Positions 1-64,000 of a stretch of DNA of 64,000 nucleotides are shown one piece after another. The DNA is from Thermotoga caldifontis AZM44c09 (GTDB lineage Bacteria; Thermotogota; Thermotogae; Thermotogales; DSM-5069), in the NCBI RefSeq assembly GCF_000828655.1, contig NZ_AP014509.1:558001-622000 (forward strand). Direction: 5' to 3'. The notes under the pieces are model-generated. The model was not told the DNA's origin, did not search any database, and was given only the letters and a program-made list of their open reading frames with translations. The position numbers were made by a program, and so were the translations under genes. Every line of letters begins with the position of its first letter. The stretch's first letter is position 1.

Positions 1-642
1 AGAACGGAGGTCCCCGGAGATTGGGTGTTCGATCATCCGTTCTTCATCATAATGAACGTCGCGGTTGGTGGTTACTGGCCCGGATATCCGGATGAGACCA
101 CGACCTTCCCGCAGAAGATGTACGTGGATTACATCAGAGTGTACAAAGGCGTGGGTATGGAGACCATCGACAACGGTAGCTTCGACTATCCGCTGACCAA
201 CGATCAGCAGAACTGGCCCGACGATTGGTTCCTGTGGTACGGTTCGCCGTACGGTATGGGAGGAAGAGCTTCGGTGAGCATCGAAACGGAAGGAAAGAAC
301 AGATTCGCCGTCGTAGAAGTGATGGACACAGGTTGGGAAAGCTGGCACGTGCAGTTCAACCAGTGGGTGGGTCTTTCCAAGGGAAAAACGTACAGGTTCA
401 CCTTCAAGGCCAGAGCGGAAAACCCGAGAGATATAAACGTGAAATTCCTGCACCCGACAAACTACACACTCTACGCGGTTCAGAACTACAATCTGACCAC
501 GGATTGGCAGAGCTTCGAACTCGTGTTCACGTTCAACGCGGACTATCCCGTGGCCAACCTCTCGATCGAGCTTGGAAAGACGAACAGTCCAAGGACTGGA
601 AAGGTGTATTTTGACGATTTCGCTTTAGAAGAAGTCAGATGA
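1..642 (+). CDS. GH16 endo-beta-1,3-glucanase (laminarinase), C-terminal part with carbohydrate-binding module
   Basis: The reading frame is open from base 1, so the gene begins upstream of the window. The first 45 or so residues (DHPFFIIMNVAVGG, then MYVDYIRVYKG) are the conserved last strands of the GH16 beta-jelly-roll fold; the catalytic ExDxxE strand lies outside the window. From about residue 55 follows a roughly 155-residue module (NGSFDYPL ... VYFDDFALEEV) with the pattern of CBM4/9-type beta-sandwich modules that bind beta-glucan. Thermotoga laminarinases carry such modules beside the GH16 domain, which supports a secreted laminarinase. The signal peptide cannot be seen. A strong hairpin terminator follows 24 bases after the stop. 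Confidence 0.85.
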   Translation, partial: RTEVPGDWVFDHPFFIIMNVAVGGYWPGYPDETTTFPQKMYVDYIRVYKGVGMETIDNGSFDYPLTNDQQNWPDDWFLWYGSPYGMGGRASVSIETEGKNRFAVVEVMDTGWESWHVQFNQWVGLSKGKTYRFTFKARAENPRDINVKFLHPTNYTLYAVQNYNLTTDWQSFELVFTFNADYPVANLSIELGKTNSPRTGKVYFDDFALEEVR

Positions 643-665
643 GCTTTGAGGTCGCTGAAGATGAG

Positions 666-692
666 GCCGGCGCCGTGGCGCCGGCTTTTTTA
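666..692. terminator. Bidirectional intrinsic terminator
   Basis: A 9-bp perfect stem (666-674 with 677-685) is followed by a T tract on the plus strand. It lies between the convergent GH16 gene and the stop of the minus-strand operon at 690. Confidence 0.85.
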
Positions 693-1580
693 TTTCAGGC
701 CACGAATTTTCTCTTCAAGGATCCTGCACAGCCTTTCTTCTTCTTTCATCACGTCCAGACACGGTACGTTCAACTCCTGTTCTATGGTCCTTGAGAGTTC
801 TGTCAGATCCATGTGATCGAGGACGAAACCTTCCATGCGTCTCGCTGGATAGTACGGATTGATCGTCACACAGATCAATTCCGGCCTTCTCAGCACGGCG
901 ATGTCGAGCTCGTCCAGCGAACGTTCAAGGTCTGCAAGATCTTCAGCGAGCAAAAGGTGCATGGGAGACTCTACCGAGATGCGTTCGTTTCGAAGAGACT
1001 TCATTTTGTCCTGACTGACCAGGCCTTCGATCACATTTCTGTCGTCTTCACTTAAGGGTAGTCTCAGGGCTTTCACGATGACTCTCGCTTCGGTGAGTAG
1101 AACATCGATGCTGGTGGATCTGGAAGCACCGAGTGCGAGGATGACGAACTCCACGTGCTGGAACGGTACGACACGGTTTATCGCCCCATCTACCAGGAAA
1201 ATTTCTGTCTGTTCACTCTTCAAAACATCCTTGAGCATGAGGAGATCTTCGCTGTTGTTTGGACCGACGAGCACCACGGTGCCGGACTGTCTAACTTTGT
1301 AAAGGCAGATCGGTCCAAAGGCCGTTGTGATGTTGAGCTTTCTCAGCAGCTGCAGCTTCGCCGTTGAATGTTTCGCAGCTTGCTCGCTCGTGGCCACCAC
1401 GGTCCCTTCTTCCACCACGACTTTGGGTTTTGGAAGGCCCGTGATGTGGTCGAGATCTTCGCCATCGAAACCGATGCTCGTGATGGCCAGAGACTTTCCA
1501 GCGAGACATTTCAGCAACGCGTTCACCGTGGTGGTTTTTCCCGTGTTCTTCGCGGTGCCCAGAACGCCGATGCTCAGCAC
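690..1580 (-). CDS. P-loop NTPase of unknown function, last gene of the B12 operon
   Basis: A 296-residue protein with a Walker A motif at the N-terminus (GTAKNTGKTT, residues about 8-17), so it binds ATP or GTP. The rest (VVVEEGTVVATSEQAA, LVDGAINRV, VILALGASRSTS) resembles SIMIBI-class P-loop proteins, but I do not recognise a named family. It overlaps the upstream cobalamin-domain gene by 7 bases, so the two are probably translationally coupled. Cobalamin mutases often have a partner NTPase that reloads or reactivates the cofactor (MeaB for methylmalonyl-CoA mutase, reactivases for the aminomutases). A chaperone role here is inference from position only. The function could equally be unrelated to B12. 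Confidence 0.6.
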   Translation of the reverse strand: MLSIGVLGTAKNTGKTTTVNALLKCLAGKSLAITSIGFDGEDLDHITGLPKPKVVVEEGTVVATSEQAAKHSTAKLQLLRKLNITTAFGPICLYKVRQSGTVVLVGPNNSEDLLMLKDVLKSEQTEIFLVDGAINRVVPFQHVEFVILALGASRSTSIDVLLTEARVIVKALRLPLSEDDRNVIEGLVSQDKMKSLRNERISVESPMHLLLAEDLADLERSLDELDIAVLRRPELICVTINPYYPARRMEGFVLDHMDLTELSRTIEQELNVPCLDVMKEEERLCRILEEKIRGLK

Positions 1581-3352
1581 TTTCTCACCGTACCTCTTCC
1601 TGCCCTACCTGGGTTCGCGCCTTCTTCGCGTGTTCCGAAAAGGCCTTCGTACATGGACGCCACGAAATCTTCCCTTTCCGCAACCTTCTTCAGCGTTTCG
1701 TATACACCTTCAACGATCCTTTCTGCGAACTCTTCTGCCTGTTTCGTCGGTTCTATCTTCGCCTGTCCGAAGAATCTGAAAGCTTCCGCGATCGCCCTGA
1801 GGGTGTCGATGCGCGCGCTCACCGTGATCGCACCACGCGCATAAGCCTCGTCGGTGGAAGCGATGGTTATGGCATCGAGCCCGAGGGAACTTGCGAGCGC
1901 GGCGTGCAGGGCCGTCGTCATGGCGGACTGAACCCTGTCCTCGGTGTGCGTCATGAAACCGATGGGCTCGCCTGGCCAGATCGGTGCGTCGATGATGCGT
2001 CTCAGTGCGATCACCTTTGCCGCGTTGTAATCGATGTAGTTGTCCTTCATGTAATCGTTGATCATCACGTCCGGTGAGTAACAGAACAAGGGCTTCAGAA
2101 TGGGTTTCGCGTTCAATTTCACCCCGAGGTACGCCACCACGAGCATGCCAGCGAACGCCTTGTGTGCGGGTACGCCACCGAGCTCTTCGTTGGTCGGTAT
2201 GTCGTAGGGAAGGTTGTATCTGGCCGCCAGCTTTATGGCGTACACTCCATCGACGGTGAGTCTCTCCGGATCGGTACCACCGTTCAGAGAACCGTAGACC
2301 ATGTTTATTTTGGTCAGATCGGCCTTTGCATACGCTGCGAGCAGCACGGTTTCCGGTGTGTTCAGGCCCCTGTGCGCCCTGACACACCAGAGTGTGGAGT
2401 CGTTCAGCGCTGACTTTATGAGCTTCAGGTTCTCGAAGGTTATGATCGATCCATCTTCCTCGTGCGCCAGCAGACCTTCGAGTAAACCTTCGCACCTTGC
2501 ACCCCAGGAAGGATCGAAGTGAAGAACCCCATCGGCACCCCACGCTTCGCTGACTTTTATGTGCATCGCATCCATGAAGGGACAGCCCGTTCCGTACTGA
2601 ACGAAAACGAGAGGTCTATCGAGACTGTGGCGCAGAATTTTTTCATCGAATCTGGTTTCACGAACAAGCCGATCGAACTTTTTCTTCTCTTCCTCTGTTA
2701 TGAGCCTCACTTTCCTTGGAAGCGTGTTCTTCTTGAAATAGGAGACAACCGTATCATCGCACAGTTTTAAATAGTCCTCCAGAAGATCTTCGCCCTGCAA
2801 CATCTTCTCCCTCATCTTTGCCCGCTCGATGCCAGGGCTGGTCCTGTCTCTGGCCCAATCGATTATCTGATCCGTTATCTTCTCGAGCAGGTCTTTGAAC
2901 GCGCTGTCGTGGACTCTGTACGAATAACCATGTGTTATGTCGCGTTTGGTTTTGACAATCCTGCTTTTCGATTCCTGTACTTCTCTCCCTTCGACGAAGG
3001 CGATGACTTCTTCCCAGTTCGTTCTGTCGCCGAAGCCTGCATCGTAACCCAGTTCTGCGGCGAGCTCTTTCGTGATCGCCTTACCACCAACCACGACCTT
3101 GCATTTCTTTCTCAAACCCGCCGCGTCCAGCATGTCTATGAACCTGGCCAGCAATTCGGCGGCACCGTAACCGACAGTCCTGCTCACCATGATAAAATCT
3201 GGATTTTCCTTCTGGCACAGCTCGACGACTTCTTCCATCTTCGTATCGGGTGGTAGCAGTATGGTTTGATGTCCTCTCTTCAAAAGTTCTCTGTTCAACA
3301 TCTTCAACGCCACATCGTGAACAGGATCGAGTGGGAAGAGCACGAATTTCAT
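1574..3352 (-). CDS. Cobalamin-binding-domain protein with C-terminal barrel-like domain; putative B12-dependent mutase
   Basis: A 592-residue protein. Residues 1-125 look like a B12-binding Rossmann domain: an early D9-x-x-H12 (LDPVHDVA) in the place of the usual DxHxxG, then DFIMVSRTV and KVVVGGKAI, the strands that carry the SxL and GG motifs in glutamate mutase S and lysine 5,6-aminomutase KamE. Residues about 215-560 look like a TIM-barrel catalytic region (VSEAWGADGVLHFD, WCVRAHRGLN, YGSLNGGTDPERLTV, IASTDEAYARGA). It ends with a PGRAGRGTV tail. OraE carries its B12 domain at the C-terminus, so the order here is reversed, and the barrel does not match remembered OraE, KamD or MutE sequences. 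No lysine sits at the KamE PLP-lysine spacing (His+11). The start overlaps the stop of the 75-residue gene (ATGA). Substrate unknown. Confidence 0.7.
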   Translation of the reverse strand: MKFVLFPLDPVHDVALKMLNRELLKRGHQTILLPPDTKMEEVVELCQKENPDFIMVSRTVGYGAAELLARFIDMLDAAGLRKKCKVVVGGKAITKELAAELGYDAGFGDRTNWEEVIAFVEGREVQESKSRIVKTKRDITHGYSYRVHDSAFKDLLEKITDQIIDWARDRTSPGIERAKMREKMLQGEDLLEDYLKLCDDTVVSYFKKNTLPRKVRLITEEEKKKFDRLVRETRFDEKILRHSLDRPLVFVQYGTGCPFMDAMHIKVSEAWGADGVLHFDPSWGARCEGLLEGLLAHEEDGSIITFENLKLIKSALNDSTLWCVRAHRGLNTPETVLLAAYAKADLTKINMVYGSLNGGTDPERLTVDGVYAIKLAARYNLPYDIPTNEELGGVPAHKAFAGMLVVAYLGVKLNAKPILKPLFCYSPDVMINDYMKDNYIDYNAAKVIALRRIIDAPIWPGEPIGFMTHTEDRVQSAMTTALHAALASSLGLDAITIASTDEAYARGAITVSARIDTLRAIAEAFRFFGQAKIEPTKQAEEFAERIVEGVYETLKKVAEREDFVASMYEGLFGTREEGANPGRAGRGTVRKC

Positions 3353-3576
3353 TCTGTATCGCCTCCAGCGAGCCAGGCATACTTGTCACCAGGTCTGAAC
3401 ACATAAACGCGCAGGCGGATCCTGGCAGCGAAATTGTTGTGCTCGACGAACACCACATCGACGTCGTTGAACCCGAGGGATTTGAAGTACTGAACGGCGA
3501 TGTTCTTCGCTTCTTCTTCGCTTTTGGCCAGCAACGTGGTTTCTACATCGAACGCGTCGATGATCCTGTCTATCAT
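3349..3576 (-). CDS. Small conserved-looking protein, possible subunit of the B12 enzyme
   Basis: A 75-residue protein (MIDRIIDAFDVETTLL ... YAWLAGGDTE). The ATG at 3576 is chosen because a GAGGTGG ribosome site lies 5-6 bases upstream; longer starts at 3606 or 3615 lack a good site. It is alpha/beta-like, with no signal peptide or membrane segment. Its stop overlaps the start codon of the cobalamin-domain gene, the usual arrangement for subunits made in fixed ratio. It does not resemble OraS, the small subunit of ornithine aminomutase. The name is left open; a structural or substrate-binding subunit is inference. Confidence 0.6.
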   Translation of the reverse strand: MIDRIIDAFDVETTLLAKSEEEAKNIAVQYFKSLGFNDVDVVFVEHNNFAARIRLRVYVFRPGDKYAWLAGGDTE

Positions 3577-3602
3577 TAAACCCACCTCACTTTCGAGCGG
3601 GT

Positions 3603-4439
3603 TCATTCTTTCCACGCGTCTGGGAGGATGTAACCTTCAGCGACAACGCGCGCATCTCCCTGAAGATAAACGTTTCTGAACTCGTTGCCGTGCCGTTCAA
3701 AACCGACCTTCAGTTCCCCGCCCTTGACCTTCACGCTCACGGCTGGTTCGACCCTGCTCGTGAGGAAGGAAACGATGCTCGAGGCGATCGAACCTGTCCC
3801 GCAGGCGAGCGTTTCGTTCTCAACGCCACGTTCGTAGGTTCTGACGATTATTCTGGATTTTCCCACGATCTGGACGAAGTTCACGTTCGTTCCCTTCGGG
3901 AACACGTCCAAGGAATACCTTATCTTTCTTCCCCATCTCAAAAGGATTTCGTCCTCCATCGATTCGACGGCGTCTTTGAAGATCACCGTGTGTGGCACCC
4001 CGACCGTTCCGAAATGATACTCAACGGTTCCAAAGCTGAAATCTCGTTTCTGAAATAGTTCGAAGTCGTGCAGGCTGAGGTTTGGAAACTTGATGCGCAC
4101 CTCTTCGCCCAGGATTTCCGCTTCGTGTATCCCGGAGATGGTTTCAAAACGCATGCGCTCACCAGCAACACCGATCAGATTCGCAAACCTCGCGATGCAC
4201 CGGGCTCCGTTGCCACACATCTCCCCTTCAGAGCCATCGCTGTTGAAGTATCTCATTTTGAAGTCCACGGTTTCTGAAGGTTCGAGCAACATGAGCCCGT
4301 CCGCACCGATGGATTTACCCCGGCGGCACACCATGCGAACAAAATGGTTTATATCGAAATTTGCGAGCACGTTCTCTCTGTTGTCTATGACGATGAAATC
4401 GTTCCCCGCTCCGTTCATCTTGAAGAACCTTATCTTCAC
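3603..4439 (-). CDS. DapF-family cofactor-independent amino-acid racemase/epimerase
   Basis: A 278-residue protein of the diaminopimelate epimerase fold. Both catalytic cysteines are present (EMCGNGARC and ETLACGTGS), with the N-terminal KMNGAGNDF motif, NVNFVQ and RTYERGVENE. These enzymes invert an alpha-carbon with two cysteines acting as acid and base, without PLP. A GTG start at 4439 is preceded by GGGGGT. No lysine-biosynthesis gene is nearby. The neighbours are a permease, a B12-domain protein, a PLP enzyme and a D-amino-acid-type regulator, so the substrate is probably an amino acid being degraded rather than meso-diaminopimelate. GVPH replaces the GNPH of E. coli DapF, but I believe some true DapFs share this, so it is not decisive. 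Real DapF activity cannot be excluded. Confidence 0.85.
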   Translation of the reverse strand: MKIRFFKMNGAGNDFIVIDNRENVLANFDINHFVRMVCRRGKSIGADGLMLLEPSETVDFKMRYFNSDGSEGEMCGNGARCIARFANLIGVAGERMRFETISGIHEAEILGEEVRIKFPNLSLHDFELFQKRDFSFGTVEYHFGTVGVPHTVIFKDAVESMEDEILLRWGRKIRYSLDVFPKGTNVNFVQIVGKSRIIVRTYERGVENETLACGTGSIASSIVSFLTSRVEPAVSVKVKGGELKVGFERHGNEFRNVYLQGDARVVAEGYILPDAWKE

Positions 4440-4456
4440 AGTCCAACCCCCAAGAA

Positions 4457-4476
4457 GGGGGCGCAAAAGCGCCCCC
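4457..4476 (-). terminator. Hairpin between permease and racemase genes, possible attenuator
   Basis: A perfect 8-bp GC stem with a 4-base loop (4457-4464 with 4469-4476) lies in the 44-base gap of the minus-strand operon. On the minus strand it is followed by TTCTTG, a poor T tract, so partial termination or mRNA 3'-end protection is more likely than a full stop. Confidence 0.5.
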
Positions 4477-4483
4477 TCATGTT

Positions 4484-5857
4484 TCACATGAGGATCATCG
4501 CTACTATCGTGGCGGCCACGTAACCGAGGATCACTGGAACGAAGTTCTTCCTTGCGATCTCTTCAGGCTTCGTCTTGCAAACGGCCGCAACGGCGATCAA
4601 AGCCCAAGGAACGATCGTTCCTCCACCGCAGTTGACCGCCGTGAGTTGACCGAGCGCAGCCAGTACTGAGGTCTTCACCTTCGCCACGGGTGCCAGACCA
4701 CCGGCGAGCGTTCCTACGAGAGGAAGACCTGAAAAGCCAGAACCATCAAGGCCCGTGATCGCTCCAATTATTGCCTGCATCGGAGCGACGGCATACTTGT
4801 TCAGAGGCACTTTCTGTGCGAGCGCGTTGGCCAGATCGAAGAGCAGAGGTCTTCCCGCATCACCGAAGATCTGTTTCGCAGCACCACTGCCCATGTAGAA
4901 CATGGCAGCGATGATGAAAACAGGTGCGAAGATCTTGACACCGAACATGAAACCGTCCCTGAGGAAATCGACTCCGATCTCGAGGCCTTCTCCTTTGTAC
5001 TGCAGGAGCGTGAACACGAACAGCAACATCGCCGCGGTACCACCGAGCAGAGCCGTCGCATCTCCTCCACGCAGTTTCAGCGCGAGCATCAGGACGATGT
5101 CGATCAAGAAGGCGAGGGCAACCACCGCTGCTTCCACCTTCGCGAACGTGCTGAACTCTTCACTTTTGGCTTTCATGACGCTTTCTCCAAAAAGCTCGAT
5201 GTCCTTGCGCGGATCGTAGTTCTTGTTCGCCTTCATGGTCCAGAAGTATGCCAGCGGGATCGACACCACCGCGTAGACGATGATCAGAGGTACCATCGCG
5301 ACCATGACTTCTCCAACGCCTATCCCCGCAGCCTTTGCAGTCAGTGTTGGTGCGCCCTGAATGACGAAGTCTGTAGTGAGGGACACACCGTAAGCGAACA
5401 TCGCGATCGCCACACCGGCACCGACTGGAGAGAGACCAGCGCTGACGGCCACGGGAACGAGCAAGCTACCGATCAGTGCCACAGAAGGCGTGGGCCAGAT
5501 GAACAGTGCCAGGATCGCCGTGATGATACCCACGAACCAGAACGCAGACCTCGGGCCCTTGATCGGTTTGCCGAGCGTTCTGATCAGCACAGCTGCCGCT
5601 CCACTCTTCTCCATCTGCTTCGAGAGCGCCACCATGAGCGAGATAACGACCACGATACCGAGCAGTTCCACACCTGCGACGACGATCGCGTTGAACACGG
5701 ACTGGATGGCTCCGATGAACGATTTTGTGACCGCCCAGCCGATGAGCAGTGCTCCGAGCAGACAGATCAGTGGTGTGTCTTTTCGCAGAAACATGGTCAC
5801 GAGTACCAGTACCATGAAGACGAGGTACAGCCAGTGAGCCAGCGTCAATTCCACCAC
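4484..5857 (-). CDS. Polytopic permease of the ion-transporter type (CitMHS/GntP-like), amino-acid or carboxylate uptake
   Basis: A 457-residue integral membrane protein with about 11-13 hydrophobic segments spread over the whole length, starting with a helix at residues 8-22. Features such as FIWPTPSVALIGSLLVPVA and GLDGSGFSGLPLVG recall the re-entrant hairpins of the IT superfamily (citrate, gluconate and C4-dicarboxylate carriers), but the exact family is uncertain. GTG start with GGGGGTGG 7 bases upstream. It sits inside the catabolic operon, 15 bases after the FAD oxidoreductase, so it is most likely the uptake system for that pathway's substrate. Confidence 0.7.
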   Translation of the reverse strand: MVELTLAHWLYLVFMVLVLVTMFLRKDTPLICLLGALLIGWAVTKSFIGAIQSVFNAIVVAGVELLGIVVVISLMVALSKQMEKSGAAAVLIRTLGKPIKGPRSAFWFVGIITAILALFIWPTPSVALIGSLLVPVAVSAGLSPVGAGVAIAMFAYGVSLTTDFVIQGAPTLTAKAAGIGVGEVMVAMVPLIIVYAVVSIPLAYFWTMKANKNYDPRKDIELFGESVMKAKSEEFSTFAKVEAAVVALAFLIDIVLMLALKLRGGDATALLGGTAAMLLFVFTLLQYKGEGLEIGVDFLRDGFMFGVKIFAPVFIIAAMFYMGSGAAKQIFGDAGRPLLFDLANALAQKVPLNKYAVAPMQAIIGAITGLDGSGFSGLPLVGTLAGGLAPVAKVKTSVLAALGQLTAVNCGGGTIVPWALIAVAAVCKTKPEEIARKNFVPVILGYVAATIVAMILM

Positions 5858-5872
5858 GCGAACGCCACCCCC

Positions 5873-7165
5873 TCACACCAGTTTGGTGTTGAAGATGTTG
5901 CTCATATTGGCTTCACGCACCCTTTTCTTGATCTGTTCAATGTCGGTCGTGTAGAGACCTTTCTGGACCATGCGTTTGAAATAGATCGAACCTGAAAAGG
6001 TGTACTTGTACTGGCGGCCTTCCTCTTTTTTCATCTCTTCGATCACGTGGTTGACGAAGTCTCCGACCGCAAGTTCATCAGGATATCTGAGCAATTTCTC
6101 ACCGACGGCTTTCCTCACCGCGTTGTGACCCGCCAGCGTACCGGTGACGATCGCCTCGGTGTGTCCCACCATCGCCCCGGCCTTTTCACCGGCACAGAAC
6201 AGATTGTCAACCGGACCTATCGCCTGCAGTTCGGGCGTACAGTTGGCAAAACCGAAGTACCTCATAGAATTACCTTTCCCACCGGCGATGGGATCTTCGT
6301 AGCGGGCCTTTTCCATTCCGGGGATCTTTCGAAGCTGTTCGAGTGGGAAGAAAGGAGTCATCAGCTTCACGGGACCCGTATCGAGCAGAACCAAATTTTC
6401 TACGAATTCTGGCAGTGCGTACTGCTGACACGCCTTCATGCTCAAAAGCTTTTCTTCTTCTCTCACTTCCGGAGGCACTGGTACGAGCGCGCATCCTTTC
6501 TCTTCGAGCTCCTTCACGATACCCGGATCAATGGAGTCTTTGACGAGTTTACAAGACCCACTCATGGCACCAACGCTGCCGTTGGGCTGTTTACCAACCC
6601 ACTCTTCCACTCCAACCTTCGTCGTGATGCTGACTCTCGGGCCGAAACTGTGGCACCTGAGAATGCACATGGCACAGCCGTTACCGTACTTCGTGCAGTT
6701 GGCCGGTACGGCAGAAGTGCCCGTTGCGTCGACGAACGTATCTCCATGGATCGGTTCATGCTTCTCGACCACAACACAAACGATCCTGTTGCCTTCCTTC
6801 GCCGCGTCTATGACGCGTGCGTTCGTGAGGATCTGAACACCGAGGTTTATGAGGTACTCTCGAACCGCTGGTTCGATCTTGTAGACGTTGTACAGACTCG
6901 CGTGCTTGTGGCCGGGAAATTCAACGTTCTTGTGGATGGCGCACCTGTCCATCACGCTGAAGATGTCCGCACCCATCTCCAGCATCTCTTCGGCAGCCGT
7001 GAATCTGCCGTTGTTTCTGAAAATGCCTCCAACCAAGCCTGTGCCGAGCAACATGTCCGTCCTTTCGATGAGGATGACCTCTGCTCCAGCTTTACGTGCG
7101 GCCGCGGCGGCCGCACAACCACCCCACCCTCCTCCGACCACGACTACCCTCGGTGCCCTCGCCAT
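5873..7165 (-). CDS. FAD-dependent oxidoreductase with four-cysteine motif
   Basis: A 430-residue flavoprotein. The N-terminal GGGWGGCAAAAAA is the dinucleotide-binding GxGxxG loop, followed by an acidic strand end (VILIERTD). DTFVDATGTSAVP is the second FAD contact typical of the FAD_oxidored (PF12831) group, and NLFCAGEKAG the third. Residues 157, 164, 167 and 171 are cysteines (CTKYGNGCAMCILRC), spaced well enough to hold an iron-sulfur cluster or a redox disulfide; this is unusual for simple amine oxidases. No signal peptide, so cytoplasmic. It lies between the PLP enzyme (12-base gap) and the permease (15-base gap). A role in oxidising an amino or hydroxy acid intermediate is inference. 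Confidence 0.75.
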   Translation of the reverse strand: MARAPRVVVVGGGWGGCAAAAAARKAGAEVILIERTDMLLGTGLVGGIFRNNGRFTAAEEMLEMGADIFSVMDRCAIHKNVEFPGHKHASLYNVYKIEPAVREYLINLGVQILTNARVIDAAKEGNRIVCVVVEKHEPIHGDTFVDATGTSAVPANCTKYGNGCAMCILRCHSFGPRVSITTKVGVEEWVGKQPNGSVGAMSGSCKLVKDSIDPGIVKELEEKGCALVPVPPEVREEEKLLSMKACQQYALPEFVENLVLLDTGPVKLMTPFFPLEQLRKIPGMEKARYEDPIAGGKGNSMRYFGFANCTPELQAIGPVDNLFCAGEKAGAMVGHTEAIVTGTLAGHNAVRKAVGEKLLRYPDELAVGDFVNHVIEEMKKEEGRQYKYTFSGSIYFKRMVQKGLYTTDIEQIKKRVREANMSNIFNTKLV

Positions 7166-7177
7166 GGGACCACCCCA

Positions 7178-8632
7178 TCACAGAACATTGGAATATTTAG
7201 CGACGATCTCTATGAGCTTGACGAGACCTCTGACCGCGAGTCTTGTTTTGTCTTCAATGATATCACCATTTTCATCCGTCGTGCCGAGTCCGAGTGAGAT
7301 GAATATGTTTCCATCGTACGCGATCGTTTGAATGATGCCCATCGCATCGGTGCCGATCTGGAGTATGTTCGTGCCCGCGTACATGTCCTCGATCGGGAAG
7401 ATCGGGAACGGTACACCCTTTTCCCAGCAATCGTCGTAGTTGATTTCCACGGCGCCCGAGTTGTAACTCTTGGAGATCTTGAAGATGTGTCTGATGCGGG
7501 CATCGAGGTTGGAGAACTCTTCCACGGTGATTTCGTAGAGTCTGTCGACGTTCCTTTTGAACTTGTCAGCCTTGTTCCTCAGGGCTTTCAGGGCGGCGAT
7601 GGCCCCTGCGAGCGCTTCCTTGCCCGGGTCGAACGTCACGTACGCGGCCTTACCGTAGCTCGACGGCGTACCGTATCTGTCGCCGTGTGTACCCATCGCC
7701 CTCCTTATCTGCACCATGACTTCCTCTCTTCCGATGATCAAGCCACAGGTCGGAGCTCCCGCAGCTTTGTCCATGCTGTAGGTTATGACCCACGCGCCGA
7801 TCTTTCTCGGATCAGTTCCGATGAAAGGCACACCCCAGGCGTTGTCCACGATGTACGGCACGTTGAACTCTTCTGCGAGCTCTCCGAGTCTTTTTTGCAG
7901 TATGGGTACGCCCTCTTCGTCTTTTTCTCCGTAGCCGTAACCGATTGTGTCGTATCCGAGCGATGAGAAACCGGCAAGCATTTCTATGTGCTGTTCCGCA
8001 ACTTTTCTTATTCGCTTCGCCGTTTCCTCTGCCTTGACACCGCTCAGAAGGATCGCTGGATGGTACTTTATTCCGTGCACCGTGTAGCGTGCGCCAGCCA
8101 TGGGAACTATGATGACGTCGACATTCTCAAGTCTCTTCCCGTAGAAACCCAGCTCGCCCGCAGTGCAGCCCCTGTCTGCAAATATGTCCTTGTACCGTGG
8201 CGGGAAGGGTCTGCCGTAGCCTCCATGGTGGTGAAGGTGTCTTTCGTAAGGTACGATGTAGCGGGTTCTGTAATTGTCACCCCTGCCTGTGAACGGTGGG
8301 GACACCAGCACGTCGAAGCTGAGCCACAGCGCCGCCTCACAGGTGCTGACCAAAAGTGCATCGTAATCGTCGCCGTAATAATCCTTGACGATGTCTCTGA
8401 TCTCGTCGGCGAAGACTTTGTTCGGAATCACCTCGCGTGCCACGGCGCTGATCGCCTCGTCCACCTCTCTGGTCACGAGACCGTGGCAACCGGATATCGC
8501 GCCGGTGAGTCCGAACTTCCCTCTCCAGTCTTTGGGAATTCCTATCTCGTCCGCGGCCTTCTTAGCTTCTTCCAGAATCTTCGGCAGAGACTGTTTCAAA
8601 TGCCTGTACAGATGATATCTGTACTTGAACAT
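7178..8632 (-). CDS. Fold-type-I PLP-dependent enzyme of unknown specificity
   Basis: A 484-residue protein with the marks of the aspartate-aminotransferase fold: an Asp that would contact the PLP nitrogen (PYIVDNAWG, about residue 263) and a Lys in SMDKAAGAPTCGL (about residue 289) in the position of the Schiff-base lysine. That local pattern resembles SelA/SepSecS and cysteine-desulfurase relatives more than classical transaminases. A histidine cluster (ERHLHHHGGYGRP, about 130-142) may be metal- or substrate-binding. The ATG at 8632 is chosen because GGAGG lies 7 bases upstream; an ATG at 8638 abuts the ribosome site. It could be a lyase, desulfurase-like beta-eliminase or aminotransferase; I cannot decide which. 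Confidence 0.7.
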   Translation of the reverse strand: MFKYRYHLYRHLKQSLPKILEEAKKAADEIGIPKDWRGKFGLTGAISGCHGLVTREVDEAISAVAREVIPNKVFADEIRDIVKDYYGDDYDALLVSTCEAALWLSFDVLVSPPFTGRGDNYRTRYIVPYERHLHHHGGYGRPFPPRYKDIFADRGCTAGELGFYGKRLENVDVIIVPMAGARYTVHGIKYHPAILLSGVKAEETAKRIRKVAEQHIEMLAGFSSLGYDTIGYGYGEKDEEGVPILQKRLGELAEEFNVPYIVDNAWGVPFIGTDPRKIGAWVITYSMDKAAGAPTCGLIIGREEVMVQIRRAMGTHGDRYGTPSSYGKAAYVTFDPGKEALAGAIAALKALRNKADKFKRNVDRLYEITVEEFSNLDARIRHIFKISKSYNSGAVEINYDDCWEKGVPFPIFPIEDMYAGTNILQIGTDAMGIIQTIAYDGNIFISLGLGTTDENGDIIEDKTRLAVRGLVKLIEIVAKYSNVL

Positions 8633-8634
8633 GC

Positions 8635-9072
8635 TCATCCCTCCTTGTAGAAAACGACACTCTCACCGATTTGAAGTCCCAGTTCTTCTCCACTCATCAA
8701 CTGATCCGAGTAGATCACGATGTTCTCGTGGTTGGGCATGTGTGTCTCATCGAAACCGACGAGCGTTCCAAGGCGCCTGCCGTCGCTCAGCTCGACCTGA
8801 TCCTTCGATACTACGACGCCTCCCTGGACGATCTCAATGAAAGCAACGTACGCGATGCGGTTCACCACTTTTCCGGGAGCCGCTTCTCTCTCGTCTGTCA
8901 TGATCAGCTCGTGAATTTCTCCCACTTTCAACGCCCTCGAACGGGGCTCAATAATGTTGAGGTTCCTGTTTTCCAGCCTTCCTCTGAGAACGGCCACGAT
9001 CCTGCCAACGACGGGTTGTTTCTTCGCGTACGGATCGAAATTCAACATTCCTGCAGAGTATGGTTCTTTCAT
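8635..9072 (-). CDS. Conserved protein of unknown function in the B12 operon
   Basis: A 145-residue, probably beta-rich soluble protein ([44 protein letters not shown]). There is no signal peptide, membrane span or catalytic motif I recognise. The ATGA overlap with the RidA gene upstream and the 3-base junction with the PLP enzyme downstream show it is an integral operon member. The last 20 residues ([15 protein letters not shown]) look like a small beta-barrel or TOBE-like strand pair. Function unknown. Confidence 0.65.
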
Positions 9073-9455
9073 GCTTTGGCCCCCTTGGCCGCTATGACCT
9101 CGATCTCGACGTGCGCGTTTCTGGGGAGCGCCGAGACTTCCACGAAAGATCTTGCAGGTTTGTGCGTGCTGAAGTATTCGCTGTAAACTTCGTTGATGGC
9201 GGAGAAATTCGAGATGTCGTCGGTGAACACCGTGACTTTGACAACGTTGCTCAGGTCACAGCCAGCCGCGGCCAGGATCGCCTTGATGTTTTCAAAAACT
9301 CTCCTGGTTTGATTCTTTATATCCCCATCGACGAGCTGTCCCGTTTCTGGATCGAGCGGTATCTGACCCGAGACGAACACGAAGCCGTTCGCTTTCACTG
9401 CCTGAGAGTAAGGTCCTATGGCCTTGGGGGCGGCATCGGTCTGGATGATTTTCAC
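9069..9455 (-). CDS. ridA: RidA family 2-iminobutanoate/2-iminopropanoate deaminase
   Basis: A 128-residue YjgF/YER057c/UK114 protein. Family hallmarks are IGPYSQAV near the N-terminus, [11 protein letters not shown], and the C-terminal [20 protein letters not shown], whose Arg binds the carboxylate of the imino acid. RidA trimers hydrolyse the reactive enamine/imine products of PLP dehydratases or amino-acid oxidases to 2-oxo acids and ammonia. A GTG start at 9455 has AAGGAGG 7 bases upstream. Its place in an operon with a PLP enzyme and a flavoprotein suggests that one of them releases an imine. Confidence 0.93.
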
Positions 9456-9469
9456 CGTCAGCACCTCCT

Positions 9470-10141
9470 TCAGATCATTATTGAGTCACCTTTTCTTCTC
9501 GCTTCTCTCAGATACGCGTACACCGTGAACTTGGAGTTTCCAAGTTCCTGAGCGAGCATTTCCACAGCACCTTTCAGCAGGAAGAATCCTTTCTCGTCGA
9601 GTTTCTTTATCACGGCGAGCTTCTCTTCCTTGCTGGCGAACCTGAGAGGCTTTCCTGTGAGACTCTTTACCTCCTGCATAGCTTCGGCGAGGAGTTCTTC
9701 AACCTTACTGGCGAACCTTTCTTCCTTAGCTCCGGTGATCTCTTCGAGGTTCTGAAACTTCAAATGCTGCTCCGCAAATTCCTTCACGATGAGCGCCTTG
9801 GTCGTGTCGTAGTTGATGCAGAGAAAACCAACGATTTCGCCGGCTTCGTCCCTTATGAACACGGTGGTCGAACGGAGTTTTTTCCCTTCCCTCGTCCGCG
9901 TCATGTAGTTCGCGACGTAATCCACGTTCCTGAACCTGGGCGATCTCAAGAGGTACAGTCCGAAGTCCGTGAGGGGAGAACCGACGCTTCTGCCCGTCAC
10001 ATGGCCGTTCTCTATGGCCACGACGGAATGCTCCGGATCGGAAACGTCGTGCAGTACCACTTCGTAATCCGGCCCCAGCGTTTCGGCGAGCGCTTTCACC
10101 ATCGGAACGAACGCCTTGAGGATCGGGTGCAGCCTCTTCAT
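9470..10141 (-). CDS. YheO/DauR-type transcriptional regulator (PAS-like plus HTH)
   Basis: A 223-residue protein. Residues about 8-120 match the YheO-type PAS-like sensor domain ([20 protein letters not shown], then [12 protein letters not shown]). Residues about 160-220 match the associated helix-turn-helix ([34 protein letters not shown]). The best-known member, DauR of Pseudomonas, represses D-arginine catabolism. Here it is the first gene of the minus-strand operon, directly behind a consensus promoter and an inverted repeat, so local autoregulation by an amino-acid ligand is likely. That ligand is not deducible from sequence. Confidence 0.85.
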
Positions 10142-10155
10142 CGCAACCCCTCCCG

Positions 10156-10184
10156 AGTATACAATGAATTGGTATATAGTACAA
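10156..10184 (-). promoter_or_regulatory. Promoter of the B12/amino-acid operon
   Basis: On the minus strand, TTGTAC (10179-10184) and TATACT (10156-10161) are separated by exactly 17 bases. The -10 box lies 15 bases upstream of the regulator's ATG, leaving room for its GGGAGGGG ribosome site. Confidence 0.65.
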
Positions 10185-10188
10185 CTTT

Positions 10189-10209
10189 TTGTTGGACGAG
10201 ATACAACAA
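10189..10209. promoter_or_regulatory. Inverted repeat, candidate operator
   Basis: TTGTTG and CAACAA are separated by 9 bases, and a further CAAC/GTTG pair overlaps at 10182-10194. The repeat abuts the -35 box of the minus-strand operon promoter in the 185-base divergent gap, where an activator or repressor could control both sides. Binding by the DauR-like protein is inference. Confidence 0.45.
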
Positions 10210-10326
10210 ATTATTTGAAGCTCCAGCGAGATCTTTCACTATATTCAAACACGGTTCACCCAATTCTGTGAAAAATAACCCACAATCATCAAAAACCGTG
10301 TGAGATAATCTTGATTGGGAGGTGCC

Positions 10327-10962
10327 ATGGTGCGCGCAGAACTTTACAGGTTCAAGTACGAATCACTCTGCAAAGCTATAAAACCAGTTCTGGAGAAAAA
10401 GGGTTTTGAGGTGTACATCGCGGAGGACGAAAAGCAGGTGCTGGAACACGTTGAAAGGCTCATACCTGCTGGATCAACCGTGAGTTCGGGTGGTTCCGTC
10501 ACGCTCGTGGAAACAGGTGTTCTCGATCTGCTCAGGTCCGGCAAATACAACTTCCTCGACAGGTACAGCGCACCGGACAGGAGAGCCATCGAACTCGAAG
10601 CCTTCAAAGCGGATTACTATTTATGCAGTGCGAACGCCATCACCATGGATGGAGAACTCGTGTTCATGGATGGTGGGGGAAACAGGGTCGCGGCTGTAAC
10701 GTACGGTCCGAAGAACGTCATCCTGATCGTCAGTGCCAACAAGATCGTGGAAGACCTGGACGCGGCGAGAGAGAGGATCAGATACATCGCTCCTATGAAC
10801 GCAAAGAGATTGTCTCTCTCCACCCCGTGCGCGGTGACAGGCATCTGCCAGGATTGTGATTCTCCGCAGAGGATATGCAGACATTATCACATCGTTCACG
10901 ATTCGAAAAATCAACCTGGAAGGATAAAGATCATTTTGACGATAAAGGAATTGGGTCTGTGA
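10327..10962 (+). CDS. LUD-domain (LutC/DUF162) protein
   Basis: A 211-residue protein of the LUD fold: VSSGGSVTLVETGVLDLL, CSANAITMDGELVFMDGGGNRVAA and VILIVSANKIVEDLDAA are the conserved core. A four-cysteine tail (CAVTGICQDCDSPQRIC) suggests metal or iron-sulfur binding, as in the small stand-alone LUD proteins. LutC takes part in lactate oxidation by LutABC, but no lutA or lutB is present here, so the role is open. The ATG at 10327 follows GGGAGG closely; the GTG at 10330 has better spacing and is the alternative. First gene of a plus-strand operon divergent from the B12 operon. Confidence 0.8.
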   Translation: MVRAELYRFKYESLCKAIKPVLEKKGFEVYIAEDEKQVLEHVERLIPAGSTVSSGGSVTLVETGVLDLLRSGKYNFLDRYSAPDRRAIELEAFKADYYLCSANAITMDGELVFMDGGGNRVAAVTYGPKNVILIVSANKIVEDLDAARERIRYIAPMNAKRLSLSTPCAVTGICQDCDSPQRICRHYHIVHDSKNQPGRIKIILTIKELGL

Positions 10963-10971
10963 GTGATCAGG

Positions 10972-12054
10972 ATGGATAAGAAATGGCTGGAGCTGCTCGA
11001 AAGGCTGGTCAACACCGATACAGGGTTCGACCTGGACAACTCTGCGAAGCTCGAAAGAACCCAGTTCGTGGCTGATATTTTGAAAGATTATGGTTTCCAC
11101 GTTCATCGTGAGAGTGCCGCACACGTGGCTTTGAAAGGTAAACCACCTTATCTAACGCTCATAGGTCATCTCGATACGGTCTTCAAGGAAGGTGAGGCGA
11201 GTCGAAGACCGTTCACGTTGCAGGACAACGTTGCAAGAGGACCGGGCGTTGCGGACATGAAAGGTGGTGCCGTGTTGCTCGTCGCAGTGGTTGAAGAGGC
11301 GATGAGAAAGAATCTGGATGGTTTGTGCGTCGTTCTGAACGTCGACGAAGAGCTGGGTTCGAAGGAGAGCAGAGAGACGTTCGAAAAATACGCCAGGGAG
11401 AGTGTTTGCTGTCTTTCCTTCGAACCTGGAGGGATTCACAAAGAACTGGTCGCTTCGAGAAAGGGTATCGCGTCGCTCAACATCGAAGTGAAGGGTGTCA
11501 AAGGACACGCTTCGAGACTGGAAGAAGGAGCCAACGCGATCGTCGAAGCGTCTTACAAGGTCTGTGAACTCTATTCGCTCAACGGTCACATCGGTGGCCT
11601 GACCGTCAATCCAACGATCATGAACGGTGGTGAGAAATCGAACATAACACCCGATCTGTGCAGGATCTACTGCGATGTGAGATTCTCAAACATTGAGGAA
11701 CTCAGAGAATTCGAAAAGAGGCTGGTCGAGATAGTTAGCGAGAATCGTATAGAACGGACCTCTTGTACTTACAGTCTCATCGAGAGAAGGCCTCCCATGC
11801 TGTTCATGGATGAGATGAAGTGCGCACTCGAAAAGGTTTTTCAAAACCTTGGCAAGCGTTTCGAGCTGGAACATTCCAGTGGAGGAGCAGATGGGGCCTT
11901 CTTCACCGCGTTCGGAGTGCCGACGCTGGATGGGCTTGGACTGTGCGGTGGAAGGTTCCATTCCGAAGAAGAATTCGCACTCATCGACAGTTTCGAAGAC
12001 CGTGTGAGTTTGGCGGTTGAACTGCTCGAATACTTCGATCAGAGAAGGAGGTGA
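10972..12054 (+). CDS. M20 family metallopeptidase / amidohydrolase
   Basis: A 360-residue zinc peptidase of the carboxypeptidase G2/ArgE/DapE type. Metal and catalytic motifs are seen in order: LIGHLDTVF (His-x-Asp), GPGVADMKGG (Asp ligand), LNVDEELGS (Glu-Glu pair), LSFEPGG (ligand Glu) and FHSEEEFA (final His). The dimerisation domain lies at about residues 165-275 (KGVKGHASRLEEGANAI). No signal peptide, so it acts in the cytoplasm on small peptides or N-acyl amino acids. A GTG at 10963, directly after the LUD stop, is an alternative start. Co-transcribed with LUD, with the downstream carboxyltransferase starting 4 bases after its stop. Confidence 0.88.
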   Translation: MDKKWLELLERLVNTDTGFDLDNSAKLERTQFVADILKDYGFHVHRESAAHVALKGKPPYLTLIGHLDTVFKEGEASRRPFTLQDNVARGPGVADMKGGAVLLVAVVEEAMRKNLDGLCVVLNVDEELGSKESRETFEKYARESVCCLSFEPGGIHKELVASRKGIASLNIEVKGVKGHASRLEEGANAIVEASYKVCELYSLNGHIGGLTVNPTIMNGGEKSNITPDLCRIYCDVRFSNIEELREFEKRLVEIVSENRIERTSCTYSLIERRPPMLFMDEMKCALEKVFQNLGKRFELEHSSGGADGAFFTAFGVPTLDGLGLCGGRFHSEEEFALIDSFEDRVSLAVELLEYFDQRRR

Positions 12055-12058
12055 GAGA

Positions 12059-13441
12059 ATGAAGTTTGTCGATACCACGCTCAGGGATGGTCATCAATCG
12101 CTCATCGCCACGCGCATGTCTACGAGCGACATGCTCCCCGCGCTCGAGGCGATGGACCAAGTGGGTTTCTATTCGCTCGAGATGTGGGGAGGCGCGACCT
12201 TCGATGTGGCGGTGAGGTTCCTCAACGAAGATCCCTGGGAGCGTTTGCGAAAGATCAGGGAGAAAATCAAAAACGCGAAGCTTCAGATGCTCCTCAGGGG
12301 TCAGAACCTGGTGGGTTACAGGCACTACGCGGACGACACGGTGAGACTCTTCGTGAGAAAGATGGCTGAAAACGGAATGGACATCGTCAGAGTCTTCGAT
12401 GCGCTCAACGACGAACGCAACCTGATGGTGGCCATAGACGAAGCGAAGAAGTGCGGTATGCACGTACAAGGAGCCATTTCTTACACGGTGAGTCCCGTGC
12501 ACACGCTCGAGTACTATCTGGACTACGCTGAAAAGCTCGTCGAACTCGGAGTGGATTCCATCTGTATAAAGGATATGGCGGGCTTGCTCAGCCCCAGGGA
12601 CGCGTACAGGCTGGTGAAGGCACTCAAAGAAAGGTTCGCCCTGCCCGTGGACGTTCATTCGCACTGCACCTGCGGTCTCGCACCACTCAATTACCAGGCT
12701 GCCATCGATGCTGGTGCGGACATCATAGACACGGCACTTTCTCCTTTCGCACTCGGTACTTCCCAGCCACCGTTCGAACCCATCTACTATTCTTTGAGCA
12801 AAGAGGGCCTGCTCCCGCCACCGAAATGGGACCTGCTGGCCTTTTTGAACGAGCACTTCACGAAGGTGAGACAGAAATACGCACAGTACGATGTGAACAT
12901 GACGAGTATAGATTTCCGTGTTCTTCAGGCCCAGGTGCCTGGAGGCATGTATTCGAACATGATAAAGCAGTTGCAGGAACAGAAGATGCTCCACAAACTC
13001 TCTCAGGTGCTCGAGGAAATACCGAGGGTGCAGAAAGATCTGGGTTATCCTCCGTTGGTCACACCAACCAGCCAGATCGTCGGTGTTCAGGCCGTGCTCA
13101 ACGTGCTCACCGGGGAGAGGTACGCGAAGGTGACGCGCGAAGTGAGGGATTACGTGAAGGGTTTGTACGGAAGGCCTCCGGCACCGATCGATCCGGAGCT
13201 TGTTAAAAAGATCCTGGGTGACGAGAAGCCCATAGACGTGAGACCGGGAGAGATCATAGAACCTGAGGTCGAGAAGGCCAGACAGCAGATAGGATTGCTC
13301 GCGAGGAACGATGAAGACCTTCTGATCTACATCATCCTCGGTGAAGTCGGCAAGAAGTTCTTGCAGAAACGGTACTTCGATCAATTGAGGATCGACCTCG
13401 AGCTGGTTAAGGAGTTGGAAGCTCCCGTGCATCCAGTATGA
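12059..13441 (+). CDS. Carboxyltransferase: oxaloacetate decarboxylase alpha / pyruvate carboxylase B-type subunit
   Basis: A 460-residue protein of the biotin-dependent carboxyltransferase family. Motifs include DTTLRDGHQS (N-terminal barrel strand with metal Asp), EMWGGATFDVA, CIKDMAGLLSP (the carbamylated-lysine strand) and DVHSHCTCGLAP (metal histidines). The PYC_OADA domain covers about residues 285-430. There is no C-terminal MKM biotinyl domain, so the carboxyl carrier must be a separate protein not in this window. It would move carboxyl groups between biotin and pyruvate/oxaloacetate in the cytoplasm. AGGAGGTGAG lies 5 bases before the ATG. The next gene overlaps its stop by 4 bases. 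Confidence 0.88.
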   Translation: MKFVDTTLRDGHQSLIATRMSTSDMLPALEAMDQVGFYSLEMWGGATFDVAVRFLNEDPWERLRKIREKIKNAKLQMLLRGQNLVGYRHYADDTVRLFVRKMAENGMDIVRVFDALNDERNLMVAIDEAKKCGMHVQGAISYTVSPVHTLEYYLDYAEKLVELGVDSICIKDMAGLLSPRDAYRLVKALKERFALPVDVHSHCTCGLAPLNYQAAIDAGADIIDTALSPFALGTSQPPFEPIYYSLSKEGLLPPPKWDLLAFLNEHFTKVRQKYAQYDVNMTSIDFRVLQAQVPGGMYSNMIKQLQEQKMLHKLSQVLEEIPRVQKDLGYPPLVTPTSQIVGVQAVLNVLTGERYAKVTREVRDYVKGLYGRPPAPIDPELVKKILGDEKPIDVRPGEIIEPEVEKARQQIGLLARNDEDLLIYIILGEVGKKFLQKRYFDQLRIDLELVKELEAPVHPV

Positions 13442-14250
13442 TCGTAGGTATCGGTGTCGACGTCGTCGATATTGAAAGGATCGATGAAAAGCTTTCGACG
13501 AGGATCCTTGGCGAATTCGAGCTGAGAGAGTTTGAATCCACCACCAACAAGAAACAGTTCTTAGCGTCGCGTTTCGCCGCGAAGGAAGCGTTTTTCAAGG
13601 CGCTCGGCACAGGCGTCAGGGATTTTTCCTTCAAGGACGTGGAAGTGGTACACGACAAGTTTGGAAAACCCGTGCTGCTTTTCCACAGAGATGTGCACTT
13701 CAATTTCGTGCATGTGAGTCTGTCTCACGATAGGGTCGCAATGGCGATGGTCGCGCTCGAGGAGAACGAAGGTCACATCTACATAGCGCTCGGTTCGAAC
13801 CTGGGTGATAGGCTGAAGAACATCGAACGTGCCTGCCATCTGATGGAATCTTCGAACATAAAAATATTGAAAGCTTCACCCATTTATCTGACGAAACCGT
13901 ACGGTTTTGTCGATCAGCCAGATTTTTTCAACTGCGTCGTGGAGGTTCAAACACGACTCAGCCCCTTCCAGTTGCTTGATACGCTTCTCGAGATAGAGAG
14001 AGCCATGGGCAGAGTCAGAGAAAGGAAATGGGGGCCGAGGACGATAGATCTGGACATCATCCTGTATGGAAATCTCGTTCTGAAAACAGAAAAGCTCACG
14101 ATACCCCACTACGATTTGGTCAACAGACAGTTCGTGCTCAGACCACTTTTGGACATCGCCGATGTGGATCACCCACTCGAAGGAAAACTGAGCAGCTTCC
14201 TGAGAGAAGGTGAAGGATGTCAACTGATGACGAGATTCTGGCTCAGTTGA
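13438..14250 (+). CDS. AcpS-FolK fusion: holo-ACP synthase joined to HPPK
   Basis: A single 270-residue frame holds two complete enzymes. Residues 1-108 are 4'-phosphopantetheinyl transferase AcpS (GIGVDVVDIERI with Asp8; RFAAKEAFFKALGTG with Glu50; VSLSHDRVAMAMV). Residues about 113-260 are 6-hydroxymethyl-7,8-dihydropterin pyrophosphokinase FolK (YIALGSNLGDR, ERAMGRVRERKWGPRT, IDLDIILYG, IPHYDLVNRQFVL). A five-residue linker (EENEG) joins them without a stop or internal ribosome site. The first domain activates acyl carrier protein for lipid synthesis and the second makes a folate precursor. The ATG overlaps the stop of the carboxyltransferase gene. All key residues seem intact, so both activities are expected. 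Confidence 0.88.
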   Translation: MIVGIGVDVVDIERIDEKLSTRILGEFELREFESTTNKKQFLASRFAAKEAFFKALGTGVRDFSFKDVEVVHDKFGKPVLLFHRDVHFNFVHVSLSHDRVAMAMVALEENEGHIYIALGSNLGDRLKNIERACHLMESSNIKILKASPIYLTKPYGFVDQPDFFNCVVEVQTRLSPFQLLDTLLEIERAMGRVRERKWGPRTIDLDIILYGNLVLKTEKLTIPHYDLVNRQFVLRPLLDIADVDHPLEGKLSSFLREGEGCQLMTRFWLS

Positions 14251-14528
14251 TGGAAATCGAAGCCGAACTCGACAGAGCGCTGGAACAGGAAGATTTCGAA
14301 CGCATGAACATGCTTTTAGAACAGCGCGAGATGCTGCTCAGGATGCTTTCGAAGATTCCAGAAGAACTCGCAAACAGGATAATCGAAGCTGACAACAGGA
14401 GGATGGAAAAACTGAAAGCCTTCATGGAAGCTATGAAGAATCAGGCGCTTCAAACTCGAATCTCGCAGAACGCTCTGAAAAGTTACTCTCCTCGGCAGAA
14501 CGATCCGAGCTTCGACGAAAGAAAATGA
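14217..14528 (+). CDS. Small helical coiled-coil protein, FliT-like at best
   Basis: A 103-residue, highly charged, almost wholly helical protein (AQLMEIEAELDRALEQEDFERM, broken here; then a second helix ending KAFMEAMKNQ) with a disordered tail. AGGTGAAGG lies just upstream of the ATG, and the gene overlaps the 3' end of the acpS-folK gene by 34 bases in another frame. Size and helix pattern recall FliT-type flagellar chaperones and similar anti-aggregation proteins, but no diagnostic motif is present. Followed by a bidirectional terminator. Confidence 0.65.
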   Translation: MSTDDEILAQLMEIEAELDRALEQEDFERMNMLLEQREMLLRMLSKIPEELANRIIEADNRRMEKLKAFMEAMKNQALQTRISQNALKSYSPRQNDPSFDERK

Positions 14529-14530
14529 AA

Positions 14531-14553
14531 GCGGGGCTTTCGCCCCGCTTTCT
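14531..14553. terminator. Bidirectional intrinsic terminator
   Basis: A 7-bp GC stem (14531-14537 with 14542-14548), TTTC loop and TTTCTT tail lie between the plus-strand operon and the convergent glutamate dehydrogenase gene. Confidence 0.8.
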
Positions 14554-15804
14554 TCATGGATATATGCCTCTCAGTTTCACGGCCTTCGCCACTCTGTCGA
14601 TCGCCACGATGTAGGCTGCCGTTCTGAAATCTGTGTTGTACTTTTCTTTCGTCTTCGCCACCTCGGCGAACGCGGCCCTCATCATCTTGGCGAGCTTGTT
14701 TCTCACGTCGTCCAGATCCCAGAAGAACGACTGCAGATCCTGCACCCACTCGAAGTAGGAAACGGTCACTCCACCCGCGTTGGCCAAAATGTCTGGGATG
14801 ATCGTGACACCTTTCGAGCGCAGGATCCTGTCCGCTTCGGGTGTGACTGGTCCGTTCGCACCTTCCACGATGAGTTTGGCCTTGATTTTGTCTGCGTTCT
14901 GTTCGGTGATGGCGTTCTCCAGAGCGGCCGGGATGAGTATGTCCACGTCGAGTTCGAACAGTTCCTCATGCTTGATCCTCTGGGCTTTCGGGTAACCTTC
15001 GATGAGTCCCTTGTTGCTGTCTCTGTAAGCGATCAGATCGTTGATGTCCAGTCCTTTTGGATCGTAGTAAGCAGCCGAAACGTCGCTGACGGCGACGATC
15101 TTCGCACCGAAGTCTTCCTGGAGTACCTTCGCGGAGAACGAACCCACGTTACCGAAACCCTGCACCGCCACCGTGGCCTTAGAGATGTCCTTACCCAGCA
15201 GTTTGCAGGCCTCCGCTGTCACCACCGCAACGCCTCTACCCGTCGCTTCGTTTCTTCCGACTGAACCTCCCAGCTCCACGGGCTTACCCGTCACGACACC
15301 GAGTGCGGTGTAACCCACGTGCATACTGTAGGTGTCAAGGTACCACGCCATGACCTGCGGGTTCGTGTTCACATCCGGTGCTGGTATGTCCTTGTGTGGA
15401 CCGACGAACTGTGATATCTCGAAGAAGAATCTTCGAGACAATCTTTCGAGTTCGCCCTTCGACAGTTTGGACGGGTCAACCTTCACACCGCCCTTGCCGC
15501 CACCGTACGGCAGGTTGAGCAACGAGCATTTCCACGTCATCCAGAAAGCGAGCGTTTGAACTTCGTCGAGCGTCACGTTCGGATGGTACCTTATACCACC
15601 CTTGGCTGGACCGAGCGCCGTGTTGTGCTGACATCTGTAACCGACGAACATTTCGACTCTGCCATCGTCCATGAGAACTGGAAATTCCACGATTATGGTG
15701 CGCTGAGGTCTTTCGAGGAATTTCTGAATGTTGGGATCCAGTTGCATGACACGGGCAGCGTTCCTGAAGACCTCAAGCGCCTGTTCATAAAGAGACCTTT
15801 CCAT
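14554..15804 (-). CDS. gdhA: Glutamate dehydrogenase
   Basis: A 416-residue hexameric-type enzyme interconverting glutamate with 2-oxoglutarate and ammonia. Motifs: GPAKGGIRYHP, MTWKCSLLNLPYGGGKGGV (catalytic lysines), IPAPDVNTNPQ (catalytic Asp) and VAVQGFGNVGSFSA (NAD(P)-binding loop). VTVSYFEWVQDLQSFFWD near the end is typical. The sequence closely resembles the Thermotoga maritima enzyme. The ATG at 15804 is chosen because GGAGGT lies 6 bases upstream; an ATG at 15822 would lie before that site. Monocistronic. It links amino-acid fermentation to central metabolism. Confidence 0.96.
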   Translation of the reverse strand: MERSLYEQALEVFRNAARVMQLDPNIQKFLERPQRTIIVEFPVLMDDGRVEMFVGYRCQHNTALGPAKGGIRYHPNVTLDEVQTLAFWMTWKCSLLNLPYGGGKGGVKVDPSKLSKGELERLSRRFFFEISQFVGPHKDIPAPDVNTNPQVMAWYLDTYSMHVGYTALGVVTGKPVELGGSVGRNEATGRGVAVVTAEACKLLGKDISKATVAVQGFGNVGSFSAKVLQEDFGAKIVAVSDVSAAYYDPKGLDINDLIAYRDSNKGLIEGYPKAQRIKHEELFELDVDILIPAALENAITEQNADKIKAKLIVEGANGPVTPEADRILRSKGVTIIPDILANAGGVTVSYFEWVQDLQSFFWDLDDVRNKLAKMMRAAFAEVAKTKEKYNTDFRTAAYIVAIDRVAKAVKLRGIYP

Positions 15805-16029
15805 CGAAGGACCTCCCTTCACGTAGGGTGGATGGAGCTCATCGGGTCATTCGTGAATTAGTTCACAATTGAATTTTACCACCAACTCCAGGATAATGAA
15901 AGTCTCGCAAAACCAGACTTTTGCCTTTATTCGGTTTCTAAACGTAACGAAACGTGTCTTATCTTTCTAATCTCTTTGAAGCTCGAGTATGCACACGTAT
16001 GCTCTATTTGTTACCGGATCATTCAACTC

Positions 16030-16059
16030 TTGACCAGAAGGCTTCAATGATGATAATCT
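16030..16059 (+). promoter_or_regulatory. Predicted promoter of the malEFG-galactanase operon
   Basis: TTGACC (16030-16035) and TAATCT (16054-16059) are 18 bases apart and end 20 bases before the malE GTG. The 275-base gap from 15805 to 16079 otherwise holds no gene. A direct repeat AAACGT-N3-GAAACGT lies upstream, near 15949, and could be a regulator site. Confidence 0.45.
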
Positions 16060-16079
16060 AATATTACGGAGGTGGTACT

Positions 16080-17255
16080 GTGAGGAAGTTTCTGATCGTG
16101 GTGCTGGTTCTCACGGCGTTCTTGGTCTTCGCACAGGCGAAACTGACCATATGGTGCTCGGAAAAGCAGGTCGACATACTCCAGAGACTCGGCGAAGAAT
16201 TCAAAGCGAAATACGGGGTCACGGTGGAAGTGCAGTACGTCAACTTTTCGGACATCAAGCCGAAGTTCTTGACGGCCGCGCCTGAAGGTCAGGGTGCGGA
16301 CATCATCGTCGGTGCACACGACTGGGTTGGGGAACTCGTTGCCAACGGCTTGCTCGAACCGATTCCGAATTTCCAAGAGCTGTCGCAGTTCTTCTCGAGT
16401 GGTTTGAGCGCTTTCTCTTACGGTGGTAGGCTCTACGGTCTTCCGTACGCGCTCGAAGCCATCGCGCTGATCTACAACAAAGATTACGTGCCTGAGCCAC
16501 CGAAGACCGTCGAGGAAATGATCAAGCTCGCGAAGCAGATCGATCAGGAATTCGCCGGTGAAGTGAGAGGGCTCATCTTTCCACCGACGACGTTCTATTA
16601 CGTGGTACCGTTCATATTCGGTTACGGTGGATACGTCTTCAAAGACACGCCGACCGGGCTCGATGTCAAGGACATAGGGCTGGCGAACGAAGGGGCCATA
16701 AAAGCTGCCAGACTCCTCAAGCGTTTGGTGGACGAGAAGATCATAGATCCCGCGGACAACTACCAGATCATGGATTCGATGTTCAAAGAGGGCAAGGCTG
16801 CGATGATAATCAACGGACCGTGGGCGATCAAGGACTACAGGGATGCCGGCATCGATTACGGAGTCGCTCTGATACCTGAACCTGAACCGGGCGTTGTGGC
16901 CAGGCCGTTCGTCGGAGTGCAGGGCTTCATGGTCAACTCCAAGTCGCCGAACAAACTGCTGGCGATAGAGTTCCTGACCAACTTCATCGCCAAGAAAGAC
17001 ACCATGTACAGACTGTACCTCGCAGACCCAAGGCTTCCCGCGAGGAAGGACGTGCTGGAGCTCGTCAAGGATAATCCCGACGTGGTCGCGTTCACTCTGA
17101 GCGCGGGCAACGGCATACCCATGCCGAACGTGCCGCAGATGGGATTCGTCTGGGGTGCGATGGACGACGCCCTGAACCTTATAGTCAACGGTAAAGCCAC
17201 TCCAGAGGAAGCCATGAAGAACGCCGTCGAAAGGATTAAAGCACAGATTCAATGA
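16080..17255 (+). CDS. malE: Maltodextrin/oligosaccharide ABC transporter solute-binding protein (MalE-type)
   Basis: A 391-residue exported protein. Residues 1-19 are a signal peptide (RKFLIVVLVLTAFLVFAQA), and mature residues start KLTIWCSE as in MalE. The fold continues with ADIIVGAHDWVGELVANGLLEPI, RLYGLPYALEAIALIYNKD and AMIINGPWAIKDYRDAG, all MalE hallmarks. It binds oligosaccharide in the periplasm and delivers it to MalFG. GTG start with GGAGG 6 bases upstream. Because a galactanase ends the operon, the ligand may be galacto- rather than malto-oligosaccharide; the T. maritima MalE next to its GH53 gene is reported to bind maltose-type and mannan-type sugars, so specificity is uncertain. 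A hairpin follows. Confidence 0.93.
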   Translation: MRKFLIVVLVLTAFLVFAQAKLTIWCSEKQVDILQRLGEEFKAKYGVTVEVQYVNFSDIKPKFLTAAPEGQGADIIVGAHDWVGELVANGLLEPIPNFQELSQFFSSGLSAFSYGGRLYGLPYALEAIALIYNKDYVPEPPKTVEEMIKLAKQIDQEFAGEVRGLIFPPTTFYYVVPFIFGYGGYVFKDTPTGLDVKDIGLANEGAIKAARLLKRLVDEKIIDPADNYQIMDSMFKEGKAAMIINGPWAIKDYRDAGIDYGVALIPEPEPGVVARPFVGVQGFMVNSKSPNKLLAIEFLTNFIAKKDTMYRLYLADPRLPARKDVLELVKDNPDVVAFTLSAGNGIPMPNVPQMGFVWGAMDDALNLIVNGKATPEEAMKNAVERIKAQIQ

Positions 17256-17262
17256 GATCTTG

Positions 17263-17287
17263 CCCGGGGCTCACGCCCCGGGTTTTT
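17263..17287 (+). terminator. Intercistronic hairpin after malE
   Basis: An 8-bp stem (17263-17270 with 17275-17282) is followed by TTTTT. It lies between malE and malF, so it probably lowers permease expression relative to the binding protein by partial termination. Confidence 0.75.
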
Positions 17288-17299
17288 GGAGGCGGGCGT

Positions 17300-19015
17300 G
17301 TGATCGGACTGAAGAGGTTCTTGAGTCTTTGCTTCATCGGGCTTTTGAACGTCTTCTTTTTTTGGATCGCCTTTTTCCTCCTCAGCAACGCCTATTACGT
17401 GCTGGGTGCATTCTTTCTGGGGCTCGTTTTTTTGATCGATTTCTTCATCTTCAATCCGAAGGGTTATCCTTACAGGTACGTTGCCCCGGCGCTGGTTTTA
17501 CTCACCATACTGGTCATCTATCCCATCTACTTCACCGTGAAGACCGCTTTCACCAACTACGGAACGGGACACTACATGTCCAAGGAAGAGGCGATCGAAA
17601 GATTGCTGTACGATCCGGTGTACACGTATCAGATCGAGGACGAAGCCGTCGAATACAAAGTCTTCCTCGCCTACGACGGTCTGACACCGATCTACGATGA
17701 CTTCTTACTGCTGTTCAAGATAAATGGAGAAATCTTCATAGCGGAAAAACCCGTACCGGTGAAGAAAAAGGGAAGAGAAGTCCTTTTGAGTGAAGCTCAA
17801 CTCTCAGCTGTTGAGGGTACAGATTATCAACTTGTTCCGAGGTCTGAGGAACTCTCAGAAATCAGGATGATCACTTCTGGAGAAAAAACCTACAGGGCCT
17901 TCTACTCGCCGCGCGAAGAATTTCTCAGACTGAACGCACCCGTGTTCAAAAGCCGCATCGCGCAGTTTTATCTTCAAAAAGCTGACTTCGTTCATCCAAG
18001 TGGGAACAAATACGCTCTGAGAATAGATCGAACGGGAGAGTGGAGTTTTCTCAGGATAGAAAGACTTTACAGGCTCGATCTGATTCAAATCATGGAAAAC
18101 GACAGGCCGAAGACCAAGTTGGTCGTCGTGAACAACAGAACGAACAGGCCCTTGATCGAAAGAGAAGGATCTTTCTACGATGTGAACGAGAAAGGTGAAG
18201 AAATCTACCTGATCGGTTATATAGACTTCGTCGGCTGGAAGAACTTCGTGAGGGTCTTGCGAGATCCGAGGATCGCGGGGCCGTTCCTTAAGATCTTCGC
18301 CTGGACCTTCCTCTGGGCTCTGTTGAGTGTCGTGTTGTCTCTGGCTGTCGGTCTGCCTTTCGCTCTGGTCCTGAACGATCCGAAGTTGAAGGGGAGAAAC
18401 ATCTACAGAACTCTGCTCATCGTCCCGTGGGCGATACCTGTTTTCATATCGGCGCTCGTGTGGAGAAACGGACTCCTCAACGAAAGCTATGGAGTGATAA
18501 ACAAGTTCCTCCTCCCAGCGCTCGGGCTTCCTGCGATAAAGTGGATGAACGATCCTTTCTGGGCGAGAGTAGGAGTTTTACTCGTCAACATCTGGCTCAC
18601 CTATCCTTACATGATGACGATCTCACTCGGTGCGCTGCAGGGCATTCCTTACGAGCTGTACGAAGCCGCGATGATCGACGGGGCAGGAAAGATCAAACGC
18701 TTCTGGAACATAACCTTCCCGTTGCTCATGACGGTCATCGCACCACTTTTGGTGAGTAGTTTCGCTTTCAGCTTCAACAACTTCACGATCATCTATCTGA
18801 TCACGGGTGGAGGTCCACCGATACCTGGTTCAACCACGCCCACGGGTTACACCGACATACTCATTTCGTACGTCTACAAACTCGCATTCCAGGCAGGAAC
18901 GGGTCAGGACTTCGGCCTGGCAGCGGCCATATCGATCCTCATCTTCTTCCTCGTGGGTGGTATCAGCTACGTCAACTTCAGGTTCTCTGGCGTCTTCGAA
19001 GAGGTGGGAAGATGA
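17300..19015 (+). CDS. malF: Maltose-type ABC transporter permease MalF
   Basis: A 571-residue membrane protein. Two or three helices lie at the N-terminus, then a large extracytoplasmic loop (residues about 85-315, from TKTAFTNYGTG-like sequence to the start of KIFAWTFLWALLS), which corresponds to the MalF P2 loop. The BPD_transp_1 core follows with the EAA loop YEAAMIDGAGKIKRFW that docks the ATPase. It forms the channel with MalG. GTG at 17300 is chosen because GGAGG lies just upstream; the frame is open further back but without a start site. No MalK ATPase is in this window. Overlaps malG by 4 bases. Confidence 0.93.
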   Translation: MIGLKRFLSLCFIGLLNVFFFWIAFFLLSNAYYVLGAFFLGLVFLIDFFIFNPKGYPYRYVAPALVLLTILVIYPIYFTVKTAFTNYGTGHYMSKEEAIERLLYDPVYTYQIEDEAVEYKVFLAYDGLTPIYDDFLLLFKINGEIFIAEKPVPVKKKGREVLLSEAQLSAVEGTDYQLVPRSEELSEIRMITSGEKTYRAFYSPREEFLRLNAPVFKSRIAQFYLQKADFVHPSGNKYALRIDRTGEWSFLRIERLYRLDLIQIMENDRPKTKLVVVNNRTNRPLIEREGSFYDVNEKGEEIYLIGYIDFVGWKNFVRVLRDPRIAGPFLKIFAWTFLWALLSVVLSLAVGLPFALVLNDPKLKGRNIYRTLLIVPWAIPVFISALVWRNGLLNESYGVINKFLLPALGLPAIKWMNDPFWARVGVLLVNIWLTYPYMMTISLGALQGIPYELYEAAMIDGAGKIKRFWNITFPLLMTVIAPLLVSSFAFSFNNFTIIYLITGGGPPIPGSTTPTGYTDILISYVYKLAFQAGTGQDFGLAAAISILIFFLVGGISYVNFRFSGVFEEVGR

Positions 19016-21477
19016 AACTCCACGTGCACGTGATACTGATCATTCTCATCGTCGTCATCCTTTTTCCGACTGTGTGGGTAGTGACGACGTCCCTGAGAAG
19101 GGACGAAGCCGCCTTCTCAACGGAGCTGTTTTCGAGCAGACTCACGCTGCAGAATTACATCGATCTTCTCTTTCCCGAACAGAACGTGCCGGTCCTCGTA
19201 AGAGAACTTCAGAAGCTCGTTTCTCGGGTCGAACCGTACGACAAACTGAGCTTGCCACAGGCCCGGTGGAAAGCGGATGAACTGCTCAAGAAGTTGAGAA
19301 GGTACCTCGATGAATCCAACAGGAGGAACGAGCTCGCGAAGAATGCCTACAAAGATATTGTGAAGATCTTCGAGGAAGGTGCCGACCGTGTGAAACAGAC
19401 AACGCTGAGCGATTTGAAGCGGGTCGAAGAAACCGTTGCTGAAAGACAGGATGAGTTGAAGATCGATGAGGATGAACTCGCGTTCGTCCTGTACGAAGTG
19501 CTGAGCAAAGAGAGATTCAATTCTCAGCTTGAAAAGACCCTGCGTTCCACAGTTGAAGAGCTGACGAGCGTCAGGATCGAAGATGAAGAGTCCTACTCGC
19601 TCGCTTTGGAAGCTTTGAAAAAAGCTTACGAGGAGCTTGGAGGATCGGCCCTGAAGGAGCTCGAAACGCTGACCGCTCAGCTGTCCTCACTCACAGCCGA
19701 GATAGATTCGATGAGAAGGTCCTTAGAACCTCTGCAAAGGTCTTTCGTCGAGGTTCAGATCCTTCTGAAGGGGGACGTTTTGACCGAGCTTCAATCGCTC
19801 AGCATTGCGATAGATGCCCTGACGAGGATGAAAGATTCGCTCGTGCGAACGACTGCAAAGAGCGTTTTTCCAGTGGACGACTCTGCTTTCCTGAAAAGCG
19901 TGAAAGATGTCAGCAGTCGTTTCGAGCTTCTCTCGACTGGGCTGGAAGGTTTCGAAGATCTCTCAGAAGTTGAGAAGGTTGCCCAAGCCCTCTCCAAGAA
20001 ACTGCTCGCGCTCATTGAGGTGGAACCAGAACAGAAAAGTTTGAAGGTGTACGGGGACATGGTGAAGGCCTACGATGAGATCAGGCCAAGGTTGGAGAGA
20101 CTGTGTGACGATATGGAGAATGTGCTCGATCGTTACACAGACTACGTTTTGAAGATCAGAGAAACGAACGAATTGTTGGCGCTGAAAGAATCTCAGTTGC
20201 AGCAGTTGAGACAAAGGATGGCTGATCTCCAGCAAAGAAAAGAATCGATCGGAGCTAAGCTCGCCGAGGAAAGGGCCTGGTTACAGCTTGAGATTTTCAA
20301 AGCTGAGCTTGCTGTGAGGACCTCCACGGTTGAAACGATCAAATCTTTATCCAGAACTGACCTTCTGCGCTATTCAGCTTTGATCACCTGGCTGAGGAAC
20401 TTTTCAAACTCCTACGAACAGAGCGACAAAGTTAAGGAAAGTGTGAGGAAGGTTATCAACGACCTGAAGTGGATCGAAGACTACAGAACGTTCATTAGCA
20501 GGTTCGAGAACTATTCGAAGAACTACGATCAGACCATCGAAGAATTCGAGCATGTGCTGAGCGACTTTGAAAAGATCTACACCGATCTGCTGTCACTCTC
20601 CCACAGTGGTGTTTTCGTGAGTTCGGAGCACCTGTCGAGGTTGCTCGATTTGGTCAAACTCGACTTCGTGAACAAGGTCCGTGCGGATCTCGCCGTCGTC
20701 TCGCGCAAGAGTGGCGACTTGATGAAGCTTTCGCTCTTTCCGAACGCACAGAAACTCTACCGCGAGGTGGACAAACAGCTCTTCAGGATAGACCAGATCT
20801 GGAAAGAGAAAATGAAGCATTACTTTTCTCGCTGGGTGCTCAATTCCATCATCGTTTCAACCATCGTCGCCTTGATCACAACCTTCGTCTGTGCCACTGC
20901 GGCCTATCCTTTCAGCAGGATGCGCTTCGTGGGCAGAAGGTATGGTATTCTGAGTTTTCTCCTGATCCAGATGTTTCCCGGTGTGATATTCATGATCGCG
21001 ATCTACAACCTGCTGAACTTCCTTGGAAAGTTCGTGCCGATGCTCGGTATCGATACGATAGGTGGTCTCGCTCTGGCCTATCTGACGAACATAGCCTACA
21101 ACGCTTATTTGATCAAGGGCTTCTACGATCTGATACCCGCTTCCTTGGAGGAGGCTGCGATAGTTGACGGTGCGACCAAGTTCCAGAGCTTCTACATGAT
21201 CGTGCTTCCGCTCGCAAGGCCCATACTCATCGTGGTCTTCCTGTTGACGTTCATCGGTACGTTCAACGAGTACGTGGTCGCGAGGATCGTGCTCCAGAAC
21301 GTTCGAAACTACACCTACGCGCTGGGTTTGCAGTCTTTCGCCGTGGGTCCGTACGAGACAGAGTGGGGATTGTTCACCGCTGCAGCCCTGCTCGGAATGC
21401 TGCCCATGGTGATACTGTTTTTGGCCATGCAGAGGTATCTGGTTAGCGGGCTGACGAGAGGGGCGGTGAAGGAATGA
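19012..21477 (+). CDS. malG: MalG-type ABC permease with a very large inserted helical domain
   Basis: An 821-residue protein, nearly three times E. coli MalG (296). Residues 1-55 match MalG TM1 and the following segment (FPTVWVVTTSLRRDEAAF). Residues about 604-821 match the rest (WVLNSIIVSTIVALI, MFPGVIFMIAIYNLL, EAA loop LEEAAIVDGATKFQSF, LVSGLTRGAVKE). Between them lie about 540 residues rich in Glu, Leu, Lys and Ser with strong heptad character (QLRQRMADLQQRKESIGAKL). By topology this insertion is outside the membrane, between TM1 and TM2. It may be a long coiled-coil stalk reaching into the wide periplasm under the toga; that role is inference. Core motifs are intact. Confidence 0.92.
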   Translation: MKLHVHVILIILIVVILFPTVWVVTTSLRRDEAAFSTELFSSRLTLQNYIDLLFPEQNVPVLVRELQKLVSRVEPYDKLSLPQARWKADELLKKLRRYLDESNRRNELAKNAYKDIVKIFEEGADRVKQTTLSDLKRVEETVAERQDELKIDEDELAFVLYEVLSKERFNSQLEKTLRSTVEELTSVRIEDEESYSLALEALKKAYEELGGSALKELETLTAQLSSLTAEIDSMRRSLEPLQRSFVEVQILLKGDVLTELQSLSIAIDALTRMKDSLVRTTAKSVFPVDDSAFLKSVKDVSSRFELLSTGLEGFEDLSEVEKVAQALSKKLLALIEVEPEQKSLKVYGDMVKAYDEIRPRLERLCDDMENVLDRYTDYVLKIRETNELLALKESQLQQLRQRMADLQQRKESIGAKLAEERAWLQLEIFKAELAVRTSTVETIKSLSRTDLLRYSALITWLRNFSNSYEQSDKVKESVRKVINDLKWIEDYRTFISRFENYSKNYDQTIEEFEHVLSDFEKIYTDLLSLSHSGVFVSSEHLSRLLDLVKLDFVNKVRADLAVVSRKSGDLMKLSLFPNAQKLYREVDKQLFRIDQIWKEKMKHYFSRWVLNSIIVSTIVALITTFVCATAAYPFSRMRFVGRRYGILSFLLIQMFPGVIFMIAIYNLLNFLGKFVPMLGIDTIGGLALAYLTNIAYNAYLIKGFYDLIPASLEEAAIVDGATKFQSFYMIVLPLARPILIVVFLLTFIGTFNEYVVARIVLQNVRNYTYALGLQSFAVGPYETEWGLFTAAALLGMLPMVILFLAMQRYLVSGLTRGAVKE

Positions 21478-23276
21478 AGGGCATCTGGAAGGTGGGTGTG
21501 ATCGCTTTGATGCTTTCAAGTCTGATCTTTGCGTCTGAAAAACCTTTCATCCTTGGCGTGGACGTTTCTATGCTTTACGAGATCGAAAGGCTGGACGGAC
21601 GCTTCTACGAAAACGGTGTCGAAAGAGATTGCCTCGAGATACTGAAAGATCACAACGTGAACTGGATCAGACTCAGGATCTGGAACGATCCGACCGACGA
21701 ATCAGGAAATCCCCTGGGCGGTGGTAATTGCAACCACGAGAACATGGCCGAGCTGGCGATCCGGGCGAAGAGGCTCGGCATGAAGGTCCTGATCGATTTT
21801 CATTACAGCGACTGGTGGGCCGACCCGGGCAAACAGAACAAACCGAAGGCGTGGCGAGACCTTCACGGTGAAGAACTGAAAAATGCTCTGTACGACTACA
21901 CGAAATTCGTGCTCGAGTACATGAAACAGAGAGGCATTCTCGTGGACATGGTGCAGGTGGGAAACGAACTGAACAACGGCTTCCTCTGGCCGGATGGTCA
22001 GATATCCGGTCCTGGGGGTTTCGACAGCTTTGCCGAGCTGCTTAAAAGCGCCATAAAGGCGGTTCGAGATTTCGATGCAAACATTCCCATCGTTGTACAC
22101 CTGGCTGAGGGTGGGAACAATTCACTGTTCAGATGGTTCTTCGACGCACTCGTCGAGCGGAACGTCGATTTCGACATCATCGGGGTTTCGTACTATCCTT
22201 ACTGGCACGGTACACTCGAGGAGCTGAGCCACAATCTGAACGATATCGCACGCCGCTACAACAAGGATGTGCTGATCGTCGAAACGGCGTACGCCTGGAC
22301 GCTGCAGGATGCGGACGGTCATCCGAACATTTTCGGCGATGAGAATTTGCAGTGGACCGCAGGTTACGTGGCCAGCGTTCGGGGTCAGACGAGCTTTCTC
22401 AGGGACCTGATAAAGGTTTTAAAGCAAGTTCCTGACGGCAGGGGTTTGGGCTTGTTCTACTGGGAAGGCGCGTGGATTCCCGTGAAAGGTGCGGGCTGGA
22501 AAACGAACGAGGGCAATCCGTGGGAGAACCAGGCGCTGTTCGATTTTCAGGGAAGCGCGCTTGAAACTTTGAGTGTTTTCCGCAACTACGACGTTCTGCT
22601 CGAAGAACAGGCAGAACCTGTTCGAGCATACCCACTCGCTTTGAACGTGGTCGCAACCCAAGAGATCCAGCTTCCTGAAAGAGTTAAAGTACTGTTCTCG
22701 GACGATTCCATCAGATCGTTACCTGTGATCTGGCAGGTGAAACTTGAAGAATTGAAACAGGCTGGTGAACATCGCATCATGGGAAAGATCGTCGGTTTCG
22801 ATACACCCGTTGAAGCCACAGTGATCGTTAAAGAGCCGACGAACCATCTTCTGAACTGGAGTTTCGAGACCGGCACTTTCGAACCGTGGCAGGTGGAAGG
22901 TGACAGACAGGCCGTCAAGGTTGTGCGTGCCAGCCCGCCACAGAACGCACACCATGGCGTCTATGCGGTGAACTACTGGCTGGATAAACCCTTCGAGTTC
23001 GAGATGTACCAGATCGTGCGCGATCTTGCCGAAGGAACGTACAGGCTGTCTGTGTGGATTCAGGGTAGTGGTGGAGACGATGTCGAGCTGTCGATCAGTG
23101 AACACGGAGGCGAAAAGGTTTCTGTCAGAATAGAGAACAGGGGATGGCTCCAGTGGAACCATCCCGTTGTACAGGTCCGAATCACGACGGGTACGGCCAG
23201 GATCAGTCTCCACGTGAGAGGTAAAGCCGGGAACTGGGGCTGGGTCGACGAATTCGAGTTGATCAGGGTGAAGTGA
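21474..23276 (+). CDS. Arabinogalactan endo-beta-1,4-galactanase, GH53 with Ig-like domain and CBM61-type module
   Basis: A 600-residue secreted enzyme. Signal peptide residues 1-20 (ALMLSSLIFA). GH53 domain about 25-375: GVDVSMLYEIE, WIRLRIWNDP, VQVGNELNNGFLWP (acid/base Glu) and DVLIVETAYAW (nucleophile Glu). An Ig-like segment spans about 390-455, then a C-terminal beta-sandwich about 460-600 (NWSFETGTFEPWQVEG ... GNWGWVDEFELI) resembling the CBM61 first described on the T. maritima GH53 enzyme. It cleaves beta-1,4-galactan outside the cell. It overlaps malG by ATGA, so enzyme and transporter are made together. Its last 14 bases overlap the convergent ABC permease gene. Confidence 0.93.
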   Translation: MKGIWKVGVIALMLSSLIFASEKPFILGVDVSMLYEIERLDGRFYENGVERDCLEILKDHNVNWIRLRIWNDPTDESGNPLGGGNCNHENMAELAIRAKRLGMKVLIDFHYSDWWADPGKQNKPKAWRDLHGEELKNALYDYTKFVLEYMKQRGILVDMVQVGNELNNGFLWPDGQISGPGGFDSFAELLKSAIKAVRDFDANIPIVVHLAEGGNNSLFRWFFDALVERNVDFDIIGVSYYPYWHGTLEELSHNLNDIARRYNKDVLIVETAYAWTLQDADGHPNIFGDENLQWTAGYVASVRGQTSFLRDLIKVLKQVPDGRGLGLFYWEGAWIPVKGAGWKTNEGNPWENQALFDFQGSALETLSVFRNYDVLLEEQAEPVRAYPLALNVVATQEIQLPERVKVLFSDDSIRSLPVIWQVKLEELKQAGEHRIMGKIVGFDTPVEATVIVKEPTNHLLNWSFETGTFEPWQVEGDRQAVKVVRASPPQNAHHGVYAVNYWLDKPFEFEMYQIVRDLAEGTYRLSVWIQGSGGDDVELSISEHGGEKVSVRIENRGWLQWNHPVVQVRITTGTARISLHVRGKAGNWGWVDEFELIRVK

Positions 23277-24519
23277 TCTGGCGTTTCAAACTTTTCTTGA
23301 ACGTACTGACCCCGGTGATGAGCCTGTCACTGTTGAAGATCTTCACGTTGATGGCGAGCAGTGCATCGGCTAAAATGAAATTGTACAGATTGCCGTAGAT
23401 CACGATGGAGTAGTTATCGAAGATCACGTTTCTCATTGCGATCGTCGCGTGGGTGAAAGGAATGGCAAAAGTGACGATCCTCAGGGCCATTGGCATGGTG
23501 GAGAAGTCCTTGAACATGGTCAGCATCATGCTGAAGAGCGCGAGCGCCACCAGCGGGAAGGTCAAGACCTGAGCACTCTTGAAGTCTTTCGAGATCAGGC
23601 CCAGGAGCATGGCCATGCTTATACCGCACATCAAAGCGGAGAACACGGACAAACCAACGAGGACGTAATCTGTTATGTTCATGGTCGCATCGAGCGGGAA
23701 AGATGAGGGCATCTCGAAGGATTTCATGTAGAAACTGAAGCCGATCATGTAGATCGTCGCCATGATGAGCCCGGAGATCGTTGCCGCGAGTGTCTTCGCC
23801 ATGAGTATGTAACTTCTGGGCACTGGCATCGTCAGGAGCGTCTCGAGCGTCTTGTTTTCTTTCTCGAGTCCCATCGATGAGATCACGGTCGTCCCTGACA
23901 TGATGATCAGCATCATGATGACGACAGACACGATGATCCATCTGTTCGTGACGTAGCTCAAAAGTTGTGAAGTTGAAACTCCTTCCATGAGCTTGCCGAG
24001 ATACATCGTGGCTTCTTCCTTGCTCACCGGATCGAGAACAAATGCGGGATTTTCCACACCGTACTGGGCGAGCAGTGTCGTGGTCAACTGTTTTTCTAAG
24101 GCGTTCAAAAAGGCGTTGAAGCTTTCGGATGGAACCGAATCCATTATGCCCAGCCCCATCAGGAGTGAGATCACCTTGATCTTCGCCTGCTGTTTCGATC
24201 TGAGCCTTTCAGTGAAATCCTTCTCCAGAACGAGTAGCGCGGCGCCCCTTTTTCTCTTCAACTCTTCGATCGCTTCTTCCATACTTTGACCTCTGTAAAC
24301 CACGTTCGCATAAGCTTCGATGGCCCCTTCAACAGCTTTCGAGAATTCTCCTTCGTCTAGGTTCACGACGGCGACGATCGGTTTCTTTTTGATCTCTTCT
24401 GTGATGTTGCCGACGCTTTTACCTATCGAAGCGTAGATGACGGATATCGCAACGATCGAGATCAGGCTCGATACAGTTAGAATCTCCCTCAATTCCTTCT
24501 TCAGAAGGTTCAAGAACAT
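23263..24519 (-). CDS. ABC-2 type exporter permease (NatB-like)
   Basis: A 418-residue permease. One helix lies at residues about 16-36, then an extracytoplasmic domain (about 40-195) with KKPIVAVVNLDEGEFSKAVEG and AALLVLEKDFTERL, followed by five or six helices from residue about 200 (IIVSVVIMMLIIMSGTTVIS). SMGLEKENKTLETLLTMP is the conserved cytoplasmic motif of NatB/YhaP-type sodium or drug exporters. It is coupled to the ATPase gene upstream by a 10-base overlap. Substrate unknown; sodium export and lipid or peptide export are both possible. Confidence 0.88.
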   Translation of the reverse strand: MFLNLLKKELREILTVSSLISIVAISVIYASIGKSVGNITEEIKKKPIVAVVNLDEGEFSKAVEGAIEAYANVVYRGQSMEEAIEELKRKRGAALLVLEKDFTERLRSKQQAKIKVISLLMGLGIMDSVPSESFNAFLNALEKQLTTTLLAQYGVENPAFVLDPVSKEEATMYLGKLMEGVSTSQLLSYVTNRWIIVSVVIMMLIIMSGTTVISSMGLEKENKTLETLLTMPVPRSYILMAKTLAATISGLIMATIYMIGFSFYMKSFEMPSSFPLDATMNITDYVLVGLSVFSALMCGISMAMLLGLISKDFKSAQVLTFPLVALALFSMMLTMFKDFSTMPMALRIVTFAIPFTHATIAMRNVIFDNYSIVIYGNLYNFILADALLAINVKIFNSDRLITGVSTFKKSLKRQITSP

Positions 24520-25235
24520 CGCTGGACCACCTCCACGAACACTTCCTCGATGTTCGAAGCGGAGTATTTCTGCTTCAATTCCTCCGGCTTTCCCACTTCG
24601 ACGATCTGCCCGCTGTTTATCAGCGCGATCCTGTCACAGAGCAACTCCACTTCGAGCATGTTGTGGGAAGACAAAAGGACAGTCCCTCCTTCTTTGGCAA
24701 AATCCCTTACGATGTTTCTCATCTCTCTTGCGTTCAGCACGTCGAGGCCAGAGGTGGGCTCATCGAGGATGGCGAGCTTCGGGTTCACCATCAGCGCACG
24801 AGCGATCAGAAGTCTTCGGGTCATGCCCTTGCTGTAAGTCGACACCTTCGAACGCAGCCTGTCGTCGAGACCCGCTATCTGAACGCCCCTATCCACCATC
24901 CTTCGGAACTCTTCTTCATTCTTGGCAAAGAAACGAGCAACGAATTTCAGATACTCCAGCCCCGTCAGTTCCCTGTACGCACCTGCGTCTTCCGGCAGGT
25001 AACTGATCAACTTCCGAACTTCGTGCGGTTCTTTCTGAACGTCGTGACCGAAGACCTTCACCGTACCTTCGTCGGGCTTCAGAAGAGTGGACACGATCCT
25101 GAGCGTGGTCGTTTTACCAGCCCCGTTCGGTCCAATGAGTCCGAAAATTTCCCCCTGCTCGATCTGGAAACTTATCCCCTTGAGTGCCTCTATGGGGCCG
25201 AACCTTTTCTTGAGTCCAGCGACTTCGAGAACCAT
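24510..25235 (-). CDS. ABC transporter ATP-binding protein (NatA-like)
   Basis: A 241-residue ATPase with Walker A GPNGAGKTTTLRI, signature YSKGMTRRLLIARAL (a variant of LSGGQ), Walker B LAILDEPTSGLD and switch His (LLSSHNMLEVE). It powers the adjacent ABC-2 permease. ATG at 25235 has GGGGGTG upstream; the frame is open 13 codons further but lacks a site. Confidence 0.93.
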   Translation of the reverse strand: MVLEVAGLKKRFGPIEALKGISFQIEQGEIFGLIGPNGAGKTTTLRIVSTLLKPDEGTVKVFGHDVQKEPHEVRKLISYLPEDAGAYRELTGLEYLKFVARFFAKNEEEFRRMVDRGVQIAGLDDRLRSKVSTYSKGMTRRLLIARALMVNPKLAILDEPTSGLDVLNAREMRNIVRDFAKEGGTVLLSSHNMLEVELLCDRIALINSGQIVEVGKPEELKQKYSASNIEEVFVEVVQRCS

Positions 25236-25382
25236 TTCCACACCCCCTTGTGATTCATTATAGAATTTCTGCATGTTTCAAAGCAGAACAAAGTGTGAAA
25301 AGCTATGGACATTTTGGAGGGACGTAAAAAGACTCAAACATGATTGATGCGATTATAATTTGTAATGATACCAAAGGGGGCG

Positions 25383-27164
25383 ATGACTTTGAGGAGCATC
25401 AGAGGCAAACTTTTGTTGTGGGCTTTACCAGTTTTAGTCGCATCTTTAACGTTTCTGATAGTCTTTTCGGCTTTCATCGTCCGCGACACCATCTATGCTG
25501 AGAGGAAACTGAAGCAGAAGCATGTCGTGGAAACGGCTTACTCTGTTGTTAACTACTATTACAACCTCGTGAGTGCCGGCATCATGAGTGAGCCCGAGGC
25601 AAAGGAAGCCGCGAAAAAAGCGGTGAGAGCTTTGAGATACGAAACTGTCGAATACTTCTGGATAAACGATGACACGCTTCCTTACCCCACGATGATCATG
25701 CATGCGACCAATCCGTCACTGGATGGCAAAGTCCTCAACGATCAGAAATACAACTGCGCCACTTTGATGGAAACTGTGAGTGGGAAGGTCACAAAAACCG
25801 ATGGGAAGAAAAACTTGTTCCAGGCCATGGTTGAGGTTACCAACGCGGACAAGAATGGGGGTTTCGTTCAGTACCTCTGGCCGAAACCGAAACCTGATGG
25901 TACCCTTACAGAAGAGGCGTATCCAAAGCTGTCCTTCGTTAAAAAATTCCAGCCGTGGGGCTGGATCATAGGCAGCGGAGTGTACATAGATGACATCCAG
26001 AGTGCGTTCATGGCAAGATTGATGAGTCTTTCCATTGTTGGAATCATAAGTGTCGGCGCCGTCGTTGTCGTTATGTTTTTCTTCAGCAGGTCTATTTCCA
26101 AGCCCATCAAAGTTCTTGCAGGAAGGGCTCTCGAGTTTGGCAAAGGAGACCTCACGGTCAGGTTCGAAGCGAAAGGCAGAGACGAAGTTGCACAGATGGC
26201 CCAGGCACTCAACTAGATGGCAGACACTCTTAGAGAGTCCATGAAGATCATAAACGAATCTTCCACGCAGGTCAACGACTCTGCACAGAATCTTGCAAGC
26301 ACTGCACAGGAACTGAGCGCCTCATCAGAAGAGCTTGCATCGCAGATGGAAGAAGTCAACAGATCTGCCCAGAACGCATCCGCTTCGATAGAAGAAGTCA
26401 CAAGCGGCATAGAAGAAGTTGCAGCCAGTGCACAGAACGTATCCAAAGCTGCCCAGATGCTTTCTGAAAGATCCAGCCAGGTGAACGCTGCTGCGAAGGA
26501 AGGAGAGAAGGCCATAAAGAACATAGTGGAGATGATAAAACAAGCGAAAGACAAAGTGGAACAGACGGCCGTAGTGGTGAGCGAGCTGAGCCAGCAGGCC
26601 AAGAACATAGGTCAGATACTTCAGACGATCAACTCCATAGCAGAGCAGACGAACCTGTTGGCTTTGAACGCGGCGATAGAGGCAGCGAGGGCGGGAGAAG
26701 CAGGCAGAGGTTTTGCGGTGGTTGCGGACGAGATAAGGAAGCTTGCAGAAGAGAGCAAGAGAGCGACGGACCGGATAGGGCAGATACTGAGTCAGATAAG
26801 TCAGGGTGCGATGAAGGCGGATGGGGCGACGAAGGAAGTTGTGGGAGTGGTTGAAGGGATAAGCAAAGATGCAGAAGGGGTGGAGGGTCAGTTCAGGAAG
26901 ATAGCGGAGCAGATAGACGGTATGGTGAGTCAGATAGAGAGCCTGGCGGCGAGTGCGGAAGAACAGAGTGCGGCGGCTGAAGAGATGAGCAGTGCGATGG
27001 ACGCAGCGACGAAGTCGATCAGCACGATAGCACACCAGATAGAAGAGATGGCGAAGGCGGTGAAAGAGCAGGCGAACGCGAGTCAGAGTGTGAGCAGTCT
27101 GTCTGAAGAGCTGTCTTCGATCGCGGAGAGTTTGGTAGAACAGGTGAGAAAGTTTAAAATCTGA
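25383..27164 (+). pseudogene. Methyl-accepting chemotaxis protein interrupted by an in-frame amber codon
   Basis: The frame from 25383 to 27164 would encode a 593-residue receptor: TM1 (about 9-33), an sCache-type sensor (YYNLVSAGIMSEPEAK, EYFWINDDTLPYPTMIMH, FQPWGWIIGSGVYIDDI), TM2 (about 210-232), HAMP (SRSISKPIKVLAGRALEF) and a full signalling domain with the tip [20 protein letters not shown] single TAG at 26214-26216 splits it right after HAMP (MAQALN, stop, [10 protein letters not shown]). No base is lost, and TAG is followed at once by ATG. Both halves are otherwise intact, so this is a recent mutation, a sequencing error, or a case of readthrough or reinitiation. ATG at 25383 is chosen for its AAAGGGGG site. 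A -10-like TATAAT lies at 25354-25359. Confidence 0.85.
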
Positions 27165-27183
27165 GTGGCGTTGAAAAAAACGA

Positions 27184-27209
27184 AAGGGGCGCAGATGCGC
27201 CCCTTCTTT
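27184..27209. terminator. Bidirectional terminator
   Basis: A stem of about 8 bp (AAGGGGCG with CGCCCCTT) and TTCTTTT tail lie between the chemoreceptor and the convergent pullulanase gene. Confidence 0.8.
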
Positions 27210-29744
27210 TCATTGTTTGTACATCACCATCGCACACAGTGGAGGAACAATGAGCGAACCACTCACCTTGTAGAGCGTTTCACAACCTGCTCTTTCTCTG
27301 TCAACGACAACGTTCCATTCACCTTCAGGCAGTGTGATCTGCTTTTCAACGACATCACCGTTGTAGATCACGAGTATGTCCTTCCAATCATCTCCGTTCG
27401 CGTGGTCTTCGATCATGAACATCACGGTCTTCCTCGGAGATTCGAGGAATTTCAAATGCTTTCTTATCTCTTCGGCGGTCCTCATCCTGAAGGCGGGGTG
27501 TTCTTTTCTGAGCCTTATCAAACCCTTGTGGTACTCGAACACGTCGATGAATTCAGCTTTCCTTTGGTAATCGAGTGCGTTTATGGACAGAGGCGCGTTG
27601 TAAGAATTGTCGTTGAAGTTCTTCGTTCTGCAAAAGTCCTGACCCGCGTGCAGGAACGGGACTCCCTGGGACGTGAGCAGGATCGCTGCGGCCAGTTTCT
27701 GCGCCGATTTCAATTCTTCCTCGGTCCATTCGCGCCTGTCGGCCTTCGCCGCCAGGAAGTTCTTGTCCCAGAGCGTGTGGTTGTCGTGACATGCCACGTA
27801 GTTTATGGTCTGTTCAGGACTTTCTGCGAAGTCTACGATGATTCTGTTGTCGTAGTTGATGCTACCCACGACGCCACGTTTCACCAGGTTTTCTTTACCC
27901 AGTGCGCCCATGAGGAAGCCTTTCGCGGTCGCGTTGAACACCGAGCCCCTCAGCGCGTCCCTGAAGCTGTCGTTGAACGCCGCTATTCTGAGGTCCATGA
28001 TCTGAGATTTGCCGAACCTGATCTTCGCACCCCATCCTCCCCACGGCTCGCCGTAGAGGATGACATTTGGATTCAGCTGTCTCAGCGTCTTTTCCACCAG
28101 CACCATGGTCTCTCTGTCTATGAGCCCCATCTGGTCGAAGCGGAATCCGTCGACGTGGTATTCTTTGACCCAGTGTGTGAGCACGTCGATGATGTAGCGT
28201 CTCATCATCAACCTCTCGGAGTTGGTAGTGTTGCCACAGCCCGTTTCGTCCAGGTAATCCCCACTCTTGGTTATTCTGTAATAGTAGTACGGCACCGCGG
28301 TGTCGAGAACCGAGCCTTCCCCAACAGCGTAGGTGTGAGGAAAGACCACATCTAAGATCACACCGATGTTGTTCCTGTGGAAGGCTTGAACCATCCTCTT
28401 GACTTCGTAGATCCTCGCATAGGGATCTTTTGGATTCAGGCTGTAACAGCCCTCTGGGACCATGTAGTGGTACGGATCGTAACCCCAGTTGTAGCGTCTT
28501 TCGAAGTCTCTGTTCTCTTCATCGCCGGTGTGGAAGTCGAGTATCGGAAGAATATGGACGTGCGTGACTCCGAGTTCCTTTATGTGATCGAGTCCCGTGG
28601 TGACACCGTTTGGACCTCTCGTACCTTCCTCGGTCAAACCGAGGTAAGAACATTTGTCTTTGACATTGCTCGTGACGGAGCCTGTCATATCGGCGACGTG
28701 GATCTCGTAGATGATCGCATCCACGTACGAATCGAGCTTGACAAAGCTGTCTTCTTCCCAGCCTTCCGGATTCGTTTTCGAAAGATCCACGATCGCTCCG
28801 AATTTTCCTTTCAGAGACAGCCCCTTCGCGTAGGGATCGACGCTTTCACGAACCTTCCCGTAGCTGTGGTACCGGTACCTGTAGAACCAGCCTTCCAGGT
28901 CCTGCTCCACCCTCGCGTACCAGACACCCTTTTCTCTGCGCTGCATCTCAACGATTTTCGATGGTTCTGTTTGTGTGTAGTCTTCATAGAGGAGCAGTTC
29001 CACACGTTTGCTCACGGGCGACCAGACGTAGAATTCGGTGTGTTCGGGTGTGTAGAAAGGTCCCAGCGGCCCATCGTAGTACAGCTGATCGAGCACTTCT
29101 ATGGCAAAAACGCGACTCTCCTTGAATCCATCCACGCTGATGAACAGGTCTTTGCAGAGATCTTCTTCTTTCAAAGGTTCGGCGAGCCTGACTCTGAAGT
29201 GGTTTGTTCTCTTCAGATCCGTCGGGTCCGCTTTCTCGATGCCCTCGATCTCTTTCGCTTCACCGTCGACAGAGAAACTCACCTTCGTCGCATCCTTTTC
29301 CACGTCGATGGGATGCGTCGCGTAAGCCTCAACGGTGGAAAAGTCGATCAACCTTGCGAACAGGATCCTCGGGCTCGTGTCCGGTTTCGTTCTGAATATC
29401 TCCTCCACCCCCTGCATCAGCCACACTTCGGCGTAACCGTTTTCGATCTCTATGAACCTGTCCTTCGCCACATCCTTCATTTCCCATTCTCTCAGCCTGA
29501 CGATTATACCAACCTTGGTTAAATCCATCGGCAAAACGATCGTTGCTTTCACGCCAAAATCGTCGCTGTCGTCGAATCTGTACGCCGAACCTTCCTGGGA
29601 GATGGGTTCAACGGGCCAGATCCACAGGTTCCAGCCTTCGTAGTTTCCATCGTAGCGGTGGTAGTGCACCACGATCGTCGTTTCTGCGAAGCAGAGCAGC
29701 GACACAAGCAACAACATCAACACGAGTGGAAGAATCCTTTTCAC
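27210..29744 (-). CDS. pulA: Secreted type I pullulanase, CBM41-CBM48-GH13
   Basis: An 844-residue alpha-1,6-debranching enzyme. Signal peptide residues 1-20 ([17 protein letters not shown]). CBM41 about 21-120 ([21 protein letters not shown]), a spacer, CBM48 about 220-320 ([19 protein letters not shown]), then the GH13 barrel with the pullulanase signature [10 protein letters not shown], nucleophile Asp in GFRFDQMGL, acid/base Glu in LYGEPWGG and [10 protein letters not shown]. It cuts alpha-1,6 links in pullulan and branched starch outside the cell. Length agrees with T. maritima PulA. GTG at 29744 has GGGGGTGG upstream. It is a single-gene unit. Confidence 0.96.
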
Positions 29745-29789
29745 AGTACCACCCCCTATGTAATGCAATGGTTGAAGCTTTGTCGTGGT

Positions 29790-31604
29790 TTAAACCCTCA
29801 ATTTTAGCAATTTTGTCAGCTTCTCCACGCTCTGGTTCAGCCCACCTGGCCTGTTCACCTCGAGCCACAGTTTTTTGTATTCTTCGACCACTTCAGCGAA
29901 CTCGGCTTCGAACTTTTTCCATCTCGGTTCGTTGATCAGATCGATCCGACCGTATTTTTTCGCGATCAAAATCCACTCCATCGCGAGTTTGAGCATTTCG
30001 GCGTTGTTCAGGATCTGATCGATGACGAGCCTGTTCGATTGGTTCCGAAGGCTGAGAAGCTGATGGAAAATATTCTCGGTCTGCTCGAGATCCTTTTCGA
30101 TGGTCCTGACATCTTCCTCGCTCAGTGCGTCGAGATTTTCCAGAAATCTCTCCGGGTGCATTAGCGCCACGAAATAGACGCTCGCGTTCGGTAGCCTGAC
30201 GCTGAGATTTCTGTAGAAGCTACCCAGCGTGTAGAGTTTTTCTGACAATGGCTCACCTTCGAACACGTGAACGTCGGTTTCTCTCAGCAGTTCCGCCACA
30301 CTCGGTTCCTTCGAACAGTTCCAGCCGAGTGCGGCGGCGTACACGATCGGAAGGATCGAAACTGGAAGATGCTGAGGATGACCGTTGTCACCCCAGTCGG
30401 TGAGCAGAACGCCCGACGCGCCGAACCTTTTGCCGTTGAGGATAGCGTTCTTTATGTTTCCCAGCGCGTTGTCGATCCTTCCAACGAACGAGTTCCAGCT
30501 CGATGTGCCTGGACAGACGTAGAAGCTGACGCCTTTGCTCGCGAACAGTTCACACTCGCTCTCGTACGGATGGTCTTCTTCATAACCCCACAGCAACGCG
30601 ATCACATCGCGCGGCAGTTCCTCGATGAGTTCTGGATAGTTCTTTATGATGTCGCCCCAGAACATCATCGTTCTGCCGTGTCTCTTAACGATCCCGTACA
30701 GATCGAGGAGAAAACCGAGATAAACCTTTCCCTTGCCCAGCCTCTCGCACAACTCCTTAGAACGGCCCAAACCCAGATCGAAGGTCTCATCGGCTCCGAC
30801 GTTCACTTTGGAACTCGAAAAGTGTGGCAGAAGTTCGTCCAAAAGCGATTCGATGAACTTCAGTGCCTCTGGCACCGCAGGTGATAGGGAGAAGGGACCC
30901 GACGGCGTGCCCCACGGAAAGACGAAGCCCTCGGGGCACTCGGCAAGGTGTCTGTACTCATCGTGTGATAGCCATTTCTCCAGATGGCCAAAACAGTTCT
31001 GGTTCGGCACCAGCTCGATGAAGTGCTCTTTACAGTACTCGTCGAGCTCCAGGACTTCTTCGTGCGTGAGAGGAGAATAATCCTTCCAGACCGCCTCGTG
31101 ACCTTCGTAAGCGAAGGTGTGTTCCATATACAGCTGGAGCTGGTTGTACTTAAGCTCGGACAAAAGATCGACGAGTTTCTTCAGCGTTTCCATCTTGGGG
31201 ACTCTGTCCCTACTGATGTCCAGCATGAACGCTCTGTTTTCGAAATCCGGTTCGTCCTCTATGACGACACACTCGAGGGGGTTTCGTTCTTTCAAAAGCT
31301 GTCTGAACGTCTGGAACGCGTAGAACAGTCCCTGGTTCGTCGCAGCAACGAAGCTGATTCTGGAAGGAGAAACGATCAACCTGTAGCCCTGAGGATGGTT
31401 GATCAGGTTGCTGTCGATCAGTAGTTCGAACGTCGAATCGCTCGGCGAATGTGAGACGATGCGATAATCCATCGATCTGTGAGACAGTTCATGCTTCAAA
31501 AGTCTTGCCGTTTGTAGTGATTCGATCCTGGAGAAGATCTTTCCTCTTTCAGGGAGCTCGAAAGTTCCTCCGAGTTCGATCGATCGCTTCACGCTCGGTA
31601 TCAC
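29790..31604 (-). CDS. GH20-type beta-N-acetylhexosaminidase
   Basis: A 604-residue cytoplasmic protein without a signal peptide. The N-terminal Glyco_hydro_20b-like domain (about 1-110) is followed by a barrel from about 115 (NRAFMLDISRDRVPKMETL, YNQLQLYMEHTFAYEG). VNVGADETFDLG carries the Asp-Glu pair that GH20 uses for substrate-assisted catalysis. WGDIIKNYPE and LLTDWGDNGHPQH also fit the family. It would remove terminal GlcNAc or GalNAc from imported oligosaccharides. GTG start with AAGGAG 7 bases upstream, overlapping the stop of the symporter gene, so both form one operon. Confidence 0.85.
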   Translation of the reverse strand: MIPSVKRSIELGGTFELPERGKIFSRIESLQTARLLKHELSHRSMDYRIVSHSPSDSTFELLIDSNLINHPQGYRLIVSPSRISFVAATNQGLFYAFQTFRQLLKERNPLECVVIEDEPDFENRAFMLDISRDRVPKMETLKKLVDLLSELKYNQLQLYMEHTFAYEGHEAVWKDYSPLTHEEVLELDEYCKEHFIELVPNQNCFGHLEKWLSHDEYRHLAECPEGFVFPWGTPSGPFSLSPAVPEALKFIESLLDELLPHFSSSKVNVGADETFDLGLGRSKELCERLGKGKVYLGFLLDLYGIVKRHGRTMMFWGDIIKNYPELIEELPRDVIALLWGYEEDHPYESECELFASKGVSFYVCPGTSSWNSFVGRIDNALGNIKNAILNGKRFGASGVLLTDWGDNGHPQHLPVSILPIVYAAALGWNCSKEPSVAELLRETDVHVFEGEPLSEKLYTLGSFYRNLSVRLPNASVYFVALMHPERFLENLDALSEEDVRTIEKDLEQTENIFHQLLSLRNQSNRLVIDQILNNAEMLKLAMEWILIAKKYGRIDLINEPRWKKFEAEFAEVVEEYKKLWLEVNRPGGLNQSVEKLTKLLKLRV

Positions 31605-32929
31605 GGTCTCACTCCTTCACTCTCAGAATCGAGAAGTTTGAGCTGTTCCTTGACGCTTTTCAGATAGCTTCCATCCAGAGGATAGAATTTCAAAACCAGC
31701 AATCCGACGAGCGTCGCAACGATCGGAATGAGACTGCACAGCATCCTGAAACCTGTGAGTGCGCTCTGGGGTTGTGCTTCGATCGGGAGGTTCGCGTTGT
31801 AGCCACTCTTCGAGAGAACGAGTCCGACGATCACGGAGTTGACCGATATGCCAAGTCTGATGATCAGCGCGTTCATTCCGAAGAACATGCCTTCCCTTCT
31901 CCGCTTCGTCCTCAATTGATCCTCGTCGGCGATGTCGGCGATCATTATGTCGAGCACGATGAGTGCGGGTGCCAGCGCGAAGGCGAGTAAACATGCAAGA
32001 ACGATGCCCTCGAAAAAGCTTTTGATGAACCAGAAACCACTCAAGAAGCTCGCCCAGAGTAGCATCGCTAAAGTGAGCGTTTTCTTCGCGCCTATCTTCG
32101 CGACGATCCTCTGCCACAGTGGGATCAGGAAAAACGCGACCACGAAGATCGTCGCCAGCATGATCGTTGTGCTCGCTTCGCTGAGTTTCAGAACGTACTT
32201 GGTGTAGAAAGGCAGTGACGTTAGAAGCATCGTGTAGGTGAGCTGAAGCAGGAAGGATGCCGTGACGTACGTGAGGAACGATCTGTTCAGCAGTGTGAAC
32301 CTGATCGCCTCTGAGAGTTTCAAACTCTCTGTCTGGGAGTACTTCGGATTCTCCCTGATTCCCAGAAGGGAAAGGAACATACACACACCGCCGATCAGGG
32401 CGAAGAGTATTCCCATACCGCCCCACCCCATCTTCGATGCCAGAAACGGTGGAACCGCTATGCCGAGCAACAATCCAGGTATGGCGAGGACCTGCCTCAG
32501 CGCCGACACCCTCGCCCTCTCTTCGAGCGTTCGGTACATCTCTGGAAAGAGCGCCGTCCAGTTCAGTATGACGATCGTGAAGAACGTGTCGAACAGGAAG
32601 ATGAGAACGGCGTAGTAGAGCACCAGGGCGAGAGGCCTCGAAGAACTGAAAGGTGGATTCCAGAAAAGTGCGAAGCTGAGGGCGAACGGAGCAGAGAAGA
32701 ACATGATGTACGGTCTTCTTCTGCCCCACCTGGTTCTCGTTCTGTCCGATACGTATCCGAAAAGAGGATCGTTCAACGCGTTCCAGATTCCGTAAAGTAC
32801 CATCACGATGCTGATCCATGCAGGATTGGCCTTGAGCACGTCCACATAATAAAAAATCGCGAACGTGGAGACCGCGTTGGACAGCAGGGCAGAACTGAAC
32901 GATCCAAGGCTGTAGAGAAAGTCCTTCAT
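31601..32929 (-). CDS. GPH/MFS-type sugar:cation symporter
   Basis: A 442-residue carrier with about 12 membrane helices. The early motif ALNDPLFGYVSDRTRTRWGRR (cut here to the pattern NDP..G..SDRT..RWGRRRP) is diagnostic of the glycoside-pentoside-hexuronide symporters such as MelB and XynB. The middle loop IRENPKYSQTES and helix DIMIADIADEDQLRT also fit. Cotranscribed with the GH20 gene, it probably imports the hexosaminide that GH20 hydrolyses. ATG at 32929 has GGAGG 10 bases upstream; an ATG at 32938 directly abuts that site. Confidence 0.85.
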   Translation of the reverse strand: MKDFLYSLGSFSSALLSNAVSTFAIFYYVDVLKANPAWISIVMVLYGIWNALNDPLFGYVSDRTRTRWGRRRPYIMFFSAPFALSFALFWNPPFSSSRPLALVLYYAVLIFLFDTFFTIVILNWTALFPEMYRTLEERARVSALRQVLAIPGLLLGIAVPPFLASKMGWGGMGILFALIGGVCMFLSLLGIRENPKYSQTESLKLSEAIRFTLLNRSFLTYVTASFLLQLTYTMLLTSLPFYTKYVLKLSEASTTIMLATIFVVAFFLIPLWQRIVAKIGAKKTLTLAMLLWASFLSGFWFIKSFFEGIVLACLLAFALAPALIVLDIMIADIADEDQLRTKRRREGMFFGMNALIIRLGISVNSVIVGLVLSKSGYNANLPIEAQPQSALTGFRMLCSLIPIVATLVGLLVLKFYPLDGSYLKSVKEQLKLLDSESEGVRP

Positions 32930-33015
32930 CCTGAGCATCCCTCCGTCTAAGATTCTACAATCGTGCGCACTGAAAAGGTCGGCTTCGTTCGTGCTATCAT
33001 GTTTTTGGTGATGTG

Positions 33016-34683
33016 ATGCCAAAGTCGAAAATGTTTATCCTGCTCGCCCTCTTTACTACGTTCATTCTGATTCTGACCAGCTGTGGGGTGCCGGTGCCAC
33101 CGAACTTCTCTGCGACCGTTTACGGGAAAGTCTCCGCGTACGTCGGGGACGTCACTCGACTGAAAAGCTTCCCGGCGTCTTTCTTCATCAGAAGATCGAA
33201 TGCACCGAAGTTCATCGAAAAACAATTCGTGGTCGGATGCAGAACAGAGGTGAGTACAACGGTTCGCCATTCGATCGAAAAATTCGGCACCGTTCTTGAC
33301 GAGCTTTCCGTGGGAGACGAAACTTACTTCCTGGTTCGAACAGATTCTGAAGTACCACAGATCCGCGAAGAACTGTCGAAAATTCCGGGCTTTCTGAGCG
33401 TGGAACCGAACCGGGTTGTAACTGTTTCTGCCATATTCCCAAACGATTCGTACTTCGTTCAACAGTGGAACCTGTCTCTGATCAACCTCCCTTACGCGTG
33501 GACCATAACGACCGGTAGCGACATCGTCACGATCGCCGTCATCGACTCGGGCGTCGATCTTTCACACGAAGACCTCGCGGGGATCTTCGTTCCTGGTTAC
33601 GACTTTGTTCGCAACGATTCGTTTCCAGACGACGAGAACGGTCATGGGACACACGTCACGGGCATCATCGCGGCCTTGACGAACAACTCGAAGGGTGTTG
33701 CGGGTGTCGCCTGGGGTCAGAGAGTCAAGATCATGCCGCTGAAAGTCATGGATGAAACAGGAACGGGCACCGTCTTCAATTTTGCGAAAGCACTCGTTTA
33801 TGCGGTGGATCACGGTGCGAAGATCATCAACGTCTCTCTCGGTGCGAGCCAGCCTTCTTCTGTTGAATACAGCGCTGTGAAGTACGCTTATGAGAACGAT
33901 GTGATCATGGTTTGCGCTGCGGGGAACGATGGAAGCTACGGCGTAGACTATCCTGCGGCCTATCCCGAAACGATCGCGGTTGGAGCGGTGACCATCGACG
34001 CTGTGAGAGCGAGTTATTCCGATTACGGTCCAGAACTCGACGTCGTCGCTCCCGGTGGGGATGAACAAAGTGAAGTTTTGAGCACTTTCCTGGGGAACAC
34101 TTATGCTTATTCGGCCGGGACCTCCATGGCCACACCCCACGTCACGGGCCTTGTGGCGCTGATGGTCTCTCAGGGCATCGTCGGGGTTGAGAACGTGAGA
34201 AACGTGCTGAGACGAACTGCTGTGGATCTTGGTCCTGCGGGGTACGACATAGTATACGGTGAGGGTCTGGTGGATGCCTACGCGGCGCTGACATGGCAGG
34301 ATGGATGGGAACCTCTCGTTGTGTTCGGTGTGGATGAGAACGGCAATGTGGACAGCTACACCGTGGCAGACGGACTTGGACGATTTCAGCTCACGGTCCG
34401 AAAGCCGAGGGTGAAAATCTACGCGTGGATGGACTTCGACGGTGACGATGCGATGGGCGTTGGAGATCTTTACGGCTATTACGGCTACGTGGGAGGAGAT
34501 CCGAGGACTGGCTCACCGATCGTTCTGAGCCTTGAAATGAACGAAATGCGTGAAATCAATTTCAACATCGCTCCGATCGTGGATACGACTCACAGACCTG
34601 TTCTGAGTGCGAAAGATGCCCAGACCCTGAGCGATTACAAAAAGGACGTCATAGAGCAACATTATCGCTCGTTGAGAAAATGA
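33016..34683 (+). CDS. Subtilisin-family serine protease, lipoprotein
   Basis: A 555-residue exported protease. A lipobox ends at Cys23 (FILILTSC), so the mature enzyme is membrane-anchored on the outside. An I9-like propeptide lies at about 60-140. The catalytic triad motifs are VIDSGVDLSHEDL (Asp), DDENGHGTHVTGI (His) and SAGTSMATPHVTGLVALM (Ser), with the oxyanion Asn in VCAAGNDG. The last 120 residues form a beta-rich tail (FGVDENGNVDSY, YAWMDFDGDDAMGVGDL) with Asp-rich turns that may bind calcium. It probably degrades extracellular protein and feeds the amino-acid fermentation encoded nearby. Followed 12 bases later by the creatininase-family gene. Confidence 0.93.
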   Translation: MPKSKMFILLALFTTFILILTSCGVPVPPNFSATVYGKVSAYVGDVTRLKSFPASFFIRRSNAPKFIEKQFVVGCRTEVSTTVRHSIEKFGTVLDELSVGDETYFLVRTDSEVPQIREELSKIPGFLSVEPNRVVTVSAIFPNDSYFVQQWNLSLINLPYAWTITTGSDIVTIAVIDSGVDLSHEDLAGIFVPGYDFVRNDSFPDDENGHGTHVTGIIAALTNNSKGVAGVAWGQRVKIMPLKVMDETGTGTVFNFAKALVYAVDHGAKIINVSLGASQPSSVEYSAVKYAYENDVIMVCAAGNDGSYGVDYPAAYPETIAVGAVTIDAVRASYSDYGPELDVVAPGGDEQSEVLSTFLGNTYAYSAGTSMATPHVTGLVALMVSQGIVGVENVRNVLRRTAVDLGPAGYDIVYGEGLVDAYAALTWQDGWEPLVVFGVDENGNVDSYTVADGLGRFQLTVRKPRVKIYAWMDFDGDDAMGVGDLYGYYGYVGGDPRTGSPIVLSLEMNEMREINFNIAPIVDTTHRPVLSAKDAQTLSDYKKDVIEQHYRSLRK

Positions 34684-34695
34684 AGGAGGTAGAAT

Positions 34696-35544
34696 GTGAA
34701 GGAATACCTTCTTCTGACAGGCGAAGAAGTATCCAGGCTGGACAGAGAGAAGACGGTTTTCGTCTCCGTGATATCTCCCATAGAAACTCACGGAAGCCAC
34801 CTTCCTCTGGGGACGGACGTGTTCATCGCCCGGAGGGTGATGGAAGAAACCTGCCGGTCGCTCGAAAGAGACCACGAAGTTGTGAAGCTGTTCGAACTTC
34901 CTTTAGGCAGCGACGCACAGCCCGTCTTTGGCTCAATCAGTTTGAGCTATGGAACGTTCAAGAGGATCATCTACGAGACCGGAACCCAGCTCGCGAAGAT
35001 GAACTTCAAATACTGGATCGTTTTTGACAACCACGGTGGTCCGAGGCACCAGCTCGCACTCGCAGAAGCTTCAACGAAGCTCAAAAGAAAATACGGTTTC
35101 AACCTCGTCGTACCGTTCCTGCACATCTTTCAGGACATGCTGAACGATTCAGCAGATATTGGTATCGCCCCTGGCATGAACGGTGATGCGAGCGATCTGC
35201 ACGCCGGTACCAACGAAACTTCGCTGATGCTCTGTGTCGATCCCCAACAGGTGAGAACGACGGATTTACCGAGGTACTTTCCCAGAAAGAAGAGTACCCT
35301 CGGAAAACTTTTAAGGTTTCTCCGTGCAGAGAGTCTGGCGGTCACAATCGATTGGATCAGCGATCCAGAGAATCCTCACTATCTTGGTGATCCTTCGCTG
35401 GCGGATCCTGAAAGAGGAAGGAAGATGATCGAATACCACGTGAGAAGATCTCTGGAGCTGTTCGAAAAGGCCAAACGTGGTTCTTACCGACCACCAGAGT
35501 TGTTCAATCCAGTCGTGAGAACGTTGCTCAGACTGGTCAAATGA
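34696..35544 (+). CDS. Creatininase-family amidohydrolase
   Basis: A 282-residue enzyme. Family metal motifs: SPIETHGSHLPLGTD (Glu, His, Asp ligands), VFDNHGGPRHQ (in place of NGHGGN) and DLHAGTNETS (His and Glu). These enzymes hydrolyse cyclic or linear amide bonds in small molecules such as creatinine, formamidopyrimidines and mycofactocin precursor peptides. No mft genes are here, so the substrate is unknown. GTG start with AAGGAGGT upstream; the overlapping ATG at 34694 runs straight into a stop. Probably cotranscribed with the protease gene. Confidence 0.85.
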   Translation: MKEYLLLTGEEVSRLDREKTVFVSVISPIETHGSHLPLGTDVFIARRVMEETCRSLERDHEVVKLFELPLGSDAQPVFGSISLSYGTFKRIIYETGTQLAKMNFKYWIVFDNHGGPRHQLALAEASTKLKRKYGFNLVVPFLHIFQDMLNDSADIGIAPGMNGDASDLHAGTNETSLMLCVDPQQVRTTDLPRYFPRKKSTLGKLLRFLRAESLAVTIDWISDPENPHYLGDPSLADPERGRKMIEYHVRRSLELFEKAKRGSYRPPELFNPVVRTLLRLVK

Positions 35545-35553
35545 AAAAGCGAA

Positions 35554-35572
35554 AGGCCCCGTTTCGGGGCCT
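35554..35572. terminator. Hairpin terminator
   Basis: An 8-bp perfect stem with a TTT loop. The T-rich tail is better on the minus side (TTCGCTTTTT), so it probably ends minus-strand transcripts coming from 35872 as well as the creatininase transcript. Confidence 0.6.
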
Positions 35573-35871
35573 CACTTCTACCTTCTCACCTTTTACTATT
35601 TTATTCTCCGTCTCACGGCTCGGCGGTTTTGCTCGAGCTCGTTGTTCGACTGAAAATTCGATACCGTCAAAGTTCACATTTTCTCAGGGAGCGCTTTTTT
35701 CAAATTTCAAAAAGGATCCGACGATTTGGACTTCACCCAACGTTCTGGGCCACCGTGCACACGACGGTTTCTTTCAAGGAGCGCTCCCCATACATTAGAT
35801 ACGGAGGAAAACTTTGACTTTCGGTAACGGGATGGAATCAGGACGAGGATACGCATTTTATCTGGTTCAGT
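35573..35871. other. Gene-free convergent gap
   Basis: About 300 bases between convergent genes. I see no convincing gene. The octamer GGAGCGCT occurs twice, about 90 bases apart; short frames here lack ribosome sites. Confidence 0.6.
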
Positions 35872-36888
35872 TCAGGTTTTTTCGGCTGCCACTCTTTGTA
35901 ACTCGTGCGCCGTTGCGATGCCGCCGACGATGATGTTCAGATAGTACGTGAAGAAGCGCCACACCAAGAGCGCGGCGACCGTCTTAGGGCCGAACAGATA
36001 CTTGAAAAAGAGCGTGTAGACTCCTTCGGATGCACCCGTTGCACCTGGAGTTGGAACGAAAGAGGCAATCAAGAAGACGACAAGTTGCGTCACGATGACA
36101 TCGAGGTACGGGACGTGGACATCCAGAGATCTTCCCACGAAGTACGTTATGGAGATCTTTGCCCAGACTTCGAGGAAAGCTATGAAAAATGCCACAACCA
36201 TGACCAGAGGACTCTTCGCGGACTGTTTCATGCAATCGTGGAACAATCTGGTTTGTTCGAGCAATCTTTGCTGAAAGAGTTCTTTCCTCTTCACGATCTT
36301 CATCGAGACGAGGAATCTTGATATCTTTGAAACCGTTTTCTCGGCCAGCGTTCTGTTCAGACCGAAGAGCAGGATCAAAAAGAGTACGAAACCGTTCAGC
36401 GCAAAACCGAAGAATGCGAGCAGGGCGAGGTTGGAAATCCTCTTCGCAAACAGAGAATACGCTCTGGCAAGTCCGAGCACGCTCGCACAGGTCACGACGA
36501 TCTGATAGAAGAGAAACCTCGACATGAGCATCGCCGTGGCTTGTCCATACTCGACTCCGCGCTTTCCGAGAAAGGCTATCTGCATGGGTTGACCGCCGGT
36601 CGAGAACGGCGTTATCGCGGAGAAAAACCTGCCCACGAGCGTGTTTTTGAAAAGATAGATGAGCGAGACATTCGTTTTATACGAGCGCGCGAACATCCAC
36701 ACAGTGAGAGTTTCTGCGGACCAGTCAAAGAACGCGATCAAAAGCGTGACAAGGATCCATTTGAGAGTGATTTTCTTCAGCGCGTTCATCGTGGCTTTGA
36801 TGTCCGTAATACCCGCGATCAACAGGACTAAAACCAGGCTGATCAGAACGATCAGGAGTGCCTTCGCTAAATTACTTGCCTTTGCCAC
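35872..36888 (-). CDS. Lysylphosphatidylglycerol-synthase-type flippase-like membrane protein
   Basis: A 338-residue protein with about eight membrane helices. The C-terminal SFVPTPGATGASEGVYTLFF is the hallmark of the PF03706 (AglD/MprF-TM/UPF0104) family, and GRFFSAITPFSTGGQPMQIAFL is the matching N-terminal motif. Such proteins are thought to move or use lipid-linked substrates. The GTG start overlaps the 3' end of the glycosyltransferase gene by 17 bases, so the two probably act together on a membrane glycolipid. Confidence 0.88.
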   Translation of the reverse strand: MAKASNLAKALLIVLISLVLVLLIAGITDIKATMNALKKITLKWILVTLLIAFFDWSAETLTVWMFARSYKTNVSLIYLFKNTLVGRFFSAITPFSTGGQPMQIAFLGKRGVEYGQATAMLMSRFLFYQIVVTCASVLGLARAYSLFAKRISNLALLAFFGFALNGFVLFLILLFGLNRTLAEKTVSKISRFLVSMKIVKRKELFQQRLLEQTRLFHDCMKQSAKSPLVMVVAFFIAFLEVWAKISITYFVGRSLDVHVPYLDVIVTQLVVFLIASFVPTPGATGASEGVYTLFFKYLFGPKTVAALLVWRFFTYYLNIIVGGIATAHELQRVAAEKT

Positions 36889-37891
36889 GGTTCTTCAACA
36901 CTTCCTCGTAAACGAGTTTGAGATTCTGTCCAATGATGGTCAGATCCCTTTCGAGAGCGACCTTTCTGGCGTTTTGGCCGAGTCTTTTTGCTAAATCTCT
37001 ATCTTCAACGAGTTCCTTTATAAATTTCTCGAAATCTTCGTTGCTTTTTCCCTTCAAACAGCTCACACCATCCTGAAGCCAGTCTCTGTAAACAGGTATG
37101 TCCCTCAGAACGATAGCACATTCGCACGATAAAGCTTCAAGCACCGCTATGCCTTCGTTCTCTTCGTAAGACGGGAAGAAAAAGACATCGGCTGCAGAAT
37201 AGGCGCCGACCAGTTCATCCTGTGACATGAATCCAGGAAAGACCACGTTTGGTGGGGGATTTTTCAGAATCTGTCTCACATCCCTCGGAAGCAAAGATGC
37301 TATGTTCTTGGAGCCTATCCATATGAAGTGATAATCCTTCAACTTTTTTGCGACTTCGACGAAATCGTGAATCCCTTTCCTTTTGAACGGCAGTGCCACG
37401 CACAGAACAACTGGTCCGGTCAGATTGAACTTGTCTCTGAAATTCTTCGCCTTCTCTTCGTCCCTTTTGAAGAAATTGGTGTCAACACCGTTCGAAATCA
37501 CTCTCCCCGGCACGGTCACCCCGTAACTCCTCACGACGCTCTCCGTGTACGGTGTTGGGAAGAGCAAAAAGTCAGCTTTCGAGTAGAGTCGACGCAGGCT
37601 GTAGCGTGCGTACTTGGAGTACACGTTGCTGAAGATGAAGCTCTGTCTTATATCTTCGGCCGTGGTGTGAACGTGCCAGACGATCGGAATGTCTCTCGAT
37701 CGACAGCTGCTCGCCACGAACCTCGCACCCGGTCCGATCGTGTTGATGTGCGCCAGGTCGTACTCGTCGTCTACGCTGAGTGTGAAATCCACCTGCACCC
37801 TTTTCAGCGCCTCCATTTGATGCTTCAGAGCGACACCGATCCCGGATCTGGATAGTACCCTCTTTGCCTCAGCGTAGAGCAGAACCTTCAT
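36872..37891 (-). CDS. GT4 family glycosyltransferase, probably glycolipid synthesis
   Basis: A 339-residue GT-B enzyme. N-terminal glycine loop SRSGIGVALKHQ; VPGRVISNGVDTNFF at the domain boundary; donor-binding C-terminal motif FFFPSYEENEGIAVLEALSC, the E-x7-E of family GT4. It transfers a sugar from a nucleotide donor, by its neighbour probably to a diacylglycerol or another lipid, at the cytoplasmic face. GGGGAGGT lies 4 bases before the ATG. Its upstream region is shared with the divergent tRNA-Val promoter. Confidence 0.88.
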   Translation of the reverse strand: MKVLLYAEAKRVLSRSGIGVALKHQMEALKRVQVDFTLSVDDEYDLAHINTIGPGARFVASSCRSRDIPIVWHVHTTAEDIRQSFIFSNVYSKYARYSLRRLYSKADFLLFPTPYTESVVRSYGVTVPGRVISNGVDTNFFKRDEEKAKNFRDKFNLTGPVVLCVALPFKRKGIHDFVEVAKKLKDYHFIWIGSKNIASLLPRDVRQILKNPPPNVVFPGFMSQDELVGAYSAADVFFFPSYEENEGIAVLEALSCECAIVLRDIPVYRDWLQDGVSCLKGKSNEDFEKFIKELVEDRDLAKRLGQNARKVALERDLTIIGQNLKLVYEEVLKNRGKGK

Positions 37892-37903
37892 GCTTACCTC
37901 CCC

Positions 37904-37932
37904 TTGAAATACTTCAGGACAAATGGTACAAT
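37904..37932 (+). promoter_or_regulatory. tRNA-Val promoter
   Basis: TTGAAA (37904-37909) and TACAAT (37927-37932) are exactly 17 bases apart. The tRNA begins 16 bases after the -10 box. Confidence 0.75.
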
Positions 37933-37947
37933 TCTTGTTGCGAGGTT

Positions 37948-38022
37948 GGGTGCGTAGCTCAGAGGGAGAGCGCTTCCCTCACGAGGAAGAGGCCGCAGGT
38001 TCGATTCCTGCCGCACCCACCA
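37948..38022 (+). tRNA. tRNA-Val (anticodon CAC)
   Basis: A 75-base gene. Acceptor arm GGGTGCG pairs with CGCACCC, D arm GCTC/GAGC, anticodon arm CTTCC/GGAAG with loop CTCACGA (anticodon CAC, codon GUG), T arm GCAGG/CCTGC with TTCGATT. The discriminator A and CCA end are encoded. It lies alone between divergent glycosyltransferase and convergent recG; recG's stop begins 3 bases after the CCA. Confidence 0.96.
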
Positions 38023-38024
38023 TT

Positions 38025-40394
38025 TTATCCTACCTTCACCAGTTTCAACCTCTCACCGTACATTCTCTCCATCTTCTGGATCAGCTCTCTGAACCTGTCC
38101 ATATTCTTTACCACAAGCTCGGCATCTTCTCTCGCTCTGAGGAGTAACTGTCTATCTCTCGCCAGATCGGCCACCTTCAGATCTGGCAGGCCATGCTGTC
38201 TCAGACCGAGTATTTCTCCAGGTCCCCTGATCTGCATGTCGTACTCAGCAACTTCGAAGCCGTTCTTCGTGTTTGCAAAATATCTGAGTCTTTCTAAGGC
38301 CTCCTCATCGACGTTGCCGACCACCAGAAAGCAGTAGCCCTGTCTGCTGCCCCTGCCGATCCTCCCGCGCAGCTGGTGCAGCTGCGCCAGGCCGAACCTC
38401 TCTGGATTTTCTATGACCATCACGGTCGCGTTCGGAATGTCTATACCCACTTCTATGACGGTTGTGGAAACTAATATGTCGAAGTCACCGCGGGCGAACT
38501 GTTCCATCACGGCATCCTTTTCCTGCTGACTCATCCTTCCGTGCAACAGACCAACTCTCAAATCTTTGAAAACTTCCCGGGACAGTTTCTCGTACATCTG
38601 TGTCGCTGCCTTCACCTGCAGCTTGTCCGATTCCTCGATGAGTGGGTACACTATGAACGCCTGACCGCCTTCAGCAACCTCTTTCCTGACGAATTCGAAA
38701 ACTTGGTCGATCTTCGTCACGCTCACCAGGATCGTTTTCACATCTTTTCTTCCAGGTGGCATCTCGTCAATGATCGTCAAATCGAGGTCACCATAAACGG
38801 CCAGTGCGAGCGTTCTCGGTATGGGTGTTGCGGTCATGACGAGCGTGTCCACCGCCGCACCCTTGCTGATCAGTGCCTCTCTCTGTCTGACACCGAACCG
38901 GTGTTGCTCATCTATGATCACGAGTCCCAAATTGTTGAATTCAACGTCTTCCTGGATGAGCGCGTGCGTACCTATGACAACCGCGATCTGTCCGGATTTG
39001 AGAAATCTCTTGATCTTGTCCTTTTCAGACCTGCTCGTGTCACCCAGCAGTAGGGCCGTCTTGATTCCGAGGTTTTCGAAGGCTGGAGCCATCCTCCTGT
39101 AATGCTGCGTTGCGAGTATAGAGGTTGGTGCCATCACGGCTGCCTGAAAGCCCGCTTCGAAGTTATCCACTATGGCGAGCTGCGCCACGACCGTTTTTCC
39201 GCAGCCCACATCGCCCTGGAGCAACCTGCTCATGGGACGTGGCGAACGCATGTCTTCCCTTATTTCTTCATGGGCCCTCTTCTGAGCGTTGGTCAATTCG
39301 AAAGGAAGGCTTTTCAGAAACTCCTGTGCCAGCTTCCCTTCGATCTTTTTTGCTATGCCCCCTATGGATTCGAGCGTGTGTCTGGAGAGCAACATGGCCA
39401 GCTGCAGATACAACAGTTCTTCGTAGGCGAGTCTTTCTCTGGATTTTTCGAGCTGGTGCATCGTCTTTGGAAAATGCATCCCGTACAGTGCCGTGGCGAG
39501 GTCTATCAACTTTCTTTTCTGAATGAATTCGGCGGGCAGTTCATCCTGAACTCCCACAACGCAATGTATGTTCTGCCTCACAAGTTTTCGAAACTCTTTC
39601 TGGCTTATACCTTCGGTCAGGGGATAGATCGGGAGTATCTCGAGGACGTTGGAGTTTTCAACCGGTTCCACTTCGGGATTGACGATCTCCAGGCCGCCAA
39701 AGGTGCCTTTCTTCACCGTGCCGGTGACGAAGACCTCTCTGCCCTTCAACGTTTGGAGTTGCTTATAAATGAATTCCTGGTTGAACCATTTGAGGAGTAG
39801 ATGGTGTATGCCGTCCGCGAGCACCGCGGCCACGATCTTCATGGTTGGAAGTTCTTTGATCTCCACGTTCGTTATCTTTCCCTTCGTGGTGACCTTCTCA
39901 CCGATCAGAACGTCTTTGATCGGAAGCACTCTGCGTCGATCTTCATAGTCACGCGGGAAGTACGTCACGAGGTCCTTCAACGTGTTTATCCCGAGCTTTT
40001 GCAAGATCTTTTCCCTTTTCGGCCCCACACCGCGCGCGTACTTTATCTCGAGCGACAGCTGCTTGGCCTGCGATGGATCGGGCCTGGAAAAGAAATGCCA
40101 CGATCTGTACCTTTCGATCATGCCCAACGCGTGGTTCAAGCGTTTGAGAGCACGTTCCTTCGGAAGTTCCACGATCGGTTCAAGGTAGTTCATCAGCTGT
40201 TCCAATCTTTCACGTGCGTCCGGATCCTCGAGAAGAGGATCTTGGAGGAACTCCTTGCTTCGATGGATCCAGTCAGAGATCTGCTGGAAGGAGGCCTGGC
40301 TGTCGAGAACTTTGAGAACGAGTTCTTCGAGTTGGTCGAAGAACTCCTCAACGAGAATGGGTCTCGCCGATGAAAATTCTTGTCTGGCCTTCAT
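38025..40394 (-). CDS. recG: ATP-dependent DNA helicase RecG
   Basis: A 789-residue branch-migration helicase. An extra N-terminal region (about 1-110) precedes the wedge/OB domain (RRVLPIKDVLIGEKVTTKG). Helicase motifs: LLQGDVGCGKTVVAQ (Walker A), LVIIDEQHRFGV (DExH), VMTATPIPRTLAL, LLHGRMSQQEKD, STTVIEVGIDIPNATVM and LRGRIGRGSRQGYCFLV. It remodels stalled replication forks and Holliday junctions. ATG at 40394 is preferred over a TTG at 40406. The start lies inside the preceding 50-residue gene, so translation is coupled. Confidence 0.95.
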   Translation of the reverse strand: MKARQEFSSARPILVEEFFDQLEELVLKVLDSQASFQQISDWIHRSKEFLQDPLLEDPDARERLEQLMNYLEPIVELPKERALKRLNHALGMIERYRSWHFFSRPDPSQAKQLSLEIKYARGVGPKREKILQKLGINTLKDLVTYFPRDYEDRRRVLPIKDVLIGEKVTTKGKITNVEIKELPTMKIVAAVLADGIHHLLLKWFNQEFIYKQLQTLKGREVFVTGTVKKGTFGGLEIVNPEVEPVENSNVLEILPIYPLTEGISQKEFRKLVRQNIHCVVGVQDELPAEFIQKRKLIDLATALYGMHFPKTMHQLEKSRERLAYEELLYLQLAMLLSRHTLESIGGIAKKIEGKLAQEFLKSLPFELTNAQKRAHEEIREDMRSPRPMSRLLQGDVGCGKTVVAQLAIVDNFEAGFQAAVMAPTSILATQHYRRMAPAFENLGIKTALLLGDTSRSEKDKIKRFLKSGQIAVVIGTHALIQEDVEFNNLGLVIIDEQHRFGVRQREALISKGAAVDTLVMTATPIPRTLALAVYGDLDLTIIDEMPPGRKDVKTILVSVTKIDQVFEFVRKEVAEGGQAFIVYPLIEESDKLQVKAATQMYEKLSREVFKDLRVGLLHGRMSQQEKDAVMEQFARGDFDILVSTTVIEVGIDIPNATVMVIENPERFGLAQLHQLRGRIGRGSRQGYCFLVVGNVDEEALERLRYFANTKNGFEVAEYDMQIRGPGEILGLRQHGLPDLKVADLARDRQLLLRAREDAELVVKNMDRFRELIQKMERMYGERLKLVKVG

Positions 40395-40500
40395 AGACCA
40401 CACCAATTCTCGCCCTGATCAGCTGGTCGAGGCAGATGAGGAGGATCGAAACGATCAGAGCCACCATTATGCTGGCAACGATCATGAATCCCTTTCTCAT
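40348..40500 (-). CDS. 50-residue single-pass membrane protein between hpt and recG
   Basis: A small frame (MRKGFMIVASIMVALIVSIL at the N-terminus, then a soluble tail ending GETHSR). Its ATG overlaps the hpt stop (ATGA) and its last 47 bases overlap the recG start in another frame. One hydrophobic helix covers residues about 6-25 and is preceded by Arg-Lys, so the N-terminus should be inside; it could also be an uncleaved signal anchor. Family unknown. The tight overlaps on both sides argue for real translation. Confidence 0.55.
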   Translation of the reverse strand: MRKGFMIVASIMVALIVSILLICLDQLIRARIGVVYEGQTRIFIGETHSR

Positions 40501-41018
40501 GTGTCGTTCTTCAGATACCCTATGAAGGGAAGATTCCTGTACTTTTCGTCGTAGTCTAAACCATAACCGATCAAAAAGACGTCCTGCACCTTGAATCCGA
40601 CGAAGTCTATCGGGATGCCGTGCTGGTACTTCTCTTTTTCGATCAGTGTGGCCACTTTGAGGTCCGCCGGCTTGTACTTCCTCAGATAGTTCAGGATGTA
40701 CCTGAGCGTGTTGCCTGTGTCGACGATGTCTTCGACAACGAGCACGTACTTTCCCTGAAGTGGCTCGTCCACCCAGGATTTGACCCTTATCCTTCCAGTG
40801 GACTCGGTTCCCGCGTAGCTCGATACGTGCACGAAAGAGTAATTGACGTTCATGTTCAAATTCAGCACGAGCTCGCTGAAAAAGTGGATCGAGCCCTTCA
40901 ACACGCAAATAGCGTGCAGGGTATCCGTCTTGTCTTTGTAGTAGTTTTCGATCTCTCTGGCAAGCTGTTTGATGCGCTCTTTGATGGTCTTCTCCTCGAG
41001 CAGGACTTCTACAGTCAC
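40497..41018 (-). CDS. hpt: Hypoxanthine phosphoribosyltransferase
   Basis: A 173-residue purine salvage enzyme joining hypoxanthine or guanine to PRPP. The PRPP-binding motif VLVVEDIVDTGNTLRYIL is intact. The ICVLKGSIHFFSEL loop, FVHVSSYAGTESTGR flexible loop and FVGFKVQDVFLIGYGLDYDEKYRNLP C-terminal part (pattern VGY.LDY.E.YRNLP) are typical. GTG at 41018 has AAGGAGG 6 bases upstream; longer starts lack a site. Confidence 0.94.
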   Translation of the reverse strand: MTVEVLLEEKTIKERIKQLAREIENYYKDKTDTLHAICVLKGSIHFFSELVLNLNMNVNYSFVHVSSYAGTESTGRIRVKSWVDEPLQGKYVLVVEDIVDTGNTLRYILNYLRKYKPADLKVATLIEKEKYQHGIPIDFVGFKVQDVFLIGYGLDYDEKYRNLPFIGYLKNDT

Positions 41019-41031
41019 GTGCTGCCTCCTT

Positions 41032-41664
41032 TCAGATGGTAGGAACATACACTGCTGCTCGCTGAGATTTTACATCTTCCGTCAGTTCGAACGAACTTTC
41101 GGACAGTCTTTTAACGTTCGTGAAGAACTTGAGAAAATCCTCCACAGGACTGAGATCGAACTTGATGTACTTCGTCCTGTAATGCATGGGAACGACGACG
41201 TTCGGTTGAAGCTGTTCCACGATCTTTTTCGCTTCTTCTGGGCCCACCGTGAACGTACCGCCGACAGGGATCAAAAGGACGTTCGGTTGACCGATCTGTT
41301 GAACCTGCTGCTGATCGAGTACATGACCGAGGTCTCCAAGGTGCACTATTTTCCAGTCTGGAAATTCGAACACGAACACGATGTTCGTACCTCTTCTGGT
41401 ACCCCCGGCCTCGTCGTGGAAGGTTTTCACACCCCTGATCTTGAGATTCTTGAAGCTGTACTCACCTGGTTCTTTGATCAGCTGGAATTCTCCTCTGAGC
41501 AGCCGATGCGCGTTGTGATCGAAATGCTGATGGCTTTCGGTGACGATGTCGGGAGAAACGTTTGGAACCCTGTAGCCAACGGAACTGTCGAAAGGATCCG
41601 TCAGGATGCTGATGCCACCGTGCTGGATGAGAAAACACGCATGCCCATACCACGTGAGTTTCAT
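41032..41664 (-). CDS. Metallo-beta-lactamase-fold hydrolase (UPF0173 type)
   Basis: A 210-residue MBL-fold protein. Metal motif ESHQHFDHN (HxHxDH), later HLGDLGHVL and PNVVVPMHYRTKY complete the zinc site. N-terminal KLTWYGHACFLI is the UPF0173 signature. A small-molecule hydrolase of unknown substrate. The ATG at 41664 has AGGGGG upstream; a TTG two codons earlier is possible. First gene of the hpt-recG operon. Confidence 0.88.
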   Translation of the reverse strand: MKLTWYGHACFLIQHGGISILTDPFDSSVGYRVPNVSPDIVTESHQHFDHNAHRLLRGEFQLIKEPGEYSFKNLKIRGVKTFHDEAGGTRRGTNIVFVFEFPDWKIVHLGDLGHVLDQQQVQQIGQPNVLLIPVGGTFTVGPEEAKKIVEQLQPNVVVPMHYRTKYIKFDLSPVEDFLKFFTNVKRLSESSFELTEDVKSQRAAVYVPTI

Positions 41665-41848
41665 ATCCAATCCCCCTGTGAGAAATTATAGCAAGCTGTC
41701 GAGGATCCTTTGCGGTGAGACCCAACCGCGAGGTTATTTGTCAGTCACAGGTAACGAGTGCTATACAGTTTGCAAACATAGAAATTATCGTATATATAAT
41801 GCCTATGAAAAGGCACATTTGAAAACATACAAAATCATCGACTCCCCC

Positions 41849-41877
41849 TTGACAAGCCGTTGACACCTCAATATAAT
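41849..41877 (+). promoter_or_regulatory. Consensus promoter of the dnaK operon
   Basis: TTGACA (41849-41854) and TATAAT (41872-41877) are 17 bases apart, a perfect housekeeping-sigma promoter. A second TATAAT lies at 41795-41800, followed by a small GCCT/AGGC hairpin, and may be an additional start. No full CIRCE element is seen in the 240-base gap. Confidence 0.75.
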
Positions 41878-41908
41878 GAAGGTGGAAATGTTCCGGGAGG
41901 TGAAAGAA

Positions 41909-43684
41909 ATGAGCGACAGGGAATTCGTTGTGGGTATCGACCTGGGTACCACGAACTCTGTGATAGCCTGGATGAAACCAGACGGTTCCATAGAAGTCAT
42001 ACCAAACGCTGAAGGTAGCAGGTTGACACCCTCCATAGTCGCGTTCACAAAAACGGGTGAAATACTCGTCGGAGAACCTGCAAAGAGGCAGATGATCCTC
42101 AACGCCGAGAGGACCATCAAATCCATCAAGCGCAAGATGGGTTCGGACTACAAAGTCAGAATAGACGACAAAGAATACACACCTCAACAGATCAGCGCGT
42201 TCATCCTGATGAAGATGAAGAAGGACGCAGAACAGTACCTCGGTGGCAGGATCAGGAAAGCGGTCATCACCTGTCCTGCGTACTTCAACGATGCCCAGAG
42301 ACAGGCAACCAAAGAAGCTGGCCAGATAGCTGGCTTCGAGGTGTTGAGGATCATCAACGAGCCCACTGCTGCCGCACTCGCGTACGGACTCGACAAGAAA
42401 AAGGAGCAGAAAGTGCTGGTGTACGACCTCGGTGGTGGAACGTTCGACGTTTCGATCCTCGAGATCAGCGAAGGCGTTATACAGGTCATAGCCACGAGTG
42501 GTAACAACCACCTCGGTGGAGACGATTTCGACCAGAGGATCATCGACTGGCTCGCTGAAGAATTCAAGAAACAGCACGGCATAGACCTGAGAGAGGACAA
42601 GCAAGCGCTGCAGAGGCTCAGGGATGCAGCGGAAAAAGCGAAGATCGAGCTATCGACGAAGCTCGAGACCGACATCAGTCTGCCGTACATCGCGGCAACG
42701 AGTTCCGGACCGTTGCATCTGGAAGCCAAACTGACCAGATCGCTGTACGAATCTTTGGTGAAGGATCTCGTCGAGATGACGAGGGGTCCAATCGAAAGGG
42801 CCCTGAGCGATGCGAAACTCTCACCGAGAGACATAGACGAGATCATACTCGTCGGTGGAATGACCAGGACCCCGATGGTTCAGAGGTTCATCTACGAAAT
42901 CTTTGGAAAAGAACCGAACAAGAGCGTCAACCCGGACGAAGCGGTTGCGATCGGTGCCGCGATACAGGCAGCCATACTCGCAGGCAGCGCCAAGGATAAG
43001 GACATCGTACTGGTGGACGTCACACCGCTCACGCTCGGAATAGAAGTGAAAGGCGGACTCATGGAACCGATCATACCGCGCAACACGACCATACCCGTGA
43101 GAAAGAGCAAGATCTTCACGACAGCTGAAGATTACCAGACGGAGGTCGAGATCAGAGTCTATCAAGGCGAACGTGCGATGGCGAGAGACAACATATTCCT
43201 TGGTAGCTTCAGGCTCGTGGACATACCACCGGCACCGAGGGGAGTGCCGCAGATAGAAGTGACGTTCGACATAGACAGCGACGGAATCGTTCACGTCTCG
43301 GCGAAGGACCTGGCAACCAACAAGGAACAGTCCATGGTCGTGACCGGCAGACACAAACTCAGAGAAGACGAGATCAGAAAGATGATCGAAGAAGCTCAGA
43401 AGTACGAAGAGCAGGACAAAAGAAAACGTGAAGAAGTCGAACTCAAGAACAGAGCAGACGATCTCGCTTACCACGTGAACAAGATGCTGAAAGAACACGG
43501 CGACAAGCTTCCGCAGGATCTGAAGGTCAGACTGGAAAACCTCGTCAGAGACCTTAGGGATGCCATCAACCGTGACGACATAGCCAGAGTCAAGTTGCTC
43601 TTCGACAATCTCCAGCGCGAGAGCATGAAGATAGGCCAGTACCTGTACGAGAGTGTACGCAAACAAGAACCTGGTGCACAATGA
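41909..43684 (+). CDS. dnaK: Molecular chaperone DnaK (Hsp70)
   Basis: A 591-residue chaperone. Actin-like ATPase motifs: [16 protein letters not shown] (phosphate 1), [14 protein letters not shown] (phosphate 2), [15 protein letters not shown] (adenosine). The linker [13 protein letters not shown] leads into the substrate-binding domain from about residue 385, and a helical lid ends the protein. It lacks the long DnaK lid loop of proteobacteria, as usual for Thermotogales. ATG at 41909 has GGGAGGTG upstream. No grpE or dnaJ gene is in this window; the partners must be elsewhere. Confidence 0.96.
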
Positions 43685-43726
43685 AAAATCGAATAAAAAA
43701 CCCGACCCGTGAAAGGAGGGATGTGT

Positions 43727-44173
43727 ATGTTGCTCGAAAGACGCGAAGACTTCTTCAGACCATTCAGAGAACTGCAGAGGGAGATCGACAGACTCTTCGA
43801 AGACTTCTTCACTCCGAGCATCAGAAGGAGGTCTGAAGCCTTCAGCTTCACACCGGACATCGACGTGTACGAGACCGACAAGGAACTAGTCATCGAGGCT
43901 GAAGTTCCAGGAATGGACAAGAAAGACATCACCGTGAAGATCGAGGACAACGTGCTCAGGATCTCCGGTGAGAAGAAGCTCGAGCGCGAGCACAAGGACA
44001 GGAACTACAGAGTCTACGAAAGGTCTTACGGCAAATTCGAAAGGTGCCTTGCCTTGCCCGACTACGTAGACACAGAAAAGATCAAAGCAAAATACGAAAA
44101 CGGAGTTCTCACCATCACGATCCCGAAACGTGAGGAAGTGAAGGCGAAGGTTGTCGACGTGAAGATCGAGTGA
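43727..44173 (+). CDS. Small heat-shock protein, Hsp20 family
   Basis: A 148-residue alpha-crystallin-type holdase. N-terminal Phe/Arg-rich arm (REDFFRPFRELQREIDRLF), then the alpha-crystallin domain (FTPDIDVYETDKELVIEAE, AEVPGMDKKDITVKIE) and the closing motif AKYENGVLTITIPKRE with its I-x-I/V type tail contact. It binds unfolding proteins and hands them to DnaK and Hsp100. The ATG at 43727 has AAAGGAGG 7 bases upstream; an ATG at 43721 abuts that site. It lies 42 bases after dnaK. Confidence 0.93.
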   Translation: MLLERREDFFRPFRELQREIDRLFEDFFTPSIRRRSEAFSFTPDIDVYETDKELVIEAEVPGMDKKDITVKIEDNVLRISGEKKLEREHKDRNYRVYERSYGKFERCLALPDYVDTEKIKAKYENGVLTITIPKREEVKAKVVDVKIE

Positions 44174-44179
44174 AACACA

Positions 44180-44205
44180 GAGGGGCGGGCAACCGCCCCT
44201 CAATT
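44180..44205 (+). terminator. Intercistronic terminator between hsp20 and clp
   Basis: A 9-bp stem (44180-44188 with 44193-44201) with GCAA loop and AATTTT tail. Readthrough would give less Clp than DnaK/Hsp20. Confidence 0.7.
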
Positions 44206-44225
44206 TTCGAAGGAGGTGAAACACG

Positions 44226-46439
44226 ATGATCGATTTCAAAGACTACACAGAGAGCGCACAGAGAGTGCTCGGAGCGGTCCAGGATATACTGAACCGCTAC
44301 GGTCAGAACCAGATGTCCTCTGAACACATACTTCTGGCCATACTCGAGGACGGCGATAACGCCGCTGTCGATATCTTGAGAAAGATAGGTGTTAACATAG
44401 ATGTTCTCAGGGATGAGACGTCTTCCTTCGTGAGTAAGTACGGCATGAGATCGTACAATCCTCACAGCCAAGTTGGGCAGATCTACCTTACACCCGATGC
44501 GAGGCATGTGCTCGAAGAGGCGAAACGCGAAGCCAGAAGGATGGGAGACGAGAAGGTCGGAACCGATCATTTGTTGCTCGGAATGATCCTTTCTCCCGGT
44601 TCGATGACTTACAGGTTGCTGACCCGCTACGGTGTCACTCCGGACAAGGTGTACGAAGCGATAAGGGATCTGAGAACGAGCGGTAAGACCGCAGAGGATG
44701 AAAATGTGGATATTCTCTTCAAGTTCACCGAAGATCTGACACGCATGGCAAAGGATGGGAAGCTTCTGCCGGTGATAGGCAGAGAGAAAGAAATACAGCG
44801 TGTCATTCAGATACTCGGCAGAAAGTTCAAGAACAATCCCGTCCTCATAGGCGATCCAGGCGTCGGTAAGACTGCCATAGTCGAGGGCCTGGCGCAGAAG
44901 ATCGTGAAGGGTGAAGTGCCAGACTTTCTGAAAAACAAGAAAATCCTCAAGCTGGACATGGGAAGGATCATCGCGGGAACGAAGTTCCGCGGCGAGTTCG
45001 AAGAGAGGATGAAGAAACTGATAGACGCTCTCAAGAGAAACGCTTACCAGTACATCCTCTTCATCGACGAGCTTCACACCGTCGTTGGAGCTGGAGCGGC
45101 CGAGGGTGCGGTGGATGCCGCGAACCTGCTCAAACCTGAACTGGCACGCGGAGAGATGCAGGTCATCGGGGCAACCACGATCAACGAATACAGAAAGTAC
45201 ATCGAAAAAGACAAAGCCCTCGCGCGAAGGTTCCAACCCGTGATGGTGCCTGAACCCAGCGTTGAGGAGACCATAGAGATCCTCAAGGGAGTCAGAAAAG
45301 AGTTCGAGAAGCACCACGGGGTGACCATAACAGATGAGGCACTCGTGGCTGCGGCGAAGTTGAGCGCCCGGTACATCACCGACAGATTCCTGCCGGACAA
45401 AGCGATCGACCTCATAGACGAAGCCGCCGCCACGAAGAGGCTCTCAGGCGAGAAAATCGTCGATGAGAACGACATAGCGAAGATCGTTGAGCAGTGGACG
45501 AACATACCGGTTTCGAAGATGCTGGAATCCGAACGTGAGAAGCTCATGCGCCTCGAAGAACTGCTCCATCAAAGGGTGGTCGATCAGGAGGATGCGGTCT
45601 CGACGATCGCCAGGACGATAAGAAAGGCTCGCGCTGGTTTGAAGGATCCGAGAAGACCCGCCGGAGTGTTCCTGTTCTTGGGTCCGACGGGTGTTGGTAA
45701 GACCGAGCTCGCCAAAGCGCTCGCCTGGGTACTGTTCGGAACCGAAGACGCACTGATCAGGATAGACATGAGCGAGTACACGGAGAAACATTCGGTTAGC
45801 AGGTTGATCGGTGCGCCTCCAGGATACGTCGGTTACGAAGAAGGCGGTCAGCTGACTGAAGCGGTGCGCAGGAGGCCTTACAGCGTCATCCTGCTCGATG
45901 AGATAGAAAAGGCGCATCCAGAAGTTTTCAACGTGCTACTGCAGGTCTTCGACGACGGGAGGCTCACCGACGGTAAGGGTAACACCGTGGATTTCAGGAA
46001 CACGATCATAATCATGACGAGCAACATCGCAAGCCAGCAGATACTCGATGCACTCGAAGAGGGCATAACCGACTTGACGCCGCTGGTGGAAGAAGAGATG
46101 AGGAGATACTTCAAACCGGAGTTCATAAACAGGATAGATGCGGCCATAATATTCAAACCGCTCACGTTCGAGCACATGAAGAAGATAGTCGAACTGCAGT
46201 TGAAGAGACTGGAAGAAAGACTCAAAGAACAGAAGAGAAATGTCATTTTCACCGAGGCAGCGAAGGAATACCTAGCGAACAGGGGTTATCTACCCGCCAT
46301 GGGTGCGAGGCCGTTGAGGAGGGTCATAGAGAGCGAGGTGGAAACAGTCCTGGCAGACAAGATCATCTCGGGAGAGTTCAAAGAGGGAGAAACGATCACG
46401 GTCGATGCGGACGAGTTCGGCTTGATCTTCAAAAAGTGA
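44226..46439 (+). CDS. Hsp100 AAA+ unfoldase/disaggregase lacking the M-domain
   Basis: A 737-residue two-ATPase-domain Clp protein. Clp_N repeats about 1-150; NBD1 with [27 protein letters not shown] and [14 protein letters not shown]2 with [29 protein letters not shown] (pore loop), [13 protein letters not shown] and [10 protein letters not shown]. Between NBD1 and NBD2 the sequence passes directly from [16 protein letters not shown] to TNIPVSKML, so neither the long ClpB nor the short ClpC middle domain is present. The ClpP-docking loop (an LIV-G-F/L tripeptide after the NBD2 sensor) is also not visible: [16 protein letters not shown] is ClpB-like. It resembles ClpA in layout and ClpB/ClpC in sequence. 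Ribosome site GGAGGTG. Confidence 0.9.
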
Positions 46440-46463
46440 GGGGCTCAGTGCCCCTCATTTTTT
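46438..46463. terminator. Bidirectional terminator
   Basis: A GAGGGGC/GCCCCTC-type stem with T tract follows the clp stop and overlaps the end of the convergent lacI-type gene. Confidence 0.8.
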
Positions 46464-47469
46464 ATCCTATCTGCTTCACCGAAGCTCTCTCGATGAAGTG
46501 AGCCTTCAGGACCGTCCTGCTGGGTTTCGAACCGTTCTGGAGAATGTCCATCATCATCGTTGCCGCGATCAAACCCATCTGTTCTGGTTCCTGCGCAACG
46601 CACGTGATGGGAGGATCGAATATCTCGTTCCAGTACGAATCGTCGAACGAGACGATGGAAATGTCTTCCGGCACCTTCACGTTCAGTTCTTTGATGGCCT
46701 TCATCACACCGAGCATCATGAGATTGTTGGATACGAGCAAGGCTGTCGGGCGATCTCTGAGCTGGAAAAACTTCTTGGCTGCCTGGTACGCACCCTCCTG
46801 GGTGGAACGGCCGTCCAGGATCCATTCTTCTTTCACAAGAATCCCCAATTCGTCGCAGGTTTTGAGCACACCTGAAAGCCTCATTTTGCCCGTGTAAGAC
46901 CGCGATCTGAGGGTGATGATCCCGAGGCTCCTGTGTCCTTTCCCGTACAGATAGCGTACAAGCTCTGCGACTCCTCCCTCGTTGTCCGTTATCACGTAGC
47001 TGGCCTCCAGGCCGGGAATGATCCTGTCGAAAAAGACTAAGGGAATCTGCATGTCCAGAATCTTTTTGTAAGTTGATCTGTTACCTCCAGAGTCGGTGGG
47101 TGCCGAAAGGATGCCGGCAACTCTCTGGCTCAAGAGTGTTCTCAGATTGTCCTCTTCTTTTTCTACGTTTTCATCCGTTGAGCACAGGAGTACGTGGTAT
47201 CCAAGAGGATAGAAGATTCTCTCCATGCCGTGCAGAATTTGCGCGAAGAATGGGTTGGAAATGTCTGGTATCAGGACACCGATGATCTTGGTCTTGCCCT
47301 TCCTGAGACCCACCGCGGCGAGGTCCGGTGAGTAACCTTTCATTTTCGCAAACTCCAGAATTTTTTTGCGCAGTTCCTCGCTGACACCAGGCTTTCCGTT
47401 GATCGCTCTCGATACCGTGGAAACGTTGACCCCAAGTTCCCTCGCGATATCCTTCAGAGTGATCTTCAA
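46462..47469 (-). CDS. LacI family transcriptional regulator
   Basis: A 335-residue regulator. HTH at residues 3-25 (LKDIARELGVNVSTVSRAI), hinge, then a periplasmic-binding-protein fold (IIGVLIPDISNPFFAQIL, VTCVAQEPEQMGLIAA-type end). A sugar or sugar-acid ligand is expected. The start is a TTG at 47469 with GGGGTGA upstream; no ATG fits the frame. A 13-base motif in its leader recurs almost exactly in the promoter of the isomerase/TRAP operon at 51399, which suggests autoregulation and control of that operon. Confidence 0.93.
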   Translation of the reverse strand: MKITLKDIARELGVNVSTVSRAINGKPGVSEELRKKILEFAKMKGYSPDLAAVGLRKGKTKIIGVLIPDISNPFFAQILHGMERIFYPLGYHVLLCSTDENVEKEEDNLRTLLSQRVAGILSAPTDSGGNRSTYKKILDMQIPLVFFDRIIPGLEASYVITDNEGGVAELVRYLYGKGHRSLGIITLRSRSYTGKMRLSGVLKTCDELGILVKEEWILDGRSTQEGAYQAAKKFFQLRDRPTALLVSNNLMMLGVMKAIKELNVKVPEDISIVSFDDSYWNEIFDPPITCVAQEPEQMGLIAATMMMDILQNGSKPSRTVLKAHFIERASVKQIG

Positions 47470-47481
47470 GCTCCTTCACCC

Positions 47482-47494
47482 CATACGTTTGCGT
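47482..47494 (-). promoter_or_regulatory. Operator-like motif in the lacI leader
   Basis: On the minus strand it reads ACGCAAACGTATG, 12 of 13 bases identical to 51399-51411. It contains ACG-N4-CGT with the central CG common in LacI-family operators and lies between an AT-rich -10-like region and the TTG start. Confidence 0.5.
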
Positions 47495-47629
47495 TCAGAA
47501 TAATTCTACATCAAGTTACGTGAAAGCCCCAACCTTCCTCAGGCAAAAGCAATGCAAACGCCGGCTGATTGAGTCAAGGTTCGACCCGAAACAGGTGGTT
47601 GGATTCTCAGTTTGAAAAGAGTGGAGCGA

Positions 47630-48550
47630 TTATTGTTCTCTGTGAGCGGAAAGCATGAGATTTGCTATCGTTATCAACAACTCTTTCCAGGAATGTACTG
47701 GATATCTGCGTCCGCCAAAGGTGTATGCAACGATCGATTTGCCAGTGTAGGTTTCTGAAGATGCGCGAGAAATTTGTTTCGATGGTGGTTGCTTCTGCGG
47801 TGATGCTCCAACGGTGGAAAATGCTCTCTCTTTCTGATAAACCTGCATCAGAAATTGCTTTGTCGTTTCGATGTCTGGTTTGTAACCGCACATCTTTTCC
47901 ACAGTGTCAGCCAGTAGATCAACCAAGAGTTCATCTGGTTCCGTGATCATCTTTTCCCACGCCCTGGGTAGTGTCCTTTCAATCAGCTGTTGCCTTTCTT
48001 TGCTCTTGTATATTCTCTCGGCGTATTCTACCGCCTTACCAGATATCACACTATCCTTTGATGGAAATGTCTCGAACTTCTCCGCGATGTCCTTGCTCTC
48101 TTGATCGGATATCTCAATGGTGTAAAATTTCCTTTGTTCCCAGCTTCCTTCACGAAGAGGCAGATAGAACCACCAGCTGATACCGTTCGTTAAGACCGCC
48201 AATTTGACGACTTCTTGAAACGAGTAATTCAGGAGTTGTTCCTGATGTTTCTCCAAATCCTCACCGATCTTTTTCACCTCGAGAAACACTTTGATTTTAC
48301 CGTTGTGCTTAAGGGCAAAATCTACTTTCTTGCTTCCAACGGAATACTCTGGGTGAACCTCATCTACGTTGAACGGATCCCAGCCCAGCACTTTTAAAAC
48401 CCTGAGAACCACAGCTTGCTTGGTGACCGCTTCGTCAAAAGTGTGAAGCTGCTTATTCCTCTTAAGGTCATCCACCAACCTGAGCAACTCTTCATTCACT
48501 CGCCGATGTGCAAATAATAGACGAATCGTTCGATGAACTCGCTCAAACAT
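47630..48550 (-). CDS. HsdR-N-like PD-(D/E)XK nuclease-domain protein, C-terminus probably truncated
   Basis: A 306-residue protein. After a helical start (RRVNEELLRLVDDLKRNKQL) comes VLGWDPFNVDEVHPEYSVGSKKVDFAL ... KVFLEVKKIG (given in short: D-x-A-L and E-V-K, the PD-(D/E)XK nuclease core) of the type I restriction R-subunit N-terminal family. Stand-alone members of this family usually go on past the final FGGRRYPVHSWKELL motif; here the protein stops 20 residues later. No hsdM or hsdS gene is near. Codon use is more AT-rich than its neighbours. Possibly a decayed, horizontally acquired gene; a functional single-subunit nuclease cannot be excluded. Confidence 0.7.
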   Translation of the reverse strand: MFERVHRTIRLLFAHRRVNEELLRLVDDLKRNKQLHTFDEAVTKQAVVLRVLKVLGWDPFNVDEVHPEYSVGSKKVDFALKHNGKIKVFLEVKKIGEDLEKHQEQLLNYSFQEVVKLAVLTNGISWWFYLPLREGSWEQRKFYTIEISDQESKDIAEKFETFPSKDSVISGKAVEYAERIYKSKERQQLIERTLPRAWEKMITEPDELLVDLLADTVEKMCGYKPDIETTKQFLMQVYQKERAFSTVGASPQKQPPSKQISRASSETYTGKSIVAYTFGGRRYPVHSWKELLITIANLMLSAHREQ

Positions 48551-49241
48551 CGACTTCAAACGTGGTCACATGCAGAGTGAAAGTTGTGCGATTTGCACAC
48601 ATGTGAACAATGTGATCGCAGTTGATGGAAAAACTTCAGTGTTCGACTCTCAAGGAAACGTTGTTAATGAATGTGCATCACACATTGTTTTGGATACCGT
48701 TGCGAGAGATACGTGCGGCAGTTTCTTGAATTGAGAAGGCATTAAACAATCTCTTCCTTGTTCGTAAGACACCGAGAAGTTCGCACGGTCGTCTTCGCCA
48801 CTTTTGGAATACGAGCTGTGATCGTCCTGCCATTGGAGTCAACTTTCCTTCGAAAAGCATCTTCACTTTCAACCGGCAAACCTGAACTTTCAAACGCTGA
48901 ACGCACTTCAGATTCCTCGTTTTGTCGTAGTGTGACCAGCTTTGCTGTTTCTTTCAATCCAAAGGTCTGCAACGGAGAAGAACCACAGCGAAAAAGCGTG
49001 TGAGTGCCGCTGCTTGTTTCAATTTTTACCATACGTTAATTAGAGATTTTATTAGAGAAACTGCGAAAACGCGAGCCAGAATAAGATTTTAACAGTTAGA
49101 CCCGGTCCATCAACGTGTTCCAAGCTAATTGACGCTCCAAGCGGTTTCTTCGGAGATGAATTTAATTGTTAAGTTCACTATAATAAAATTGCTTGAAGGA
49201 ACGAATACTGTATTTTCACCGAGTGACAGGGGGGGATGTTT
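48551..49241. other. About 690 bases without a convincing gene
   Basis: This stretch is visibly richer in A and T than the rest and lacks ribosome sites before its short frames. A 54-codon plus-strand frame (48570-48734) and a 96-codon minus-strand frame (48742-49032) exist but resemble nothing I know. With the truncated nuclease next to it, the region looks like remains of transferred DNA. The end holds the promoter of the next gene (TATAAT at 49179-49184). Confidence 0.55.
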
Positions 49242-51194
49242 GTGAGAAGGTTGTTTGTCGTCCTGCTCGTTCTGGTAGCAGTGGTGACGAGTCTCGCCTG
49301 GACCGCCTATGCAACGCCGCAAGACTACGAAAGGGTTACGGGCAAGAAGATCACTTCCTACAAAGAATCGCCGATGCTCGCTGAGCTCGTCAAGCAGGGA
49401 AAGTTGCCACCCGTTGAGCAAAGGCTTCCTGAAGAACCACTCGTGATCGTACCCGAAGAGGAAATCGGCCAGTTCGGTGGGACCTGGCGAAGGGCATGGA
49501 AGGGCCTGGCAGACAGGTGGGGTTTGTACAGGTTGATCGCAGCCCACTTCGTCTTCTGGGACAAAGAAGGTGGAGAGTTCCTGCCAGGCATAGCCAAGAA
49601 ATGGGACATACTTGAGAACGGCAGGATCTACATTTTCTACCTGAGAAAAGGCATGAAATGGTCTGACGGCCATCCTTTCACGGCAGACGATGTCGTCTTT
49701 TTCGTGGAGAAAATCGTTGGTAACAACGATCTCACTCCTTCCAAGCCGGCGTGGTACAGAATCGGTGGACAAACTGTGAAGGTCTCCAAGATCGACGATT
49801 ACACGGTGAAATTCGAGTTCGCTCAGCCGTATCCGTTGTTCATGATGGAACTGGCCAGAGGTACTTTCTGCGCTCCGAAACATTACCTGTCGAAGTTCCA
49901 TCCGGATTTCACACCCATGGAAGAGATACAGAAGATGATGGTTCCAGGCACACACAACACGTGGGTTGATCTCTTCAACGATAAGAACGACTTTCTCAAG
50001 AATCCCGAGCTTCCAACCATCTTGACGTGGAAACCTGTGAACGATCCTTCCGGACAGTTCTTCGTACTGGAGAGAAATCCTTACTTCTGGGCAGTGGATG
50101 TGGAAGGAAATCAGCTTCCTTACATCGATTACATCAGGAACGAGTACATAACCGACAACGAGGTGATCCTGCTCAAAGCGATTGCCGGAGAATTGGATTT
50201 CCAGTGGAGACACATAGGCTTGCTCGGAGCAGGTTTGGCGAACTATCCGTTGTTGAAGGAAAACGAAAAGAAAGGCGATTACAGGGTCCTGCTCTGGTCG
50301 AACGCGAACGGATCGGTGAGTCAGCTCATGTTGAACGTTTCGGATCCACAGGATCCTGAACTCGGTAAAATCTTCAACGATGTCAGATTCAGAAGGGCTC
50401 TTTCGCTTGGTATCAACAGGGAAGAGATCAACGAGATTTTCTACAACGGCCTTGCTGAGCCAAGGCAAGCGTCGTTCGTCAGCGGTTCGGCTTACTTCGA
50501 TCCGGAATGGGAAAGAGCGTACGCAGAGTACGATCCAGACAGAGCAAACAAGTTGCTCGATGAGATGGGATTGAAATGGGATTCCAAGCACGAGTACCGG
50601 TTGCTACCAGATGGCAGGCCGCTCAGGTTCACGATACAGGTCGTTGGACAACCACACGTCGACATCTGGACGATGGTGAAGGAGCAATGGAAAAAGATAG
50701 GCGTTTGGGTTGAAATCGAAAACCTCGAACGCTCCCTGTACGAAAGCAGACTGAGTGCGCACTACTTCGATGCACAGGTCTGGTTGCTCGACAGAGCAGC
50801 TCAACCACTCGCCGATCCGATGATGATCATCCCGGGTGGGTCTCAGTATGCCACGTCCTGGTACGTGGGCTGGATGGATTGGATCAACGCCTACTTGAAA
50901 GGTGAAACGCCTCCGGAAAACGCCAAGGAACCACCTGCCGAGGTGAAGAGGTTGATCGAGGTTTGGGAACAGATCAAGACCTGCACGGATCCACAGAGGA
51001 TCAAAGAGCTCATGAAAGAGGTCACGAGGATACACAGAGAGAATCTTTGGATGATAGGAACTGTTGGAGAAGATCCATCTCCACTCGTCGTGAAGAACAA
51101 TTTCAGGAACGTCCCAGAAAAGCTCGTTGCAGAAACTCCTTTCTTCACACCGCTCAACGCCATGCCGATGCAGTTCTTCATCAAGCAGAAGTGA
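49242..51194 (+). CDS. Family-5 ABC transporter solute-binding protein (peptide/oligosaccharide), orphan
   Basis: A 650-residue exported SBP. Signal peptide residues 1-23 (RRLFVVLLVLVAVVTSLAWTAYA; N-charge then hydrophobic core). SBP_bac_5 features: IFYLRKGMKWSDGHPFTADDVVF, VRFRRALSLGINREEINE and ANKLLDEMG. In Thermotogales this family binds peptides or, often, oligosaccharides. No permease or ATPase gene adjoins, and a strong terminator follows, so it works with a transporter encoded elsewhere. GTG at 49242 has GGGGGG 6 bases upstream; the ATG at 49236 abuts that site. Confidence 0.9.
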   Translation: MRRLFVVLLVLVAVVTSLAWTAYATPQDYERVTGKKITSYKESPMLAELVKQGKLPPVEQRLPEEPLVIVPEEEIGQFGGTWRRAWKGLADRWGLYRLIAAHFVFWDKEGGEFLPGIAKKWDILENGRIYIFYLRKGMKWSDGHPFTADDVVFFVEKIVGNNDLTPSKPAWYRIGGQTVKVSKIDDYTVKFEFAQPYPLFMMELARGTFCAPKHYLSKFHPDFTPMEEIQKMMVPGTHNTWVDLFNDKNDFLKNPELPTILTWKPVNDPSGQFFVLERNPYFWAVDVEGNQLPYIDYIRNEYITDNEVILLKAIAGELDFQWRHIGLLGAGLANYPLLKENEKKGDYRVLLWSNANGSVSQLMLNVSDPQDPELGKIFNDVRFRRALSLGINREEINEIFYNGLAEPRQASFVSGSAYFDPEWERAYAEYDPDRANKLLDEMGLKWDSKHEYRLLPDGRPLRFTIQVVGQPHVDIWTMVKEQWKKIGVWVEIENLERSLYESRLSAHYFDAQVWLLDRAAQPLADPMMIIPGGSQYATSWYVGWMDWINAYLKGETPPENAKEPPAEVKRLIEVWEQIKTCTDPQRIKELMKEVTRIHRENLWMIGTVGEDPSPLVVKNNFRNVPEKLVAETPFFTPLNAMPMQFFIKQK

Positions 51195-51210
51195 ACTGAG
51201 AAAGATCGAA

Positions 51211-51234
51211 CCCCGCCTTCGGGCGGGGTTTTTT
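51211..51234 (+). terminator. Intrinsic terminator
   Basis: A 7-bp GC stem (51211-51217 with 51222-51228), TTCG loop and six T ends the orphan SBP transcript. Confidence 0.9.
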
Positions 51235-51357
51235 ATGACGATCCGCAACGTTTTGGGTTAAACCCAATCAGAACGCGTTTTCGTCCCGTTTTGCCGGCAA
51301 GGATTCGATATTTCCACGTTTCTCTTTGTAGCTTTTGATTTTTCATTTTTCCCATGC

Positions 51358-51387
51358 TTGACTTCAAAGTTCGGAAACGACTATACT
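51358..51387 (+). promoter_or_regulatory. Promoter of the isomerase/TRAP/aldolase operon
   Basis: TTGACT (51358-51363) and TATACT (51382-51387) are 18 bases apart. The operator-like repeat lies just downstream, where a bound LacI protein would block transcription. Confidence 0.6.
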
Positions 51388-51398
51388 ATGTTTTGGTC

Positions 51399-51419
51399 AC
51401 GCAAACGAATGCGTTGCGT
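51399..51419. promoter_or_regulatory. Candidate LacI-type operator
   Basis: Inverted repeat ACGCAA-N9-TTGCGT with an inner AACG-N4-CGTT. The first 13 bases match the motif in the leader of the lacI-type gene at 47482-47494 in 12 positions. Confidence 0.5.
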
Positions 51420-51440
51420 TGCATCTAAGGAGGCGTTAAC

Positions 51441-52856
51441 ATGAAGAGAAAAGTGGGACTCTTGACCTTTTCAGATGGGCGAGACTATGTGAGCAAAGAA
51501 CTCGTGGAGATAAACAAAAAATTTGAACAAGCCGTTGTGGAGGCTCTACAGTCAACCAACGAAATCGAAGTCATCAGGGCGGACAGGATCGTCGACAGAC
51601 CTTCAGTGGCGAAGCAGGAAGCTTTGAAGCTGAGAGACAGAGGGGCTCAGATGACCATCTTTCACTACGCAGTTTGGGCATTTCCACACTTCAGTGTCAT
51701 CGCGAGCAAGTTTGCCCCGGGGCCGTTTCTGCTCTTCGGTAACGTCAATCCAAAGTATCCCGGCATGGTCGGTATGCTGGCCGCGGCTGGCGCGCTGGAG
51801 CAGGATGGCACGCCCACGTACAGAGTCTGGGGCGATCCAAAGGATCCAAAAGTGTTGAAAAGACTCATCAGCTTCATAAGGGCTGCGACGGCGAAGAACA
51901 TGCTGAAGGGTCAGCGCTACGGATTGTTCGGTGGCCGTTCTATGGGTATGTACACGGCCGTGCCGAACGTTGACCTGTGGAACAAGCTTTTCGGCATCGA
52001 CGTCGAGCACATCGACCAGCTCGAGATAATCGAAAAGAGCAAGAAGGTCCCAGATCCAGACGCGAAACGCGCCAGAGAATGGCTCGAAAAACACGCCAAG
52101 AAGATCCACTACGATGGGAAACAGCTCACACCGGAAAAATTGGAGTTGCAGATCAAGAGTTACTACGCACTCAAAAGGATGGCTGAAGATTTCGAACTGG
52201 ACTTCATCGGTGTCAAGGCTCAACCTGAACTCACCGAGCACTTTGTGACCATGGACGTGGCCGAAGCCTTCCTGAACGATCCGTACGACTGGGACGGTCC
52301 AAAGGAACCTTTGGTCTGCGCGACGGAAGCAGACTCTGATGGGGCGTTGACGATGCAGATCTTCAAGCTCGTCTCGAACCAGCCGGTGCTGTTCGCGGAC
52401 GTCAGGCACTACGATGCTGAAGATGATTTCTTCGATCTGTGCAATTCCGGCCAGCACGCAACGTTCTTCGCCGCCAGATCGTACGATCCGCTGGTCAACC
52501 TTGCCAAGGTTGAGTTCTATCCGGAAAGCTTTTATTTCCCGGCGGGAGGAGCTTCGGTGCGCCACATCGCAGCGCCCGGTGAAGTCACCCTCGCTCGATT
52601 GACGAGGAGAGACGGCCGCTACGTGATGAGGATCATCAAGGGAGAATTTCTGGATTTTGGCGAGGAGAAGAACGAGGAAAAAGCTCGCGCCACGCAGATC
52701 GAATGGCCACACGCCTTCGCGAGATTGAAGGTTTCAGTCGGGGAATTCTTGTCGAACTACAGTTCGAACCACATACACGGTGTGTACGGGGACTATGTGG
52801 AGGAACTCGTGCATTTCTGCAAGCTCGCCGGTATAGATTTCGTCGTTTACGCGTGA
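51441..52856 (+). CDS. L-fucose/L-arabinose-isomerase-family protein
   Basis: A 471-residue protein of the FucI/AraA fold. GPFLLFGNVNPKYPGMVGMLAAAGAL and YGLFGGRSMGMYTA are in the N-terminal domains. The metal-site residues appear in VCATEADSDGALTMQ (Glu), LFADVRHYDAEDD (Asp) and SSNHIHGVYGDY (His), so an active aldose-ketose isomerase is plausible. Such enzymes use Mn2+ in the cytoplasm. AAGGAGG lies before the ATG. It heads an operon with a TRAP carrier and two DHDPS-type aldolases, not with fuculokinase or fuculose-phosphate aldolase, so its substrate is probably not handled by the classical fucose route. Confidence 0.85.
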   Translation: MKRKVGLLTFSDGRDYVSKELVEINKKFEQAVVEALQSTNEIEVIRADRIVDRPSVAKQEALKLRDRGAQMTIFHYAVWAFPHFSVIASKFAPGPFLLFGNVNPKYPGMVGMLAAAGALEQDGTPTYRVWGDPKDPKVLKRLISFIRAATAKNMLKGQRYGLFGGRSMGMYTAVPNVDLWNKLFGIDVEHIDQLEIIEKSKKVPDPDAKRAREWLEKHAKKIHYDGKQLTPEKLELQIKSYYALKRMAEDFELDFIGVKAQPELTEHFVTMDVAEAFLNDPYDWDGPKEPLVCATEADSDGALTMQIFKLVSNQPVLFADVRHYDAEDDFFDLCNSGQHATFFAARSYDPLVNLAKVEFYPESFYFPAGGASVRHIAAPGEVTLARLTRRDGRYVMRIIKGEFLDFGEEKNEEKARATQIEWPHAFARLKVSVGEFLSNYSSNHIHGVYGDYVEELVHFCKLAGIDFVVYA

Positions 52857-52884
52857 GACACTTTTCTCAAGGGGAGGGGTTTTC

Positions 52885-53871
52885 ATGAGAAAACAGCTCT
52901 TGTTGTCGATGCTGCTTGTCGCTCTCGTGGCCTTCTCGGCGCCGAAATACGTGCTCAGGTTCAACACGGTCGCCGCTCCGACGCAACCACAGGTTCTGGC
53001 GATGCAGAAGTTTGCCGAGATAGTCGAAGAACTCAGCGGTGGAAACATCAAGGTCGAAGTATACCATTCCGGCCAGCTCGGCGATCAGAAGACATCTCTG
53101 CTCGCAGTGATGCGTGGAGATTTGGAAATGGCTGGGGATGGTGCGCCATCATGGTTCGCCGATCTCGGTGCGATGCCTGAGTTTGGAGTCTTCGAAGCAG
53201 CGTACGTGTTCAAGGATCTGGACCACATGTACAGGGTCATGACGAGCAAGATGGTTCAGGAGATGTTCGACAAGCTCGCCCAGAAGACGGGGCTCCGGGT
53301 GCTCGACGTGTGGTACCTCGGCACGAGACAGCTCAATCTGGTCGAGAAGGTCGGACCGGTGAGAAGGCCGGAGGACCTGAAGGGTGTGAAGCTGAGAATG
53401 CCGAACAACAAGACGTTCCTCGACATGGGACGTGCCCTCGGTGCCACACCCACACCCATGGCCTTCGGAGAGGTCTACATGGCTCTGAAAACTGGCACGA
53501 TCGATGGACAGGACAACCCGTTGCCCACGGATCTCTCCGCCAAGTTCGTTGAGGTCACCAAGTACATAGTTCTTACGGATCACCAGATCGGTATGATCTG
53601 TCCTGTGATCAATGAAAAGTTGTGGCAGAGCATGCCCGAAGAGTACAGAGTTTACATCAAGAAAGCGATGGAAGTTGCCAGGAATTTCATGAACTACACG
53701 GTGCTCGAGCAGGAAGCCAAACTGCTCAAACTCTTTGTCGATCAGTACAAGATGGAGATCATAGTACCGGACAAGGCGGCGTTCATGGAGAACGCCAAGA
53801 AGTTCTACAGCCAGCCCGAATTCGACAAACTCTGGGGCCCTGGCATGTACGAGAAGATCCAGAACATGTGA
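52885..53871 (+). CDS. dctP: TRAP transporter solute-binding protein DctP
   Basis: A 328-residue exported receptor. Signal peptide residues 1-18 (QLLLSMLLVALVAFS), then LRFNTVAAPTQPQVLAMQKFAE (N-lobe) and LKGVKLRMPNNKTF, whose Arg holds the ligand carboxylate in DctP/SiaP proteins. Presence of this Arg argues for an acidic substrate such as a sugar acid, oxo acid or sialic acid. Delivers ligand to the DctQM membrane unit, powered by an ion gradient. Lies 28 bases after the isomerase gene and is followed by a hairpin. Confidence 0.93.
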   Translation: MRKQLLLSMLLVALVAFSAPKYVLRFNTVAAPTQPQVLAMQKFAEIVEELSGGNIKVEVYHSGQLGDQKTSLLAVMRGDLEMAGDGAPSWFADLGAMPEFGVFEAAYVFKDLDHMYRVMTSKMVQEMFDKLAQKTGLRVLDVWYLGTRQLNLVEKVGPVRRPEDLKGVKLRMPNNKTFLDMGRALGATPTPMAFGEVYMALKTGTIDGQDNPLPTDLSAKFVEVTKYIVLTDHQIGMICPVINEKLWQSMPEEYRVYIKKAMEVARNFMNYTVLEQEAKLLKLFVDQYKMEIIVPDKAAFMENAKKFYSQPEFDKLWGPGMYEKIQNM

Positions 53872-53877
53872 TTCTGG

Positions 53878-53899
53878 CCGCTGGGCATTCGCCCAGCGG
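53878..53899 (+). terminator. Intercistronic hairpin after dctP
   Basis: A 9-bp stem (53878-53886 with 53891-53899) followed by TTCTTT, between dctP and dctQ. It would let the receptor be made in excess over the membrane subunits. Confidence 0.65.
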
Positions 53900-53916
53900 T
53901 TCTTTGAGGTGACATC

Positions 53917-54423
53917 ATGAAGGTGCTCAGAAAGATCAAAGACATCGTTCAGATACATCTACCTTCGGTGTGTGTTTTCGTTCTGTTTCTGAGCATGTTC
54001 GCACAGGTTCTTCTGCGCTACGTTTTCCGACATCCTTCACCGGAAGCGTTTGAGATCTCATCTTATTCCTTCGTCTGGAGTGTTCTGTTAGGGGCTGCCC
54101 TGGCGAACAGGTACAGAAACCACATAAAATTCGACGTACTGTACAACAGGTTTCCAAGAAAAGTTCAACTCGTCATAGACATATTCTTCGATGCATTCTT
54201 CAGTCTTTTGCTGATCATCTCGTTGAAGCCCATCGTTTCGCAGGTGCTGTGGTACAGGATCATAAGTTCCGAAGTGCTCGGTATTCCTTGGGCGTATTTG
54301 ACACTCTGTCTTCCCATAGCGATGGTGCTCATCGTCATCGATAACTGTCGTTTCATTTATCTCAATCTGAGAGAACTTCTCTTCAAAAAACCTTACAAAC
54401 TGGAGGAGAGGCCGTGGCGCTGA
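53917..54423 (+). CDS. dctQ: TRAP transporter small membrane subunit DctQ
   Basis: A 168-residue protein with four membrane helices (starting VCVFVLFLSMFAQVLLRYVF). EISSYSFVWSVLLGAALANRYRNHIKFD is the DctQ core pattern (E..s.....w....G...a.r...Hi..d). It pairs with DctM. Overlaps dctM by 10 bases. Confidence 0.9.
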   Translation: MKVLRKIKDIVQIHLPSVCVFVLFLSMFAQVLLRYVFRHPSPEAFEISSYSFVWSVLLGAALANRYRNHIKFDVLYNRFPRKVQLVIDIFFDAFFSLLLIISLKPIVSQVLWYRIISSEVLGIPWAYLTLCLPIAMVLIVIDNCRFIYLNLRELLFKKPYKLEERPWR

Positions 54424-55709
54424 CACTTTTTCTCGTCATTTTTGCTGGTACTTTCGCGCTGGGCTATCCGATCGCCTTCGATATGCTGGCCGGGGGCATC
54501 GTTTATCTGCTGGTCAAAGGTCTGAGCCTTGCGAACGTGCTGGACATGATGACGATTGGATTTGCCAACCAGACGACGCTCATAGCCGTTCCTCTGTTCA
54601 TTCTGGCTGCCAACATCATGAACGACACGGACATAACTCAAAGGCTTTTCGACTTCGTAAGGAAAGCTTTCGGCAGGTTCAGAGGCTCCTTAGGTTACGC
54701 AAACATAGCTGCGAGTGTGATATTCGCCGGCATGACGGGCTCACAGCTCGCCGACGTTGCTGGTCTTGGAAAAATAGAGATCAAAGCCATGATGGATGCC
54801 GGTTACGATGGTCCATTCACCTGCGCGGTCACGGCAGCTTCTGCGACCATAGGCCCCATCATTCCACCGAGCATTCCCATGGTGCTTTATTCTATGATTT
54901 CGGGTGCTTCGCTTGGTTATCTCTTCCTGGGTGGTATCATTCCAGGGCTCTTACTCGCAGCGCTGGAGATGGTTTTGGTCTACATCCTTTCACGTGCCAG
55001 GAACTATCCTGTGGAAGGTAAAGTGCCGGCAATAGAACTTGCAAAGTCCTTTCTGATGGCGTTACCAGCGATGTTCGCTCCCGTAGTGCTGCTGCTGGGC
55101 ATGTACACAGGTGTGTTCACCGCGACGGAAGCTGCCGCCATCGTGGTTGCGTACTCTATAATTGTCAGCGTTCTGATCTATCGTACGCTGGGCTGGAAAA
55201 AGCTCTACAGGATACTGATCAAGAGCGCAGAAGATATAGGTTATGTGAGCATCATGGTCGCGGCAGCTCAGCTGGTGAGCTATGTGGTCACGAGAGAAAG
55301 GCTGGCGATCAAGCTCACAGAAACTCTTGTGAACGCAGGTTTAGCATCAAGACCGCTGTTGCTTCTTGCTGTCATAAACGTTCTCTATTACATTCTTGGC
55401 ATGTTCGTAGACGCTTCGGTTACGATCCTCGTGGTCATTCCGCTGCTACTTCCCGTCGTGCAAGCGGCTGGAATAGATCTGGTCCATTTCGGTGTGATGA
55501 GCGTGTTCAACATCATGATCGGTCTCGATACACCACCTTACGCGCAGACTGCGTTCATCACGAGCGCGATCAGTGGAACACCTGTCAAGGATGTTTTCAA
55601 AGAGATGCTGAAGTACTGGATACCCGTCGAAGTTCTCGCTCTGATAATAATAACCTACTTTCCAGACACCGTTCTGTTCTTGCCAAGATTACTCGGCTAT
55701 GGGAAGTGA
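54414..55709 (+). CDS. dctM: TRAP transporter large membrane subunit DctM
   Basis: A 431-residue carrier with about 12 helices. Characteristic motifs: AGMTGSQLADVAGLGKIEIKAM (given as GMTGS..ADVAGLG), IGPIIPPSIPMVLY and the GLDTPPYAQTAF near the C-terminus. It is the ion-coupled translocation unit. GTG start inside the dctQ 3' end, with GGAGAGG upstream. Confidence 0.93.
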   Translation: MALTLFLVIFAGTFALGYPIAFDMLAGGIVYLLVKGLSLANVLDMMTIGFANQTTLIAVPLFILAANIMNDTDITQRLFDFVRKAFGRFRGSLGYANIAASVIFAGMTGSQLADVAGLGKIEIKAMMDAGYDGPFTCAVTAASATIGPIIPPSIPMVLYSMISGASLGYLFLGGIIPGLLLAALEMVLVYILSRARNYPVEGKVPAIELAKSFLMALPAMFAPVVLLLGMYTGVFTATEAAAIVVAYSIIVSVLIYRTLGWKKLYRILIKSAEDIGYVSIMVAAAQLVSYVVTRERLAIKLTETLVNAGLASRPLLLLAVINVLYYILGMFVDASVTILVVIPLLLPVVQAAGIDLVHFGVMSVFNIMIGLDTPPYAQTAFITSAISGTPVKDVFKEMLKYWIPVEVLALIIITYFPDTVLFLPRLLGYGK

Positions 55710-55715
55710 TTTGGA

Positions 55716-56621
55716 GTGAGGGACTTCAAAAGATTTGGTCGAATACTCGTTCCCATGATTACACCTTTCAGCAGGAACGATCAGTCAGTCGACTATGGAA
55801 CCGCCAGAAAGGTCGCGAGGTATCTGAAGGAGCACAATTTGTGTGATTCCATAATTGTTGCGGGTACCACGGGTGAATTCCATTCGCTGACGAAGGAAGA
55901 ACGTATCAGGCTGTTCGAAGAGATAAAAGATGAAATGGGCAACGAATTACCCTTGATCGCGGGAGTGGGCGCCGTCTCCACGAAAGAAGTTCTCGAGTAT
56001 GTGAGAGAAGCAGAAAAGCTCGGCTACGACGCCGTGATGGTGGTGGCACCTTACTACTGCAGGCCCGAACAGGATGGTATCTTTGAGCATTATGCAACGA
56101 TCGCTGAGAACACGCATCTTCCCGTCATGGTGTACAACATACCACTGTTCACGGGTGTGAATATCGCGCCGGAAACGCTCGCCAGACTCGCCGCTTTTGA
56201 GAACATCTTTTCTATAAAAGACGAGGCAGCGTTGAATCCTTTGCAGGCGACAGATTACATGCTGGCAACTGAAGGGAAGCTGGCGGTTTATTCTGGTGAC
56301 GACACGATGGTTCTTCAGGTCCTGCTTCAAGGTGGGGTCGGCGTTGTGAGTGGAGGTTCACACGTCGTCGGTGATCTGATGAGAAAATCGATCGATGCTT
56401 TTCTTGCAGGTGATATAGAAACGGCGAGAAGTGTTTTTGTTGAAATGTACGAATTCTTCAAAGCACTCAGAATTAGGGTGAATCCAACACCGCTCGTGAA
56501 GGCTGCGTTCGAGCTCGTCTCGGGCTTTCCAGTGTCCACACCGAGGCTTCCCTTGAAACCGGCCACCGAGCGGGAACTAGAGAGTCTCAAGAAAGCGTTG
56601 AAGAAACTTGGAAAGCTGTGA
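55716..56621 (+). CDS. DHDPS/NAL-family class I aldolase (first copy)
   Basis: A 301-residue barrel enzyme. VAGTTGEFHSLTKEER is the family TTGE motif, VMVYNIPLFTGVNI holds the catalytic Tyr, and NIFSIKDEAALNP the Schiff-base Lys. Members split or form 2-oxo acids with pyruvate (dihydrodipicolinate synthase, N-acetylneuraminate lyase, KDG aldolase, hydroxyoxoglutarate aldolase). Context with an acid-type TRAP carrier favours sugar-acid cleavage over lysine synthesis. GTG start 7 bases after dctM. Confidence 0.9.
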   Translation: MRDFKRFGRILVPMITPFSRNDQSVDYGTARKVARYLKEHNLCDSIIVAGTTGEFHSLTKEERIRLFEEIKDEMGNELPLIAGVGAVSTKEVLEYVREAEKLGYDAVMVVAPYYCRPEQDGIFEHYATIAENTHLPVMVYNIPLFTGVNIAPETLARLAAFENIFSIKDEAALNPLQATDYMLATEGKLAVYSGDDTMVLQVLLQGGVGVVSGGSHVVGDLMRKSIDAFLAGDIETARSVFVEMYEFFKALRIRVNPTPLVKAAFELVSGFPVSTPRLPLKPATERELESLKKALKKLGKL

Positions 56622-56635
56622 AGGAGGAAGAGTGT

Positions 56636-57541
56636 ATGAAACGCCTTTATGGGGTGACGGTGGCGGCGCTCACACCGATGAGCGAGGATGGATCGAAAGT
56701 GGATCACGGAATGATCAAGGAATACGTGGACTTTCTCGTGGGCAAAGGTGTGAACGGCATATTTGCACTCGGCACCACGGGTGAAGGTTTGTTGCTGAGC
56801 ATCGAAGAGAGGAAAAAGGCGCTCGAAAGTTTCGTTAAGGCTGTCGATGGTCGTGTGAACTTGATAGCACACTGTGGCGCGCTCAGGATCGAAGAAGTGA
56901 AAGAGCTTCTTTTGCATGCAAAATTTTCTGGTGCCGATGGCGCAGCGATCGTTTCACCTTTCTATTACAGATACAGGCAGGAAGAACTGGTGGAGTTTTT
57001 CCTGAAATGTACGGAAGATATCTATGACTTTCCCATATATCTCTACAACATTCCCGCACTGACCGGTAACTGGATCACAACGGAAGTTGCGAAAGAAGTA
57101 CACTCACAAAGACCGAACGTCGTTGGGATAAAGGACAGCTCACAGGATCTCTTGCACGTGCTTTCGCTGATCAACGACACGCCCGAAAGTTTCGACGTGG
57201 TTGTCGGCTCCGATAGGGCCTTTCTGACAGTCCTCCAAATGGGTGCGAAGGGTTGTGTTTCGGGCCCAGGGGCGGTCTTTCCAGAGTTTTTCGTGGAACT
57301 GTACAGACAGTTCCGAAGCGGTCAGATAGATCTCGCGAAACAGACTCAAAGAAAACTCACGAAGGTCTCGCTCGCAGTCCTGGACGGCTCAAGCATCCCG
57401 GTGCTGAAGATGGTTCTGAACTGGCGCGGGATAAAGGTTGGTGGCTGTCGTGCACCGTTGCAGTTACCATCAAACGACCAGGCTCAGCAACTGAGACAGC
57501 GTCTGGAAAAAGTTCTGAACGAAGTTGGACTCAGCCTGTGA
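56636..57541 (+). CDS. DHDPS/NAL-family class I aldolase (second copy)
   Basis: A 301-residue paralogue of the preceding protein: ALGTTGEGLLLSIEER, YLYNIPALTGNWI (Tyr) and NVVGIKDSSQD (Lys). The two copies are clearly diverged, so they may have different substrates or form mixed tetramers. ATG at 56636 has AAGGAGG 8 bases upstream. Last gene of the operon; no hairpin is visible before the convergent cupin gene. Confidence 0.9.
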   Translation: MKRLYGVTVAALTPMSEDGSKVDHGMIKEYVDFLVGKGVNGIFALGTTGEGLLLSIEERKKALESFVKAVDGRVNLIAHCGALRIEEVKELLLHAKFSGADGAAIVSPFYYRYRQEELVEFFLKCTEDIYDFPIYLYNIPALTGNWITTEVAKEVHSQRPNVVGIKDSSQDLLHVLSLINDTPESFDVVVGSDRAFLTVLQMGAKGCVSGPGAVFPEFFVELYRQFRSGQIDLAKQTQRKLTKVSLAVLDGSSIPVLKMVLNWRGIKVGGCRAPLQLPSNDQAQQLRQRLEKVLNEVGLSL

Positions 57542-57550
57542 AATCTCGCT

Positions 57551-57901
57551 TCATCTTCGCGCAGGTATTTTGAACACCCATTCTGAATAGAAGTCTTCCA
57601 CGATCGTTCTGTGACCCACGCCCGCCGGGATCAGCAGAATGTCTCCTTCGGCCAGCTGTATTTCCTGTAGTATCTTCATCTCGTTGCTCCTCAGCTCACC
57701 CGGCGAGATCTCTTCGATGTTACCCACCAGTTCGCCGAACTGAACCTTCGCTTTGCCTGCGAGGACCACGAAAAGGTCGTGCCAGTCTCTGTGCACCTCT
57801 GCCTTGCCGTACGAAGGGGCGTTGAACTGTATCTTTCTTGCCTGCAACCCTTCGATCAGAGCTGTTAATTTCTCCGCCGAGCTCATCTTGATGGGTTCCA
57901 T
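57551..57901 (-). CDS. Single-domain cupin
   Basis: A 116-residue beta-barrel protein. Motif 1 HRDWHDLFVVLAGKAKVQFG and motif 2 GDILLIPAGVGHRT give three histidines for a metal site. Many such small cupins bind sugars or act as isomerases or lyases. TGGAGGTG lies before the ATG. It faces the lipoprotein gene across a palindromic promoter region. Confidence 0.85.
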   Translation of the reverse strand: MEPIKMSSAEKLTALIEGLQARKIQFNAPSYGKAEVHRDWHDLFVVLAGKAKVQFGELVGNIEEISPGELRSNEMKILQEIQLAEGDILLIPAGVGHRTIVEDFYSEWVFKIPARR

Positions 57902-57924
57902 ATTTTCACCTCCAGATCTGAAGC

Positions 57925-57947
57925 AATTCTATCATTATGATAGAATT
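57925..57947. promoter_or_regulatory. Perfect 10-bp-arm palindrome between divergent genes
   Basis: AATTCTATCA and its exact complement TGATAGAATT are separated by TTA. TATCAT/TATGAT -10-like boxes lie within the arms on both strands, so it may be the shared regulator site for cupin and lipoprotein genes or a symmetric divergent promoter. Confidence 0.55.
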
Positions 57948-57976
57948 CGATTGAAACCATGCAGGGGGTGATCGAT

Positions 57977-58903
57977 TTGAAGGGAAGAAGCTGGCTGTTC
58001 CTGTGTCTCGTCACGATAGTTTCTGTATTGCTCAGCGCGTGTGCTTTCAATCTCTTCGCCAATTTCGAATTGAGAGATCTCTTAACACGAGGAAGTGTTG
58101 AGCAAAGGCTCCAGGCGGCATCGAACGCGCTCTCTGGCTCTAATTACGATGCTGCGATCGCGTTGGCTGGCTCGGTGCTGAACGAACTGCTCGGGCTCGA
58201 TCTGACGAACGAACAGCTCGAAAGATTGCTCGATTCGACTTCAACGGTCTACGAAATGGCCCAGGCGCTCGAAGATGCAACACCCACGGATGAACTGATC
58301 GATGCGCTCAAAATTTTGGTGGAAGCTGTTGCACGAAAGACGAACAAGGATGTGACGAGCCTCGCGGAAGAAATCTTCGAGGTTCTCCAGGAGCTGGGTG
58401 TGGATCTTGGACCTTCGAAATCTGTTTCGAAGCAGAACACAGAGTTCTGGGATGTGCTCGAAGCTCATGCCGGAACGCTCATCTCACTGCTTGCGAACAC
58501 GTTCAACGCCAGACACGTTCTGAAGTTGCTCACCAGCGGTTATTACTTCATCGCGAAGAACTCAACTGAAAAAGATCTTCCGGCAGCGCTGTGCGTCTTC
58601 TACGACACTGGCTACATGTTCAACCTGTTGATCGACGTTGACGACGATGGTGACATCACGGACGAACAGTTCGTGAAAGATGTGATAACTGATCCAGCAT
58701 CGATCGTGGAGTTTTCTCAACGGGCTGAGAGTGGTCTGTACAACGATCTTGAAGATTGCAAAGAGTTCGTGTGGGCCTACGATGTTTTGAAAGAGATGCT
58801 GGATGTTCTATCCATCGAGGCGACCTTCACGACGCTCGATGCAACGAGTCTCTCGCAGAAAGAAACTATCTACGAAGTTTTCACACTACTGTTTGGAGAG
58901 TGA
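57977..58903 (+). CDS. Lipoprotein of unknown function, all-helical
   Basis: A 308-residue exported protein. The lipobox ends at Cys22 (IVSVLLSAC). The rest is mostly helical repeats (EQRLQAASNALSGSNYDAAIA, LIDALKILVEAVARK) of TPR-like look, with an Asp-rich turn (LIDVDDDGDITDEQF) close to an EF-hand/dockerin calcium loop. TTG at 57977 is chosen because GGGGGTG lies 6 bases upstream; ATG at 57959 has no site. It precedes the barrel-like protein by 6 bases, so the pair may form a periplasm-to-outer-membrane unit. Family not recognised. Confidence 0.75.
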   Translation: MKGRSWLFLCLVTIVSVLLSACAFNLFANFELRDLLTRGSVEQRLQAASNALSGSNYDAAIALAGSVLNELLGLDLTNEQLERLLDSTSTVYEMAQALEDATPTDELIDALKILVEAVARKTNKDVTSLAEEIFEVLQELGVDLGPSKSVSKQNTEFWDVLEAHAGTLISLLANTFNARHVLKLLTSGYYFIAKNSTEKDLPAALCVFYDTGYMFNLLIDVDDDGDITDEQFVKDVITDPASIVEFSQRAESGLYNDLEDCKEFVWAYDVLKEMLDVLSIEATFTTLDATSLSQKETIYEVFTLLFGE

Positions 58904-58909
58904 TGAGAG

Positions 58910-59971
58910 ATGAGAAGAGTTTTCTTATGGATCTTTGTCATGATCGCTCTGATCGCTTTCTCCTACCAGTGGGAAACGTTTCCAGGTTTCTTCAAACCTT
59001 TGAGGAACCTGGCGATGGGTGGAACGTACGTGACGAGCGCACAAGGTGTGGAATCGCTGATGCTCAACCCGGCGCTCTTTGAACCAAAAGGTGTGATCAG
59101 TTTGGACTTGCATCTTTCCAACAACGTTGCAACGATCGCACCGAAGCTTTTCGAACTGCTGAAGAATCCAGAAAGCATAAGCCAGCTTGCCACAGATACT
59201 CAGTTCCTCAGCGCGGTCCAGGGTGTTCACACGTACGGTGTGAACGTCTACGGCGGTTACGGTTCGAGAATCGTGTGGGCTAACGTGGGTGGTCTTGGAG
59301 GATTTCAATCCGAGCTGTTTTGGAACCTTTCACTCATGAATCTGAACGAGGTCGAACTCGGTGCCTGGGCGGCTTACTTCGGCGTGATCGGTGGATCGCT
59401 GAACGTTACGAAGGATCTGAAGGTTGGAGTTTCCGTCGGTGGTGGTATGGCGGGAACGATCGTACCTGCCACGGGAACGACCTATCCGGCGAAAGTCGAT
59501 ATGATGGACGAAAATTCGTTGAAATCCGTGCTTCCAGATGTTTCGAAACTTTTCAGCTACATCAACACGCCGTTCTTCGTTTTCAACGCCGGAGCTGTTT
59601 ACACCTGGAACGATCTTTCTGTGGGGGTGGCTTTCCATTACAACTCGAACAACGTGCTCGAAGGCACGTCTTCGCAGATCCTGTCGGCTGGGGTTTCGTA
59701 CGATCTGAAGATCTTAAAGATCGTGTTCGAGCTGGAAGACCTTCTGAACCAGGAAAAATCGTTCTACAGGAAGACCAATCTCGGACTTCAATCCGATTTC
59801 GGTTTCCTCAAACTCTACGGAGGCCTGCACGCAGGCTGGCTCACGGGCGGTATGGAACTGGATGTGCCCTTCTTCAACGTCCTCTTCAGCGCGCACGTTG
59901 TTGAGTTTTCACCCAGCGCAGGATTGATGGGAGAGCCGAAGTACAGTCTGAGTTTCCGGGCAAGATTCTGA
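58910..59971 (+). CDS. PorV/FadL-like outer-membrane beta-barrel protein
   Basis: A 353-residue exported protein. Signal peptide residues 1-18 (RRVFLWIFVMIALIAFS). The start of the mature part, RNLAMGGTYVTSAQGVESLMLNPALF, is the N-terminal pattern of PorV/UPF0164 barrels (R..amGga.va.a.g..a...NPA). Alternating strands with Gly and aromatic residues follow, ending in Phe (FRARF), as outer-membrane proteins often do. It is probably embedded in the toga. Cotranscribed with the lipoprotein gene. Substrate or partner unknown. Confidence 0.75.
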   Translation: MRRVFLWIFVMIALIAFSYQWETFPGFFKPLRNLAMGGTYVTSAQGVESLMLNPALFEPKGVISLDLHLSNNVATIAPKLFELLKNPESISQLATDTQFLSAVQGVHTYGVNVYGGYGSRIVWANVGGLGGFQSELFWNLSLMNLNEVELGAWAAYFGVIGGSLNVTKDLKVGVSVGGGMAGTIVPATGTTYPAKVDMMDENSLKSVLPDVSKLFSYINTPFFVFNAGAVYTWNDLSVGVAFHYNSNNVLEGTSSQILSAGVSYDLKILKIVFELEDLLNQEKSFYRKTNLGLQSDFGFLKLYGGLHAGWLTGGMELDVPFFNVLFSAHVVEFSPSAGLMGEPKYSLSFRARF

Positions 59972-59978
59972 AAGAAGA

Positions 59979-60000
59979 GGGGCCAAACGGCCCCTTTTTT
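59979..60000. terminator. Bidirectional terminator
   Basis: GGGGCC/GGCCCC stem, AAAC loop and six T, overlapping the stop of the convergent aminopeptidase gene. Confidence 0.88.
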
Positions 60001-61358
60001 CAATCGAGTTTTTCGAGCAAAGCTCTGTAAGCTCTGTAGGTCTCGAACAGATCGGCTTTCGAGACCAGCTCGAACGGGGAATGCATCCCGAGCAGTGCCG
60101 GACCCATGTCGAGCACGCACGCGCCTTTTTCCGCAAGGAATTTCGCCACCGTTCCGCCGCCACCACGATCCACTTTCCCGAGCGTTGCGACCTGCCAGGC
60201 GATCTTTTCCTCGTTCAGAACTTTCCTCACTCTGGCAACGAATTCCGCGTGCGCTTCACTCGCGCCGGATTTTCCCCTGCTCCCGGTGTATCTGACCAGT
60301 CCCACACCGTAACCGAGTTTGGCCGCGTTCTGCACATCGTGAACGTCTTTGAACATGGGATCCACACCCGGACAAACGTCCGCCGAGATCACGTTGCTCT
60401 TGGAGAAGAGTTCATCCATCGCCAGTGCGGTGTCGTCACACCCTTGCAGCTTCAGAATCTTTTTGAAGAATAGGACGTAGAAGCTGGCTTTCGCCGCAGC
60501 GTTGCCTTCACTTCCGATCTCTTCTCTGTCGAAGAGTATCACACCGCAGGATCGCTTCGGTTCTTTCACGTCGAGCAGGGCCCTGACGGCCGTGTAGGCA
60601 CAAACACGATCGTCGTGACCGTAGGCACCGAGCAAGCTCTCGTCCAGTCCAACGCTTCGGGCTTTGAGGGCAGGGACCAGCTGAAATTCCGCACTCACGA
60701 AGTCTTCTTCTTCGATGTTGTAACGCTCCTTGAGAATCTTCAGCACGTACATCTTCACTGCTTCTTTTTCCTGTCCCGCCAGGGGAATCGTTCCGAGGAC
60801 CACAGAGAGCTTTTCCGCGTCGAACTTCTGGCTCACCGGTGCGTCCTCTCTGTCAAGGTGTGGTAGAAGATCCGGTATGACGAACACAGGATCTTCACCG
60901 CACTGACCCAGATGGATTTCGACTTTCTCTCCACTGGTCTTAACCACAAAACCGTGCAACTCTAAAGGCAGACTGAACCACTGATACTTTTTCACTCCAC
61001 CGTAGTAATGCGTGCGCGCGAGTGCAACGTTCTCTTCTTCGAAGATCGGCTGAGGCTTCAGATCCAGCCTGGGTGAATCTATGTGTGCCACCACGAGATT
61101 CAAGCCGTCTTGGAGTTTTCCTACAAGCTTCACCGCCACGAGCGATTTTCCCCTGTTCGTAAGATAGACTTTGTCCTGCGTTCCGTCGAACTGTTCAAGG
61201 CTCACGAATCCAGCTTCTTTCAGCATCTTTTCAACCTCGTTGATCACCATGCGCTCTGTCCTGGCTGTGTTCATGAAATCTGCGTACTGTCTCGCGAACT
61301 GTTCGATCTGAGTCCTGTCCCTCATGTGCCAGACGTTCTTGATGTTGAATTTCAACAC
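60000..61358 (-). CDS. M18 family aminopeptidase
   Basis: A 452-residue cytoplasmic dodecameric-type aminopeptidase. Metal and catalytic residues: VVAHIDSPRLDLK (His, catalytic Asp), GAYGHDDRVCAYTA (bridging Asp), FDREEIGSEGNAAAKA (Glu-Glu), NVISADVCPGVDP (Asp) and LLGMHSPFELVSK (His). It removes N-terminal residues from peptides. GTG at 61358 has GGAGG 7 bases upstream; earlier codons lack a site. Divergent from the flagellin gene over 70 bases. Confidence 0.93.
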   Translation of the reverse strand: MLKFNIKNVWHMRDRTQIEQFARQYADFMNTARTERMVINEVEKMLKEAGFVSLEQFDGTQDKVYLTNRGKSLVAVKLVGKLQDGLNLVVAHIDSPRLDLKPQPIFEEENVALARTHYYGGVKKYQWFSLPLELHGFVVKTSGEKVEIHLGQCGEDPVFVIPDLLPHLDREDAPVSQKFDAEKLSVVLGTIPLAGQEKEAVKMYVLKILKERYNIEEEDFVSAEFQLVPALKARSVGLDESLLGAYGHDDRVCAYTAVRALLDVKEPKRSCGVILFDREEIGSEGNAAAKASFYVLFFKKILKLQGCDDTALAMDELFSKSNVISADVCPGVDPMFKDVHDVQNAAKLGYGVGLVRYTGSRGKSGASEAHAEFVARVRKVLNEEKIAWQVATLGKVDRGGGGTVAKFLAEKGACVLDMGPALLGMHSPFELVSKADLFETYRAYRALLEKLD

Positions 61359-61428
61359 GTTTCCACCTCCCGTTCTTTGTGACATTAAAATTGTACAACA
61401 TGGTAAAATCTTCCTGGGAGGAAACATC

Positions 61429-62232
61429 GTGAGGATTAACGATGTTACTGGTGTGTGGTTGGTACGTTATCTGCAACAGCTCTCGAACCAGCAGTCCGGC
61501 CTGATCAACCAGCTTTCGCGCGCCACTGTTCCGTTCAACCAGGATGTGTCTTCGTCCGCGATCGCGGAAAAACTCAGATCGCAGATAGGTGGTTATCAGC
61601 GTGCGATGTACGAATCGCACAACGCCATAGGCATGCTGTCCACGGCCGAGGCAGGTCTCGGTTCGATACAGTCTACCCTGAACAGGCTGAGAGAGCTCGC
61701 TGTTCAAGCTTCCAGTGGCACACTCAGCCCTTCTGAGAGATCGGCTTTGCAGGAAGAATACTCGCAGCTTCTGCAGCAGATAAATTCCGTTTCGCAGAAC
61801 CTCAGTTACAACAACATCAGAGTTCTGGCGGGCGAAGTTAACAACTTCGTCGTTCAAACAGGACCGAACGAAGGACAGAGGCTCACCATCAACATACCTG
61901 CCACGGACGTGGAGAGGCTGGGTCTCTCCAACACGAACGTTGCAAGCGTTGAGAACGCTCAGAACGCACTCAGAACGATCGATCTTGCAACGGAAACTGT
62001 TTCCAGAACGCGTTCTTACATCGGAGCCACGACGAACAGATTGATCTCCGCCATCAACGAGATGAGTGGAACCACGATCAATCTCGTCTCGAGCGTCAGC
62101 AGGTTGACGGACACGGACTTCGCCAGAAGCGTCATGGAATTTTACAGAGTGCAGCTCCTGCAACAATCGTCCCTGATAAACCTGATCCATTCGAACTTGT
62201 CCCGACAGAACATTCTGAGAATCTTACAATGA
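61429..62232 (+). CDS. Short divergent flagellin
   Basis: A 267-residue flagellin-family protein. The N-terminal D0/D1 helices (VSSSAIAEKLRSQIGGYQRA, STAEAGLGSIQSTLNRLRELA) and C-terminal helices (TDFARSVMEFYRVQLLQQS) match bacterial flagellin and would form the filament core. The extreme N-terminus (MRINDVTGVWLVRYLQQLSN) departs from the usual MxINhN start, and the outer D2/D3 domains are missing. GTG at 61429 with GGGAGG 7 bases upstream. It could be a minor or capping filament protein. No flagellar genes adjoin. No sigma-28 promoter is evident. Confidence 0.88.
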   Translation: MRINDVTGVWLVRYLQQLSNQQSGLINQLSRATVPFNQDVSSSAIAEKLRSQIGGYQRAMYESHNAIGMLSTAEAGLGSIQSTLNRLRELAVQASSGTLSPSERSALQEEYSQLLQQINSVSQNLSYNNIRVLAGEVNNFVVQTGPNEGQRLTINIPATDVERLGLSNTNVASVENAQNALRTIDLATETVSRTRSYIGATTNRLISAINEMSGTTINLVSSVSRLTDTDFARSVMEFYRVQLLQQSSLINLIHSNLSRQNILRILQ

Positions 62233-62243
62233 GGTGATGAAAT

Positions 62244-63350
62244 TTGATTAGAGAGGCGTTCAGGGAAAGGATCAAGACTTTGAAAAGGCTCATCGAGGAT
62301 GAGCACGCTGAGGCGTTGCTCATCTCCCGCTGTGACAACTTCGCCTGGGCCACGTTCGGCGCGAGGAACTACGTGACGATCAACAGCGAGGTGGGAAGTG
62401 TCCATTTTCTGATCGTGGAAGACTCCGTCTACATCCTCTCGGACAACATCGAGAGGAAGAGGATCGAACAAGAGGAACTTAACGAGGACATCGCGGGCGA
62501 GGTCGAATTCGCCGAGTACATGTGGTCGAAGGGACTCTGGGATGTGCTCAAGTCTTTCGTTCAGGGGAAAAGACTGCTGTCGGACACTGGCTGGTTCGAT
62601 TCTAAGAACGTCTCCGACAAACTGAAACAGTTGAGATTGGTGCTGACCGAACCAGAGATCGAGACCTACAGATGGATCGGTAAAAACTGTGATGAAATCT
62701 TTTCCAGTGTGATGCCGAAGTTCTCTCCAGAAATGACGGAGTGGGAGGTTCAATCGCATATCACACGGGCGTTCGTTGAACGGGGCATCGAACCGGTGCT
62801 CGTGTTGGTGTTCGGCGAAGAGAGCGCCCAACTGTACAGGCACAACCTTCCGAGGAACGTGAAGGTTGGAAAAAAGCTCTTCGTGAGCGTGTGCGTCAGA
62901 AAGAAAGGTCTGATCCTTTCTTCGACGAGATCCGTTCTGTTCACTCGAAGCGAGGCCTGGATCAAGCAGCACAGAGACAACTGTTACGTGGAGGCCGTCG
63001 CGCTGGCGAATTCGAGACCTGGCAAGAAGCTGAACGAAGTCTTTGAAGAAGTCAAGAAGGCTTACGCTTCGGTGAACAGGCCGCACGAGTGGTTCTTACA
63101 CCATCAGGGTGGGCTTGCAGGTTACAACGCGAGAGAAATCGTCGCCAACGAGGAAACCGATTACACGCTCAGGAGCGGGAACGTCGTGGCGTGGAATCCG
63201 ACCATAACGGGTACCAAATCGGAAGACACGTTCCTGATCCTCGAAGACGGCCTGGAATGCTTCTCTTATCCTGAAACAAGTGAATGGCCCGGTATCGAAC
63301 TGCAGGCTGGTTCGATAACTTTGAGAAGACCGGACATCGTTCTGCTTTGA
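62244..63350 (+). CDS. M24 peptidase-fold protein with eroded metal ligands
   Basis: A 368-residue protein with the two-domain layout of Xaa-Pro peptidases: creatinase-like N-domain (ALLISRCDNFAWATFGARNY) and pita-bread C-domain (EIETYRWIGKNCDEIF onward). In active members two Asp, one His and two Glu bind metals. Here the Asp region reads FVSVCVRKKGLILSSTRS, without the usual D-x10-D pair, and the first Glu motif reads VVAWNPTIT instead of an EP motif; HHQGGLAG and KSEDTFLIL are partly kept. Peptidase activity is therefore doubtful. TTG start with GAGGTGATG upstream, 11 bases after flagellin. Confidence 0.8.
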   Translation: MIREAFRERIKTLKRLIEDEHAEALLISRCDNFAWATFGARNYVTINSEVGSVHFLIVEDSVYILSDNIERKRIEQEELNEDIAGEVEFAEYMWSKGLWDVLKSFVQGKRLLSDTGWFDSKNVSDKLKQLRLVLTEPEIETYRWIGKNCDEIFSSVMPKFSPEMTEWEVQSHITRAFVERGIEPVLVLVFGEESAQLYRHNLPRNVKVGKKLFVSVCVRKKGLILSSTRSVLFTRSEAWIKQHRDNCYVEAVALANSRPGKKLNEVFEEVKKAYASVNRPHEWFLHHQGGLAGYNAREIVANEETDYTLRSGNVVAWNPTITGTKSEDTFLILEDGLECFSYPETSEWPGIELQAGSITLRRPDIVLL

Positions 63351-63361
63351 GGTGGTAGGGG

Positions 63362-64000
63362 ATGTCTTCTTTCATATTCGAACTTTTCTGGATGATTTTC
63401 ATCCTCAGCATGTTCATTCCCTTCTTGCGTGCCTACAGCCAGAGGGCCGCAAGGGAAACGTTGATAAGACAGCTGGAGGAGAAACGCAAGAGCAGGGTCA
63501 TAACGCTTATCCACAGGCAGGAATCGGTGAGTTTCTTCGGACTCACTTTTGGAAGGTACATAACTATAGAAGATTCGGAGGAAATCCTGAGAGCGATACA
63601 GCTCACACCCCCGGACATGCCGATCGATCTGATCGTACACACCCCGGGTGGCCTCGTACTCGCAGCGGAGCAGATAGCTCGCGCGCTGATAAAACACAAA
63701 GGTAAGGTGACGGTGTTCGTTCCGCACTACGCCATGTCCGGTGGAACGATGATAGCCCTGGCCGCAGACGAGATAGTGATGGATCCGAACGCGGTTCTGG
63801 GGCCACTCGATCCGCAGCTTGGTGGTTACCCCGCCCCTTCGATACTGAGCGTGCTCGAGAAGAAAGATATCAACCAGGTCGATGATCAGACCCTCATCCT
63901 TGCGGACATGGCCAGGAAAGCCCTGGACCAGGTCAAGGATTTCGTCACCTGCCTTTTGAAAGAAAAGGTTGGAGAGGAGAAAGCGAAAGAACTCGCGGAG
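63362..64000 (+). CDS. SDH-family Clp-fold membrane serine protease, N-terminal part
   Basis: The frame runs off the window after 213 residues. An N-terminal membrane helix (FELFWMIFILSMFIPFL) is followed by a ClpP-like crotonase fold: PIDLIVHTPGGLVLAAEQIA, then HYAMSGGTMIALAADEIVMD with the probable catalytic Ser in AMSGG, and LGPLDPQLGGYPA. This matches the PF01972 group of membrane-bound serine proteases. ATG at 63362 lies 11 bases after the M24 gene. It may take part in membrane-protein quality control. Confidence 0.85.
   Translation, partial: MSSFIFELFWMIFILSMFIPFLRAYSQRAARETLIRQLEEKRKSRVITLIHRQESVSFFGLTFGRYITIEDSEEILRAIQLTPPDMPIDLIVHTPGGLVLAAEQIARALIKHKGKVTVFVPHYAMSGGTMIALAADEIVMDPNAVLGPLDPQLGGYPAPSILSVLEKKDINQVDDQTLILADMARKALDQVKDFVTCLLKEKVGEEKAKELAE

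Follow-up and report, generated by a model that had tools for sequence, protein, structure and literature searches.

AcpS (holo-ACP synthase) activates apo-ACP by attaching to it 4'-phosphopantetheine taken from CoA. HPPK (FolK) transfers pyrophosphate from ATP to 6-hydroxymethyl-7,8-dihydropterin, giving the substrate of FolP. An earlier note on a 64,000-nucleotide stretch of the Thermotoga caldifontis AZM44c09 genome (the window) placed both enzymes in one reading frame. The locus raises the question of whether a single protein really serves both pathways and, if so, how such a fusion arose and why it has persisted.

The acpS-folK gene and its conservation in Thermotogales

The gene (13438..14250, plus strand) is one open reading frame of 270 aa, whose ATG start overlaps the TGA that ends the preceding gene. 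Its AcpS domain, residues 1-110 (13438..13767), matched Pfam PF01648 at residues 4-104 (E 5e-17, 62 bits against a cut-off of 25) and NCBIfam TIGR00516 acpS (78 bits; cut-off 59.8). The HPPK domain is full length, from about residue 113 to 270 (13777..14247), and matched PF01288 at residues 115-241 (E 2e-42, 144 bits against 25.7, profile positions 1-115 of 116) and TIGR01498 folK (157 bits; cut-off 54.1). With both domains above curated cut-offs in one ORF, the proposed fusion was confirmed: a single protein combines AcpS with a complete HPPK. AcpS models stopped at about residue 109-110 and HPPK models began at 113-115, leaving a linker of about five residues, as first described, which reads ENEGH (about residues 109-113; 13762..13776). 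ACPS was the only other Pfam domain beside HPPK, so that the partner is neither FolB nor FolP. A search of the whole T. caldifontis genome (2.01 Mb, one contig, 99.9% complete) returned one AcpS match and one HPPK match, both of them in the fusion gene.

We then compared the catalytic residues, all of which had been reported as kept. The main residues of both enzymes are indeed present. Among the AcpS residues for Mg2+ and CoA, D8 was found in 42/42 alignment rows covering that position, and E50, K54 and H97 in 43/43. The HPPK part carries the catalytic loop KWGPRTIDLD and the equivalents of E. coli D95/D97 (D204/D206), W89 (W198), R82 (R192), R92 (R201), H115 (H224), N55 (N165) and R121 (R230). 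The word "all" was slightly too strong, since E. coli Q74, K85 and R110 are replaced by L, E and K. In the predicted structural model, HPPK residues 111-240 had pLDDT values mostly above 90 and the HPPK part superposed on E. coli HPPK (4m5j) with a TM score of 0.90 of the target; the AcpS part was modelled poorly because a single AcpS homologue was usable in the alignment, and the model was therefore read for its HPPK part only.

To see how far the fusion extends, 103 genomes of the phylum were searched with both families (AcpS and HPPK), and the loci of the order were inspected individually. AcpS and HPPK lay in one ORF in 30/30 genomes with either domain from the family of T. caldifontis itself (f1, n=10) and its sister family (f2, n=20), so that the check proposed in the earlier note, conservation in other Thermotogales, came out in favour of the fusion; the sole genome of these families without matches, G056, is 71% complete. 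The fusion proteins, from many independent assemblies, are 42-74% identical to the T. caldifontis protein (down to 42-49% in f2), and share a junction of near-constant length and form, …VxLEKxxGxIYIGLGSN…. The catalytic residues listed above are invariant across the 30 fusions, D8 lying beyond the end of one contig-edge fragment. Close pairs showed purifying selection on both parts, with dN/dS of 0.05-0.24 for AcpS and 0.09-0.21 for HPPK. Elsewhere in the Thermotogota, acpS and folK were on separate contigs or distant from each other, and never adjacent. One apparent fusion in the distant genome G004 (L058), where a tblastn match ran to residue 162, was rejected: the acpS frame is closed by a stop codon and a DprA-like gene comes next, indicating a chance extension.

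The surroundings of the gene were also compared. Upstream, a pyruvate carboxylase subunit B-like gene (NF010644/PRK14041; 12062..13441, plus strand) overlaps the fusion start with its coding end, and stands end to end with acpS-folK in both f1 and f2. A biotin-carrier-like ORF likewise precedes acpS in G004 (L058:3-188). Downstream, a gene for a charged, helix-rich-looking protein of 103 aa (14217..14528, plus strand), with no Pfam or NCBIfam match, overlaps the 3' end of acpS-folK. This small gene is kept behind acpS in three families: in f1 and f2 it comes after the fusion, and in several genomes of the Thermotoga family (f3) after a tailed acpS.

The tail of Thermotoga-family AcpS and the origin of the fusion

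AcpS of the Thermotoga family is 169-184 aa long, compared with mostly 115-135 aa for the open frames of other families in the phylum. At these loci (L090-L102; for example L096:3831-4337, minus strand), we observed a conserved C-terminal tail of about 60 residues with the look of an internally deleted HPPK. The tail opens in an HPPK-like manner (GGIIV) and continues as …WEIDTxIPPFxLKKxL…RYGNILL, collinear with the fused-HPPK stretch …VVEIDTxLSPFxLLxxLLxIE…LYGNLVL; it has no counterpart of the first loop and helix of HPPK, of the catalytic loop WGPRxIDLD or of the C-terminal third. In an hhalign profile comparison built without a joint alignment of tails and fused HPPKs, the tail scored 30.7 against the fused-HPPK profile over about 33 aligned columns, whereas none of 500 column shuffles exceeded 22.1, and no significant match was found between the tail profile and the separate FolK of the same family. 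The tail is constrained, with dN/dS of 0.08-0.16 in most pairs and 0.44 in one, and therefore probably has a structural role. AcpS of one Thermotoga-family genome agrees over the aligned stretch with PDB 5xum from Thermotoga maritima, whose chain of 169 aa is long enough to include the tail. These comparisons suggest that the tail is probably an eroded HPPK remnant of the fusion, which would explain the extra C-terminal segment of Thermotoga AcpS, the T. maritima structure included.

Because Thermotoga-family AcpS carries this HPPK-like tail, the fusion would predate all three families, and from the sequences it probably arose once, before they split. Alternatively, the fusion may have arisen separately in f1 and f2, with the tail being an unrelated extension. 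Such a course would fit the AcpS tree, which left the branching of the three families unresolved and did not recover f3 as one clade, and the tail itself is short and heavily diverged. Against it, the fused HPPKs form a single group in the HPPK tree (support 88-90), f1 and f2 have the upstream pycB gene and the junction in common, and the tail matched the fused HPPK far above all 500 shuffles with the order of its motifs kept; we therefore regard separate origins as unlikely. The HPPK tree neither showed nor rejected a close kinship of the separate Thermotoga-family FolK with the fused HPPKs (p-AU 0.42), so that this gene may have been acquired from outside or split off from the fusion.

Under the single-origin reading, one fusion in the common ancestor of f1, f2 and f3 would have been followed in f3 by deletion of the HPPK part down to the constrained tail of about 60 residues. 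In some f3 genera, folK is a gene of its own within a PTPS-FolE2-FolP-FolK cluster, where FolE2 is a putative name given by recognition of the sequence; the others are without HPPK and FolP. Folate synthesis in this family would thus have been retained through a separate folK beside folP, or lost along with folP.

Predicted function of the fused enzyme and its probable place in the folate pathway

We consider it highly probable, from the sequence comparisons above, that the gene encodes a bifunctional AcpS-HPPK enzyme that derives from one fusion and whose HPPK part was later deleted in f3. The N-terminal domain would load apo-ACP with 4'-phosphopantetheine from CoA, and the C-terminal domain would pyrophosphorylate 6-hydroxymethyl-7,8-dihydropterin from ATP for use by FolP; because the genome has no other copy of either domain, one protein would serve both pathways. 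AcpS enzymes are homotrimers with active sites between the subunits, and the assembly is therefore likely to be an AcpS trimer bearing three HPPK domains, each presumably acting on its own. Channelling would be unexpected, as the two pathways have no intermediate in common. The fusion may have been fixed by chance and would then have been hard to lose, there being no second copy of either half. Since it joins two single-copy enzymes of such unconnected pathways and holds across two families, it makes a clean case for asking why fusions of this sort persist.

A different possibility is that the two domains dock and depend on or regulate each other, for instance through adenine nucleotides (CoA/PAP and ATP/AMP), tying fatty-acid synthesis to folate synthesis. 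If this were true, the constrained HPPK-derived tail of Thermotoga AcpS would be a docking surface that AcpS still needs. We think this unlikely, and there is no evidence for a link between the fatty-acid-carrier and folate pathways.

It could also be asked whether the single ORF yields two proteins in cells, through an internal start before HPPK or proteolysis at the linker, which is short and variable; in T. caldifontis, ATG triplets lie 8 and 10 codons ahead of the conserved Gly112. We examined every ATG, GTG and TTG in the junction stretch of about 29 codons in the 30 fusion genes and found no conserved internal start codon; six genes had none at all. A ribosome-binding motif preceded a junction start codon in only 3/30 fusions (L075, L079 and L080). 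As the junction starts are not conserved and mostly lack such a motif, internal initiation is unlikely to be a general source of free HPPK, and we judge a two-protein outcome overall to be quite improbable. A single bifunctional chain remains the preferred reading.

We further studied whether the fused HPPK stands in a working folate pathway. A survey of folate synthesis (PMC1971073) uses FolK and FolP as its signature genes for the de novo route; the same survey mentions a FolB-FolK fusion, and Thermotoga is absent from its text. In 41 Thermotogales genomes of 90% or greater completeness, HPPK and full FolP went together: 35/41 had the pair, 6/41 lacked both, and no genome was discordant (Fisher p 2e-7, taking genomes as independent). 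The six genomes without HPPK had only weak PF00809 matches, in long methionine-synthase-like ORFs. FolP was present in every f1 and f2 genome at least 90% complete; in T. caldifontis, folP is a separate gene about 690 kb from the fusion. The co-occurrence of HPPK with FolP, together with the sole HPPK copy, indicates that the fused domain is very likely a working folate enzyme, and, on these sequence data, the one HPPK on which a live pathway in f1 and f2 would depend. Annotation by best hit can mask one function of such a protein, so that reconstructions of folate or ACP metabolism in Thermotogales may show a missing step.

FolB was absent from all 45 Thermotogales genomes in a search of the whole order. 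A FolB bypass is known for some PTPS proteins, and a PTPS homologue was found in the complete folate-making genomes except G075 and was absent from the six without HPPK and FolP. By analogy, PTPS may be a candidate stand-in for the missing FolB, supplying 6-hydroxymethyl-dihydropterin. The six genomes lacking HPPK, FolP and PTPS (G086, G087, G088, G097, G098 and G099) belong to the f3 genera g10, g11 and g14, which, judged by gene content, are probably folate auxotrophs. FolP of f1 was itself unusual in length: the ORF of about 400 residues (L129:1438-2625, minus strand) is extended at its N-terminus by about 120 residues that are missing from f2 and f3 FolP, which are mostly about 280 residues long.

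The apparent remnant in f3 also bears on whether the HPPK part of f1 and f2 has ceased to be a folate enzyme and become a structural appendage of AcpS. Thermotoga-family AcpS retains a constrained HPPK-derived tail in which catalysis is impossible, which gives this idea a precedent. Within f1 and f2, however, no HPPK catalytic residue varies, the T. caldifontis genome has no second HPPK, and FolP accompanies the fusion in all those near-complete genomes, making loss of function very improbable.

Finally, separate genes in relatives, which the earlier note would have read as a sign of sequencing error, do exist in f3 and in other families of the phylum; they are no such sign here, because the frame is conserved in independent assemblies and f3 carries a probable HPPK remnant. 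That sequencing or assembly merged two neighbouring genes is extremely improbable even though acpS and folK are separate elsewhere in the phylum, given that 30 genomes, assembled separately in many cases, share the in-frame junction, and given the purifying selection, the invariant catalytic residues and the fact that the two genes are never adjacent in other Thermotogota.

Comparison with known fusions and stand-alone enzymes

Beyond the phylum, no AcpS-HPPK fusion appeared among the matches listed (at least 80 loci, from a profile scan of genome contigs), where the N-terminal extensions of HPPK were FolB, FolP or unassigned; the known range of the fusion is a lower bound, because the view outside the phylum consists of those listed matches. 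An Aquificaceae HPPK ORF (L135:1570-2484, plus strand) has an N-terminal part of 145 residues matching no Pfam family. A search of open-licence papers, subscription journals being outside its scope, found none describing an AcpS-FolK fusion, and our searches returned FolB and FolP as FolK partners, in agreement with the suggestion that these are the known ones and AcpS is not. To our knowledge, AcpS-FolK proteins have gone unremarked, although sequence databases surely hold them.

The closest parallels are bifunctional folate enzymes. FolB-FolK of Streptococcus pneumoniae (SulD, PDB 2cg8) likewise has a C-terminal HPPK in a two-enzyme chain (HPPK match E 4e-31), but its partner is the preceding enzyme of the folate pathway, whereas in T. 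caldifontis the partner is AcpS of CoA and fatty-acid metabolism, and FolB is missing from the entire order. FolK-FolP proteins (yeast FOL1, 2bmb; Arabidopsis, 7mpy; Francisella, 4pzv) also hold HPPK within a bifunctional chain. There, HPPK is N-terminal and joined to the next enzyme of the pathway, in contrast to T. caldifontis with its distant, separate folP.

Among stand-alone enzymes, T. maritima AcpS (5xum, 169 aa; NF011255/PRK14661) is the nearest solved AcpS, with a match that reaches beyond the AcpS domain of the fusion protein as far as residue 133; it is a probable positional orthologue and bears the putative remnant tail. Unlike the fusion protein, it lacks the HPPK catalytic loop, and genomes of the T. 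maritima type have a separate folK beside folP (L104). AcpS of Bacillus subtilis (1f7l) and HPPK of E. coli (1dy3) resemble the two halves in family, size and catalytic residues, but are two separate proteins. By these comparisons the enzyme is of a known kind, an HPPK fusion, and what is new is its partner, AcpS.
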